From: Aquilaria yunnanensis
Taxonomy: Eukaryota; Streptophyta; Magnoliopsida; Malvales; Thymelaeaceae
Direction of reading: 5' to 3'
NCBI GenBank assembly: GCA_039654915.1
Contig: CM077596.1
Location: 51,148,501-51,212,500, forward strand
DNA length: 64,000 bases
Of this stretch, positions 1 through 64,000 are shown piece after piece; within the stretch, counting starts at the first letter, position 1; every line of letters begins with the position of its first letter. Made by a program: the position numbers and the translations under genes. A model generated the notes under the pieces. The model saw only the letters and a list, made by a program, of their open reading frames with translations, was not told the origin of the DNA and did not search any database.

Positions 1-71
1 ATCAAGAATCAAAGGTATCTCTCTTTTTTTTCTTTTAACGGTATCCGTATGTTCCTCTATGTTCTTCAAAT

Positions 72-1100
72 GTGAATGTGTTTGTTCTTTTGAGGAGGTT
101 TGTGCGTCTTAGATCTCGTGTTTTCTTAAAGTGCCTGTTTGTTCTTTTGTGTGTTTGTCCTTTTCGAAGTGCCTGTTTGTTCCTTTGGAAGGCATTGCTG
201 GTTCTTTTGTGCTTGCAACAGGCCTGTATGTTCTTTTGTGTGTTTGTTCTTTTAGAAGTGCCTGTTTGTTCCTTTAGAAGGCATTCTTGGTTCTTTTGTG
301 TGTTTGTTCTTTTAGAACTGGTTGTTTGTTCCTTTAGAAGGCATTGTTGGTTCTTTTGTGCTTACAACAGGGTTGTTTGTTCTTTTGTGTGTTTGTTCTT
401 TTAGAACTGGCTATTTGTTCCTTTAGAAGGCATTGTTGGTTCTTTTGTGCTTACAACAGGCCTGTTTTTTTTTTGTGTGTTTGTTCTGTTAGAAGTGCCT
501 GTTTGTTCCATTAGAAGCCATTGTTGGTTCTTTTGTTCTTACAGCAGCTCTGTTTGTTCTTTGGTGTGTTTGTTCTTTTAGAACTGTCTGTTTGTTCATT
601 TAGAATTCATTGTTTTTTCTTTTGTGCTTATAACAAGCCTATTTTTTTTTTGTGTGTTTGTTCTGTTAGAACTGCCTGTTTGTTCATTTAGAAGGCATTG
701 TTGGTTCTTTTGTGCTTACAACAGGCATGTTTGTTCTTTTGTGTGTTTGTTCTTTTAGAGCTGCCTGTTTGTTCATTTAGAAGGCATTGTTGGTTCTTTT
801 GTGCTTACAACAGGCCTGTTTTTTTCTTTTGTGTGTTTGTTCAGTTAGAAGTGCCTGTTTGTTCCATTAGAAGCCATTGTTGGTTCTTTTGTTCTTAGAG
901 CAGCCCTGTTTTTTCTTTTGTGTTTTCGTTCTTTTAGAAGTGCCTGTTTGTTCCTTTAGAAAGCATTGTTGGTTCTTTTTTGCTTACAACTGGCCTATTT
1001 GTTCCTTTGGTTGTTTGTTCTTTTAGAAGTGTCTGTTTGTTCCTTTAGAAGGTATTGTTGGTTCTTTTGTACTCAATTGTTTGTTCTTTTTTTTTTCATT
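72..1100 (+). repeat. TGTTCTTTT minisatellite array upstream of the Ulp1-like exons
   Basis: About 1 kb made almost wholly of imperfect repeats. The short unit is TTTGTTCTTTTAGAA. A longer unit of roughly 120 bp adds GCCTGTTTGTTCCTTTAGAA, GGCATTGTTGGTTCTTTTGT and a GCTTACAACAGG box. Open frames across it give only Phe/Leu/Val/Cys-rich repetitive peptides, so it is not treated as coding. It runs up to the predicted acceptor at 1107-1108. A 5' exon of the protease gene may lie within or before it. Confidence 0.9.
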
Positions 1101-1108
1101 GTTTGCAG

Positions 1109-4100
1109 GTCATCTGTTACACCCAGGTGCTCTGCATTGCAAGTTCATGAGCTTATGCAAATAATATCAAACAACCCTGACCAGAAAAATGCTGTTGTGG
1201 AGCTTGGCTTTGAAAAGCTTTTCCATCTTCCCGGGATCACTATTAGGCAGGAGCTGATGACATTTTTAATCTCCGCCTTTGACTGCAACTCTTCGAGTCT
1301 ATGTATTCCAAACAAGAGGGAGATTGAGATTGACGCTGCTGATGCCCATGTATTGTTTGGGATACCCTTTGGGCAGATAACTGTGCCAACATATGACACG
1401 TTCTTCACACCAAACTTTGATCGAGCACCCTTATTTGCTTCTTGGGCGCAGCAATTTGGTGGCAAATCCCCACACCCGAGGCAACTAAGGGAAGCAATTC
1501 TTCAGGACATTGAGGGAGGGGACAATTTCAAGAGGAACTTTATTGTCTTTGTTGTTACACATTTGATTGCTCCAACAGCAAAAGCAAATGACTGCACATG
1601 GAAAGTTGTGAAAGCAACAGAGGATTTGTCACTTGTCAAGAATATGAACTGGGCTCAGTACTTGATTAATTCTCTTGTTTCATCAGTAGAAAAGTACAAG
1701 CAGAAAAGTTCAATGGCCAACATTGGTGGATGCACACTTCTACTTCAGGTATTCCTCTTATCATGTCATAACATTGTTAGGTCGCTATTGTTACAACTAA
1801 CTAATTCTAAAAAGTTCATCCGCAGCAACTATACTTTGACAGATTTTGGATGAAGGGACAACCAACTGTTGCTAGGCAGATACCAAGAGTGTCTGGATGG
1901 GACAACAAATTAATCATCCAAAGAATCAACCAAGAAAAAGCTGCAGGTTCCTTTGGACTGGGAAAGGTGACACTCTTTCTTCTTTTTTGTTCTCTTTTGT
2001 TCTTTTACAAGTTACTGTTTGTTCTTTTAGAATCCTTTTTTTGTGCTTTTTTATTCTCTTACTTGTTTGGTCTTTTGCACGTTCTTGTCTGTACTTTGAC
2101 CATATGTACATGTTACTGTTTGTTCTTTTAGGCTTCTTTATTTGTTCTTGTTTATTCTTTTACATGGTAGTGTTTGTTCTTTTCCACGTTCCTGTCTGTT
2201 CTTTTACATGTTACTTTTTGTTCTTTTAAAATTATCTGTTTGTTATTTGTTTTATCACTTGTTGTTTTATATTCTGTTGGTTGTACCTTTTATATCAATG
2301 TTTGTTCTTTTCCACGTTCTTGTCTGTAATTTTACATGTTACTCTTTGTTCATTACCATTGTTTTTTATGTTTAGGTGGCGGATGATACACTGGTTGCTA
2401 CTGTCAGACAAAAATGGTTGGAAAACTTGCAAAACACATCTAGAGAGGCTGAGGAAAATGCACAGGGAGAATCGGCCTCGCAAGAGCTTGAAAGATTTGA
2501 GGAACTTATTGATGCTGTGTTACAGCATGCAAAGAGGGCTGCGGATGCCAATCGGGATTTGTTTAAGGCCATGAAAGATGCCATGGATGCCTACCCTGAT
2601 CAGACAACAACCATTGCTGAATACATGGCAATGAGGACATCTGCACAAGAAGGGCCATCTGACTCTCAGTTCAGTTCAACTGCCCTCAACCAAATTCATG
2701 AGTTGACACAGCTGTGGGAGCGTGCAAGAGAACAATTCACACAACCACAGAGACACAGCTGTGAGAGCGTGCGTAAAGGAGGGTTTCATGATGATGGGGA
2801 AGAAGAGGATGAGCAGATAAGTGCAGATGATTTATGTTCTGATGATTTGCAGCAAGATCATCATGACAGTGATGACGATGATGATTTGCAGCAACCAGGG
2901 AAGCAAGGTGGCAAGGAAGCACAGCATGAACCACAGGCAGAGCAACCAGGGGAGCAAGGAGGCAATGAAGCACAGCATGAATCACAGGCAGAGCAACCAG
3001 GGGAGCAAGGAGTTGACAAAGCTCTGGAAAACCCTGTTGAAGAAAAACATGCAAAAAAACAGAGGATTACGTTCCTCTTTTCACGCAAGTCTGGTAATGA
3101 ACAACATGAATCACTTCATAATGCCATGAAGGAAAAAGAGGTCAAACACAACACGAACGAGCTGGTATGTTCTTTTTTTCTTGTTCTTTCTTTTATGTGT
3201 TACTTTTTGTTCTTTTATGTGTTACTCTTTGTTCTTTTATGTGTTACTCTTTGTTCTTTTATATGTGGCTAATTGTTCTTTTACCATATTTACATGAAGA
3301 TGAAGGTGATTTACGTTTTGATGATCTGGAGGAACATGATCATCATAGTAATATTTTGAAAGAACAACATGAATCAATTCTTGGAGGCCAACCAGCTGGT
3401 ATGTTCTCGTAAGTTCTTTTATGAGTTACTTTTTGTTGTTTTATGAGTTACTAATTGTTCTTTTACCATTTGTACATGAAGAATCGATTGCTATTTAGAC
3501 CAAGAAACAAGAAAAGACAAATAAGAGTAAGCTTATATTCTCTCACTATTAATTTTGTTAATGATTGTTTTCTTTTTTGCATTACAAATGATCTTCTACA
3601 TTTTCTTTGCAGAACCTGTGAGTTACTTGGATGAAATACCAGACTTCACATTGCTGTCGGACTCTCAAACTGATAATGCTGTTCCAAACTCTCCCATATC
3701 AAAACTCCTAACTGAGCTCCCAATATTGAGGCCTCCACCAAATACTTTGAATGAACAAACCAAAGAACCAGAGGAAGCTACCATGCCTACCAGAGACATC
3801 AGCTTCATTCAGAATGAATTCATCCGAAAGTATGCTGCACATGCACCTACTGAAAACCTTACAGACCTTGAAATTAGAGCTGTGGAAAAGGCACTTTCAA
3901 TGAGGTATTATTCCTGCAAATTTACTGAAAAACTTACAGTTTGTGTTTGTTCTTTTAGAAAACCTTGTGTTTGTTCTTTTAGAAAGCCTTGTTTGTTCTT
4001 TTAGAAGTGCGTGTTTGTTCTTTTAGTCCCTTGTATAAATTGCTTGTGATTTATAATTTGCAGTTCAAGTTTGATTCAAATTTCTGATAATTCGGTTCCA

Positions 4101-5517
4101 ACGGACATACTTGCAACATTAATTGGTGAAGGTTACGTTGAAGTACAAATTGTACAAGTGTGGACAGCCCTACTAAACATGAAGGAAAACCAGAGTCCTC
4201 ACAGTAAAAGGGCTTTCATCACTCCTTTCTTATCAGTAATCCCAAACCACTGCTCTAATTCATTTTTTTTTGCATGTTATTGTTTGTTCTTTTTTATGGT
4301 ACTGTTTATTCTTTTTTATGCTTCTGTCTGTCCTTTTGCATGTTGGTGCTTTTTCTTCCGTGTCTCTCTGCTCATTTCCACAAGTTCACTGCCCTGAATA
4401 TCCTGGATAATGGGACAAAGGAAAAGAAGAAGGAAAAAGTTGTTGTTGACGAGATTAAACTAGCGGGAATTGAAACTTTGAAAAACTGGACTGCAAGCCA
4501 GAATTTACAACCACTGGAACAATATGAACTGGTAGAATTTATTTTTTATGTTTATTCCACTTATGTCAGTGTCTATTATTTGATATAATTTTACTTTGAT
4601 GTAGATTTTCTTTCCTGTCATCCAGCACGAACACTTCTTCATTATAGTGTTTGATATGAAAGCAAGAAAAGTCAGGTCAATTGACAACCTGCAACCAGTT
4701 GAAGCAAGATACGGGAAAATAAGAAGTGCACTCGTAAGTCGCTCAATCTCTGGTCAATCTATCTGTTCTTTTATGTGTTGCCTCTTGTTCTTTTATTCTG
4801 AAAGATATGTACATATCATTTCTTTTGTTACTGTTTATTCTTTTAGAATCCTTTTTTTTAGCTTTTTTATTCTCTTACATGTTACTCTTTGTTCTTTTGC
4901 ACGTTCTTGTCTGTACTTTGACCATATGTGCATGTTACTGTTGTTTTTTTAGTCTTCTTTATTTCTTCTTTTTTATTCTTTTACGTGTTAGTGTTTGTTC
5001 TTTTCCATGTTATTTTCTGTACTTTTACGTGTTACTGTTTGTTCTTTTAGAATTCTCTCTTAGTTATTTGTTGTATCATTTGTTGTTTTATATTCTGTTG
5101 GTTGTACCTCTTATATCAATGTTTGTTCCTTCTACTATATAACTACTGTATTAAAAACTGTGACTCATTGGATGGTTTCTTTTCTTTTTGTTTCAGATGT
5201 TAATATTCAACTCCTACTTTGTCGAAAACAATGTCAAACTCAAGCATCCAGTAATAGTCTTCAAACACTCAAATGTGAAGCTAATTTGGAAGGAAGTCAT
5301 GCATAAAGCTGGCAGGAAAGATGAATATATATTGAATGCAGTTGACTGCGGAATTTTCACATGTAGGCATTTGGAACTTTATGAGGGTAAGCAGTTTCAT
5401 TCTGACTTGGGACCAAATGACATAATGAAGATTCATCGCATCAAGATTGCAGCGGAACTTCTCCTTTCGGAGCACAACAGCAAAAGGAATATTGTTCTTA
5501 GCGCCATAGGACAGTAG
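1109..5517 (+). CDS. Ulp1-like cysteine protease gene of the Mutator-like element, spliced
   Basis: Predicted exons: 1109-1748, 1826-1966, 2376-3164, an uncertain exon ending 3398, 3613-3904, 4064-4235, 4385-4531, 4626-4733, 5197-5517. Apart from the start of the exon ending 3398 the phases fit with no stop. The N-terminal part (ELGFEKLFHLPGI, then LLQ/QLYFDRFW across the first junction) resembles the leader of plant transposon Ulp1 proteins. Exon 3 is acidic and Gln-rich with a threefold EQPGEQGG-type repeat. The C48 catalytic region is in the last exons: His in EHFFIIVFDMK, Asp in SIDNL, Cys in NAVDCGIFTCRHLE. The usual Gln upstream of the Cys is not evident. Such proteases cut SUMO or ubiquitin-like proteins; activity here is inferred. 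An AATAAA lies at 5612. The 5' exon is unresolved. Confidence 0.7.
1967..5196 (+). repeat. TGTTCTTTT-type tracts inside the introns of the Ulp1-like gene
   Basis: Nearly every intron carries the motif in sense orientation: 1975-2360, 3165-3275, 3410-3470, 3940-4030, 4265-4350, 4755-4800 and 4825-5125. Typical forms are TACTGTTTGTTCTTTTA and GTGTTACTCTTTGTTCTTTT. Two of the tracts, 1990-2330 and 4820-5125, are long near-copies of each other and include the GTTGGTTGTACCTYTTATATC segment. The tracts stop at the predicted exon borders. Confidence 0.85.
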
Positions 5518-6305
5518 AGAAACAAACTCTTAGGTCAACTGTTATACTTTTGTATAAGGTTTTTGGATCTACACTGGTTGTTTCTATACAGATTGTATAT
5601 GTTATTCTGTGAATAAAATATGAATATCAAAGAAATTATTATCCTTTTGGCAATGAAATTTTTGTTCATTCATGTTACCTTCTATGCTACAAGGCACTGT
5701 TTGTCTGTTTTTTATGAGTGACTGTTTGAACTTTTGTTCTTTTGTGTTTCTTCATTTCAAAACCACTCTTTGTTCTTTTGGAAAGGAACTTTTGTTCTTT
5801 TGTCGTTACGTGTTTGCTCTTTTGGAAGGGTATGTTTGTTCTTTTCACTGTAAGTCTTTGTTCTTTTGTCTGTAACTCTATGTTCTTTTGTTCTTTTATG
5901 TATGTTCTTTTCAATGTAACTCATTGTTTTTTTATTTTCAACTCTTTGTTCTTTTGTTCTTTTATGTATGTTCTTTTCACAGTAACTCGTTGTTCTTTTA
6001 TGTTTGTTCTTTTCACTGTAACTCTTTGTTCTTTTCGCTATAACTCTTTGTTCTTTTGTTCTTTTATGTTTGTTCTTTTCACCGTAAAACTTTGTTCTTA
6101 TATCAGAACAACTGTTCATTCCGATGCAACTCTTTGTTCTTATATCAGAACTTGTTTGTACTTTTACCTGACACTACATATTCATAACACTTGTATAAAA
6201 ATGTTAGTCCTCTGTAGGGAATCATATAAAATTTCATAGAGGAACAAACAGTTCCCCATGAAAGAACAAATTTCTAACCATAAAATAACAAAGAAATATA
6301 TGAAA
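5518..6305. other. Convergent 3' region between the two element genes, with TGTTCTTTT tract
   Basis: The region holds the presumed 3' end of the protease transcript (AATAAA at 5612-5617) and then a dense TGTTCTTTT array from about 5690 to 6160. After about 6240 the motif appears as its reverse complement (AAAGAACAAA near 6264). The orientation therefore flips between the two convergent genes. No coding exon was found. Confidence 0.8.
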
Positions 6306-9263
6306 CTACTTCTTTGACTTCTTCAACTGCTTTTCAACACAACTCTGAATACGCTTCTTGCTGCGGCCCTTTTTCCTAACAGGCAATGGATTTTGTATTC
6401 CAGTCTCATCAACCCCAGACACACAACTGCTGCTAGGACCCATCGCTTGGTTAGAACTCAAACAAACACTCACCTTTATACTCAAATCTGTGACCCATTA
6501 TTCACATAAATGCCTCGCCTCCTCAATTTCTTGACATGAAATCACAACATCATATATATCTTTCATCAACTTGTTTCTCCAAAACATGCTAACAAACTTC
6601 ACATTAGTTCCACCACCCATACTATCAATACGCTTACCAGCTCTAGCATTCTTTGTCCACCTTCTCACAATATACGCAGTAGGAATTGTTGTAACATTTC
6701 TCACATTAAAAATTCTGAGGATATGCAAACAAAACCACCCCATCTCCTCAAAATGCTTGCATGAACAATTTACCTTAATTGAATCACTGTTTCTGAAAGA
6801 CACCATGCAGTAACGTCCTTCAGAATCTTGATTTGCAACTTCATACTCAGAAACACCATCAACCTCACTTAACAACTTGTAATCAGCAAAAGAACCAATC
6901 TCAAGCTCATCCTCAAACTCTTTATAGATACGAAATGTATATACCTCAGCAGCATGCATAAAAAACGAACAACGAAATTTCACACTCAATGACCCTCGGT
7001 TACGAAAATCTTCACCAACCTCAGCATCTCTCCATTCTCTGATTCTCTGCTCAATCGAATGAAACATTGACAAAAGTGATGTCTGGTTGCTGCAAATCCC
7101 ATTCAACATGTGATTTGTACTTTCATTTTTCTGGGTTGACAATATACCTACGAAAAGAACATACATTAATTCATAAAAGAACACCAACTAACGAATGAAA
7201 GAACATACACTAATACATAAAAGAACAAGCATTAACTGAAGAAAAACAAACAACAATATATAAAACAACACACATATAGATGGGAAATTACCCGCTGAAA
7301 AAACATCTCTGCAATAAGCAGGGCACCACTTCTCCCGCAGTGCAAATATACTCTCCAGCCAACTATTACCTTCTAAACCAAATGTCTCTATCATATTTGA
7401 TCACCTTTCAATAAACTCCTGAACAGTAATACAACCATAAAAACACCGGCACAAAGCTCTAGAAAACTCTTTGTTGCTGTTCATTAACCACCCCAAATGT
7501 TTTCGTGCATTCTGTGAAATATGCCACAGGCACAACCTATGCTTAGACCCAGGCAAATGTCTCTCAGTAGCAAACATAATGGCAACATCTTGGTCTGTCA
7601 TAAAAGTTGATGGCTGAACACCTCCCATACTCTCCAAAAATTGATCAAACAACCACCCAAAAGTCTCCTTCTCCTCGTTGATCAAGAAGCCACAACCAAA
7701 AATAACAATCTGCCTGTGATTGTTCTCTCCAACAAAGGGGGCACATATGAGACCATACATATTTGTTCTGTATGTTGTATCAAAAACAACAACATCACCA
7801 AAGCACTGATAATCTTCATACATACGTGAATCTCTCCATATAAAATTACCCAAACGACCGTCAACAACTTGATATTGATAGTAAAAATTGCCATCACAAA
7901 CATATCTTTCTTTAAAACAATCAAGCAATGACTGCGCATCAGCACTCCCAATCTGAATTGACTTTTCACTAGTAAAAAAATTGTATAAATCCCTCTTCGT
8001 AAACCCAACAGACTCAATACCTCCACATTCTTGGTACATTATCCTGAATGCATCTATAGCTCGAATACCAATTTGCATGAAAGACATCAACATATTCTTC
8101 TTACTATCATCTATATGCCTCGCAGCATGCAAAAAATGAGTCTGATGTTGTGGAACAAATGGATGACTATGCTGCCTATCATGTCTATCACACTTCCAAG
8201 TACCACTCATATCAATTTTAAACCTCACAAATGCCCTGCAATTAGAACGAAAACTGGCTCTTTCATGACTCCCATCAATCACAGAACTATGTTTTTCACC
8301 AGCACAAGAACAGCAAAACTCCCTTCCACAACAAGAACCATCTACCCGACGACGGAGCCTAGTCCTCCTTACATCAAAACCATGGCTAAGACCATGCTTC
8401 CTGTAATACTCATATGCTTGATTCTCACCGCCAAACTCCATACCAGTCATATCAATCCGTTCAAATCCATCATCTTCAGAATAACCTACATGCAGTTCCA
8501 TTATAAGAGCATATACAACATGCAAAAACAAAAAAGTCTAACACATAAAAGAACATATGCATTTTTAAAAGAACAAACTATGTAGCATAAAAGAACAAGG
8601 TCTAAAACACAAAGGTACAAACAGTTCTGTAGAAAGGTACAAATACTAATGAAGAAAAGAACATAAAAGCCCAAAACATCAGTTCCGTAAAGACAACAGA
8701 CTGTGAACCATAAAAAAATGAAGGCTAACTCATAAAAAGCAAATGCCCCAGACCAAAAAGCATATATATAAAATCAATATAAAAAACAAAAAAATAACAA
8801 TGTCTAAAATAGCCAAGAACAAACAGTATTATTAGAAAGAACAAACAGTATTCTTAAAAAGAACAAATACAAATATAAAAAAGAACATGTACCTTCAACA
8901 TGAATACCACATGAAATTGCCAGAGAATTGGACAATGCACCCAAATCAAATCCCTCAACAGCAGATATCAAAGACCGGACATCTAATCCACAACCTAAAT
9001 CACCAGAAACTGAGGCAAACATTTAAAAAACATTAAAAAACACAAATAAATATCAAACATGAAAAGGCAATCCAAATAACGTTCGTACCTAAGTTAACAG
9101 AGCAAATAACGTCGTACGACAGAGCAGGAGAAACATTCAGATCTAGATCCATTACCGACCACAAGCAAACACCTCCATCAAAACAAGAGTTCTGAAACTT
9201 GTCCTTCAACGGCACAGAAAAGAAACTAAGATCGAAATCCACACCGAAGAACGATCGATGCAA
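6306..9263 (-). pseudogene. FAR1-type MULE transposase, two in-frame stops
   Basis: Predicted exons (minus): 9263-9089, 9009-8893, 8485-7292, 7147-6306, with phases that join cleanly. Order of domains: a FAR1-type zinc-binding region (YEYYRKHGLSHGF, then CCGREFCCSC and a later H-x-H), the MULE transposase core with the first Asp in VVFDTTYRTN and the second in FMTDQDVAI followed by LCLWHISQNARKHL, a SWIM finger (VNCSCKHFEEMGWFCLHI), and a basic tail (PVRKKGRSKKRIQSCVEK). Two codons are stops: TGA at 7401-7403, where relatives have Trp, and TAA at 6498-6500. The frame is open on both sides of each. The first stop falls inside the catalytic region, so this copy should not make full transposase. 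The protein would bind element ends and catalyse transposition. Confidence 0.8.
8520..8892 (-). repeat. TGTTCTTTT-type tract (antisense on +) in intron 2 of the transposase gene
   Basis: On + the motif reads AAAAGAACA, so it is in sense orientation for the minus-strand gene. It fills the intron between the exons ending 8893 and starting 8485. A shorter tract fills the intron 7148-7291. This mirrors the introns of the partner gene. Confidence 0.8.
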
Positions 9264-9568
9264 CCCGAAACTCGCGAGACAAAGTTAGAAGAAGAAACGG
9301 ATTAGAAGAAGAAGCAGAGCAACTAATACACACCTAAGAACGATCGATGGAACGCGAAAATTGTGAGACAAAGCTAGAGAAGAAACGGAGTAGAAGAAGA
9401 AGCAGAGCAACTAACTAACAAGAAACGACCCAAAAAAGAAAAAAACAGAAAAAGAGTAAATAGGTCATAATGGCATGGATGTAAATAAGCCAGCCGACTG
9501 TCAAATGGCACGGATGTAAATAAGCCAGGCGCACATGTGCTCCTGGCGCACACAAGAATTGGCCTTCC
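9264..9568. other. 5' leader of the transposase gene and right terminal region of the element
   Basis: A purine-rich direct repeat (9285-9330 against 9350-9415, AGAAGAAGMAGAGCAACTAA) lies upstream of the transposase start. It is followed by the terminal segment with two copies of GGCAYGGATGTAAATAAGCC and the CACATGTG palindrome. A promoter for the minus-strand gene is expected here, but I see no clear TATA box. Confidence 0.5.
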
Positions 9569-9922
9569 CCAAATTGCTGCAAAGATTAAGGCTTGTAAGA
9601 CAATCGATTATCATGTTATGTTTGTTTATTCCCCAACTTGCATGCAAAGATTAAGATCGGTAAGGCAAGATGGCTTGGCTGCATTAGTTGACTATAATTA
9701 GGAAACCTAACCAGTCAATTTAATGCAATTTAAAGAAACTAATGAATCAATTTAATAATATATATATATATAGCTTAAGCTAGAAGCTAGCGATACAGAT
9801 AGCTTAGACTAGAAGTTAGCTTAAGCTAACAAATCTAATCCTTATCTGTAACTGACGTAATAAAGGGTAAAATATATGAAATTCCATACTTGGAATTTTA
9901 TTTACAGGTAAAGTTTCGGTTT
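9569..9922 (+). repeat. Duplicated spacer segment, copy 1 (partner 45483-45840)
   Basis: The segment begins TTGCTGCAAAGATTAAG and continues through CCTAACCAGTCAATTT, the AGCTTAAGCTAGAAGCTAGC palindromes and CCATACTTGGAAT. The copy at 45.5 kb is collinear and closely similar, with small indels such as a longer (TA)n here. Confidence 0.9.
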
Positions 9923-12202
9923 TAACAGGGTATAATGGCTTACGAGGAGAGAAAATTATTTTGATTAAGCCGGGGCACGTGGGTATTTTGGTGATTTGTC
10001 ACAACATATAAAAATATAAACTCCATAAATGAATAATTTTTTTAAGTAATTAAGTTTTTATAATTTTTTTTTTGCAGCCAACCCAATGAAGGAAAAATCA
10101 ATAAAGCTTTTTCTTAAAAAAAAAAAATCTTTAAACGTACAACTTAGCATACAAGTTAAATGAATAATTATTGAAAGTTCAAATAACGTGTTAAATAATT
10201 GATGATGCATTATCCCTGGTATTTGATGCCTTGACATTAAATAATAGGTCTTCATATATGAGTAAGTAGTAGATGAAGGAGTATAGAGACTTGCAAAACA
10301 TTCCTCAATGCTTAAGTTAGTAGAAATTTTAGATAAAGTGTGAATACCAAGGAAGTAATATTATAACTCATAAATAAATAGTGATGACCTTTATATAGAT
10401 TTTAGCAGTAGTGCCCCTTGGATTTAAGGTCATTGGATAAGGTGTTGCTTTTCATGTCCTCTATATTGTAGGATTAGTGAGACCCTTGTCCTATGATGAG
10501 ACCCATGAGTGACCATTTCGTGGGAAATGAAGTATTGAACCTTTATAATAGCCTTAGCTAATTTGGGTCATTTTGGGACTTAAGTCATCTTAGGACTTTT
10601 AGGCTTGCTCTAGCCAAATAATACTTGGGTGGGTATTACCAATAATCTATTGTTTAAATTGAAACCAACATTAGAGTAGTAATTTTTTTATAAAATTTCT
10701 TTCACAAAATAATGTAGTATATATAATAATTGAGTTTGATTATTCACAGACTTTCCTTTAGGATATAATATCATGGGGAGTCCAATCCTATGTTGCCTAA
10801 TTTGTGTTTCTGTTCTCTTAGTCTATCTTTATCGATTTGTAGACATGGATATAAATTACTGATATTATTCACAAGAGTTCTATTTAAAATAAGGTGTTTA
10901 AATTTTTAAGACGTACAAATGTAAGGCTCGTAGTTGAGCAGATTATCTGTATATTTTACTATAACATTTGTTTGTAGATACTATATGACTCATAATTAAC
11001 AGGATGAAAAATCTTATATTAAAAAAGAATAATACTTCTCCTGTCTTACATTCTTGACATCATTTACTATTTTGGACCATACATCTTTGCACCATTTCCA
11101 TATTTAATAAGTTACTTCGAAACTAGCATTTAAATACTCAAATATTCTATTTTTCTTAATTTGTGTACAAAACTAAAGGCCTAAAAGTGGAAAGGTGAAC
11201 AAATTTTTTTCCTCTTTTTTAATCTCCAAGCAAAATTCAAATGTTTACAGAAGTAGAAATAATTAAACACAAGGGCGGAGAGAGGGAGCACTCTCCCTAA
11301 AATATTTTTCGCACTTGTTTATATAATGTATATTTTATGAGGTATTTTAAAAAATTAAAGAGTAAATATATATATATATCAACACACACACACACACACA
11401 CTATATATATCTATATATATATATATAGTAAAAAAAGTAAAAAGTACTACATTAAACTTTTTTCATGTAAAAAATGTATGCTTTTATGTGTATCAAAATA
11501 ACATCAAAATATATTTTAAAATTGTACTCTTAAACTAAGATGTCTATCTCTCTCCCAATTTTATCTTTCCAAAGTTAAAATCTCTACTATTAAGCTGCGC
11601 CCTACACCTGACAATTAATAGCCATCAACTGGCTATGAATCCACTACAACAACAATTTGTAAGTTGGAAGTTGCAATTATTTACAACTTCTCCAATTTTC
11701 ATATAGCTCACCTCTAATTTCTATGAGTTTTTTTTATTTTTAATTTTATTTTTACTCGATGAAAGACTCAAATTATAATTTTGACATTTGTTTCATGTAA
11801 TTTATATAAATTTTTCTGATATAAATTTTATATTAAAATGCCCTAAATCCAGCCTCTTAACTCGAGCTCCGTCATTAATTAAACATACAACTTGATATTA
11901 GACAATCTTGAATTTGAATTAGTATATACAATATATAAGAAGGATGGATAAATAAATAAAGTATAGTTCAAATTTTTTTCCACCAAAAGGAAAAGCTAAA
12001 TTTATATAATGATATTTTTTTAATTTTTTTGACCCATAATTAATATATAATTTTTATTTTCAATATTATGGTATATAAAACTAAAATTTATATTCATAAA
12101 TAATAAATTAAAGCTTTTCGTTTTCAAATATATATACTTTTAATTTTTTAGAAAACAATAAATAGATAAATTTTTAAATTAAACTTAGGTTAAAAAATAG
12201 GG
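9923..12202. other. AT-rich spacer without recognised genes
   Basis: Stop-rich in all frames. The only distinct structure is a compound microsatellite at 11366-11428, (TA)n then (CA)n then (TA)n. No transposon ends or RNA genes were recognised. Confidence 0.7.
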
Positions 12203-12211
12203 TTTAATTAA

Positions 12212-13254
12212 GGCTTAAATACCAAATCGGTACCTTAACTTGACCAACTCGAATGAGTTGGTCCCTCAACTGAAAATCGATTTATGTTAGTCCCCAAACT
12301 TGACAAAACATGACAACTTAGTCCCTGAAGTGAGTTACATCGGCAAGTGTCATCATGTGAGGGTAACGTCATCCACATTTTGTTGTCCAGGATTCTTGAT
12401 CGTCAGAAAAGGACTCACAGGGTGCCACCTGGTCGATCTGCCTCCCCCTACCGCCTTTGCTCTCCCTTCCTCTTCTTTCTACCTCCCTTCTTCTCCCTGC
12501 CTTTGTCACTCTCCCTTCCTCTCGCCACCTTCCCGCCTTTGTCGAAGCATCCTATTAAAGAACAGAGATTCTCCAAAGATTGATGTCGAGGATGCGGGAG
12601 TGAAAGCGAGTTGATGGATTGAGGTTGGTGATTAGAGAAAGAAAGTGAATTCGGTGAGCGAATTAGGGACGAAGTACAGGGTTGATGGAAGAGAGGGAGG
12701 CGGATGGAGCATTGGGAAATCATAACGACAGGGATATGCAATTTAGGTGAGGACGAGAGGGAGGGAAGGGAGAGCGATGGTGATGGGGAAAGGAAAGGAA
12801 GCCGAGAAGGAGGGAAGGAAGAGCAAGGGCAGCAGGGGAAGAGGCCGGAGAGGGACGATGGTCATATAAGGAAATCGAAGCTTCCAATTAATGCCGGGGA
12901 TAGGGGAGAAAGCGAATCGGTGGATTAGCGCTGGTGGAGATGGGAGGCAGATGACGGGTTGCTAGATGAAAGGGAGGCGGATGGAGGACGATGACGGGGA
13001 TGCACGAATCGGGTGGTGCCGAGAGAGAGGGAAGGTGGGGCGAAGGTGGCAGGGGGAGGAACGCTGGAGAGTGATCTGTGTAGTGACGGCATGTGACGGC
13101 GTTATTCCACTTGAATACACATGCCGTTCCAACTCGCTTCAGGGACTAAGTCAGCACATTTTGTCAACTTTGAGGACTAGCTGAAACTGATTTTTGGTTG
13201 AGGGACCAACTCGTGTGAGTTGGTTAAGTTAAGGGACCGATGGGTACTTAAGCC
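12212..13254. mobile_element. Non-autonomous Mutator-like element with 125-bp terminal inverted repeats
   Basis: Left terminus 12212-12336 (begins GGCTTAAATACCAAATCGGT) is the imperfect inverse of 13131-13254 (ends ATGGGTACTTAAGCC). Both contain GTTGGTCCCTCAACY and TTAGTCCCTGAAG blocks. A perfect 9-bp direct repeat TTTAATTAA flanks it (12203-12211 and 13255-13263), as expected for Mutator-type insertion. The interior is GC-rich, C/T-rich on the left and G/A-rich on the right, with short open frames that resemble no known protein. It may be captured host sequence (Pack-MULE-like), but I cannot name a source. Confidence 0.85.
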
Positions 13255-13288
13255 TTTAATTAATTGGGGGACGGTGGGAGGCTGGGAC

Positions 13289-14670
13289 TACCATGGATAT
13301 CATGCACATATGTCTAATTAGACATAGGGATGATTTTACTATTTTGCCCCCAAAATTTTCTTCCTTAACCAGTCGTTTTCTCTTTCTCATCCTCGCCGGC
13401 GCCGACCACCGCCGCTCTTCGTTCCAGACAAATTGCCGGCGATCGAATCGCGTCGCCGCACTCTCTGCTCCGATCAAATCGCGCCTGGCCTCTCGTCGCG
13501 CCTGGCTTCGCCTCGCGTCGGATCAGCGCCGCCTGGCTTTGCCTCGGATCGCGTCGGATCAGCGCCGCCTCGCGTCGTGCCTGGCTTTGCCTCGCCCCAC
13601 ACCTCGCCGTTTCGCCTCGTCGCTTCCTCTCCACACTCGCCTGAGACTCGCCTCCTCAAATCGTCGCGCGGTTCGCTTCACCGATCGTCCGATCGGATCC
13701 CTGTTCTCTGCCTCTCGTCGCGCCTGACTTTGCCTCTCTTCGCCTCGCCTCGCCTCGCCTCGGTGCCGCCTCCGATTCTTAGATCACAGTCGATTCCCTT
13801 CCTTCGGCTCCGCCATAGCAACAAATACTTAGATTTGGCGGCTTCTGTAGGGTGATGGCAGACATTGGAGGCACCAGCGATGGCCGGAGAAGATGAAGCT
13901 TTTGCGATCTCCTGAAGACGAAGACGAAGACGCAATTCAATTGAGTGACATGAATGCACCAACGACGCAACAAGCCTGATATCCGACGACTCGATGACGA
14001 CAACGCCACGGCGACTATGCGATGAGCCAGGATCGGAGCAATCGGAGCAGAGGCAAAGCTGGGAGTAAATTGACATTTTGTCCCTTTTTTTTAGACACTT
14101 TTTTTAGAGACACGCTTTAGACATTTTGTCACTTTTTTTTAGACACTTTTACACATTTTATTAGACACTTTTTATTGTTTCAATTAATTATTTTTGAAAA
14201 GAATAAATTGTCTACGTATTGGTCAGACACTTCTAAATATTTCTTTAGACACTTTTACACATTCATTCAGACACTTTTTTATTATTTTAATTAGTTATTT
14301 TTAAAGAGAGTAAATTATCTACGTATTGGTCAGACACTTCTAAATATTTTTTTAGACACTTTTCGTCATCCATTCAGACACTTTTCGTCATCGTCATCCA
14401 TTCAGACACTTTTCGTCATCCATTCAGACACTTTTCATTTTTTCGAATATGACATATGACGTATACTGCGAGATCATGATGTATGACAGTTCGGCAGCAG
14501 TACCGGCGCTAGCACCGGCAGCAGCAGCAAGCTGGGGTTTTTTTGTGGAGAAGAATATTTTAACTAAGGGTATTTTTGTCAATTGTTTTAATAATTTATG
14601 CCTTCTATATAGAAGATTAAGGGATGGGTTACTATGTCTAATTAGACATAGGTGCATAATAAAAGAACTA
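13289..14670. mobile_element. Non-autonomous Mutator-like element, family member 1
   Basis: Starts TACCATGGATATCATGCA and ends CATAATAAAAGAACTA. Each end holds the palindrome TATGTCTAATTAGACATA, and the outer 40 bp form imperfect inverted repeats. The 9-bp GGCTGGGAC is duplicated on both sides (13280-13288, 14671-14679). The left half is GC-rich with a CTCGTCGCGCCTGGCTTCGC-type tandem region; the right part is AT-rich with many TTAGACACTTTT repeats. There is no transposase. The element sits just upstream of the NBS-LRR leader. The second copy is at 16607-17926. Confidence 0.9.
14085..14440 (+). repeat. TTAGACACTTTT subterminal array in element copy 1
   Basis: The motif TTAGACACTTTT and variants (TCAGACACTTYT) occurs about a dozen times near one end of the element, plus a CGTCATCCATTCAGACAC subrepeat that is expanded relative to copy 2. 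The same array is at 17400-17710. Arrays like this can be transposase-binding sites; that role is inferred. Confidence 0.85.
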
Positions 14671-14679
14671 GGCTGGGAC

Positions 14680-15311
14680 GGGTGCCAATCACGTTGGCCC
14701 CCACACGCAGACGGAAGCCAGAAAGAAAGAGCTCTCGTTTTGTTTTCCATTGCTGTGCTTGTTGGCATTTTGAAGCAGAGCCTGATACACCTGTTCTTGT
14801 TCAAGCTCTCTCATGCTTTAAGCTTCTCAAAGTTCAACCTCTAAATTTTCTTGTGTCTTTAGCCTTCTCCATCAACGTTCCTGTTTCCACTCTCCTCTCA
14901 GCAACTCTAACGCGACCGACCAAACCGGAGCTTTGTTCTCGGAGCTCCTTGTCCCAACCGTCGATATCTTGTCTATTGAATCTTGGTCTCTTCTCTGCGC
15001 TTGTGTGCTTCAAGTCCTTCTGATACATAGGTGGGAGGTGGAGGTAAGGGTGGGTAGGGGATTAAATCTCGAATCTTCTAGTTGACAAGAACAATTCTTA
15101 ACTGCGATCATCTTTTCTCTGGATTTCATGATCCGTATTATTTGGTGCGCTAAAAGCTGTTTTCTTTTCTTTGATATTTTGATTTTCAGAAAAACTCTGC
15201 TAAGAGTTTCCGGTTGTTTCTTGTACGTTGTATGGTTTTATTCGGTTGGTTTGCTTGCAGGCGGCAGCAGTTAATTAGCTCTCTCTGAGTTTAGCTTGCG
15301 ATCGACAAAAA
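14680..15311 (+). promoter_or_regulatory. Leader of the NBS-LRR pseudogene with a possible 5'-UTR intron
   Basis: The stretch is pyrimidine-rich and has no long frame in phase with the downstream start. A donor GAGGTAAGGG near 15048 and an acceptor TTGCTTGCAGG ending at 15260 would remove a 5'-UTR intron just before the ATG at 15312. Part of it (CTTTAAGCTTCTCAAAG, 14816-14832) has a similar segment near 44370. The element copy ending at 14670 separates it from any further upstream promoter. Confidence 0.4.
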
Positions 15312-16606
15312 ATGGCGGAAGTTGTACTCCATGCTGCTACAAGGGTGATGATATCCGAGGCCAAGAACGCTGTGTTCGAGCTGGTAAAACTGGGGTGGAC
15401 TTTTGGCAAGAAGCTGAAGGAGCTCCAACGCTTCCTGGATATGATCGAAGCTTTTCTGGACGATGCTGAGACGAGATCAACCGACCCACCTGTTAAGGTG
15501 TGGCTCAAGTGGCTTGCTGATGGCGCTTCCCGGGCCCAAGATGTCTTAGCTGAGCTCGCTTATGAAGCCAAGCGGATTGAGCTACGAGTCAACAATCGAT
15601 GGGGAGGAAAGCTCATTAACAGCTTCTCTTCCCACAATCCTACCATTTTCCGCTTGAGGATGGCTTATAAGGTTAAGATTGTAACCAAGTCGCTGGACAA
15701 GATCTGCAGCAAGGGCACCGGATAGGGCCTCCAAAACAGAGGGCAGCTGGTTTCCGCGCCTGCACCCTCATCAGGGCTCCAGGAGACTCATGCTTTTCTC
15801 GGTGATTCGGAACTAGTTGTCCCAAGAGACGTTGCTGTTTCTGAAGTTGTAAAGATGTTGATTAGCTCATCAAACACCTCACATCCGCTCGGCGTTGTCT
15901 CCATTGTGGGGATGGCCGGCCTTGGAAAGACGACTCTGGCCAAAATGGTTTTGGAAGATGAGCGCGTGAACAACCTGTCCGACAAGAGACAGCAGCAGTT
16001 ATGGGTGTGTGTTTCTGAGACTTTTGATGTTAAGATGATCCTGGGTAAAATATTGGAGTGTGTTACCAGTGAAACTATTGCTTCCTTTGGAAGCTTAAGC
16101 CCGCAGAGCTTAGTTATAAAGCTCAAAGAGAAGTTAGAAGAGAAGCCATGTCTTCTGGTGCTTGATGATGTGTGGAACAAGGACCCTGAAAAATGGGATG
16201 ATTTGAGGAAGTGTTTGGAAGGAATAAATCAGAAAAACAAGACTACCATTCTGGCAACGACTCGAGATATGGAGGTGGCATCAACTGTGGGTTCTCTTCC
16301 GGAATTTATATATGAAGTTCCCATATTGGAGGATGATCAGTGTTGGTCTATAATCAGAGCAAAATCATTCGGAAAATCATCTGAAGTGCCTGACAATTTA
16401 GAAACAATTGGAAGAAATATTGCGAAAAAATGCAAAGGTGTGGCCTTGGTTGCAAGTGTCATTGGAGGAACCATGCGCAAGTATAGGACCGAACGAGCAT
16501 GGTCATCAATTCAAAATAGTAATTTATGGAATTCTTTGGAAAGTAATGAAGATATTCTCCGTATACTACAATTGAGCTATGACCGCTTGGGTTCACCGTA
16601 TTTGAA

Positions 16607-17926
16607 TACCATGGATATCATGCATATATGTCTAATTAGACATAGGGATGATTTTACTATTTTGCCCCCAAAATTTTCTTCCTTAACCAGTCGTTTTCTC
16701 TTTCTCATCCCCGCCGGCGCCGACCACCGCCGCTCTTCGTTCCAGACAAATTGCTGGCGATCGAATCGCGTCGCCGCACTCTCTGCTCCGATCAAATCGC
16801 GCCTGGCCTCTCGTCGCGCCTGGCTTCGCCTCGCGTCGGATCAGCGCCGCCTGGCTTTGCCTCGGATCGCGTCGGATCGCGTCGGATCAGCGCCGCCTCG
16901 CGTCGTGCCTGGCTTTGCCTCGCCCCGCACCTCGCCGTTTCGCCTCGTCGCTTCCTCTCCACACTCACCTGAGACTCGCCTCCTCAAATCGTCGCGCGGT
17001 TCGCTTCACCGATCGTCTGATCGGATCCCTGTTCTCTGCCTCTCGTCGCGCCTGACTTTGCCTCTCTTCGCCTCGCCTCGGTGCCGCCTCCGATTCTTAG
17101 ATCACAGTCGATTCCCTTCCTTCGGCTCCGCCATAGCAACAAATACTTAGATCTGGCAGCTTCTGCAGGGTGATGGCAGACATTGGAGGCACCAGCGGTG
17201 GCTGGAGAAGATGAAGCTTTTGCGATCTCCTGAAGACGAAGACGAAGACGCAATTCAATTGAGCGACATGAATGCACCAACGACGCAAGAAGCCTGATAT
17301 CCAACGACTCGATGACGACAATGCCACGGCGACTATGCGATGAGCCAGGATCGGAGCAATCGGAGCAGAGGCAAAGCTGGGAGTAAATTGACATTTTGTC
17401 CCTTTTTTTTAGACACTTTTTTTAGAGACACGCTTTAGACATTTTGTCACTTTTTTTTAGACACTTTTACACATTTTATTAGACACTTTTTATTGTTTCA
17501 ATTAATTATTTTTGAAAAGAATAAATTGTCTACGTATTGGTCAGACACTTCTAAATATTTCTTTAGACACTTTTACATATTCATTCAGACACTTTTTTAT
17601 TATTTTAATTAGTTATTTTTAAAGAGAGTAAATTATCTACGTATTGGTCAGACACTTCTAAATATTTTTTTAGACACTTTTCGTCATCCATTCAGACACT
17701 TTTCATTTTTTTGAATATGACATATGACGTATACTGCGAGATCATGATGTATGACAGTTCGGCAGCAGCACCGGCAACAGCAGCAAGCTAGGGTTTTTTT
17801 GTGGAGAAGAATATTTTAACTAAGGGTATTTTTGTCAATTGTTTTAATAATTTATGCCTTATATATAGAAGATTAAGGGATGGGTTACTATGTCTAATTA
17901 GACATAGGTGCATAATAAAAGAACTA
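16607..17926. mobile_element. Non-autonomous Mutator-like element, family member 2, inside the NBS-LRR exon
   Basis: Same termini as copy 1 (TACCATGG start, GAACTA end, internal TATGTCTAATTAGACATA palindromes). It has a perfect 9-bp duplication GTATTTGAA at 16598-16606 and 17927-17935. Copies 1 and 2 are nearly identical along their length; copy 1 is 62 bp longer, mainly from extra CGTCATCCATTCAGACAC units. The insertion splits the codons for SYDRLGSPYL and KLCFAYC of the NB-ARC domain. Confidence 0.93.
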
Positions 17927-19001
17927 GTATTTGAAGCTATGTTTTGCATATTGCTCCTTATTTCCCGAAGATTCTCTTCTATGCAGAGAGGAATTAATTC
18001 AGCTTTGGATGGCTGCAGGCTTTCTTCGTCCATCTCCATCAGATCATTGTCCTACAGCATGGGATATGGGCGACAAATACTTCAACGGCTTAGTATCAAA
18101 TTCATTGTTCCAAGATGTGGAAAGGGATTTTTATGGCAACATCAAGACATGCAAGATGCATGATTTGGTACACAGTCTTGCAAGATCTCTTTTAGAGGCC
18201 GCAATCCTAACGTCACATACGAATTCTTCCAGAGATGTCTCTTTCATACGTCATTTGAATATTCTTGGAAAAGAAAGTGAACTAGCACAAGTAGATGCTC
18301 CAAATCTGCGCTCTCTATTTTCCAGCTTTGATGTTTTTTGCCATATGTTGAAGAAGTGCAGAAGATTGAGAAATCTGAAATTATACAAAGCTACAGGTGC
18401 AGATAAGTTACCAGAGTCAATAAAAGAATTGAAGCATTTGAAATACTTCGACATTTCGGGAACTCAAATTGAAAGTCTGCCAAGGTCTTTCACTAAACTC
18501 TTGAACTTACAAACTTTAAGAGTCACAGGGTGTAAAAATTTAAAAGAACTTCCAAAGCAGATGGAAAACTTGGTCAAATTGTCACATCTTTATATTGACA
18601 AGGAGTCGCTCATACCAATCAACATTGGAAGATTAACAAGTTTGCAAACATTGCCATTTTTTTTTGTGGTTGCAGAAAGAGGGTGTGGAATCGAAGAGCT
18701 AGGAAGCTTAAGTCATCTTCAAGGAAAACTAGAAATTCGCAGGCTTGAGAGGGTGAGACAGAAAGAAGATGCAAGGATGGCAAAACTGCAAGAGAAGAGG
18801 GGAATATGGGAGTTGGTATTTGAATGGAGCAAAGAAGGAGCAGATGTGGGGCAAGATGATGATGTGTTGGAGGGGCTACAACCTCACTCGGATTTGGAAG
18901 GTTTATGGATTAGAAACTACAGAGGTGGTTATTTCCCATCCTGGCTTCCCCACACGAGTATCAATAACTCCCAATCTTCACTACCAAAGTTGATTAGGTT
19001 G

Positions 19002-20297
19002 ACATTGGACTCTTGCTCCAACTGTGTGAAGCTTCCAAGCCTCGGTCACCTACCCAACTTAACCTGTCTTTTTATCAATGGACTGAGTGAAGTGAAAGTG
19101 ATTGACGCTGATTTTTATGGGAATGGAAATTTTCCGGCTCTAAAAGAATTTGAATTACGGCACATGGAAAGCTTGGAAGAGTGGTTTGACGCAACCAGAA
19201 GGGACTTGTTTCCTTCCCTTGAGAAGCTGAGTATCTGAAGCTGTCGCAAATTAAGAAGCATCCAATTGACAAATGGTCTCCCACGTCTTAAAACGCTTAT
19301 GTGTAGGTTTTTAGGTGTCAGTCACATACCTCCTGGTCTGTTTTCCAGCGAGTGCTTGGAAGGGTTAGAGATATCACACTGTGGCAAGTTGAAATTGCTC
19401 CCGAGCTTTCATGAGCTCTGCCCCGTCACACATTTGACATTGGACTCTTGCTCCAACTGTGTGAAGCTTCCAAGCCTCGGGCACCTACCCAACTTAACCC
19501 ATTTTTTTATCAATGGATTGAGTGGAGTGAAATTGGTTGATGCTGATTTTTATGGGAATGGAAATTTTTCAGCTCTAAAAGAATTTGAACTATGGGACAT
19601 GGAAAGCTTGGAAGAGTGGTTTGACGCAACCAGAAGGGACTTGTTTCCTTCCCTTGAGAAGCTGATTATTTATCGCTGTGGCAACTTAAGAAGCATCCAA
19701 TTGACAAATGGTCTCCCACGTCTTAAAACGCTTATGTGTAGTGTCAGTCACATACCTCCTGGTCTGTTTTCCAGCGAGTTCTTGGGACAGTTAGAGATAT
19801 CACACTGTGACAAGTTGAAATTGCTCCCGAGCTTTCATGAGCTCTGCCCTGTCACACATTTGACATTGGACTCTTGCTCCAACTGTGTGAAGCTTCCAAG
19901 CCTCGGGCACCTACCCAACTTAACCCATCTTTTTATCAAAGGACTGAGTGGAGTGAAATTGGTTGATGCTGATTTTTATGGGAATGGAAATTTTTCAGCT
20001 CTAAAAGAATTTGGATTACTGGACATGGAAAGCTTGGAAGGGTGGTTTGACTCAACCAGAAGGGACTTGTTTCCTTCCCTTGAGAAGCTGAGTATTTGTC
20101 GCTGTGGCAACTTAAGAAGCATCCAATTGACAAATGGTCTCCCATGTCTTAAAACACTCATGTGTATGTCCTTAGGTGTCAGTCAAATAGGGGATGGTAT
20201 ATTTTCTAGCAAGTGCTTAAAAGAGTTAAAGATATCTTTATGTGAAAAGTTGGAATTGCTCCCGAGCTTTCATGAGCTCTGCTCTCTCACACATTTG
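19002..20297 (+). repeat. Three tandem 142-145-codon LRR blocks within the NBS-LRR gene
   Basis: Units start at 19002, 19437 and 19863 with [18 protein letters not shown] and are 435, 426 and 435 bp, all multiples of three. Each encodes about six LRRs, including [34 protein letters not shown] and KLLPSFHELC. A fourth, diverged start follows at 20298. The TGA at 19236 lies in unit 1 only. Confidence 0.9.
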
Positions 20298-21448
20298 ACG
20301 CTTAGTTATTGTGACGATTTAAGGTGTGCTCCAAGTGGACTGCAACACTGCACTTCCCTACAGAGGTTGGAATTAAGTAACTGTCGTGCAATGTCTTCAG
20401 AACTTGAATGGCTCGGAAGTTTGAAGAATTTAGTTGAGTTAGAGATTGAAGAATGCAAGAATATCGTATGGGACAAGATTCCAGAGACAAGCTTGGGCTG
20501 CCTCACCCATTTAAAAAGATCATCGTTTGATTTCGGGTACTCATCGTTTGTTTTGGGCGATGTCGGGTACAAGGCACCAGAGTTGCCTCCATGCTTCACT
20601 TCCATCCATCACTTGCATGGGTCACTCATCCAGTTGAAGCTTTCTAGAGGAGGACCTAATATAAAGTCTCTGCCACATCAAATGCAGCAGCTCACTACTC
20701 TTCAAGAACTGGAGCTTAATTGGTTTTATGGATTGGAAACTTTGCCGCAGTGGTTAGGCAACCTTTCTTCATTGGAGAAACTCCGAATTTAGGGCTGCGA
20801 AAAGTTGAGGAATTTGTCACCTCTAAAGGCGATGCGATCACTGACGCATTTAACGTTGCTGTTTCGCGAGGAAATCCCTCAATGCTTTGATTCTCTGAGG
20901 AAATCCTCCCTCAGAGAATTGACTCTGTGGGGAGTTGGGTGCAGCACTCTACCACCTCAAATACAACACTTAACTACTCTTGAAGTCTTGGAGATAAATC
21001 ACTTTGAGATTAAAGATTTGCCTGAGTGGCTAGGAAACCTTTCCTCTCTCCAACGACTTGAGATTAAATTTTGTAGAAGGCTGAGTAAGCTGCCATCACA
21101 GCAATCCATGCTACGTCTCTCCAATCTCAAAGCTATACGCATCTACGATTGCGGAACCATGTCGCGAATATGCGTCGAAGGAAGCACCGAGTGGTCCAAG
21201 ATTTCCCACATTCCAGACATCCATATTTCGTAATTGCTCATTCCTGTAAGTCTCAGATCATAGATAACTGATCGTCTGTTTATGCACTTTGAATCCAAGC
21301 TCTGCCCTTATTTTAATCTCATTAATTTATATGCTTTGCTCGAAATCTCATCAATTGTTTTGAACTTATCTTGCGAGGCACTACCTTCTCTGGCTACTCA
21401 AACTCAAACCATGATAATTCAATGAATGAAATTACTGAAATTCAGAAA

Positions 21449-22096
21449 GTTGTCCCTTTTTTAGTATTTCTAGCATGCTGACTGAAGTTGCTAGGTATGT
21501 TAATGTTTCAACTGATGAATGGGACTTGTTGGATCATGGATTAGTGAAAAATTAGCTTTTATGGTGGTACAAGGCATAAAACCAAAGCCTTACCTGCTAA
21601 AACAGCTGGAAATATGTCAAAATTTGGCAGATTTGGAACTTTAAGGAAAAAAAGGGCTCAAATCAAGTAATCAACTCCAAATGGATTGAAAATTTGTAGG
21701 AACGCGGCATTTGATAAAACAAACTTGTTGGAAGTGGAAAAATTGGATTTAGATTTGTGAGTGAAAAGTTTGACATATCTCAAGTTGTCCCCTTTTGTTT
21801 TGGTATTGCCATCATGGTACTGTTTCAGTTGATAATTGGGACTTGCTGGATCATAAATTAGATAAAAATTAGCTTTTATGGTGGTAGAAGGCATAAAACC
21901 AAGACTTAGCTGCTAAAGTTTGAAGGAAATCTGTCAAAAATTTGCAGATTTGGAACTTTAATGAAAAAAGGGCTCCAATCAATTCCAAATGGATTGAAAT
22001 TTCGTAGGAACCCAATATTTGATAAAACAAACTTGTTAGAAGTGGAAAAATTGGATTTAGATTTGTGAGTGAAAAGTTTGACATATCTCAAGTTAT
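21449..22096 (+). repeat. Two-copy direct repeat downstream of the NBS-LRR gene
   Basis: 21449-21786 and 21787-22096 share collinear blocks: GGGACTTGYTGGATCATRRA, AGCTTTTATGGTGGTA, ATTTGATAAAACAAACTTGT and AAGTTTGACATATCTCAAGTT. Small indels separate the copies. No coding content. Confidence 0.85.
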
Positions 22097-24955
22097 CAGC
22101 AGTTAGTAAATAAACAGTGTATGGGTTTGCTGTTGCAATCTTGTTTACTCTTGTGCAAAAGATATAGAAATTACTTGACAATCATTTATAAGTAAAACTA
22201 ACCTGTGATTTATAAGTAAAACTAACATGTTAAAGTCTTGGCTTATTAAAATGTTTGTTGAATTTACTGATTAAGGGCCAAAACTGGCATAACTGCTGCT
22301 GCATTTTGCTGTAAAATACAGTCCCACTGATGTCTAAATTAGAGTGACCTAATATAAAAATTGGTCCAAGAAGTATGAAAGTTGAACAGAAGCCAATATT
22401 AGTGTATTGAAACCTGTGGGAGCTGGTGCCTCTGTGTTTGCCCCATAAATAATATGCAAAGCTGATGTATCACTGGTGTTATAGTGTTTTGTAAGTCACT
22501 AAATAATCTAAATTTCATATATATAGCTGCTAATCAATGAATGAATTGTCATGGGGTGTAACAACGTTTTTTTTTCCCTGGAATAGTGGATATGCAATCG
22601 GACTCTGTAAAATAAGAGGTAATATTAAGTTTCATATAAGTGGTTCCATTTCTTGATGATATTTTCTTACTTAGCCGTCATTATGTGAATTTTTAGACTA
22701 GAAAACAGAAACATTGATTACCATGTGATCTGAATCTTCATTTGAACAACCATCTGATGTTGTGTCTCTCCTTTTGTCTTAAGATGAAGTGTGTCTTCGT
22801 TTGAGGCACGTGCTTGTGTATGTAACTGAGTTACTGTCTACTTATGAGGCCTGTTACCTGTGCTTATCTATGTGATTAGAGTTACTCTATCATCATGGTT
22901 CTGGCATAAGTAGAGAAGTTCCCTTCCCCATTTCTGTACAATATTGCTCAAAGTTTATGTCCAGTTTACTGAGAAATTGCTGAACTGTTTTAGGAGCATA
23001 GGAAGCAAACAAAGCATGGAAAAGAAAAGAAGAAGAAAGGCAAATGCATGATTTCTGACATACGTGTGTAAGACTAAGTGCTGTCCTTGACATTGGAGGG
23101 ACATGTTGATCAGTGTGCCAAAGTGTGGTTTCCCGGAAGATTACGTGGTTGCATTTGTGCTGTAGCATATTGTTCAAATTTCTAGTGAAATTTCATTTTG
23201 TTGTATTTCAATCCTAGCATTTGTGTCATTCTGGTGCACTTTCTAAACTTTTCTGCTTTAATTTTAGCATTCGTGTGACTAGATTCTATTTTTTACTTGA
23301 GTACATAAATGTACAGCATGAATATACGTTTGGTGTTTCTTGGTATGTTGCATATATTGTTTTGTCTGAACAAGGACAGATATTTACACTACACCCGAGC
23401 CAAAAATCTTGGTTCTGCCACTAAACTTAGAATTCTTGGTAAAACCTTGTCCAAAACTTTGGTAACAAGTTTGGAGTAGCAATTGAAAGTTGCTTGTAGA
23501 GAGAGATCGAACTTTACTTGCAAAGTAAGAAATTCTGCTATCAAACCCAATTATAGCTGAAGCTTAGTTGCATTGTGGACACATAAACTAGCGTTTCCAG
23601 TAACAAATATACAGTTCCAGTCCAACCTCTGCAAAATTAAATCAGATAAGGGTAAGTGTTCATAGAACACCCAGTAAGAGAATGACTAATACACCAGCAA
23701 ACAGTTCAGTAGCATATTGAATTAGACAGATAACAGAAACAGATCAATAGGCCTAAACCGGATAGATCAGTTCAGATATATCAATCCAGCAAGTGCCACA
23801 GATTAACAGTTCACTGATCAGATTTTTAGACATATTAGAGAGATCTCCAGGAACACCAAGCCAGACAGTACTTGGCGAAAAACATGTGCTCATAAGGCAC
23901 TTTGTTCCCCCATTTGCTTGTTTTACGGATAAACACTTGTGCTCATGAGGCACTCTGTTCCCCCATTTTGTTGTTTTATAGATAAACACTGATCATCCAG
24001 GAACAATCATGTCACAATAACAACTAAGTTCCTTGTGCAGTCATTGGGAGTTCTCTCAACCAAATGCCAGAAAATCCAGAATTAATCTGGTTTTCCACTT
24101 GATTCCAAAGGGAAGTCATTGGGAGTTCTCTCAACCAATTGATTGCTGGTAATTACACATTTTCCCCCTAAAAAGCCATGGCCATTCAATGAACCAGTGC
24201 CACATTACTCCAGTCACTTCTCTGTAAACATCCATGGAATTGATTATCCAATGCACTCAGTGTTCTTAAAGCTTATGAGTTTGTCTTTTGCAGCAATGAC
24301 AGGTAAAACAAGGTTCTGTAACCAGAAATCCACCTCAGGAACTTGTATAACAATACAGAAATGCCATGGCTCAGGACCAAGTTTCAGAATGCAAGCATGT
24401 TTCGAATACCACCCTAGAGCAAAAGCATAAGCCTAACTGAAAGTTAAAACATCAGTCAAACTTGCAACCTTGAGACTGTCTCTACAAAATTTCAATGCAA
24501 TTGCTGGTTTAACAATTTCAAAATCTAGCAGATGCAACTCCAGTTCAACAGACACAATCAGATTGATCTTCTGCAGATTGGAGTTGTTGCAATTATCTTG
24601 GACCAACTGTTGGTGACTTCCCTATAGCCTGAGTTACTTGAGATTTGTAATAAAACTTGTTTTGCAGACTCAGTTGATGCTTCCAGTTGAAAGTCAACAT
24701 ACCAGTCAAACTCCAGCAAAAGCTATTTCAGATTCAGCAGACATAACTTTCACTGTTTTTCTGAACCTACTGATGTACTTCTTTGCTTATTCAATTTATT
24801 CCCTCGTTCTGTTCATTGGTTCTGTTTAACTATCACAACACTAACCTTCACGTTGATCTCAGGTTGTCTTTCTCTATTTTCAGTTAGTTGCACAAAACCA
24901 GAAAGTTTGCATAAACACAGTACCAGCCTTTTTTCTCTATCAGAATGCTCAGCAG
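22097..24955. other. Spacer with small repeats, no recognised gene
   Basis: It contains a 120-bp dispersed repeat at about 23430-23555 (also 37520-37640), a two-copy 62-bp direct repeat at 23880-23993 (TGTGCTCATRAGGCACTYTG) and a repeated AGTCATTGGGAGTTCTCTCA at 24038 and 24114. Short open frames here are stop-bounded fragments without a recognisable family. Confidence 0.6.
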
Positions 24956-25440
24956 TTACCAAATATCAGGAGAAATATGTTTTTTGCCATATGTTGAAGC
25001 AGTGCAGAAGCCTGAGGATTCTTAAATTACTCAGAATCACCACTGACAAGTTACCAAAGTCAATCAAAAGATTGAAGCATTTAAGATATTTTGACATTTC
25101 AAGGACTCAAATTGAAAAGCTACCAAGGTCATTCACCAAACTCCAAAAACTGCAAACATTGAAGAGTGACGGGATGTTATAGTTTAAAAAAACTTCCCAG
25201 GGGGATAAAGAACTTGGTCGAAATGTCACATCTTTATCTTGAGAAAGGAGAAGCTCATGTCACATCAATTTGGAATTTCGTTATTGTTCTCACTGAAGAA
25301 TGGTCTCCTATGTCTACAAAGTCACATAGGGGATGGGTTGTCTTCCTGCAAGTGCTTGAGGAAGTTAGAGATAGCTCATCGTGGCAAGTTGAAGTTAGTT
25401 TATATGCCCGAGTTCTCTAACTTTCTAGGACATGGTTGCT
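24955..25440 (+). pseudogene. NBS-LRR relic (LRR fragment), frameshifted
   Basis: The frame from about 24958 reads YVFCHMLKQCRSLRILKLL, KLPKSIKRLKHLRYFDIS and [16 protein letters not shown]. It parallels the LRR start of the neighbouring gene ([19 protein letters not shown], 18331 onward). The frame shifts near 25170 (CYSLKKLPRGIKNLVEMSHL) and again near 25240, where SSCKCLRKLEIAHRGKLKL matches the gene's later repeat. No NB-ARC or start is attached. It looks like a truncated paralogue that lost most LRRs. Confidence 0.8.
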
Positions 25441-28400
25441 TCTTCCCATAAAACTCAAATCACATAAACAGATTGCCTTTTCATACATGCACTTTCAGTG
25501 CAAGCTCCTTACTTTAACCTGATTAAATATATGCTTTTGCTCTAAATTCATTTCTGACTCTTAATCGAATCAGTTATTTGGTGTTGTAGTTAGGCCTTTG
25601 GTCGACAGTTCTGATATTAGGTCATTACTATTTACATGCCACACCTTCCCAGCCTACTCAAACTAGTAAATATATCCTGGTTGGAACCTTGTTTGGTTCT
25701 TCCAGCGACTTCTTGTTAGTTCCTATTATAAAATTTGGGATGTATGATTATTAAGGGCAGTTTCCCAGAAGATGACGTGCTTGCATTTGTCGAGTTTCAA
25801 GTGAAATTTCTTTTTTTTTTTTAATTCTGCCCAAACTTTAAGATTCGGTACGCTTTGTAAACTTTGTTGTGTTTTTTTATAGCGTTCACATGATCGGGTT
25901 CTCTTGTATTTGTTAAGTGTAAATATGTAAGACTTACTCCTAGGGATCAATTATCTTGTATATTTTCCTTGGAATGGAATCTGACTTGTTCTGGTCTTTA
26001 GTTTCTCCAAATCAGACCTCAACGCTCTGGTTAATCTCTCAGATGTGACCTTCATCAATTTTAAAACTTTGGATACTCAATTGAATATTCAATGTAAGAT
26101 TAGGGGCTTTAAAAGAAATTAATCCCTAGATAATAAGGGATTGGGGGTTAAATGCAACCGTGGTCCACAACCTTCAATTGTTATCCCATTTTTATCCCTA
26201 ACGTCCACTTTTATCCCTAACAGTTTCAAAATCTAGTAGATTTTGGACTTCTGGAATATTTATGCATTATACTAGTGTTTGTTCTTGATTTTGAAGTGCT
26301 AGCGGAAGACTTGTGATGTATGTTCAAGGACCCAGTGGACAGATATGAAAATCAGAGCAATTTGGGTGCTAGATGTTCCAGATTGTAAATAGTGTGTGTG
26401 CAAGTTGATTCCTGGTCAGAATCAAGTCAGCGTTGTGTGGCAAGCATGTAAAACCTGGTGTTTTCTAGAGCATTGTGGTTGATCAGTTGCACACTAAACG
26501 TTGGTTGGTCGTCGAAATCATAAAAAATAATTCTGGTTGTATTAATAATTCAGAATAATTAATTTATACTATAGTAGTGAAAACCAGGTTGAATTCTAAG
26601 AAAAATTTTTTACTAAAAGCTTCACATTAGAAAACTGAAATAAAAGATTGAGGGTTTTCTTGTATCGAATGCTGAAATAAATTAACTGTAGCATTAAAAT
26701 AAAATTAAATATTACTAAAAATGCTCAGTTCATGGTTAATTATCCATTCCAGTTACGCAGTTGATTATCAAACAAAAATAATTCTTTAATTCAAGCAAAT
26801 ACACTGGATTATCTTTAAAGCTAAAAAGAACAAAGAAAATTCAGCAGTAAAATTAACCAGAAAAAATTTCAAATTAATTTTTTAATTTTGAGTAACCAGA
26901 TATTGAAAAGCAATTTCTAATCAACTCAAAATTAGGATTAAGAACAATGAACTAAAAAGTTTATTTTAGGCAACAATCCAAAAGCTTGAACAATTTAATC
27001 TGTCTTACTTCTCCTGTTTGAACTAACCAGAAATTAAAATAATTTCCAGTCAATTCACTTACTTTTAAATTGAATTCTTTCTACCCAAGTGGTTGAAAGA
27101 AAACCAAGCAAATTTGTAATTACGGAACCAATTCAACAAGCGAGAATAGAAAATTTAATTATAATAAATTTGAACTACAAAGAAGTAAATAATCGAATTT
27201 GAAAAAAAATTTAACAAGAAAAATCAATCATCATAATTAGTGTTGACGATAAAAATCATCCTTAAAACCGAACCAAAAAATTACTCAACTCATGTTTGAC
27301 ATAAAAAGCACAAGAAAATAAAAAGGGAGAAACCTAAAATTTGCTCTATTCTATGCGTTCTCTCCATGCTCCTTTTATTGTCACAAAATTCCATATCCTC
27401 CGGGGAACAAAGCGCACAAAAAAACATAGGATCTGGGCTGACCAAACACCTCCAAGTTAAGTTGAATTTTAGCTTTCCCGTGATTGGCTAAGAAGTCCAC
27501 ATAAATTTGGAATTGCCCGGCCCACTCGTTGCCTCTGACAGACATTTCATCGAACAGCTCCTGCGCCACATATTTTGGGAGCTAGCTATGCCAACTTCTT
27601 GCTCAGCTTCCAAAATTCATCCTTCTCCAACAACGACTCTCTCTCTTTTCACTAATTCACCTGATATCGTGAGAGAAAACCCCTTAATTATCACTAGCCA
27701 AACAGAACAATGAAGGTGCCGGCTGCCTTTGTGAGATGGTGTGCGAATCTGACTTCCAAATCAAGTACGGTGCAACAAATTGCTGGTTTTATTTCGACTG
27801 GAAGCAGCAAATTGGCATGAGAGAATCAAAAGAATTGAGTTAGTAGCCACACTGGGGAAGCTCCACGCATGAAAAAGAAACTGGTGCTTAAGAGGCAAAG
27901 TAGGATTTTGTCTCTTCCCTTGGTCCAAAACGGCAGCGTCCCTTTGCTTCTTCTAAAAGAAAATTGGACTTAAATCCACTAGAAAGTCCTCCACGTGCAA
28001 GGCATAAACTCGCTGGTGCCAAGTAGCGAAAAAAATGCAATAATTTCCTTGGAGCGCAAAAAGGCTACATTTTCTTTATTCCCTTCAAAACAAAAGAAAT
28101 AGTAATAAAATTGTTAATGGTCTTATCAACTTAATATATTAGAATAAAAGCTAAGGAAATTGTGGAATAAATACATATAAATTATAAACTCATCAAAGGT
28201 TTTAGAGCTTTTGTGAATTGTGAAAATGTGATTTATTTGCATTTTAATTAATGAGTGTTTGCTGTTGTATTAGTGCCTTAGGTTCTCTTCTTGAGTTCGT
28301 TAGAACTCACCCTTTAGTTGACCAACTTTAGTTGACCAACTTTTTCAGGGGAAAGAGCAATAGCAGTAGCTTTGTTAAGTGTTGTGGTTTTATATTTTGA

Positions 28401-30110
28401 GAAGGTAGGCTGACTACTTTGTTTATTGTTGTTAATGCATCACTGGTCTGCAGGATCATTGAACTGAATTTCTAAGTTTTGTGGGTGTAGTGAAACCTGT
28501 TGTGAAGTGCTAGTAGCTGACAAGGTTGTGGCACTGTAGAACGACAGAGCTAGAATGAGCCTCTGACCATAATCAAGAGTGCTTAAGTGGCTTCTCTGGT
28601 TTTGTTAGCAGATTAGACTGCCGAATCTGTCATACCTAGTGTGTAATGTGTGTTTTGTGTGATTATGTGTATAAAGTGCAGTTGGAAAGTCTTGAGACCC
28701 TGTAATTGTATGACTGTTTCCAAAGTGCTCCTGTAATGAACAGGTAGTTCAGACCTTTGAAACAGCATAGTTTAAATTTTTGTGCTATTCGTACCAATTG
28801 AATATTCCAGCAAAATTCTATCAGAATTTGGTTTGTACAGGGATTGCATCTTTGAAATAGCATAGTTTGACTGTAGTTTGACTTTTTGCTTGGGAACTTG
28901 TTTTGATCTGTAATTTTGGGAGTGTGTTTTAGTTCATAGTTGTGATCTGTTGGTATCAATTGTGCTGCAAAAGAAGGGTTTTACATGTGAAAAAGCATTA
29001 TTTCAGTCTCCTGCAGAAACAAGTTCACTATGGGATTGTTTGACTTCCCCATTGACTTTTTGATTGAGATTTCATTTGGAGCTGAAACTTTATGGTATTG
29101 TTACTGAACATATTTGGGTTGTGTTTGAAGTGCTTTTGCTGCCATAGAGCCGGTTTATGAGGAGAAATTCAGCATTTTTTGTTGCTGCAGTTTTTTTACA
29201 GAACTTGTGGTTTTGGGTGTCCAAAATGATTTTATGATCTGAGTTCCTATTTTTAAACAAATTAGCAAGTTTGTTTCGGTATTACACTTACGATTGCAAG
29301 GCTTGAAAGTGCTAAGAAAAGATGGTGTAAATTTTTCCTCTTCAAACCTGAACTACTAGTTTTAATTTACCTGTATAAATTTATCAGATTTTGGTTTCAG
29401 TGGTCAAATTCTATTCCATGGAAGTTGGACTCGTTTCTTTTGTTTACATAGCATGTTTTTCTGGTTTTGTGATTTGTTGGCCATGTTTTCCAGTTAGAAT
29501 AGTGAGATTATGTATGAAAATACCATGGACTTCAGTCCACTACATCAGATTCAGATTGCAAACCACTCGTTTCTTTAACAATGCACAAGACAACATTTCA
29601 GAAAACTTGGGAAAGCAGCCCAACCTTTTTAAAACCAGTAAGCCAAAAACAAATAACTCAGTTCCAAAATCTGATTTTATGGCTTGAGCAAGTCCATAAT
29701 TTGAAAACATACATGTCCGCAGAAGTTCTACTTCAAAGCCCTTTCCAAAGTCAAAGTCAACTCCAAATTCAATGTTTGCAAACCAAAACTAGTATTCAAA
29801 ATTTTCCAGCATTTTGCAAACTTAACAGACAAACTCAGACATACAAACCTTGCAGACCATAATTCTTGAACCAATTGGTGCATAATTTCACCTGAGTTTT
29901 CCTGGAACTCACCAACGTTCCTGGCTAAAACAGTTTATTTATTCAGAAATTCTGAACTTCAGTATTTGAAACATCACAATGCACCAGTAGGTTCAGTAGT
30001 TTGTAAACCAGTTTAAACCAGACTAGTTATTCTACTGCACGGTCTTCATTAACAAGTTACAAACACCATTTTCAATCTGTTTGACCTGAAAACAGAAGCA
30101 ACATTTTAGA
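25441..30110. other. Spacer, no recognised gene
   Basis: AT-rich, with many stops in all frames. The segment 26095-28100 has a different texture (long A/T runs, then a more balanced 27300-28000) and could be a decayed transposon, but I found no termini, primer site or protein match. A short direct repeat TTTAGTTGACCAAC occurs twice at 28312-28341. Confidence 0.5.
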
Positions 30111-30129
30111 CACTACAAGAAAAACCGAA

Positions 30130-32930
30130 TTTAGCGACGGCTTAATTAGCGACGGCAAAAAACCGTCGCTAATTAGCGACGGTTAATAGTCGGTAATATT
30201 CCGGTGAGACTTTAGCAACGGCTGCTAGTCGCTAAATTTTAGTGACGGTTTACCGTCGCTAAATTAGTGACGGTTATGCGTCACTAAATTTAGCGACGCA
30301 TAACCGTCGCTAAATTAGTGACGGTTATGCGTCGCTAACATTAGTGACGGCTTACCGTCGCTAATTTAGTGACGGTTATGCGTCACTAAATTTAGTGACG
30401 CATAACCGTCACTAATTTAGCGACGGTTATGCGTCGCTAAATTAATTTAGCGAAGGTTATGCGTCACTAAATTTAGCGACGCATAACCGTCGCTAATTAG
30501 CGACGGTTATGCGTCGCTAACATTATAATTGTATAATTATAATTTTTAATTTGATTAATTAAGTAATTAAAAAATCTATTTTACACATAATCTATTTTTT
30601 GAGTAATTAACAAATAATCTATTTTACACATTTTATTTTACTTATTGTTTATGTTAAATCTAGTGCAATAGAACTAGTTACCGTTTTATATGTCACTTAT
30701 TTAAATGTATAATTATAATTTGTAATTTGATTAATTCAGCATACATATCTCTAAACATTTTTTTAGTAATTAATAAATAATCTATTTAATGAAAATTAAA
30801 TTAACGGGTTATTAGTTTATTGTCACATGAGGCTTAATCATTTATTATTATTTTATAATATTACTGTGGCAAGGTTAACTTAAGACAAGTAGCGACGGCT
30901 GTTAGTCGCTAAATTTTAGTGCCGGTTTACCGTCGCTAAATTAGTGACGGTTATGCGTCACTAACTTTAGCGACGCATAACCGTCGCTAAATTAGCGACG
31001 GTTATGCGTCGCTAACATTAGCGATGCATAACCGTCACTAATTTAACGACGGTTATGCGTCACTAAATTTAGCGAAGCATAACCGTCGCTAATTTAGTGA
31101 CGGTTATGCGTCGCTAACATTATAATTGTATAATTATAATTTTTAATTTGATTAATTAAGTAATTAACAAATCTATTTTACACATAATCTATTTTTTGAG
31201 TAATTAACAAATAATCTATTTTACACATTTTATTTTACTTATTGTTTATGTTAAATCTAGTGCAATAGAACTAGTTATCGTTTTATATGTCACTTATTTA
31301 AATGTATAATTATAATTTGTAATCTGATTAATTCAGCATACATATCTCTAAATATTTTTTTAGTAATTAATAAATAATCTATTTAATGAAAATTAAATTA
31401 ACGGGTTATTAGTTTATTGTCACATGAGGCTTAATCATTTATTATTATTTTATAATATTACTGTGGCAAGGTTAACTTAAGACAAGTAGCGACGGCTGTT
31501 AGTCGCTAAATTTTAGTGACGATTTACCGTCGCTAAATTAGTGACGGTTATGCGTCACTAACTTTAGCGACGCATAACCGTCGCTAAATTAGTGACGGTT
31601 ATGCGTCGCTAACATTATAATTGTATAATTATAATTTTTAATTTGATTAATTAAGTAATTAACAAATCTATTTTACACATAATCTATTTTTTAAGTAATT
31701 AACAAATAATCTATTTTACACATTTTATTTTACTTATTGTTTATGTTAAATCTAGTGCAATAGAACTAGTTATCGTTTTATATGTCACTTATTTAAATGT
31801 ATAATTATAATTTGTAATCTGATTAATTCAGCATACATATCTCTAAATATTTTTTTAGTAATTAATAAATAATCTATTTAATGAAAATTAAATTAACGGG
31901 TTATTAGTTTATTGTCACATGAGGCTTAATCATTTATTATTATTTTATAATATTACTATGGCAAGGTTAATTTAAGACAAGTAGCGACGGCTGTTAGTCG
32001 CTAAATTTTAGTGATGGTTATGCGTCACTAACTTTAGCGACGCATAACCGTCGCTAAATTAGTGACGGTTATGCGTCGCTAATGTTAGCGATGCATAACC
32101 GTCACTAATTTAGCGACAATTATGCGTCACTAAATTTAGCGACGCGTCGCTAACATTATAATTGTATAATTATAATTTTTAATTTGATTAATTAAGTAAT
32201 TAACAAATCTATTTTACACATAATCTATTTTTTGAGTAATTAACAAATAATCTATTTTACACATTTTATTTTACTTATTGTTTATGTTAAATCTAGTGCA
32301 ATAGAACTAGTTATCGTTTTATATGTCACTTGTTTAATTGTATAATTATAATTTGTAATTTGATTAATTCAGCATACATATCTCTAAACATTTTTTTAGT
32401 AATTAATAAATAATCTATTTAATGAAAATTAAATTAACGGGTTGTTAGTTTATTGTCACGTGAGGCTTAATCATTTATTATTATTTTATAATATTACTGT
32501 GGCAAGGTTAACTTAAGACAAGTAGCGACGGCTGTTAGTAGCTAAATTTTAGCGACGCATAACCATCGCTAAATTAGTGACGGTTATGCGTCGCTAACAT
32601 TAGCGACGCATAACCGTCACTAAATTAGTGATGGTTATGCGTCACTAAATTTAGCAACGCATAACCGTCGCTAATTTAGTGACGGTTATGCGTCGCTAAC
32701 ATTATAATTGTATAATTATAATTTGTAATTTGATTAATTAAACATACAAATCTCTAAATATTGTTTGAGTAATTAACAAATAATCTATTTTACATATTTT
32801 ATTTTACTTATTGTTTATGTTAATATTTTATCATTTCATTGTGACCTAATATTACTGAAAATAGGTTAATCTGTTAAGAACTAGTGACAGCCAGAAGTCG
32901 CTAGTTTAAGCGACGGCTAGAAGTCGCTAT
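30130..32930. repeat. Left subterminal array: GCGACGG palindromes in 0.5-0.6-kb tandem units
   Basis: A unit consisting of an AT-rich block (CATTATAATTGTATAATTAT ... CACATGAGGCTTAATCATTT ... GGCAAGGTTAACTTAAGACA) plus a cluster of GCGACGGTTATGCGTCGC palindromes starts at 30521, 31118, 31613, 32154 and 32700. The fifth copy is shortened. Spacings are 597, 495, 541 and 546 bp; most of the difference is in the number of palindromes. Confidence 0.93.
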
Positions 32931-32934
32931 GTCT

Positions 32935-35690
32935 TTTATTTCTAAGTCATCGCGTCTTCTCTCCTCTCCAGACGCACTCTCAGATTTCTAAGCCTCTGCG
33001 TCTGCTGCTCTGCTGGAAGTCTGCTCCGCCTCCGTCGATTCGAACACAACCCGCAGCCGCCGTCCCCCCCGCCTGTCCTGCTCGGCCGCCTCCGCCTTCC
33101 TACCTCCGTCGCACTCTCACCGTCACGAGTGAAAGCAGCGGACCTCACGCACGCCAAATGGTCGAAACCACCGCCACAGGCCGCCATTCGCCACCACCAG
33201 CTCGTCGAACCTTCTTACCAGCAGCTGACGAGTCACAGCAAGGGTACAAGACGGAGTAACTAACTGAAACTGTAAGTTTCAAATATATAATTGAAATTTA
33301 GGTTTAGGGAAAATCGGTTATCGCCCCAGACCCAGAAAATTCGATTCCAATGTATGATTAAATTTGGATTTGGTTGAATTTGGCCATTTGATTGGATTTT
33401 TTTGAGATGTCTGCTACCTGGTGCTGACTTTTTTAGCCCAAAAATTTTGAGGAAAACAGATGGCCGATATTCATTCTCAAGATTTTTGACATCTGGTGGC
33501 AATTCATCCTTATCTGCCTCCCATTATAGAGCTGGCAGAATGTGCAACCGTGAATGCCTCCCATTATCTGCCTCCCATTATAGAGCTGGCAGACATGGCT
33601 ATTTAGTTTTTTGGCCTCTTCATTTTCTCTGTTCCAAGTAACTGGATTTAGAAAGGAAAATGATTCTCCATTCCCATTGTAAATATGTCCTACAGTCCTT
33701 CATATTCATGCATTTTATCTTGTTTTAACTGAGTTACTGACTACTGAATTGGCTGCCTGGACGTGTTTGCAGTCTGAAGTCGAAATCAACAAAGTAACAA
33801 TAGAGAAACCAATAATATTCATTGGAAGTTCTAAAGGAATTGTCTAATGCATGTTATGAAGTTTGTGCTTTTAAGAAAGAGGAACTGGCTGAATTACTGT
33901 ATTTGTACCACAATCAAGTTGATGTGCTGGTATAGTGATCGTCATCCATTATGTGCATCACTCTCATCCCTATTTGTTTACATCAAACTGCTTTCCACTG
34001 CATTTTTTGGTCTGCATCTGAAAGTCACAATGCCGGCCGTTGTTAGTGTTTCCTCTGCCTCAGTGATCTAAGAAAACTTTGCTTCTGCTTGTTTGTTTTT
34101 CAGGAATGTTTAGAGTAAAACTGGAACGGCTGAGCACCAAGTTAAAACTGGCAAGGCATCTGAAGGCCGTCGCTGAACAAATCTTGAAGGTACTGAAAAC
34201 TCTATGATCCTTGTGTGCATGGTTGTGTTTCTCTATTTTGTAACCATATTCTGTATAACTCCTCCGCGGACTGTTGATAGCTTTTTGTGATTTGTTGTCA
34301 ACTATCAGCCTCTATGCAGATGGAGTTAGTCTATATTCTATACTGGAGGCCTGTGATATACGTTCCCTCTAGGCTTAGCATTTGGTCATCCAAAATGAAT
34401 AAATTTCCTCTTCAGTTGTTCATGTGGATGTGTGTTCAAGTCTCATATCATTCTAAGTTTTCAGAAGTAGGTGCATAAAAAGATCTATACCAAACCTTTA
34501 TCTTTATCCAAGGAGAAAAAAATAAATAAATAGAGACATGTTTGATTTATTTCCTCGAATTTCTGTTGCAGAAGTAATTAATCTTAAACAGCTGCTTATT
34601 CTTTGTTATATTTTGTGTGATGAAGAACTGTATCGGTTCACTGTATCTTATATGTTGGTTGGGGTTGTCATTTGCTCCCATGCTTCTTTAGAAATAACTC
34701 TTGATAAATTCAAATCAATTCAACAGAGCCTTAATATTAAGCCTGTTGAACGCCAACACACAGGTTTTTTTTCCTTTGTCCTACTCTACTTAAGTTGAGG
34801 TATCAGCTAAAACTTTTCTCTAAATATGAAGAAAATTACTTGATTGATTAACATCAGTCGTGAGCTGTGAGCGAGTAATGTGTGTTTTTTTTTTAAATTT
34901 ATTATTCCTACTTTATATTATTGTTGTTCTATATCAATCTATTGAATTTTGTGAATTATTGCTGTAGAAGTAAGATCTGCTAAGGATGCTGAAAGCTTTT
35001 TCCTAAAGCAGGAACTAGGGAAAAAGAGAAAGCTGCCGAAATACCAGGTGAACTCCCTTTTAGATATATTTCTTTGATAAATAAACAAGCCCTGGGATTT
35101 ATATCAGTTCTTATATTCTGTGCAACTGGCATACTCTTGAGGAAGCTTGCGGTATGGTTCTGTTAAGCATGATAATATCAAATTTGTTTGTGATGATTTT
35201 GCCATAGTATGGTATGACGTTGATTCGGTTCCATTTTCTGGTTTCATACTGATTTATAGAAATTGATTAATTGAATAATTTCATCGAAGTTATGAAATAT
35301 TTCTTTTTCATCCAGAAAATGAGTAAATGTTTCTTGTCCTGCTGACACACTTGCTTCAAATTGATGGTAAAACAGCATGAGATGTTTGATTTTCAGTTGT
35401 GCCTTAGTTCATATATTTCTACTGTCTTTTCATCCATTGACGATTGAATTATGTTGTCTGCATGTAGGGACAGTCAACAAGAAGTTCTAGAGATGAATTA
35501 TGTGCTAAACATATTACATTCAGGGATAGCATTTAAGAAATCAGACATTTTATGTTTGAAGAGAGCTTCCAAGATCAGATGGCATCCTTATGGAAAGCAA
35601 GTGGGAAGACTCCACCAGTTGCACCAGAATCTGATGGTTAGGTACTATTCGTCACCAAACTGGGTGACATTAGGATAATATTGTCTCACA
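32935..35690 (+). other. Exon-like cargo inside the CACTA element, unidentified
   Basis: A GC-rich stretch (32945-33240) abruptly follows the repeats and looks like a 5' leader. Further on, short segments bounded by AG/GT signals have coding texture, e.g. 34106-34189 (MFRVKLERLSTKLKLARHLK), 34968-35048 (EVRSAKDAESFFLKQELGKK) and 35467-35645. The reading frame does not continue cleanly between them, and the last contains stops in one frame. I do not recognise the protein. It may be a captured gene fragment or a remnant of an element gene. Confidence 0.4.
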
Positions 35691-35934
35691 TGTACTTGTA
35701 TTACTATTATTAAGATTGTACATTTGTGAAAATACATTCTGATACTGTATGCGTGTGTATGTGTAAAATATTTCAATTTAATGGGAATAACTTATGTTTA
35801 TGATTTTCGGAAGTGTATAGTATTACTTTGGATTAATGGGAACTAGTTCTGTTTCTGGTTGTTGGAGTTGTATGGAATAGATGCGTATGGTGGAGGTTTG
35901 GTAACGAAATTGTGCTGGACAGGAGTTTTTGAAG

Positions 35935-36429
35935 TAGTGACAGCTATTAGTCACAAATTATCACTAAATAGCGACGGACACAAGTCACTACTTACTATAC
36001 GTCACTAACTAGCGACGGCTACGCGTCACTAACTGGTACTAACTAGCAACGGCTATAAGTCACTAACTAGCGACGGTTACGCGTCACTAACTAGCGACGG
36101 CTACGCGTCACTAACTGGTACTAACTAGCGACGACTATACGTCACTAACTAGCGACGGTTATGCGTCACTAACTAGCACTAAGTAGCGACGGCTACGCGT
36201 CACTAAGTAGTGACGGCTACGTGTCGCTAATCAGCCGGCGGACACCGTTACCGGAAAATTAGTGACGGCCTGTTTTGCGACGTTTAGCTGTCGCTAATTA
36301 GCGACGGTCACCGTCGTTAGAAAATTAGCGGCGAGTGAATTGGCGACGGGTGAATTAGCGACAGTGTGCCATCGCTATATCATGTTTAGCGACGGCTTGC
36401 CGTCGCTAAATGTGGTTTTTCTAGTAGTG
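35935..36429. repeat. Right subterminal GCGACGG repeats of the CACTA element
   Basis: Units of the form TAGCGACGGCTACGCGTCAC in both orientations fill about 490 bp up to the right terminus. They differ in detail from the left array (CTACGCGTCAC rather than TTATGCGTCGC) and lack its AT-rich spacer block. Confidence 0.9.
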
Positions 36430-39400
36430 AGAGAAATAGGGGCTGGTTTCCAAACCTATAATCTGTCCATTTCTGCATGTCACAGTAACTTTGAAACTTG
36501 AGTTTGAAGGGTAATTTTAAGTTCCAGCACAAACTTTCAAGCCAAACTTAGTCACCATGCTTGGTTTATGAAATAAAACTTGTTTAAACCTTAAAACCTC
36601 AGTTTAAAAGCGCAGAACAGAATCATCCCTCAAACTCCACAAAACCAGTCTCAAACATGCAGAAGTTGATTTCAGTAGTACTTTGCTCTCAACCAGAAAT
36701 TTTCACACCAAAAGCGTTGAACCAAGTTCCAATTAACTTAGAAAACATGCATGTAAAAGCTCAGCCCAAGAAACTTTCTCTATTTAAAAGTCAACTTTCA
36801 GGTCGAATCTTGTGAGGCTGTAAACCTCTGCTCTAGGATTCAGTTAAACTCTTTGTCCAAAACAGATTTAGCACACAACAAGTTCAAAACATATTTCTGT
36901 AATACCTTTGAGTTTGTAAATCACAGACTAAGCTATACCACTTATGCAAAACAGAATCTGGAACGTAAGTGTTCCTTTTCCAAGGCTACACCATTCCTTT
37001 GCCAATGAGGGCAGTAAACTTCCAGACAGATGCTCTTCCAGAAAAGAGCACAGAACCGTTCATACTCTGCAGTTTCAACACTAAGTTTTGAATTCCATCA
37101 TCTGTAGTACTTAGTCGCTTACAGATCCTCACTACATTCACGAATGTGGCTTTTTGGTACTCTCTGAGAAACCTGCTCGGATACCAAACTGGCACACCCT
37201 ACCACTGTACACACACTTTACACTGCATGAGCTCATTAGGATCAATAATTATCAGATTATTCTTGTTGATTCTAGCCTGTGTCGGTGCTTCAGCTCCTCA
37301 GATATAACTTCCATATGTGTGTAAGCAGTTTGGTCTGTTGTCTGTCCTGCAAGAAAGTCTCAGAAACTTTCTTGAAGACTACTGCATACAAGTCAAAATT
37401 TTCACATTGAGGAGCTTTAGAAACTTAAACCAGCAAGTTATGGAAAATTCTTGAATTTGGTATTGCAACCAGAAAATCTACTTAATTAAAAACAATAAAA
37501 TATGGTTTCATAGAGCCAACTCAGAATTCCTTGGTAAAACCTTGTCCATAACTTTGGAAACAAGTTTGGAATAGCAATTGAAAGTTGCTTTCAGAGAGAG
37601 ATCAGAATTTACTTGCAAGTAAGAAATTTTGCTATCATACTTGAGACTCAGCCACGTTCCTGCAGAATTTCAGTTTCAGATGTCTATAAAACCAACTCCA
37701 GTTCACTGATTCAGAATTGTAGCAAACCAGGGCCATTACCCGTTGTAAATGTGCACTTCCCACGTTTAAAACAGATCAGAAAGGCATTATCAAAACTACA
37801 GCAAGTGCACATTTAAAGCATAGTTAACTGGTTCTACTTACAAAACTACAGATTAGAGGTTGAGTAGCAAAAATACACACTTTGGCTTCAAAACCAATTT
37901 AAAGGTACTGAAACATATAACATGTAGTTTCAGACTTGTACACCAACTTTCATACTAAAACAAGTCCTCTTGCATAAAGTCAAACATTAAGTCAAAGTTT
38001 TCAGTGTTTCATTTTTTGGGTATGTTTCTTGGCAGATAAGTTACTGTTGTTTCACGCATTATACTAGTGGCTGAGATGCTTTGAAGAACACGGGCTTATA
38101 CCTTGATGTGCCACTAGAGTTTCTGGGATTGGATAGGCATAAGCACCTTATATGCGATGACATTAGTGGACATAATGCAAGTATTCTTTGTTTCAGGGAA
38201 GTCATGACCAGCCCTTATGTCAAGTCTGATGAAATTTTTTGCTTGTGTTTCAGTATCAGTGATTGTGCCTGTAAATATGATGATTATGATCAGCAGATTT
38301 TCAACCATTTGAAATACAAAAGGATTGATGCAAAGTTGCATTTTCCAAGTTTTCAAAGCGATGTTAGTAATTTTGCAGTTCAGGGGAGTGTACATTTTAT
38401 TCCTGTGGTAACATCAATGTAAAGCAACTTACCAAATTTTTAATAAAGGAAGAAATTAAACTAGTTGAATATTGGCACATGACATTTCTTTCGAGAACCA
38501 AAACCAGCTTCGGTCAGTAGCAATAATTAAACTAGCATTTTGTTAATCAGGGTAGTAGTGACAACATTTGAACTTCATTTGTTTCTTGTTAACTTCTATG
38601 GTTCCACAGGCTCTCAGTTCTGTATCTTTAGGTGGCTGAACTTTTGTTAACATTTCTCTTTTTCTGGAACATAGGATATGCAATCAAAGTGCTGAAAAGA
38701 TTAGGTGATCTGAAATCTTACCTGTACTAAAATCATCATACAACATTCTCATGCTGTGAAATTGCAAACATATGAGACAAGGTGCCATTTCTGGATTGAT
38801 TATTTTCCTACTTGACCAGTTTTATGTTTTTTTTTCAGCAAATTTCTAGATAAATTGCATGCATTAAGAAAAATAAATAAAGTAACATCCAATATTTGCA
38901 GGGTGGTCAATGCAAGTGTCTTAAGTTTGAAGTCTGCTATCGCCTAACTGTAACATTCAAATGCATTCTAGATTACTGGTTTCAGGAAAGTATGAAGCAT
39001 GAATTCCAGCTTTGTTTGAGAAAAGTGATGCAAACATTGCTTCTATGTATGATCTCAAGCTACTGCAACCTTCTAGATTCAAGAGGAAAGCTGCACTTCT
39101 GGACAAAGAAAGTAAAAACATGCAGACTGATGCACCAGCAAGCCTATTGATTTTCAGACCTCAACCTGAACCAACTTGAGATACTTTTGTATCTGGTTAG
39201 TTGCTAACAAAACTAGCTTCTTTGGTTCTTGCTTGCAAACTTTGTGTTGGAACATGAAAGGAAAAAGGCAAAAAAGAAAGAAGAAAGAAAAGGAAACCAT
39301 TTATAACCAATGTATCTTATTCTTCATTGAGAAATATGGATTAAGATTAACATAAGTTTCCTGTTTTGAAGTTTCTTCTTTGTTCTATAAAACAAACGCT

Positions 39401-42300
39401 GTGAATTGTGTTAACGATTTGGCTATCACGCAAATCAAATTAAGAGCATGAAAATTGACAAAATAGTTCAAGTCTTTGGGTCATGCGTCCGCTAACTTTA
39501 GGGTTCAAGTTTGAGACTCCTCTGCATTTCCTATTGTTGTCAATACTTCAAAGTGCAAGAACTGTGAAACTCAGTGTTGCCATCCTTAAGAAAGTTGTAC
39601 TAGTTGCATCATTTATATTTTAGGACACTACTTACCTCCCCATCTCTGGACTGTAGGGGAAGAAAATCACAGATAATTTTGGCCTCTAATGTTTCATGTG
39701 GGGTAGGACCGAATGGCTAGGCAGGTGGGATAGTCTAAATATCTTGAGATCCTCATTTTATGTCTTAGGTTGAGCATTATTGCAGGACAAGAAATGCATG
39801 AGTCGGGTCGTTGGTTCTTATGACTGATTTGTTGTCTCCTATCACATACATGGGTTCCTAAGACTCATTTTCCTTTTCTTTGCAAGGGAATGAACACTTT
39901 TAATCCTAAAATTTATCTTACTTTTTTATTTGAGTCTTAAAATTTTCAATTTTTCTAAATTCATCTTAAAATTTTCACTAAGATGTTAGCAATTAGTCTT
40001 AATTGTCTTGGTCACTCAGCAAAGTAGCTAAAGGATATGGGTGGAGGTACCGAGTTCAATTTCAGCTTTTATCGCTTGCCCATAAAAATGTTATTAAATG
40101 CTGATTAGGGTTTCTTTTAGGTCTTAAAAAAGTAGGAATTTTCTCATTCCCTTTAAATGCATTGTACCTCCTAACTCTATACATTGGAAAGGTCCTTCTG
40201 ATTACAAATAAGAAAAAATCTATGTTTATTGAAAAAGTTACTGATAGGAATATGATTTCCATAGAAAAAAAATAATAATTTAAGTTATCTATGACAATCC
40301 AGAAATTATTGCTTATTGTGAGTTTGCTAGAAGGTATTTACAGTTTAGATTAGCCCTAAGTGTTAATGTAAAAAAAAAAAAGGAACAGTGCGGAACTAAC
40401 TGTATATACAATGGCAAAGTTCAAAGACTCCTATAAAAAAATAAAAATTTTAGGACTAACTATTCATACTGTTGCAAACTTTTAGAACTCATAGAAAAGT
40501 GAAGAAATTTAAAGTTTTAAGACCAAAAGTGTTTTTTCCTTCTGCTGACCAAATAAAAGAAAACGACCTTTATTTTTTTAGAAACACCATGGTTGGTGCA
40601 TAATTCATCGCATAAAAAAGCCCAGTCGTACTTACTTCTTAAGGGTCATGGCCTATAAAGAAATGGTAACCCCAATCTAAATAAACGGAAAATAAAAGCC
40701 TAGCACTTGTGCTGCACATAATATACCTCTAAATCAATAGAGAATAATCACTCTCAAAAAACAAATGATCACTAGACTCTTCCTTTACCAAACATAGCGA
40801 ACTAGAGCATGGAATGCAATTCAATATACTTGTTCAGTCTATCAAAGGCAAGTAATTATTCAACATAGTAAACCTACAAGTCTAAGGAAACTTAGCTACT
40901 GAATTCTAGACCAATTTTCCAGTACATGAAGATATGCTAATTTCACAAGAAACTTCTTATTTTTCACACACTCCTGGTTCTAATCATGCACACGATCAGC
41001 AAACACAGCTTTGGTCAAGGATATGCTTCCACATCACAGATGACTCACCAATTAGACTTACCTGTCACATATCAGTGCTTCAAAATTTAACCCAAAGGCT
41101 TTCCTTATACACCACTAGCCTCTACAACTTATTCCTATTATAAGCATTGCTCCTAGCACAAAACCTAAATATTTATAGACCTCCCTGCATCTTTGGCACA
41201 CACCTTTCTCCAAACAATTGGGTATTTTCACCCTGAAATTAAAGTTGTCCAAACTAGGGGTGGAAAAGAGCCAAATAAAGCTTCGAGTAGGACAAGCTTT
41301 AGTTCAGCTCATTTGATGCTAGGATGAGCTCTAGCTCGACGACACTTCGTAATCGAGGCTTGAGCTTGGCTCATAGTAGGCTCGGGTTTAATTCATTACC
41401 TCAAGTGGCTGCAGGCACTAGGTTGATCAGCTCGAATGATGAAGCTCGGTTCGAGCTCAATAAGCATGTTCGAGCTCGATAACAAGCTCGATTCGAACAA
41501 TCTTTTAAATTCACAAGGAAAAAAAATTTAAATAAAACTTACATGGTCAAGGCACATCCCACCAAGCACATAGTCACGGTAGTTCATCCAAGTTCAACAC
41601 AAGTTATACAAAGTCACAAACATTTGATAATATATAACCACTTCTGCAAGTTCTACTAAGGTTAGAGCAAAGGTTTGGTTTATTGTCAGTTATGAACTTG
41701 GCATAGCTCCCTAGCAAAAATAGTCAATTTCACCTTGATGATTTGAAAAAGCTATTTGAAGATTATCAAAGACTAAAGCAATTTCACCACCTTCCAAAGA
41801 TAGAAACAAGATATTTCATAAGAACATGCAAATGATCATAATATAGTAAAACCAACACTAAGTGATATTGAAGAACACAAATAAGTACCACTAATTCCTT
41901 ACTCTTCCCAGTTTGCTTTCGTTGTGATTTTCTAGTTAAGAAAACTCACATACATTTCTTGTGTTTTTGTGTTATTGTTGTTGTCATACAACAACTATAC
42001 TTATAGGCAAATAAGGGAAAAGGTTAGAATGTGGCATGGGATCCATTGAGATCTTCTCATCCTGTCAAATTAGTCCTAGATTAAATTTTTGTTTGCAAGT
42101 CAGTATTTTATTTTAGACAAGCTTGCAAAATCAACTAGAAGTTTAGAGATTTTGTTAAAAGTACCCATATACTTTATATTATGAGTTGGACTTGTGTGCA
42201 CCTAAGATTAATTCTAGGCTAGGGGTTTTAGTTTTATAGGTTTTACAAAGAAGGACCTATAGTTTAAAACATGTAATTAAAGCATTTAGGAATAAAGAAT
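36430..42300. other. Spacer with decayed repeats, no gene assigned
   Basis: It includes the second copy of the 120-bp dispersed repeat at 37520-37640, beginning GGTAAAACCTTGTCCATAAC. A stretch at 38985-39160 can be read as NIASMYDLKLLQPSRFKRKA-like coding sequence but has a stop upstream and no recognised relatives. 41255-41500 is GAGCTCG-rich (GGGGTGGAAAAGAGCC at one end), resembling the ends of plant hAT-type MITEs; its other end was not found. Confidence 0.45.
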
Positions 42301-42305
42301 CACTT

Positions 42306-43247
42306 GGCTCTGATACCAATCATGCCCAAGTAATTAAAACACAAGCAAAGACAAGCATAAATTATATAAACTGAGAATATATTAAAATACAAACTTACAT
42401 ATAACTTGTAAAGTCTAGTTTACCACACATAGAGCATGAACATAGGGATGACTACAAACTTGTACTAGTAGAGCAGCAATCCAAGCTTCAACAAACTAGT
42501 ATGACTATGGTATAGGCACAATCACACCACTTAGATATAAAATAAAAAAATGCTAACTCTCTAGGAAATAGGGAAGATGTCCAGCACATGGACTACAAGG
42601 GAGAGCTAGAAAACTTTTTCTGATGTCTTGAGCCTTGGAAGATGACTTCTTATATAGATAAAACTTTTGGGCCTTAGGGATAAGGCTAGCAAAACTTCTC
42701 CAATCAGGGGGCGAAGGAGTCTGGGACCATTAGTTGGTGGTCAATTAGTGCGATCAATAATTGTAGCTGGTGGAGACCTTAATAATTCTGGGCCGTTAGG
42801 CAACTTATCTTCTTTGTCGGGTTCTGCTGACACTTGCTTTTTTCATGTGAAAGTAAAGGCATTGAGCTGGAAATACTTTTACTTTGACCCTGTTGAGCTA
42901 TCCTTGCTGGAGGATGGACCCTCTCAATTGTTCTGGGTGTGTTGCTTCTGGGTAGATATCAGAATTCTCTCTTTCATCACAGAGATAGGAATTTGGCTAT
43001 CTTGGAACTATCCTCCTTGGTAGAATCTATTAAGCATAACATCCAGGAAATCTTTGTATGAATTTTCTTCTTCATCAATGATATCTATTTTCCCAAATAT
43101 GATATTATTGGGCAAATATTGATTAAGGGCACATTTATCCCACCATTTAATTTCCCATACGCGTTCTAGGCAAGGAATGAAGTAGGTATAAGAGTCCACT
43201 TCTTGTTTCTCATAATGCCATTGGACAATCCATCGGATATGGTTCAT
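42306..43247 (-). mobile_element. Retroelement relic with initiator-tRNA-Met primer site and TATA box
   Basis: On the minus strand TGGTATCAGAGCC (42306-42318) is the complement of the 3' end of plant initiator tRNA-Met, the primer of many LTR retrotransposons and of plant pararetroviruses. About 330 nt upstream lies CTATATAAG (42648-42656), at a fitting distance for a leader. Further upstream, 43008-43247 encodes an 80-aa C-terminal-looking fragment with an IKWWDK motif. I do not recognise it firmly; it could be part of a retroelement or endogenous pararetrovirus polyprotein. No LTR pair was found. Confidence 0.4.
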
Positions 43248-45482
43248 GGCAACAAAGAAAAAATCTAGGAAAGGTATCCTTTGACCTTTCTAAAAGAATT
43301 ATTCTTGGAACATATAGAATATTTCAAAGGACTTTAGAACCTGTTCTAGGAAAGAGTCTCTGAATAAACCATTTCCAAAATATCAATTATAGAACTAGTG
43401 GGGAAATTTCATCTGCTTGGTTTTGAATAGAACCATCCAGGAGTGCTAGTGATCTTTGTTCCAAATATGGAAAACTTCTTCTTGAGCCTTGATATAATCC
43501 TAATATGAGAACTGCATATTCTCATATTTTCTCCTGGTTATGATTCTTTTCCTTCCTAATGGAACTCCCCATTCTTCGAATGTCCAGACTTTTATTATTT
43601 AAATGAGGAAATTTCAATTTTTAAAATAGATTTTTCTGAAGGTTCTTCATCATTGGACTTTGAGTTTATGGTGATTTTAGTTCTTCTTGGCTTATACTTA
43701 ATTTCTACAGACTTTGTTTCCTTCAAGATCAATTAAAAAATAGAGGATTCTTGAGTCGCTAGAATTGCCACTAAGGATTCTTGTGATTCGGCCAGTATTT
43801 ATAAGCCATTTCTATGACAGAAAGGTGTTTCACATCCTTTTCTTCTGGGAAATAAGGCATTTCCTATTAATTTCTTGGTATACCCAAACTGTGCATGAAG
43901 ATTTCTTGAGGTTTTTGCCTTGAAGCAACGTTTTTATACCCTCAATTACCAATATTTTATAGCCTGAATTGGGAAATAAAATTTATAAGTACTTTAATTT
44001 TTTAAAAAAAAATTATAACTTAATTTCTAATTCATCTCCGTCTCATGAAAACGCCGTGGAACATAAAAGAAAAGGAAACAAAAAAAGGTTAAACGGCCTG
44101 ATTTAGTATTCAATGAATAGCAAATTAGCCTACGCTCCTTTGTATGTTGGAAGAATGTTACAAATTTTCATGGACTAGAGTCAATAAAGGCTATGGACTA
44201 AAACGATATCTAAATTTCCTTAGCCATCAAAGCTCCTAGACTTTTGTAAAGCTTGTAACACCATTTACACGCACTTCCAATTGCGAGTTCGTTTCCGATT
44301 GCTCTGCTTTTGTGGTGTGAAGCCTCCAGTTTTTGTTTTTCATTCACCTTTGGTCCTTCCTGCGTTAAGCTTCTCAAAGTTTCTTTAATTTACCCTTTTT
44401 TATTTTTATTTTTTATCAACCATATTACAACTTTAGTAACTCTCTTGAAAATATTTTCATAATCCTGGGGCCTGTTTATAATTTTAAATATAAGGAATAA
44501 AATAATTTTTTTAAAGAAAGATATAGATCAAATTGCACCTTTTGAAAAATTAGAGATTTTAGTATAATTTTAAACAATTAAGAAACACTTTTCTAGCAAC
44601 TTTAGGGTATATAACGCAGATGATGAATTTGAAATAAATTAATAAAATTTCAAATTTTCTAATAGGTCCCTAACCCAATCCATCCTTTTGATGGCATGAA
44701 GAGACAGAAACGCATGGAAAATTTTAACTCTATTGTTTACAAATTAAATAATACATGATTTTCATTTTTTAGCAATTGTCTAGAATCAGCAACTTATTGC
44801 GCTACTAAGTCAACTAACTTTATTCTCCCATTGGCCCACGCAATGCCACAAACCGTGTTTAGTTGAGAGATAATCCGAGGGCCTTTGGTGTAATTAAAGG
44901 GGATTAGTACTGAAATCACCTATAAGCTACGCAATTAAAGGGGATTAGTACGGAAATCACCTATAATACTCTCCATCTCACAAAGTTTATCATCTTTATT
45001 ATTCAAGGCAATTAATTAATAATTTTTTTAATTTCTTATATAAATATAAACTTTTTTATATAAAAATAGTACCTTAAAGACTCTAGTTTATAAATATATA
45101 TTTTTTAAATTTTTTTTACAATACAACTTAATATGAATATATTTAAATTAAATTTTATTCAAAAACAGTAAAAGGACCAACCTTTGTAAAACGGATGAGT
45201 AATAAACTTTATAAATTTTTATTTAAATAGTGAAAAATAATATTAAACATTTCATAGAATGCGGGGAGTCTAAATTGTTTCTAAATATTTTTCATACAGT
45301 GTCCATTTTGTTCCGTTAATGAAATGGGAGCTTGGTCTAATTATATTAGTTTCTGTCGAGCTTCACTGGTCAAGCATTTTGGGTGAATATTTGCGAGGAA
45401 TGAAGTTTAGAAATTAGAAAATTACAAGTTTTTCAATTGTAGGTACAAAATTAATATATATATATTCCCCAACGTATTAATT
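43248..45482. other. AT-rich spacer
   Basis: No gene seen. A two-copy tandem repeat (AATTAAAGGGGATTAGTAC) occurs at 44893-44968. 44285-44390 resembles part of the NBS-LRR leader (TTTGTTTTTCATT, GCGTTAAGCTTCTCAAAGTT) and may be a relic of another family member. Confidence 0.5.
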
Positions 45483-45840
45483 TAATGGAACTTCTGCAAC
45501 TTGCTGCAAAGATTAAGACCACCTAAGGCAATGGATTATCATGTTAAAATTATTCTGTTTGTTTATTCCCCAACTTGCTGCAAAGATTAAGATTGGTAAG
45601 GCAAGATGGCTTAGCTACTTTAGTTGACTATAATTAGGAAACCTAACCAGTCAATTTGATGCAACTTAAAGAAACTAATGAATCAATTTAATGATATAGC
45701 TTAAGCTAGAAGCTAGCGATAAAGATGGCTTAGACTAGAAGTTAGCTTAAGCTAACAAATCTAATCCTTATCTGTAACTGACATAATGAAGGGTAAAATA
45801 TGAAATTCCATACTTGGAATCTTATTTACAAGTAAACTCT
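45483..45840 (+). repeat. Duplicated spacer segment, copy 2 (partner 9569-9922)
   Basis: Collinear with 9569-9922 from TTGCTGCAAAGATTAAG to CATACTTGGAATCTTATTTA. Here the upstream neighbour is ordinary AT-rich DNA rather than the Mutator-like element, so it serves as an outgroup for the insertion point of that element. Confidence 0.9.
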
Positions 45841-46477
45841 CGATTGTAAGAGTTCTGAGACTATCCACATAAGTGTAAGTACATTTAGTAGCATCATTAG
45901 GTAGAAATGGTTCCATCTGTTAACATCTTTTAGAAAAAAAAAAAAAGCAAACGAGCAAAAAATCAGGCACAAAATCAAGCAGTTACGAGATTTGAGCCCC
46001 CTTTCCATACAATCTCTACCCATACCCCCTACAACCCTAAATCAAAGACAAAAGCAAGCAGAAAGTAGCCACGCTCGCCTCCTCCCCAAAAAACACTGCA
46101 TCTTTCACAATCGCTTCGGATTCCTTAAACAGCGATGGAGGAGGACATCAAGAACTGTGGGAAGAAGACACTTGGAGGCCGACACACTGGTATAGCAGCG
46201 TCGATCCACTAAAAGGGGCACCACGGCAAAAAGAGGAAAAGGAAGAATGAGGACGATGCTTGTGGCGGGCTATGCGAAGGAGGATCTCTGATCGGCGGTG
46301 AATAGCGGTGCTTGCAGCGGGTTTTCAGTAAGGATAGAATGTGTGATCCTGGGTTTGCAATCCTTATAACATATATCAATTTTATTGTTTTCGATAAATT
46401 GTGTGTGGTTGTGCATGATTAGTAAGTGGGTTGTATGTTTGTCTGGTGGTGTTTATGTATTGTCTGGTATGTATGAT
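45841..46477. other. Short spacer before the LTR retrotransposon
   Basis: No convincing gene. A small frame at about 46135-46206 (MEEDIKNCGKKTLGGRHTGI) ends after some 24 codons and has no recognised relatives. Confidence 0.4.
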
Positions 46478-47730
46478 TGTGGCAACGTCGGGTTTTCTGG
46501 AGTCACCACCAATCGGTTTTCGCTCAGGTCGATTGGACACCTTAAAATTGGTCTGCGAGAGTTCGGGGATTCGGGAGTACGGTTACGTTAAAACAACTTT
46601 GTTAAAACGCCAAAAAATTGGTACCTTAGTTGATTTCAATTTTGTTTTGCTTTGCTTTAAAAAAATATTCAGTTAATTTTCTAACTAGAAATTTTAACTG
46701 AATTAGTCAGATGTGGATTTTTAAATTAAGACGGGTTTAAAAGTCTTCAGTAATTAATTTGTATAAAATTTGATATTTCCAAACCATGGACTCTGCCGAG
46801 TCACCCGGACACGGAAGTTTTAATTCCGAACCATGGACTCTGCCGAGTCACCCGGACACGGAATTTGACAAAATTTTAAATAATTTAATCCATATCGTAA
46901 AATATGGATTTTTATCTTTATATTTATTTTTATTCAATAAAAAGAAAAAGTTGATATTTTCCAAACCGTGGATCCTACCGGATCATCCGGATATGGAAAT
47001 TGATTTAATATTTTATTAAATTTTTTTGTTTATTTAATCATAATTTTTTTAATATTTTGTTGTTATTATTTTTTTTACTTTTCTTAAATTGTTAATTACT
47101 ATTACTTTTAAAAAAATTGATTGATTTTTTTTTAATGTTTTCTTTAAAAGAAATAAATAAAAATATGTAATCCAAAAATAATAAAAGATGGTTGACTTTT
47201 TTTGTTAAAAATTGATTTTTTTTGTTAGACATACAAATGAAGTTAATTATTCACATAAAAAAAACTTCTTTTTTTGTTATTATTTTTATTTTTATAGCCG
47301 AAAGTGAAATAAGTTTGACCATTTATATAAAAAAAATACATAAAGTAAATAAAGGACAAATAAATAAATAAATAAATAAAGTGGGGCTTTTTGGCCATCC
47401 ACTTAAAAATTGCAGAAATTAAATATCATATGCAAATAAAAAGCACATAAAGGAAGATTAAAAGTCAATAAATAATAAACAAATAAATAAAGCGAGGCTT
47501 TTTGGCCATCCACTAATAATAAATAAATAGGAGGTATAACCTTCCATGAATTATAATAATAATAATAAAGATAATAAAAGTTAGTTGTTAGAATTAGTTG
47601 TTAATAATAGTAATAATAACAATAATAAAGGTTAATAAAGTTAGCAAAGTTAGTTATTAATAATAATAACAATAATAATAAAAGTTAGTGAAGTAAAGTT
47701 AGTTGTTAACAATTAAAAGGTTAGTAACTT

Positions 47731-47761
<31 letters not shown>

Positions 47762-48937
47762 TAATAATATTAAAAGTTAGTTATTAGTTCTGCAGAAATA
47801 AATGAAAAAGTTAATAACCAAAATGAATAATCATGGAAAGATGAAGGATTAAAGCAGAGTTTTACCCTAAGAGTATAATTTTGAATTTGACAGAAACGAG
47901 AACAGAGCGCGACGCGGGGGGGCGAGAGCAACACGGAGGCAACAGCGGCCAGGGGCGAGCACAGCGGGCGCACGGGCTAAGGCCAACGGCGGTGGCGACG
48001 TGCGGCGTGGAGGCGAAGGTGGCGAACGGCGGTGGCGGCGAAGCGGAAGGAGGAAGGAGAACGCGTCGGAGGAAGGGAGGAGATCGTCGCGACGGCGGCG
48101 CGGCGTGGGCGACGGCGGCGGGGCGTGGGCGACGACGGTGGCTGGACGACGGCGACGTCGACGGGATGACGGCGTGACGGAGACAGGAAGGAGTGACGGC
48201 ACGCAAAGGCAAACGGAAGTGTGAAAGGGGGGAGTTAAACGGCAGACAGGAAAAATTTCTAGTGTTCTGGGAATAAGAAAGAGAGGCCAGGGATTAAGGC
48301 TGAATATTTTCTTTTTTTTTTTTTTAAACGGATCTCTAAGCTTTCTTTCTATTTTTTTTCTCTCTTTTCTCCCTGTTAACACACAGATTTGGACCCCTAT
48401 TTATAGGGGAAGGGGTTCTGGACTGTTCATAATTAAAAATTAATTAAATTCAAACTTATCTTTTAATTTGGTAAAATGACAGTTTCAGTCCTTTACGTCT
48501 CTCAGACTCTGGATAAGTTCCTGAAGCTTCTGATTTTGACAATTCTGTCATTTTCTGTTAATTTGGGCCAGAACGGTTATGCTGGCCCCAAATTGATGTG
48601 ACAAACTACCAAATGCTCCTGGAACTTTCAGATTTTGTCAATTTTTCCCGAAACTTCTCAATTTTGTCATTTTTACCTCAAACTTTTTAATTTTGTCACT
48701 TTTATGGAGTTTTCTTTTTTCTTTCAAACATACACATATACACACATATATCATTTTAAATCAAATCTTCACAAAACAAAACAAAACAAAAAAAAAATGT
48801 ATTTTAAACTAATTAAAAAATTTTAGTAATAATAATAATAATAATAGTAATAATAATAATTTTTTTTTAATTAATTTTTTATTTAATTTTTTTTAAAATT
48901 ATTTTTTTTAATGGTCGGACGAAATTGGGTGTCAACA
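46478..48937 (-). repeat. 3' LTR (complete, 2460 bp)
   Basis: On the minus strand it begins TGTTGACACCCAATTTCGTC and ends CCCGACGTTGCCACA, the TG...CA of an LTR. It contains a GC-rich block (47890-48240), AAT microsatellites (47545-47770) and the direct repeat CATGGACTCTGCCGAGTCAC. It matches 59347-60916 almost base for base, with a few substitutions and different AAT repeat length. Confidence 0.93.
48388..48412 (-). promoter_or_regulatory. LTR promoter TATA box
   Basis: On the minus strand CCCCTATAAATAGGGG lies about 540 bp into the LTR, followed by the GC-rich presumed leader. The position suits the U3/R border of a plant LTR. The box sits in a 16-bp perfect palindrome. Confidence 0.65.
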
Positions 48938-48950
48938 GATGCCCCCCTTT
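48938..48950 (-). other. Polypurine tract next to the 3' LTR
   Basis: On the minus strand AAAGGGGGGCATC directly precedes the first TG of the LTR. This is the expected place and composition for the second-strand primer. Confidence 0.8.
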
Positions 48951-49039
48951 GCATGCTTCATGGGACATGATGTATGCAAAGTCGTTACCAAATTTCGTCC
49001 GGCTTAGCTAGGCATTGAAAACTTTCTCGCCGCCTAAAT

Positions 49040-50300
49040 CCTGAGGTTAAGGAACTTTCTTAGAACCTCTGCAATAGGAACTCTCCTATCGTTAAATAAA
49101 AATTGATTGATTGATCGAGGTTAAGGGCCCTACCTTAGAACCTTTATGATAGGAACTTTCCTACCGTCGAAAAGAAATTGATTTGGTTGATTTTAAGGTT
49201 TAAGGAAAGGTCCTTAGAACCTCTACGATAGGAAAGCTCCTATCGTTGTAAGATGGACTGATTGATTGATTGTTTGAGGTTTAAGGAAAGATCCTTAGAA
49301 CCTCTACGATAGGAAAGCTCCTGTCGTTGTAAGATGGACTGATTGATTGATTGTTTGAGGTTTAAGGAAAGGTCCTTAGAACCTCTACGATAGGAAAGCT
49401 CCTATCGTTATAAGATGGACTGGTTGATTGATTGTTTGAGGTTAAGGAAAGGTCCTTAGAACCTCTACGATAGGAAAGCTCCTATCGTTGTAAGATGGAC
49501 TGGTTGATTGATTGTTTGAGGTTTAAGGAAAGGTCATTAGAACCTCTACGATAGGAAAGCTCCTATCGTTGTAAGATGGACTGATTGATTGATTGTTTGA
49601 GGTTTAAAGAAAGGTCCTCAGAACCTACCTCTACGATAGGAAAGCTCCTATCGTTGTATGATGGACTGATTGATTGATTGTTTGAGGTTAAGGAAAGGTC
49701 CTTAGAACCTCTACGATAGGAAAGCTCCTATCGTTGTAAGATGGACTGATTGATTGATTGTTTGAGGTTAATGAAAGGTCCTTAGAACCTCTACAATAGG
49801 AAATCTCCTATTGTTGTAAGATGGACTAGTTGATTGATTGTTTGAGGTTAAGGAAAGGTCCTTAGAACCTCTACGATAGGAAAGCTCCTATCGTTGTAAG
49901 ATGGACTGCTTGATTGATTGGATGAGGTTAAGGAACTCTCCTTGAACCTCGACGATAGGAACTTTCCTATCGTTGAAAGTAAAATTGATTGAATGAGGTT
50001 AAGGAACTCTCCTTGAACCTCGACGATAGGAACTTTCCTATCGTTGAAAATAAAATTGATTGGATGAGGTTAAGGAACTCTCCTTGTACCTCAACGATAG
50101 GAACTTTCCTATCGTTGAAAATTTTGATTGAATGAGGTTAAGGAACTCTCCTTGAACCTCGACAATAGGAACTTTCCTATCGTTGAAAATTTAATTGAAT
50201 GAGGCTTAAGGAACTCTCCTTAGAACCTCGACGATAGGAACTTTCCTATCGTTGGAAATTTGATTGAATGAGGCTTAAGGAACTCTCCTTAGAACCTCGA
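49040..50300 (-). repeat. Palindromic minisatellite in the 3' UTR of the retrotransposon
   Basis: About sixteen tandem units of 70-85 bp. Each has AGGTTAAGGAAAGGTCCTTA and the hairpin-forming CGATAGGAAAGCTCCTATCG or CGATAGGAACTTTCCTATCG. Two subfamilies occupy separate halves: longer units with TGATTGATTGATTGTTTGAG up to about 49920, shorter ones after. Tandem repeats at this site are known in Ogre/Tat elements. Confidence 0.92.
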
Positions 50301-50818
50301 GCGAAATTTATATGAAAGCAATTGAAATTGGAATAATTTTCTTCGAAAGTGTGGATCTTCATAATAGGCGAGTGCAAAAATTTAGACTTTGATAAAATGA
50401 GTGAATCTTGGTGATGACAATAACACTGACAAATTATGTAAAGGGAACGGATATTTGGAATCAATATCCACGGTTCATCTAATATTTTCTTCAGTAAATA
50501 TAGATTCGCTTGAGAGATATGTCATCCAAATAAGGTTGAAGTTTAACTACCCCAAAATGTTATGCCTAGTAGACCTAATAGGATGCGTCTCAAGAGTAAT
50601 AAAAATTACTCTTTACTCAGCCATTCCAACCTAAAGGCATTGTCCCATGGTTTTAATATCAGCATGGACGAAACTATCTTATAAGATAAAAAGGAAATTC
50701 CCTGAAAAGAAAAACTAGAACACGAAAGAAAATGCTGATAATTAAAACTAAAGGACAAGAAAAACGGATCGGATCGCTTCTTCTTCCACAATACTTCAAC
50801 AGGCCGGGTAAAGGGCAA
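50301..50818. other. 3' flank of the LOG-like ORF, no gene seen
   Basis: Non-repetitive, stop-rich sequence between the minisatellite and the LOG-like stop codon. It presumably holds the 3' UTR of that gene. Confidence 0.5.
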
Positions 50819-51448
50819 TTATGGGATGGAACTGGTTGGGAAAGACTGTCGTGTCCAGTCTATCTGGATCATCGCTGGATCTGGTTCAGGAACAAAAGCT
50901 TGCATTTTATCTAGCAATTCTTCAGCAGTTGTTGCGGATATTATAATTCGTCGTGCCACTCTTGATATGAAATTCTTCTGCATAGCATAATCCACAAAAG
51001 CTATCAGACCTGTAAAGAAATTGTTAACATTCAACAGCCCAATGGGTTTCTTATGCAAATTAAGTTGGGCCATGGAAGCAATTTGAAAGACTTCTCCCAA
51101 TGTGCCAAAACCACCTGGTAGAGCGATAAAAGCATCAGCATTTAAAAGCATTTGTAACACACGCTCTTGCAAATTTTTAACCACTAATTCTTCTCCAATC
51201 GTGCCCCCAGAAATAAATTTCAAAGGTCAAGGGATGATGCCCAAAACTTGGCTTCCTCCTAGAGATGCTGCTGATGCTACACCTCCCATTAATCCGACAC
51301 TACCTCCTCCATAAACTAAATGTATTTTTCGCTCAGCTAATACTCTACCCAAATGGTTGGCTGCCTTTAAATACTTTTCATCTTTTCTAGGAAAAGCTCC
51401 AGAAAATACACAAATACTTCGGGGTTTACGAATGGAGGTTTTCTCCAT
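50819..51448 (-). pseudogene. LOG-like cytokinin-activating enzyme ORF with one in-frame stop, intronless
   Basis: The 209-codon frame starts [17 protein letters not shown] and shows the Rossmann-type LOG signature: [15 protein letters not shown], then LPGGFGTLGE (the PGGxGTxxE motif), preceded by NLQERVLQM with the conserved Arg, and KKPIGLLNV. LOG enzymes release active cytokinin from its riboside 5'-monophosphate in the cytosol. TGA at 51227-51229 falls right after LGIIP, where relatives usually have a basic residue, and the frame is open on both sides. Plant LOG genes normally have several introns and this copy has none, so it probably came from a processed transcript. Loss of activity is inferred from the stop. 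A TATA box lies 40 nt upstream. Confidence 0.85.
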
Positions 51449-51483
51449 TCCTATCCTTACCCATGTGAGAAAACAAGAACAGA

Positions 51484-51500
51484 GGATATATTTATAGAGA
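51484..51500 (-). promoter_or_regulatory. TATA box of the LOG-like ORF
   Basis: On the minus strand CATCTCTATAAATATATCC lies about 40 nt before the ATG. Its context (CATCnCTATAAAT) matches the box upstream of the second 182-aa gene and, more weakly, those of the other two. Confidence 0.6.
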
Positions 51501-51544
51501 TGAAAAGATAAAGTAATAATTTTATTCTTAAGAGTGAATACATT

Positions 51545-51815
51545 ATTGCCAACTATATACAGTAGTCACGACTATGGATCAGGTCAGGAGTGGGTACATT
51601 GTCGTCAAAAGAGGAGGAAAATTTCAAAAACAACTAGCATATACAGTAGTCGCAACTGTAGCTTACGTCAGGAGTAGGTACGTGATTGTCGGAAGAGATG
51701 AAAAATTTCAAAAGTGGCAGCTATATACAGTAGTCTGTGTCAGGAGTGGGTACATTATTGGGAGGATAATTTCAAAAGCGACAGCTAGCATGTACAGTAA
51801 TCGTGACTTTGGTCC
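51545..51815 (-). repeat. Tandem repeats upstream of the LOG-like ORF with TGACG-type sites
   Basis: Four imperfect copies of a 67-84-bp unit, recognised by TACAGTAGTC (at 51557, 51641, 51725 and, diverged, 51791) and GTCAGGAGTRGGTAC. On the minus strand one copy contains CTGACGTAAGC, an as-1-like site bound by TGA-class bZIP factors in plant and pararetrovirus promoters. A role as enhancer is inferred. Confidence 0.7.
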
Positions 51816-51859
51816 ACGTCTTCCACTGATTTTGCATCCAGTAACGGCTTCAATGCCTT

Positions 51860-52408
51860 CTATGAATCGGCGATTTGCATCCCATCCAGTTTTCTTACAA
51901 ACTGGCAAACTGGGTCGTTTAAAGTCAGATTCCCAAGACTATAACGATCTCGTTCTTTTTGGAGAATTATCCATAATCCAACAATCTCAAATTGCACTAT
52001 TCCGCAAGAATGCGCTTCAAGAACCTCTCGAATATCTTCTAGAGATTCCTTACGCAAGTCATTCTTAATGAATCTTATTCTATCATTACGATTTCTGGTG
52101 ATCACTCCTGGAGAACGACATTTATTGCCGCAAATCCACCATCCACAATTATGACAAACGCCTAGCCTCTTTGCTCTTCTTTTTTTGGCATAAGCGCTTT
52201 TACCAAAGCCGGGCATACGGGGAAAGAATGCTTCTGGAATTTCACCAGCTGAACGAACCTTAGCTTCGATTAGCCACCGCACATTATCAGGAATGCCTTT
52301 GTGCATAAATACTCTGAATCGTTCACATCTAGCTTGATAAATCTTTTTAAGAACATTTATTGGGAAAGAAGGAAAATACTTTCGTAGGGCGGAAAGAGAA
52401 GACTCCAT
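51860..52408 (-). CDS. Cys/Arg-rich nucleic-acid-binding-like protein, copy 1 (182 aa)
   Basis: Start chosen at MESSLSALRK to match the other two copies; all three are exactly 182 codons plus stop. N-terminal helical region (LRKYFPSFPINVLKKIYQAR), a basic stretch YAKKRRAKRLG at about residue 80, then a Cys finger CHNCGWWICGNKC (C-x2-C-x4-C-x3-C), followed by NRNDRIRFIKN, and a conserved C-terminal region (HSCG, KERDRYSLGN, DPVCQFVRKLDG). Basic stretch plus finger is the hallmark of the carlavirus-type nucleic-acid-binding proteins (Viral_NABP family), which bind RNA/DNA and in several viruses act on silencing or host transcription. Homology is my reading of motifs, not a search result. The gene is intact and intronless. 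Confidence 0.7.
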   Translation of the reverse strand: MESSLSALRKYFPSFPINVLKKIYQARCERFRVFMHKGIPDNVRWLIEAKVRSAGEIPEAFFPRMPGFGKSAYAKKRRAKRLGVCHNCGWWICGNKCRSPGVITRNRNDRIRFIKNDLRKESLEDIREVLEAHSCGIVQFEIVGLWIILQKERDRYSLGNLTLNDPVCQFVRKLDGMQIADS

Positions 52409-52463
52409 TGATGAAGGAGGCAAAGAAAGAAATTAGTGATTGTAGGAAACGGAAATAACTAAC

Positions 52464-52480
52464 ACATATTAATAGTGATG
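52464..52480 (-). promoter_or_regulatory. TATA-like box of copy 1
   Basis: On the minus strand CATCACTATTAATATG stands about 57 nt before the ATG, aligned with the better boxes of the sister units. One base departs from TATAAAT. Confidence 0.4.
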
Positions 52481-52624
52481 AAAGGGATAATGTGTTAATT
52501 ACACTTATAGAAGCAAGTACATTATTGTCAAAAGAAAAGACAAATGACAGCTTATATATACAGCAATCATGATTATGGCTCTCATCTTCCACTGATTTAT
52601 GTCCAGTAATGGCTTCAATGCCTT

Positions 52625-53173
52625 CTATAAGTCAAGGATTTGCTTCCCATCCAGTTTTCTTACAAACTGACAAACAGGGTCGTTTAAAGTCACATTCCCA
52701 AGACTGTAACGGTCTCGTTCTTTATGGTAAGTCCTCCATAAACCGATAATTTCACCTTGCACTTTTCCACAAGAATGCGTTTCAAAAGTCTCTCGGATAT
52801 CTTCCAGAGATTCCTTACGCAGGCCATTCTTAATGAATTTTCTTTTATCTTCACGATTTGTGGAGATGTATCCTAAAGAGCGATATTTAGTATTACAATT
52901 CCATCGCCCACATTTATAACACACGCCTAGTCTCTTTGCTCTTCGCCTTTTGGCATAACGGCTTTTACCTAAACCGGGTATGCGGGGCATAAATGCATCT
53001 GGAACTTCCCCAGCCGAACGGACCTTAGCTTCAATTAACCACCGCACATCGTCAGGAATGCCCTTGTGTATAAAAACTCTGATTCTTTCACATCTAGCTT
53101 GATAAATCTTTTTAAGAACATTTATTGGGAGGGAAGGAAAGTACTTTCGCAGGGCAGAAAGAGTAGACTCCAT
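52625..53173 (-). CDS. Cys/Arg-rich nucleic-acid-binding-like protein, copy 2 (182 aa)
   Basis: Same length and layout as copy 1: MESTLSALRKYFPSLP start, basic YAKRRRAKRLG, finger CYKCGRWNCNTKY, NREDKRKFIKNG, and a C-terminal region ending VRKLDGKQILDL. The fourth finger Cys is Tyr here, so metal binding may be altered. The frame is intact. Copies 1 and 2 share most residues, including runs such as LKKIYQARCER and SLGNxTLNDPVCQFVRKL. It lies 217 bp upstream of copy 1 in the minus direction, and each unit carries its own TATA-like box. It could be a virus-derived gene or an unrelated plant finger protein; the basic-plus-finger order favours the first. Confidence 0.7.
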   Translation of the reverse strand: MESTLSALRKYFPSLPINVLKKIYQARCERIRVFIHKGIPDDVRWLIEAKVRSAGEVPDAFMPRIPGLGKSRYAKRRRAKRLGVCYKCGRWNCNTKYRSLGYISTNREDKRKFIKNGLRKESLEDIRETFETHSCGKVQGEIIGLWRTYHKERDRYSLGNVTLNDPVCQFVRKLDGKQILDL

Positions 53174-53232
53174 TGATGAGAGAAGAATTTAAGAGATGAG
53201 GGAAATGAATCAGTTATTGTGGGAAACTGAAA

Positions 53233-53306
53233 TAACCGACTTTGAGAATCACAGAGTACCGTATCTGCTGCTTAACCGGAAAGAAGAACATGCATTTATA
53301 GTGATG
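53233..53306 (-). promoter_or_regulatory. Upstream box and TATA of copy 2
   Basis: CATCACTATAAATGCA (minus strand, 53291-53306) is a clear TATA box about 120 nt before the ATG. Between it and the ATG lies a block (53233-53282, containing ACAGAGTACCGTATCTGCTG and CTTAACCGGAAA) that recurs upstream of copy 3 at 54073-54121. Conservation of a non-coding block between units suggests duplication of gene plus leader. Confidence 0.6.
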
Positions 53307-53461
53307 AAAGGATAACGTGTCGATTACACTTATGGGAGTAAGTACATTATTGTCAAAAGAAAATGTAAATTTTCCAAATATGACAAATTGTATGTACAGT
53401 AATTGTGACTGTGGCTCACATCTTCCACTGGCTTTACGTCCAGTAACGGCATTAACGGCTT

Positions 53462-54010
53462 CTATGAGTCGAGAATTTGCTTCCCATCCAGTTTTCTTAC
53501 AAGCTGGCAAACAGGGTCGTTTACAGTCAGATTCCCGGGACTGTATCGTTCTCGTTCTTCATGAAAAATGCTCCATAAACCAAGAAGTTCGCGTTGCACT
53601 GATCCACAAGAATGCGTCTCAAGAGTCAATTGGATATCATCCAATGAGTCCTTACTCAGGCCGTTCTTGATGAATCGTATTTTATCTTCTCGATTATCGG
53701 AGATCATTCCTAAAGAACGACATTTAGTATTACAAGTCCACCGTCCACATTTGTGGCAGACTCGTAACCTTTTCGCTCTTCGCTTTTTGGCATAAGAGCT
53801 TCTGCCTATACCAGGCATGTGAGACACAAATGCCTCTGGGATTTCACCTGCGAGACGAACCTTAGCTTCGATTAACCATCGTACATCTTCAGGGATTCCT
53901 TTGTGCATCAGAACTCTTAATCGTTCACAGCGAACTTGGTAGATCTTTTTAAGAATGTTCATTGGGAGAGAAGGAAAATATTTTCGTAAGACAGAAAGAG
54001 TAGGATCCAT
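53462..54010 (-). CDS. Cys/Arg-rich nucleic-acid-binding-like protein, copy 3 (182 aa)
   Basis: MDPTLSVLRKYFPSLPMNIL start, basic YAKKRRAKRLR, complete finger CHKCGRWTCNTKC, NREDKIRFIKNG, C-terminal HSCGSVQRELLGLW and DPVCQLVRKLDGKQILDS. The frame is intact. Most differences from copies 1 and 2 are substitutions, with no length change, which suggests selection on the protein. It is the most upstream unit in the minus direction and follows the TGACGTCA repeats at 54.18-54.53 kb. Confidence 0.7.
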   Translation of the reverse strand: MDPTLSVLRKYFPSLPMNILKKIYQVRCERLRVLMHKGIPEDVRWLIEAKVRLAGEIPEAFVSHMPGIGRSSYAKKRRAKRLRVCHKCGRWTCNTKCRSLGMISDNREDKIRFIKNGLSKDSLDDIQLTLETHSCGSVQRELLGLWSIFHEERERYSPGNLTVNDPVCQLVRKLDGKQILDS

Positions 54011-54129
54011 TTTCTAGAGGGAAATAAAAGAAAGAAGAGAGGAAAGAATCAGTTATTATGGGCAACTGAGAGAACCGACTTGAGAGTTACGGAGTACCGT
54101 ATCCGCCGCTTAACCGGAAAAGTGGATCC

Positions 54130-54535
54130 TACTTTATTTTGATGTGATTGATATTTCTTATCTTTGATATTCCATCCAGCTGACGTCGATCCAGTCCTTG
54201 ATTATTGAATCTTTTGTCCGCTTTTGACAAAGTTTTCAACGACAATATTTCTTGACATCTGCCTTATCCTTGGATATAGCTATCTCTTATCTTGGATACT
54301 ACTAGCTGACGTCAATCCTGTCCTTCCAGGTGTAGCCTCGATTATTGAATCCATTAGCAGCTTTTGACAAATTGTCAACGACAATATTTCTTGACATCTG
54401 CCTTATCCTTGGCTATAGCTATCTCTTATCTTGGATACTACTAGCTAACGTCAATCCTGTCCTTCCAGGTGTAGTCTCGATTATTGAATCGATTGCCAGG
54501 CTTTTGACATATTGTCTACCTTATCCTTGAATTCC
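54130..54535 (-). promoter_or_regulatory. Three tandem repeats with TGACGTCA-type sites upstream of copy 3
   Basis: Units with GACGTC or ACGTC cores start at 54181, 54307 and 54446 (TGACGTCGATCCAG, TGACGTCAATCCTG, TAACGTCAATCCTG), with periods of 126 and 139 bp. Shared blocks include CAACGACAATATTTCTTGAC and CTATCTCTTATCTTGG. TGACGTCA is a bZIP (TGA/CREB-type) target. The third copy has lost the first base of the site. Promoter function for copy 3 is inferred from position. Confidence 0.6.
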
Positions 54536-54539
54536 TGAT

Positions 54540-57099
54540 GCGGGTTGGTCCCGGGTATTAGCTGTGTATCCAGTGATAGACTGGTAAGAGCTGATGTCAT
54601 TGAGATCTCAGCTTATACTGCTGTAACTGTGCCGTGCATGTGCTTCCCATTTGGTTCCTATTATGCAAAGGCCGTGCATGCATAACATGAAATGCATGAA
54701 TGCAGAGCATGTGTAACTAAGTTTTTTTTTTTTTTGGATTTTTGGATGGATCCAATTCTTCATGTCTTTGCTTTACTGAATCTTCTTTATGATTGCCTTC
54801 TTGGACTATCATTGAATCTCTTTATGCTTCCCAGCTATTGTCCATTGCCTTAAAAGCCCAACTCTTTTCAAAATCCCCTTTCCTTGACTTGTTCTTGAAT
54901 TTTGGCCTCAATTTCTTTAATGTTCGCCCGCCTCATACTTTATGTCGCTTTGGGTACTCATCCCTTGTCATGGATTTCATAGCATCAAAGGCTTAACTTT
55001 CAATGTCTGTCCTTTTTCTTGTGTCCGAGCTGACACATACTTATCCCCATGTTATAATCTGAATGATTGCTTTTCTTTAAACTCAGGTTTTGCTCGATGA
55101 GACTTGCCCCCTTTGTTTATTGAGCTTCTTCGTTGACAGTACTCTTCTTACGCTTCGTAAAGAGTACTTTGCCCCCTGAATATGGTGTTTATGTGGATAA
55201 AAGGTATCATCTCGCCTTTGATTTAAAAGAAGATCGAGCATTTCTAAACCTTTGTGATGGCCCTCAATCGTGAATTTCTCTTACAAGAACCACATCTTTT
55301 TAAAGAAAGTCTCAAGCTATCTCCTCACTTTTAAGTCTACACACATTAATGAATAATGGTTTCGCCTTAAAGAAAAACTTTCATCAATTTGCAAAGCTTG
55401 ACCCAGTAACTTACGGTCTTTGTTTTTAAATTAAAATATCCTGTCATTCTTCCCCTTTCCAACTCGAAGACATAAACTGTACAAGGCAATAAGATAGAAA
55501 CGTAATTCATAATGATAGTTTTTTTATGAATGAGGATGATATCAATAGGTAAATGTTAGGTCTGAGGAAAGTTAAGTTTGAGTGGTTTTTTTTTTTTGTG
55601 GTAGTCTTTTAGCTGAATGAGGATGATATCAAGGGGTAAATGTTAAGTTTGAGTGGTGTGAAAGAAGGGTCTTTTAATACAACTCGTGAGCAGTATTAAA
55701 TAAGGTAGAAACATGATTCACAATGATAGTCTTTTAACTGAATGAGGATGTTCGGTCTGAGGAAAGTTAAGTTTAAGTGGTGTGGAAGAAGGGTCTTTTA
55801 ATATTACTCGTGAGCAGTATTAAATAAGGTAGAAACATGATTCACAATGATAGTCTTTTAACTGAATGAGGATGTTCGGTCTGAGGAAAGTTAAGTTTAA
55901 GTGGTATAGAAGAAGGGTCTTTTAATACTACTCGTGAGCAAATTTGATTATGGTGAAAAACTCAATAGTGATGACCTCAAACTTGCCACTCTTTCCAGAA
56001 AGTTAGACCTCAACTGTTGCCCCCCAACTATCGTGGTCTTTGTGTACGCTTGGTTTGAGGGTCGCTCTTGTCTTCTAAACCGCCTTTGCAGGTTTTCAAT
56101 CTAGAATCCATATCTCACTTTTTCTTTGTTTTCTTTCTTTTGCTTTAACTTGAGCCCTTTTTCTTTTCTTTTGTTTTTTTTTTTTTTGTGTGAGCTATGG
56201 TGATGACATACTTGATAACTCTTTTGAAGTGAGATGACTCAAGTGGCCTTGCTTACTCGTGCTTGTTCTCAATCCTTTTTTGTTTTGAATTTTCCCTTGT
56301 TGTCTTTTGATGGAAGGGATGAATTTCTCTTTGTTTTTGGAGTTTGTGTTGCAGAGAACTGAGAACCTTTTCTTGTGTTGAGCATTCATGAGAATTGGGA
56401 GGCCATTGAAGCCATTTAATATGAGAGCTAACTTCTTTGGAAGCTAAGCCCGGACTTCTTGCAAGGATGTTGATAACCACTATGAATTCCTTGTTGAGGG
56501 TTGAGGTGCAACATTTGAAATCCTTCTTACTAGATTTGGCAGCACTTTCAAGATCACTACTATCAAATTTCCCTTAACTTTTTATTTTCACCCACGAGTA
56601 GTATCATTTAGAAAGCAAAGTATGATGGCAATAATAGATAGTACAATGGCAAAGATTGAGAGATAGAGGTAAAAATGAAATTTTTGGTAAAAAGTGTAGA
56701 ATGCACACATAACATCTTTTTGTTGGAGAACAAAAAGAATTACCGGTTGTCAAAAAGTAAAGTGTTATGGCAATAATGGATAGTATAATGGCAAAGAGTG
56801 AGAGATAGATGTAAAAATTGAATTTTTGGTAAAAAGTGGTAGGATGCACGCATTACATCTTTTTGTTGGACAAGAAAAAGAATACCAGGTGTCCATCTAA
56901 CAAAGACTACACCCCAGATTCTGGACTAAATCTAGGAGATTTTTACTATTAGATTACTTTTGCAAGCTTTCAAAGATACAAGTTTATTCAAAGGATTCCC
57001 TGTCATTCAAAAGTATGTGCGGACTGTTAGGTCGGATCTGACTTGGAGCCCTTCCAAAATCAATGTAATTCCAGCTCAAAATCTTCACTTTCAATTACC
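54540..57099. other. Non-coding internal region of the retrotransposon where pol is expected
   Basis: No reverse transcriptase, RNase H, integrase or protease motif is visible on either strand. It contains tandem repeats: a 124-bp unit at 55485-55950 (GGTAGAAACATGATTCACAA) and a 136-bp duplication at 56612-56888 (GTAAAAATTGAATTTTTGGT). The rest is unique and stop-rich. Confidence 0.7.
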
Positions 57100-58345
57100 A
57101 ATCACATCGGGCCTAGCAACTTGGACTCGACCAACTTGAGTTTCAGTGCCACACAATTTTCAATTGAATGCCCAATTGAACCTTTTTGGTAATCACATTT
57201 GGCATTTGGGTCATACCAACTTGAAAGAGGACGCCATTTGATTTTTGCTACTGTTGGTATGGGTGGTAGCAGGTTTGAAGCTTGTGGAAGTTGAATTGAC
57301 TTGAGTAGCTTTCTTCCCATGAGTAGTATGTGGTACTGATGAGGGAGCCTTGGAGATTACAATCTTAATAGGATATCCTTTCACTTGTATCGTGAGTGGT
57401 ATTGTACCATAGAACCAGGAGATGATGTTATGGACAACTCCACTTCTTTGATTGAAACATCCTCCAATTGAAGAATCGACCAACTTTCTTGTTTTGATTC
57501 CAAATTCGATTTTTTTTTTTCCAGATAATACCATTTTTGAAAAGCTACTTGAAGTGTTCCGAATTAGTTTTTCATAAAATGGTCTATTTAGTGTTTGGAT
57601 AAACAGGGTGATCAGTTTTCTTTCTATCATAGAAGTTTCTCCACCTTTGTGCGTATTCCTTAAAGGTCTATTGTTCTTTCTTCTCCATATTCTGGAGAGT
57701 TTGGCGATCCGGAGCCAAGTCCATGACATGCTTGTAGTTATTGATGAAATCCTGAGCGAGGTCATTCCATGTTTTGATGTTCTTTGGACCTTGACTTAAA
57801 TACCAATGTAGTGCTGACTTTATAAGACTTTCTCGAAAAAGTGTTATCCATACTTTCTCGTCTTTTGTGAGTGGTTGTAGTATTCTTAAAGACAACGTGA
57901 TGTGATAGAGCAACTTGTTCCATCATATTTCACAAAGTCTGGCACCTTAAAGTCTGAAGGAATCACAACGTCTGGCATCAAGTAGATATCACCCACTAAG
58001 AGAGCTCCGAATATAGTGCCTCTTTCAATGACCCGAAATCTCTTTTCTATGGTCTCGAGTTTTTTTTAGTATCATCTTCTTTTTTAAGCAGGGGCTTCTT
58101 TCCTTCAAAAATTGGATTGTGCCTTAAATGAATGTTATCAGATGGGCCTGAGTCATGAAAAAGCTTCTCTTAAGCTGAGACCCGTTGTTAAGTGAATCCG
58201 TGAGGATAAGTAGGATCTTGTGGTTCTTTGATAGGAACTTGAGTTGCTTTTCCCTTAATCAACTCCATTAGTTGTTTCATTTGTTCTGCCATGTTTTCAT
58301 CTTGGACTCAATATCTGTGAGACGACCTTCGGCTTGCTCTGCCAT
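57100..58345 (-). pseudogene. Retrotransposon gag, broken by a stop and frameshifts
   Basis: The start MAEQAEGRLTDIESK (58345) is followed in shifted frames by MPDVVIPSDFKVPDFVKYDG, then SALHWYLSQGPKNIKTWNDL and KHVMDLAPDRQTLQNMEKKE. An in-frame TAG at 57668 is followed by TFKEYAQRW, MIERKLITLFIQTLNRPFYE and, at the C-end, WYDPNAKCDYQKGSIGHSIE. These are diagnostic blocks of the gag of Ty3/gypsy Tat-type plant elements, which forms the virus-like particle. At least one stop and two frame changes make it non-functional. It is followed by no protease or RT. Confidence 0.85.
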
Positions 58346-59324
58346 TAGTCTTGTTTGGAGCCGAGTTGAATATCGGTGTTGAGGTCCAATTTTACCTTTT
58401 TTAAAGTAAGATTTATTTTATTAGACTTTACATGTATATGATTGATGCAATGGATGCATGGAATACATAATGAGATTATGTTTTTATCAAAATTTATATG
58501 CACATGATTGATGTAATGGAATGCATGCAATGAGATTATTTTTATCAGATTTTATATGCATGTGATTGATGTAATGGATGTATGCAATGAGTGAGCTTGA
58601 TTATCAACTATCGTGAAACTTCAAGACTTCTAGTTATTATTAGAAAGACCAAAAAGTTAGCATAGTTTGATGCGTGGTTTTGATGCATGAAGAAAATTGC
58701 ACAAAACAGAAGTACAACAAAAGAAAGATAAGGTTATTAATAAGTTAAATAGCAATTAACAACTCATGAACTATTATGGAAAAATGAATTAAAACCATAA
58801 ATATAAGACACGAAAAAATAAAAGTGTAGAGCAACAACATAGCATAACAAGGACATGCTTATGGCTTTGGTAAATGGGAGGAATACTGTGGTCAGTTCTA
58901 TGGTTAAGTGGGGAGTTCTATATGCATAGGGTGGTTTATCAAAAGGCCGAGGGTAGTTCCCGAATCCCATCACTAAATTATAGTGACAGCTCAATTATTT
59001 ACCCTCTAGGGTTTATGTAAGGAAATGATTAATTCGAGTCGTAGCTTTTCGTGGGCCCATGCAGAGACTAACCATCTCAGAAGGCAATACACTACTTTGC
59101 TACTTTGAAACCGGTGAAGGCTTGGAGACCATGGCCTCACAAGGACAAGAACACCAATTCCGCTTAGAAAGAACGTGTTCGATTTGAGGAAGCTCGGGTA
59201 TAGAGCTTCATATTGTGAATGCATTATGCATGTTTATCTAAGTAAATATAATATATAAATCCACATATAATAAGCAAAGTAAATCAAAATAAATCAACTT
59301 CTAGGCTTGACTCACTAACGTCAT
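58346..59324. other. 5' UTR of the retrotransposon
   Basis: Between primer site and gag. It includes three tandem copies of a 65-bp unit at 58425-58590 (ATATGCAYRTGATTGATGTAATGGA). No frame of note. Confidence 0.7.
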
Positions 59325-59343
59325 GTCCCCAGCGGAGTCACCA
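59325..59343 (-). other. Primer binding site, tRNA-Arg type
   Basis: On the minus strand TGGTGACTCCGCTGGGGAC stands three bases after the LTR end. It resembles the primer site of Ogre-type elements, which is complementary to a tRNA-Arg 3' end. The exact tRNA could not be checked. Confidence 0.75.
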
Positions 59344-59346
59344 AGC

Positions 59347-60597
59347 TGTGGCAACGTCGGGTTTTCTGGAGTCGCCACCAATCGGCTTTCGCTCAGGTCG
59401 ATTGGACACCTTAAAATTGGTCTGCGAGAGTTCGGGGATTCGGGAGTACGGTTACGTTAAAACAACTTTGTTAAAACGCCCAAAAATTGGTACATTAATT
59501 GATTTCAATTTTGTTTTGCTTTGCTTTAAAAAAATATTCAGTTAATTTTCTAACTAGAAATTTTAACTGAATTAGTCGGATGTGGATTTTTAAATTAAGA
59601 CGGGTTTAAAAGTCTTCAATAATTAATTTGTATAAAATTTGATATTTCCGAACCATTGACTCTGCCGAGTCACCCGGACACGGAAGTTTTAATTCCGAAC
59701 CATGGACTCTGCCGAGTCACCCGGACACGGAATTTGATGAAATTTTAAATAATTTAATCAATATCATAAAATATGGATTTTTATCTTTATATTTATTTTT
59801 ATTCAATAAAAAAAATTAATATTTTTCAAACCGTGGATCCTGCCGAATCATCCGGATATAGAAATTGATTTAATATTTTATTAAATTTTTTTGTTTATTT
59901 AATCATAATTTTTTTAATATTTTGTTGTTATTATTTTTTTTACTTTTCTTAAATTGTTAATTACTATTACTTTTAAAAAAATTGATTGATTTTTTTTAAT
60001 GTTTTCTTTAAAAGAAATAAATAAAAATATGTAATCCAAAAATAATAAAAGATGGTTGACTTTTTTTGTTAAAAATTGATTTTTTTTGTTAGACATACAA
60101 ATGAAGTTAATTATTCACATAAAAAATACTTCTTGTTTTGTTATTTATTTTATTTTTATAGCCGAAAGTGAAATAAGTTTGACCATTTATATAAAAAAAA
60201 TACATAAAGTAAATAAAGGACAAATAAATAAATAAATAAATAAATAAAGTGGGGCTTTTTGGCCATCCACTTAAAAATTGCAGAAATTAAATATCATATG
60301 CAAATAAAAAGCACATAAAGGAAGATTAAAAGTCAATAAATAATAAAAAAATAAATAAAGTGAGGCTTTTTGGCCATCCACTAATAATAAATAAATAGGA
60401 GGTATAACCTTCCATGAATTATAATAATAATAATAAAGATAATAAAAGTTAGTTGTTAGAATTAGTTGTTAATAATAGTAATAATAACAATAATAAAGGT
60501 TAATAAAGTTAGCAAAGTTAGTTATTAATAATAATAACAATAATAATAAAAGTTAGTGAAGTAAAGTTAGTTGTTAACAATTAAAAGGTTAGTAACT

Positions 60598-60653
<56 letters not shown>

Positions 60654-60916
60654 TAATATTATTAAAAGTTAGTTATTAGTTCTGCAGAAATAAATGAAAA
60701 AGTTAGTAACCAAAATGAATAATCATGCAAAGATGAAGGATTAAAGCAGAGTTTTACCCTAAGAGTATAATTTTGAATTTGACAGAAACGAGAACAGAGA
60801 GCGACGCGGGGGGGCGAGGAGCAACACGGCGGCGACAGCGGCCAGGGGCGAGCACAGCGGGCGCACGGGCTAAGGCCAACGGCGGTGGCGGCGTGCGGCG
60901 TGGAGGCGAAGGTGGC
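59347..60916 (-). repeat. 5' LTR, truncated by the nested element
   Basis: Matches 46478-48037 closely, e.g. GTGGCAACGTCGGGTTTTCT at the border. It is interrupted after GTGGAGGCGAAGGTGGC, where a new TGTTGACACCC terminus begins. The missing 0.9 kb, including the promoter, should lie beyond the nested element, outside the window. The AAT microsatellite is longer than in the 3' LTR. Confidence 0.93.
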
Positions 60917-61159
60917 TGTTGACACCCAATTTCGTCCGACCCTTTAAAAAAAAATTAAATTAATCTTAAAGAAAAATATATTAATTAATTATTATTGTTA
61001 TTATTAAAAAAAAAAAGAAAAAGAAAAGAAGAATTTTTTTTAATTCGTTAGATAGTTTAGGGGGCATTTTTTTAGTTTTAAAATAATAGATATACACATA
61101 TATATATATATCTATATGTATAAAAAATTTAATTAATTAAAAAAAATTTATTATAATTG

Positions 61160-61452
61160 ATTAATTAATTAATTAGTCTCCCCCAGCTGGCAAATTCCAG
61201 AACAATCTGGGGGCTTCTCTCTCGCCTTTTTATCTGATCTCTCTCTCTCGCTCCCGAGAGAACTCTGACAGGGGCTCCTTCCCCTCTTCGCCCAAATCTC
61301 TCTCTCGCCTCTAACATCTCCCACTCCTCTCCCCTCTCCTCTTACAAGACTCATCCCATCTCATATTTCTTTCACCAGCCACTCCACCAGAAAAAAAAAA
61401 AACGTCTTTGCTTTGATTTTCCAATACCCACTTCAAAGAACGTATCTGGAGA
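61160..61452 (+). other. CT-rich leader before the HD-Zip II fragment
   Basis: An abrupt change from AT-rich LTR to CTCTCTCTCGCTCCC-rich sequence typical of a plant 5' UTR. It runs directly into the HD-Zip start, so it was probably captured together with the coding part. Confidence 0.55.
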
Positions 61453-62229
61453 ATGATGATTTAGAAAGAAGATCTGGGTCTGAGCCTCAACTTGAGCTTC
61501 CCTCAGAATCACCACTCTTTGCAGCTCAATCTCACGCCGCCTACTACCAATTCGTCTTCCTTCCCGTTTGCTTCTGGTTTCAGTCTTCAGAAAACATCAT
61601 CATGGAGTCATCACAACCCTTCTCCTTCAGATCCTAGCTCTGAATCACGAGCTGTAGAAGGCAGATCATTTCTCAGGGGAATTGACGTGAACAGGTTGCC
61701 CGCAACCACTGACTGCGAGGAGGAAGCCGGAGTTTCTTCCCCAAACAGCACCATATCGAGCATCAGCGGCAAAAGAAGCGAGCGGGAGGCGATAAACGGC
61801 GATGATAACGATACGGAGTGAGCTTGCTCTCGAGGAATCAGCGACGAAGAAGATGGTGACACTTCCCGTAAGAAGCTCAGGCTCTCCAAGGACCAGTCCG
61901 TCATCCTCGAAGAGAGCTTTAAAGAACACAATACCCTGAACCCAAAACAAAAGTTGGCTTTGGCTAAGCAGCTGGGACTGCGGCCAAGACAGGTAGAGGT
62001 CTGGTTCCAAAACAGAAGAGCGAGGACCAAATTGAAGCAAACAGAAGTGGACTGCGAGTTTCTAAAGAGATGCTGCGAGAATCTGACGGAGGAGAACAGC
62101 CATCTTCTCGCTTCCCCTCGCGTCCTCGCCTGCCTTTCTCCCTCTCCCTTTCCAGCCACGCTAACCTTCGCTACGATCCGACGCTGTCATCGTCTCTTCC
62201 TCCTCGTCCTCTGCCTTCGCCGTGCCTAG
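61453..62229 (+). pseudogene. HD-Zip class II homeobox gene fragment, intronless, two in-frame stops, 3'-truncated
   Basis: One frame from MMI(stop)KEDLGLSLNLSF with an EAR-like LxLxL, through [18 protein letters not shown], to the homeodomain ([17 protein letters not shown] ... [18 protein letters not shown]) and the start of the leucine zipper ([17 protein letters not shown]). TAG lies at 61462-61464 and TGA at 61819-61821, the latter between NDTE and ACSRG. After SHLL (about 62108) the sequence leaves the family, so the rest of the zipper and the CPSCE motif are missing. No intron is seen where plant genes of this class have them. HD-Zip II factors repress transcription in shade and auxin responses. 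Here it is a transduplicated or retrocopied fragment in an LTR. Confidence 0.9.
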
Positions 62230-64000
62230 CCCCGACGCTCGCCAACGACACCCAGCGCTCGTCATGCCCCCTCCATCTGAGCCCGCTGTCGCCCCTCCCC
62301 TGCTGGTCGCGCTCTGTCTCCGCCTCCCGTTCGCGTTTCGCCCTCGCCGTCTCGTACCGTCTTCCGCCGCTGCGTCCCGCCCAGTCCAGCTTCCCGTCCG
62401 TGCATCGTCGTGCCTAGCAGCCCCTCCGCCGTCGTGCATCCCTCCAGCTACGTAGCCCGCCCTTCGTCGTGCCTGAAGGAAGAAAACGAAGAAAGAAAGA
62501 GGAAGAAAACGCCAGACGCGTTTTATCATTTTGACTGAGTCAAAATTTTCATTTTTTGGGTAAAAATTCCCGTTAAGCCCTTGGTTATCTTTATTTTATC
62601 TATCCAAGTCACTAACTCTCTTATTTTTGCAGGTTAATCATTGACAGCAGTTTTCTTTTGTTCCTTTCTTATTTTGTTTGTTTTGGTTACTCATTAAATG
62701 CAGCCATTAAATCTTCATAAATATATAACCTAGTGTGGTTGTTTGTTTTATTTATTTTCATTAATTAATTTTTGGGATTATGCAATTTTTTTTATTTTTT
62801 TATTTATTTTTTTTATTTTTTTATGCTCATATTTTCTTTATTGCCAAGTATATTGTTTCTATTGGTAATTGTGTTGTTCTGGTATTTATGTTGTTATTGA
62901 ATTCAACTTGCTTTGGTTTATGTATGTTTTGTTTAATCTTGACTTAAAAAAAAAAAAATTTCAAATCCTAGGGATCGGTTTTCCGTTCCTCCTTTATTGT
63001 TGTCATGTAGTTGTTGGAGCTGAAATGGGTTAGTTGTCATTAGAATACTTTAATGACCTATGGGGCAATCAAGTTTTCTAAATTCTTCTTCAGTGGTTGA
63101 GTTTCTTTTTCACCTGTGTTTGGGCTTAAGGAGAAAACTCCTAGAAAATTTTCGAAGGTAACTTTCTGGGTATTTACAGGATTTATTTATGAATGTTTTC
63201 TTTGTTGCTGTGTATTAGCAGTGAATTTAAGACCATCATGCGCTTGGTTTCTAATTAAAAAGCTATCCACATTTTTCGGATTATTCTTCTTTGACGCTGA
63301 AATCCAGCATGTTAGCCATTTCCTAACAGTCATTTATCATCGTTATAACGTCTGAAGGAAAATTCTTGCATTTTATTGGGGCTAAGGTTTCAATATTGGA
63401 CTATCAAAGTTAAGACTTCAGAGAACACAGAAATTTTGTTTTGTCTATAGGACTGGGCACTAGAACTACTGTTTGTGTTGTGTTTATTTCATATGTTTAA
63501 TTGGATGTGGCGTACATGAGACATAACATGAATTATATCAAGGAATAAGAAATTTATACATATGCAAGGTCATTTCTGGTTCTAAGAATTCCAAGTGATG
63601 AAGTTTTGAGGATTGATATTTGGGGTACCGTGTGATGCTGGGTGGCTAATAACCTTCATGTGAACTACCTATTTACTGCCCAGAGTTTGGCTAGCTTCAG
63701 ATTAGAGCGCAGTAGCTATTTTTTTTAAGTTAGGCTTTAACTAAGTTCTGAGCAAAGCAAGCTATGCCCCTGCCATGTGGCCTATGTTAGATGAAAACTC
63801 CACAAGAGTTTCACGTGAAATTACTTCAACTATTTCTCCATTTTTATGAACCATTTTGCAATGAACATTGTTTCATTAGATTTTTCCTTCCTTACGAAAG
63901 AAATCTTCAAACTCCAAAACTTAGTACTACATTGTTGTACTTATGCTCTTGAATCTGGGATTTAAAAAAAAAAATTTTTTTGTTAAAGAGTCATTTTTTT
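62230..64000. other. Remaining part of the nested element or flank, no gene seen
   Basis: GC-rich, C/T-biased sequence to about 62530 resembles the GC-rich block of the first LTR in style but not base for base. After that the sequence is AT-rich with no recognisable protein. A possible acceptor TTTTTGCAGGTTAATC lies near 62630. Confidence 0.4.

Follow-up and report, generated by a model that had tools for sequence, protein, structure and literature searches.

Three tandem genes for virus-type nucleic-acid-binding proteins (NABPs) and one gene for a LOG-type enzyme, all in the same orientation, form a cassette within a Tat-like LTR retrotransposon of Aquilaria yunnanensis. Plant Ty3/gypsy elements probably have in this region a conserved accessory module, carried on the sense strand, in which NABP genes are here joined by LOG. 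To judge from their sequences, the products are likely anti-silencing or regulatory zinc-finger proteins together with a hormone enzyme. The window, i.e., the whole stretch of DNA that was analyzed, covers 64,000 nucleotides of contig CM077596.1 (positions 51,148,501 to 51,212,500 of assembly GCA_039654915.1). Its relevant features are the following.

46478..48937, minus strand: 3' LTR, with ends TGTTGACACC...GTTGCCACA
about 48938..48953, minus strand: polypurine tract, read from the sequence
49033..50304, minus strand: tandem-repeat array (units of about 70-81 bp) between LOG and the polypurine tract
50819..51448, minus strand: LOG-type gene (cytokinin riboside 5'-monophosphate phosphoribohydrolase-like), intronless, one in-frame stop (PF03641, E 4.7e-28)
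51475..51552, minus strand: TATA-type module upstream of LOG, with TATAAATA at 51489, overlapping repeat family D17
51860..52408, minus strand: NABP-C, 182 aa from ATG, four cysteines intact (PF05515, E 4e-05)
52464..52545, minus strand: TATA-type module upstream of NABP-C, TATA changed to TATTAAT
52625..53173, minus strand: NABP-B, 182 aa, open, one zinc cysteine replaced by Tyr at residue 97 (PF05515, E 2.4e-07)
53206..53282, minus strand: leader box upstream of NABP-B (80.8% identity over 78 nt to contig L001, E 7e-14; 59/72 bases)
53283..53375, minus strand: TATA-bearing upstream module of NABP-B, common to NABP-C and LOG, not to NABP-A
53462..54010, minus strand: NABP-A, 182 aa, four zinc-finger cysteines intact (PF05515, E 6.7e-07; PF01623, E 1.4e-05; both above cut-off)
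54046..54121, minus strand: conserved leader box upstream of NABP-A (59/71 aligned bases shared with the pol-NABP intergenic box of L001)
54230..54504, minus strand: two 136-bp repeats, 139 bp apart, upstream of NABP-A
57105..57922, minus strand: degraded gag remnant (PF03732, E 1.1e-4, 22.8 bits, under the 24.1 cut-off)
59326..59343, minus strand: primer binding site TGGTGACTCCGCTGGGGA (0 matches expected by chance)
59347..60916, minus strand: partial 5' LTR, outer end truncated, from LTR comparison

A Non-Autonomous Tat-like Element

The element is a non-autonomous, pol-less, Tat-like copy that carries the cassette between its gag remnant, which we take to be Tat-like, and the polypurine tract. 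An initial annotation of this DNA, made from the letters alone, had reported flanking LTRs, a primer site and a polypurine tract of an Ogre/Tat-type element, and all of these were confirmed. The LTRs are 95.9% identical (K2P 0.021 over 1541 sites), but the 5' LTR is truncated and at 60916 runs into a related LTR that begins there in opposite orientation. In two other copies of the family, the LTR K2P is 0.0044 and 0.0072.

LTRs, primer site and polypurine tract are common to all LTR elements and are not Tat-specific; the criterion for Tat (Ogre/Retand) is a pol in which an additional RNase H (aRH) separates RH from INT (PMC6317226). This domain is present in a related copy, L023, whose pol domains (RVT_1, RT_RNaseH, RVT_3, Integrase_H2C2 and rve, in that order) are spread over two frames. 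The missing pol of the initial annotation holds for 4/5 copies examined (C5, C4, C2 and the window, where none was detected), but a broken RT-RH-RVT_3-INT pol stands upstream of a complete A-B-C-LOG cassette in C8 (L023 + L024). As in the window, only a remnant of gag is left in C5 and C4. Pol-bearing relatives presumably supply the machinery in trans, although in C8, the one copy found with a pol, that pol is broken.

Three Virus-Type NABP Genes in Tandem

NABP-A, -B and -C lie in tandem and co-oriented over 51860-54010 of the minus strand, and all three exceed the Pfam cut-offs of both Viral_NABP and Carla_C4, in agreement with the virus-like identity proposed initially. An ordinary plant protein, the outcome that the initial annotation had held against its own reading, was rejected as the identity of the 182-aa products since no plant family model in Pfam matched them. 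Chance ORFs were ruled out by a shifted-frame control (dN/dS among the three window genes of 0.25-0.35, vs. 0.77-2.27 in shifted frames). The genes had been called intact; they are indeed open, but the four-cysteine finger beside the basic stretch is complete in NABP-A and NABP-C and lacks one Cys in NABP-B of the window. Among copy sequences, the four cysteines are complete in 11/11 A, 18/18 C and 12/18 B, one being absent from the other 6/18 B. The length of 187 aa listed for NABP-C corresponds to a TTG start.

Comparison with PDB sequences returned one match (E 0.6), and structure models of the NABPs were of low confidence (mean pLDDT 64.5 and 68.0) with low TM-scores. Among the best 26 viral structures found in BFVD with the second model, 21 are named nucleic-acid-binding protein or RNA silencing suppressor, two belong to flexiviruses but have names that tell no function (15kDa protein, HP) and three are unnamed; with these weak models the best E was 0.0067, none reaching 0.001. 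The NABP identity is thus supported by Pfam and, more weakly, by the fold-library ranking.

The closest known proteins, the Viral_NABP and Carla_C4 families of Betaflexiviridae and relatives, share the basic stretch and the four-cysteine finger, match above the Pfam cut-offs and fill the top BFVD ranks. Unlike them, the genes described here are encoded by an LTR retrotransposon in three tandem copies. Their products measure 182 aa, whereas the first 26 BFVD rows span 62-225 aa, most under 145, and they bear a conserved C-terminal GNLTxxDPVCQFxRKLDGK outside the Pfam match.

A LOG-Type Gene and Shared Upstream Modules

The LOG-type identity of the fourth gene is supported by its PF03641 match and its PGGxGTxxE motif. 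The LOG-like ORF first reported is LOG-type and co-oriented but broken, its 134-aa frame being the C-terminal two thirds of a full frame that starts at ATG 51448, with one in-frame stop between; LOG is open in 9/10 other near-full copies. The element family reads GTLGE where host LOG3 reads GTLEE, and in L024 Ser replaces the motif Pro. Against the NCBIfam cytokinin-LOG equivalog, a model built for bacterial and archaeal annotation with a cut-off of 300, two element LOGs score 112.8 and 117.1 and the window piece also falls below; cytokinin output of the element LOG is a prediction from sequence.

A LOG-type extra ORF (YgdH domain) inside Ty3/gypsy elements has been described in two Citrus species, and in Populus without filter (PMC9289625, citing Steinbauerova, 2011). 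The portion of that account consulted mentions no NABP partner, whereas LOG belongs here to a four-gene cassette. The statement that no described element holds this set was therefore half right: LOG in LTR elements is already in print (PMC9289625), whereas no account of an LTR element with NABP turned up in our literature search. Two papers that name PF01623 did come up, and both deal with glyoxalases.

The upstream boxes said to be shared were confirmed by a shuffle test and a repeat search. The NABP-B module has a local score of 113 against C and 64 against LOG, each reached in 0/300 shuffles; the score of the NABP-A upstream region against it was reached by 292/300. The leader boxes are 82-83% identical to that of L001, vs. 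56-60% at third codon positions (A and B). That the leader forms a stable RNA structure was rejected, as six pieces of leader and of 3' flank from L001 and the window fold no better than shuffles (z -1.45 to 1.14), and viral contigs gave 0 matches to the leader box. The sole TGACGTCA palindrome of the window, at 54307, lies inside the 136-bp repeats.

Copies in the Genome and Selection

Own-genome searches scored the best candidates only, and their copy numbers are lower bounds: at least 150 for NABP-B and at least 40 for the LOG region. A cargo confined to this one copy would have refuted the initial annotation, but it recurs in others; a one-off capture is rejected by these numbers. All 150 scored NABP-B copies are full length and 130 are without a stop, a share biased upward because only the best candidates were scored, and 40/40 scored LOG regions match over their length at 95-100%. 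At the loci examined, near-full copies without stops or indels amount to 4/10 for A, 5/10 for B and 12/17 for C. LOG and NABP matches coincide on same-size contigs above 2 kb more often than expected (3 vs. 0.063, P 0.00015), the signal being weak over all sizes (5 vs. 1.6, P(>=4) 0.076); the test covered 32/120 LOG and 111/120 NABP rows, on contigs under 20 kb.

The NABP and LOG genes are under purifying selection, with mean pN/pS between copies of 0.23 (A), 0.40 (B), 0.35 (C) and 0.18 (LOG). The A, B and C paralogues are far older than the window insertion, dS among them being 0.40-0.70 vs. an LTR K of 0.021. Selection appears to have preserved the cassette genes, which therefore may help the element spread.

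NABP Relatives in Other Plants and Elements

A protein search returned 151 NABP homologues, mostly of 182 aa, those named being from eudicots. Viral_NABP and Carla_C4 each match 53/56 aligned homologues at E 0.01, and the C-terminal motif is conserved among them. Patterns drawn from the NABPs matched 17 and 26 stretches of viral contigs, with 0 relatives among these. For comparison, the NBS-LRR gene had three protein matches at E 1e-100, two of which are named (Gossypium and Theobroma), at 43-47% identity.

On L001, a plant contig from elsewhere, a non-Tat integrase precedes a single NABP gene with a leader as in the window; its 466-aa frame holds only Integrase_H2C2 and rve, the contig is without RT, and LOG was not seen on the stretch examined. 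From its integrase motifs, we take L001 to be Athila-like. NABP thus adjoins two kinds of pol, Tat-type and, presumably, Athila-like. When the L001 NABP (P0006) was compared with the genome of the window, the 150 scored rows were all 70-73% identical, none of them of Athila type; we read them as A-type copies of the window family.

Retand/Grande-type elements are of the same Tat lineage, with non-autonomous members, and share the long region between pol and 3' LTR with its accessory ORFs and tandem repeats (PMC11963269, PMC7264820). The accessory ORFs conserved in them run antisense and are of Transposase_28 type (PMC11963269, PMC7264820), whereas NABP and LOG are sense. For sense ORFs of that region the survey lists no known domain, under a 600-bp limit that exceeds the 549 bp of NABP (PMC11963269). 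Gypsy elements of orchids in which one ORF encodes an AlkB demethylase likewise are Ty3/gypsy carriers of a flexivirus-type gene, but the protein differs, is nested among plant ALKBH homologues and was shown to be active in vitro (PMC9289625).

Possible Roles of the Cassette

The plant module would occupy the interval from pol to the 3' LTR, which in retroviruses holds env and accessory genes. NABPs would be translated from the RNA of the element or driven by short internal promoters, and would bind nucleic acid through the basic stretch and the C-x2-C-x4-C-x3-C finger. They may then counter the small-RNA silencing that is directed at the element, or else activate transcription in trans, while LOG could release active cytokinin, thereby favoring dividing cells, which pass on new insertions. 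The carlavirus NABP p12 of chrysanthemum virus B (CVB) is described as a nuclear transcriptional activator and silencing suppressor (PMC7588395), and by this analogy a silencing role is plausible.

It is possible, though doubtful, that NABP mainly trans-activates element promoters, in the manner of retroviral Tat or of a nuclear protein that Grande encodes, with the upstream modules as putative targets. The TATA modules common to B, C and LOG, leader boxes better conserved than third codon positions and activation of transcription by CVB p12 (PMC7588395) point that way, but NABP-A is without a TATA module; the leader folding result has no bearing on DNA binding. Rather unlikely is a role as nucleocapsid-like proteins or RNA-packaging chaperones, which would serve replication in place of lost gag functions instead of acting on host silencing. 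Basic proteins with a Cys finger, in copies where gag is a remnant (window, C5 and C4), would suit that role, yet NABP seems not to be tied to gag loss because it also stands behind the RT-RH-aRH-INT pol of L023 and the presumably Athila-like integrase of L001, two elements examined for pol. The nearest described relative, moreover, both suppresses silencing and activates transcription (PMC7588395).

That the genes are functionless passengers of a successful element is already disfavored and very improbable. Many copies are broken, including LOG in the window, but pN/pS is low throughout, homologues keep the four cysteines at 90% or more, and the paralogues long predate the insertion. Hardly credible, and marginally less so, is that this element made a single capture of an ordinary plant gene family or of an endogenous RNA-virus fragment. 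Some homologues do lie on large annotated plant contigs; against this, no plant family model matches, clusters at 90% identity reach 566 member sequences, and integrase precedes NABP in L001. Two gene models, P0086 and P0107, also fuse NABP to stretches that we take to be integrase and protease, to which Pfam gives no score. An accessory module of plant Ty3/gypsy elements remains our preferred reading.

Concluding Remarks

Accessory ORFs are common in plant LTR elements and their functions mostly unknown (PMC6317226, PMC7264820, PMC11963269). Two published screens would miss NABP because a 182-aa gene falls under their ORF limits of 250 codons (PMC6317226) and 600 bp (PMC11963269). Because some copies of the family are young and many frames open, possible anti-silencing by virus-type proteins of retrotransposons is directly testable.

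Tentatively, NABP may be an old accessory gene common to plant Ty3/gypsy elements and flexiviruses, which eudicot Athila- and Tat-type elements would use as a dedicated anti-silencing or transcription factor, paired with a cytokinin-activating enzyme that in other species bears a C-terminal repressor-like tail; the viral gene may even derive from the elements. The family would tie one class of accessory ORFs to viral silencing suppressors and transcription factors, and bears on the origin of the flexivirus NABP gene. If this reading is true, retrotransposons carry an effector kit against their host, much like viruses do.

Structure of the carrier element and its cassette

The cassette lies within a non-autonomous, Tat-like Ty3/gypsy element whose parts are as follows.

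46478-48937: 3' LTR flanking the cassette element, from LTR comparison
adjoining the 3' LTR: polypurine tract
50819-54010, minus strand: NABP-A, NABP-B and NABP-C (three tandem 182-aa frames), then the LOG-type frame
59326-59343: primer site
59347-60916: truncated second LTR copy, 95.9% identical to 46478-48937

The LTRs (that at 59347-60916 being truncated), primer site and polypurine tract reported by the initial annotation were all located around the cassette, and the three co-oriented NABP frames and the LOG-type frame occupy the place assigned to them. Between the LTRs lie a gag remnant scoring just below the Pfam cut-off, tandem repeats and the cassette, and no pol is detectable there. 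The K2P distance between the LTRs is 0.021 (1541 sites), which at rates of 1.3e-8 and 7e-9 substitutions per site per year dates the insertion to ~0.8 to 1.5 million years ago. At 60916-61003 the truncated 5' LTR abuts another, related LTR, which begins there and runs the opposite way (80% over 91 bp).

NABP-A, NABP-B and NABP-C each exceed the Pfam cut-offs for Viral_NABP (PF05515) and Carla_C4 (PF01623), which bears out their proposed identity. All three retain frames of 182 aa, as claimed, but in NABP-B the fourth zinc cysteine is replaced by Tyr. The LOG part matches PF03641 (4.7e-28) as well as two structures from Arabidopsis, 2a33 and 1ydh; its frame (ATG at 51448) is interrupted by one in-frame stop and is thus not intact. 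Apart from these two points, the initial annotation was largely right. The element LOG retains the PGGxGTxxE motif, with Gly before the motif's glutamate in the window LOG family and Ser in place of the motif's Pro in the C8 copy (L024), and also keeps what we take to be the active-site arginine.

Elsewhere in the window, a 1.1-kb direct repeat (13286-14386 and 16604-17704, 96.7% identical), perhaps the LTRs of another insertion, is adjoined by an NBS-LRR-like frame (15855-17150), and repeated DNA blocks ~82-93% alike occupy 30313-32823.

Copies across the A. yunnanensis genome

The cassette recurs in further copies of the LTR family, with full-length LOG-region and NABP-B matches found in the genome. 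For the LOG region, all 40 scored candidates, the best of 2642 at first look, are full length and 95-100% identical, and four more short pieces were seen beside them. For NABP-B, all 150 scored candidates (best of 8954) are full length and 88-100% identical, with internal stops in 20 and none in 130. Since the best-scoring candidates alone are listed, the true copy numbers will be at least this high, and open frames are over-represented.

The copies on C5 (L018, L019) and C4 (L020, L021) both read LTR, leader, gag remnant, A, B, C, LOG, LTR, and show LTR K2P distances of 0.0044 and 0.0072, respectively. Neither contains pol, nor does the C2 copy on its upstream side (L022). At 95.21-95.24 Mb of C5, three successive NABP-B matches are spaced 12,994-12,996 bp apart, the combined length of an LTR and an internal region; these tandem copies probably arose by recombination between LTRs. 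Pol was present in one of the five element copies examined (window, C5, C4, C2 and C8): in the C8 copy (L023, L024), RVT_1, RT_RNaseH, RVT_3, Integrase_H2C2 and rve lie directly upstream of A-B-C-LOG on the same strand. This pol is broken, being spread over two frames that were each scanned apart. Its RVT_3 between RT_RNaseH and integrase matches the published description of Ogre and Retand, in which RH and INT are separated by an additional RNase H (PMC6317226).

Selection on the cassette genes

Pairwise dN/dS among the window genes A, B and C is 0.28, 0.25 and 0.35, against 0.77-2.27 in two shifted frames. Their dS is 0.40-0.70, hence the triplication is many times older than the window insertion and has survived as coding sequence over successive rounds of transposition. 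Between copies, mean pN/pS is 0.23 for A (n=11), 0.40 for B (n=11), 0.35 for C (n=18) and 0.18 for LOG (n=11). These sets hold near-full copies only (10 of 10 seen for A, 10 of 17 for B, 17 of 17 for C and 10 of 17 for LOG), stop-bearing ones included, with the window added. Pairs with pN < pS number 54/55, 48/55, 141/153 and 49/55, respectively, counts that amount to no significance test because the pairs are not independent. Copies free of stops and indels are 4/10 for A, 5/10 for B, 12/17 for C and 9/10 for LOG. All four cysteines are retained in every A (11/11) and C (18/18) sequence and in just 12 of 18 B sequences, so that B is loosening. At the level of sequence, the identity and maintenance of the cassette genes can be regarded as established.

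NABP genes behind a second kind of pol

The 3.3-kb contig L001 (1-3330) is filed under a Candidatus Nomurabacteria MAG and is plant DNA by content, apparently a contamination of the reference genome. It carries a plant-type Ty3/gypsy integrase frame and, ~190-205 bp past its stop, an NABP frame identical to the protein P0006 (186 aa if the first ATG is the start, 182 aa if the ATG in the alignment is). Neither RVT_3 nor a chromodomain was found by Pfam in the integrase frame, and no LOG on the 3.3-kb contig. From its motifs we take the integrase to be Athila-like; the contig carries no RT.

A leader box of ~73 nt in the pol-NABP gap recurs before A (59/71 bases) and B (59/72) and, more weakly, before C (44/62 against L001), and the 75 bases past the NABP stop are also conserved between L001 and A, B and C (83%, 85% and 75%). 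Third codon positions are just 56-60% identical, and flanks outside the box and the 3' block 65-76% over 33-56 bases (free end gaps; one case of 3 bases); the box and the 3' block therefore stand out clearly from third positions and less so from the flanks. The gene models P0086 (Rhamnella) and P0107 (Orobanche minor) fuse an NABP to N-terminal stretches that scored with no Pfam profile and are presumably integrase and protease. Considering the L001 integrase together with the C8 pol, the NABP gene and its leader therefore occur beside two kinds of pol. The module may have passed from one lineage to the other, or both may have inherited it.

Relatives in other species

The NABP search returned 151 proteins at E < 1e-3. 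The best 120 of these, which were listed, include named sources in Xanthoceras, Populus, Acer, Rhamnella and Orobanche, presumably spanning several eudicot orders, and 90%-identity clusters of up to 566 member sequences. A tree built from the three window genes and 85 of the 120 listed proteins, 88 sequences in all, groups A, B and C in one clade with P0001 and P0002 (support 100/98). Ten columns are invariant in an alignment of 56 sequences (A1), where each of the four cysteines reaches at least 90%.

The LOG search returned 1771 proteins, and large clusters among the best 120 of them, those listed, come from Reevesia, Orobanche, Pterospermum and Diplodiscus. A quick tree separates 98 of these 120 and the window LOG from the two Arabidopsis LOGs with an SH-aLRT support of 95. 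Grouped inside them is a protein from Primulina that bears the name LOG3-like, and for this reason some of the listed LOGs could conceivably be of host origin. LOG and NABP matches share equally sized contigs above 2 kb at three sizes (8723, 4511 and 2128), where 0.063 would be expected.

LOG-type proteins of other species (e.g., P0122, P0135, P0200 and P0213) end in a basic cluster followed by LxLxL, of the KRKLDLTLRL type, which we take to resemble the plant EAR repressor motif. This tail occurs in 56 of 98 related LOG sequences of 195 aa or more, as compared with shuffled means of 1.0 (whole protein, maximum 4) and 5.6 (tail, maximum 13), and is absent from the window-family LOG in the 10 copies read.

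Possible function of the cassette

The nearest described proteins to the element NABP are flexivirus NABPs. In comparisons with viral structures, where no match reached E 0.001, TM-scores were low and the models weak (mean pLDDT 64.5 and 68.0), 21 of the 26 best-ranked matches of the second NABP model are named as nucleic-acid-binding proteins or silencing suppressors, the others being two flexivirus proteins whose names give no function, and three unnamed; the first model has such proteins in its top six places and a phage repressor in seventh. A 2013 Plant Cell paper reportedly dealt with one viral protein, p12, and cell proliferation. The p12 of chrysanthemum virus B is described as a nuclear transcription activator and cytoplasmic silencing suppressor (PMC7588395). 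A study of two mandariviruses presents their cysteine-rich proteins as pathogenicity determinants, one of them a silencing suppressor (PMC12172455).

Upstream of B, C and LOG, the modules have a TATA-bearing block in common (none of 300 shuffles scores as high as C or LOG), which was not present upstream of A in the same comparison; this shared block suggests that the three modules may be internal promoters. Upstream of NABP-A, 54181-54500 contains TGACGT-type sites, including the window's only TGACGTCA, presumably a bZIP-type site.

LOG-type (YgdH) domains have been reported from plant Ty3/gypsy elements of Citrus and Populus (PMC9289625, citing Steinbauerova 2011). In the sections consulted, publications that review or survey additional ORFs (PMC7264820, PMC6317226, PMC11963269) mention neither NABP nor 'nucleic acid binding', and no paper linking NABP family names with LTR elements was found in the open-licence literature. 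For sunflower Tekay ORFs, unrelated to NABP, modulation of RNA silencing has been proposed (PMC11728184).

Judging from its predicted proteins, the cassette is most likely an accessory kit in which zinc-finger proteins would either oppose silencing or switch the element on, and LOG would serve as a hormone enzyme. The anti-silencing and growth interpretation of the initial annotation is plausible and better supported than before. The finding extends beyond the window alone, to a high-copy NABP/LOG family that is under selection and occurs both with pol and without it, and to related genes in what we take to be several eudicot orders.
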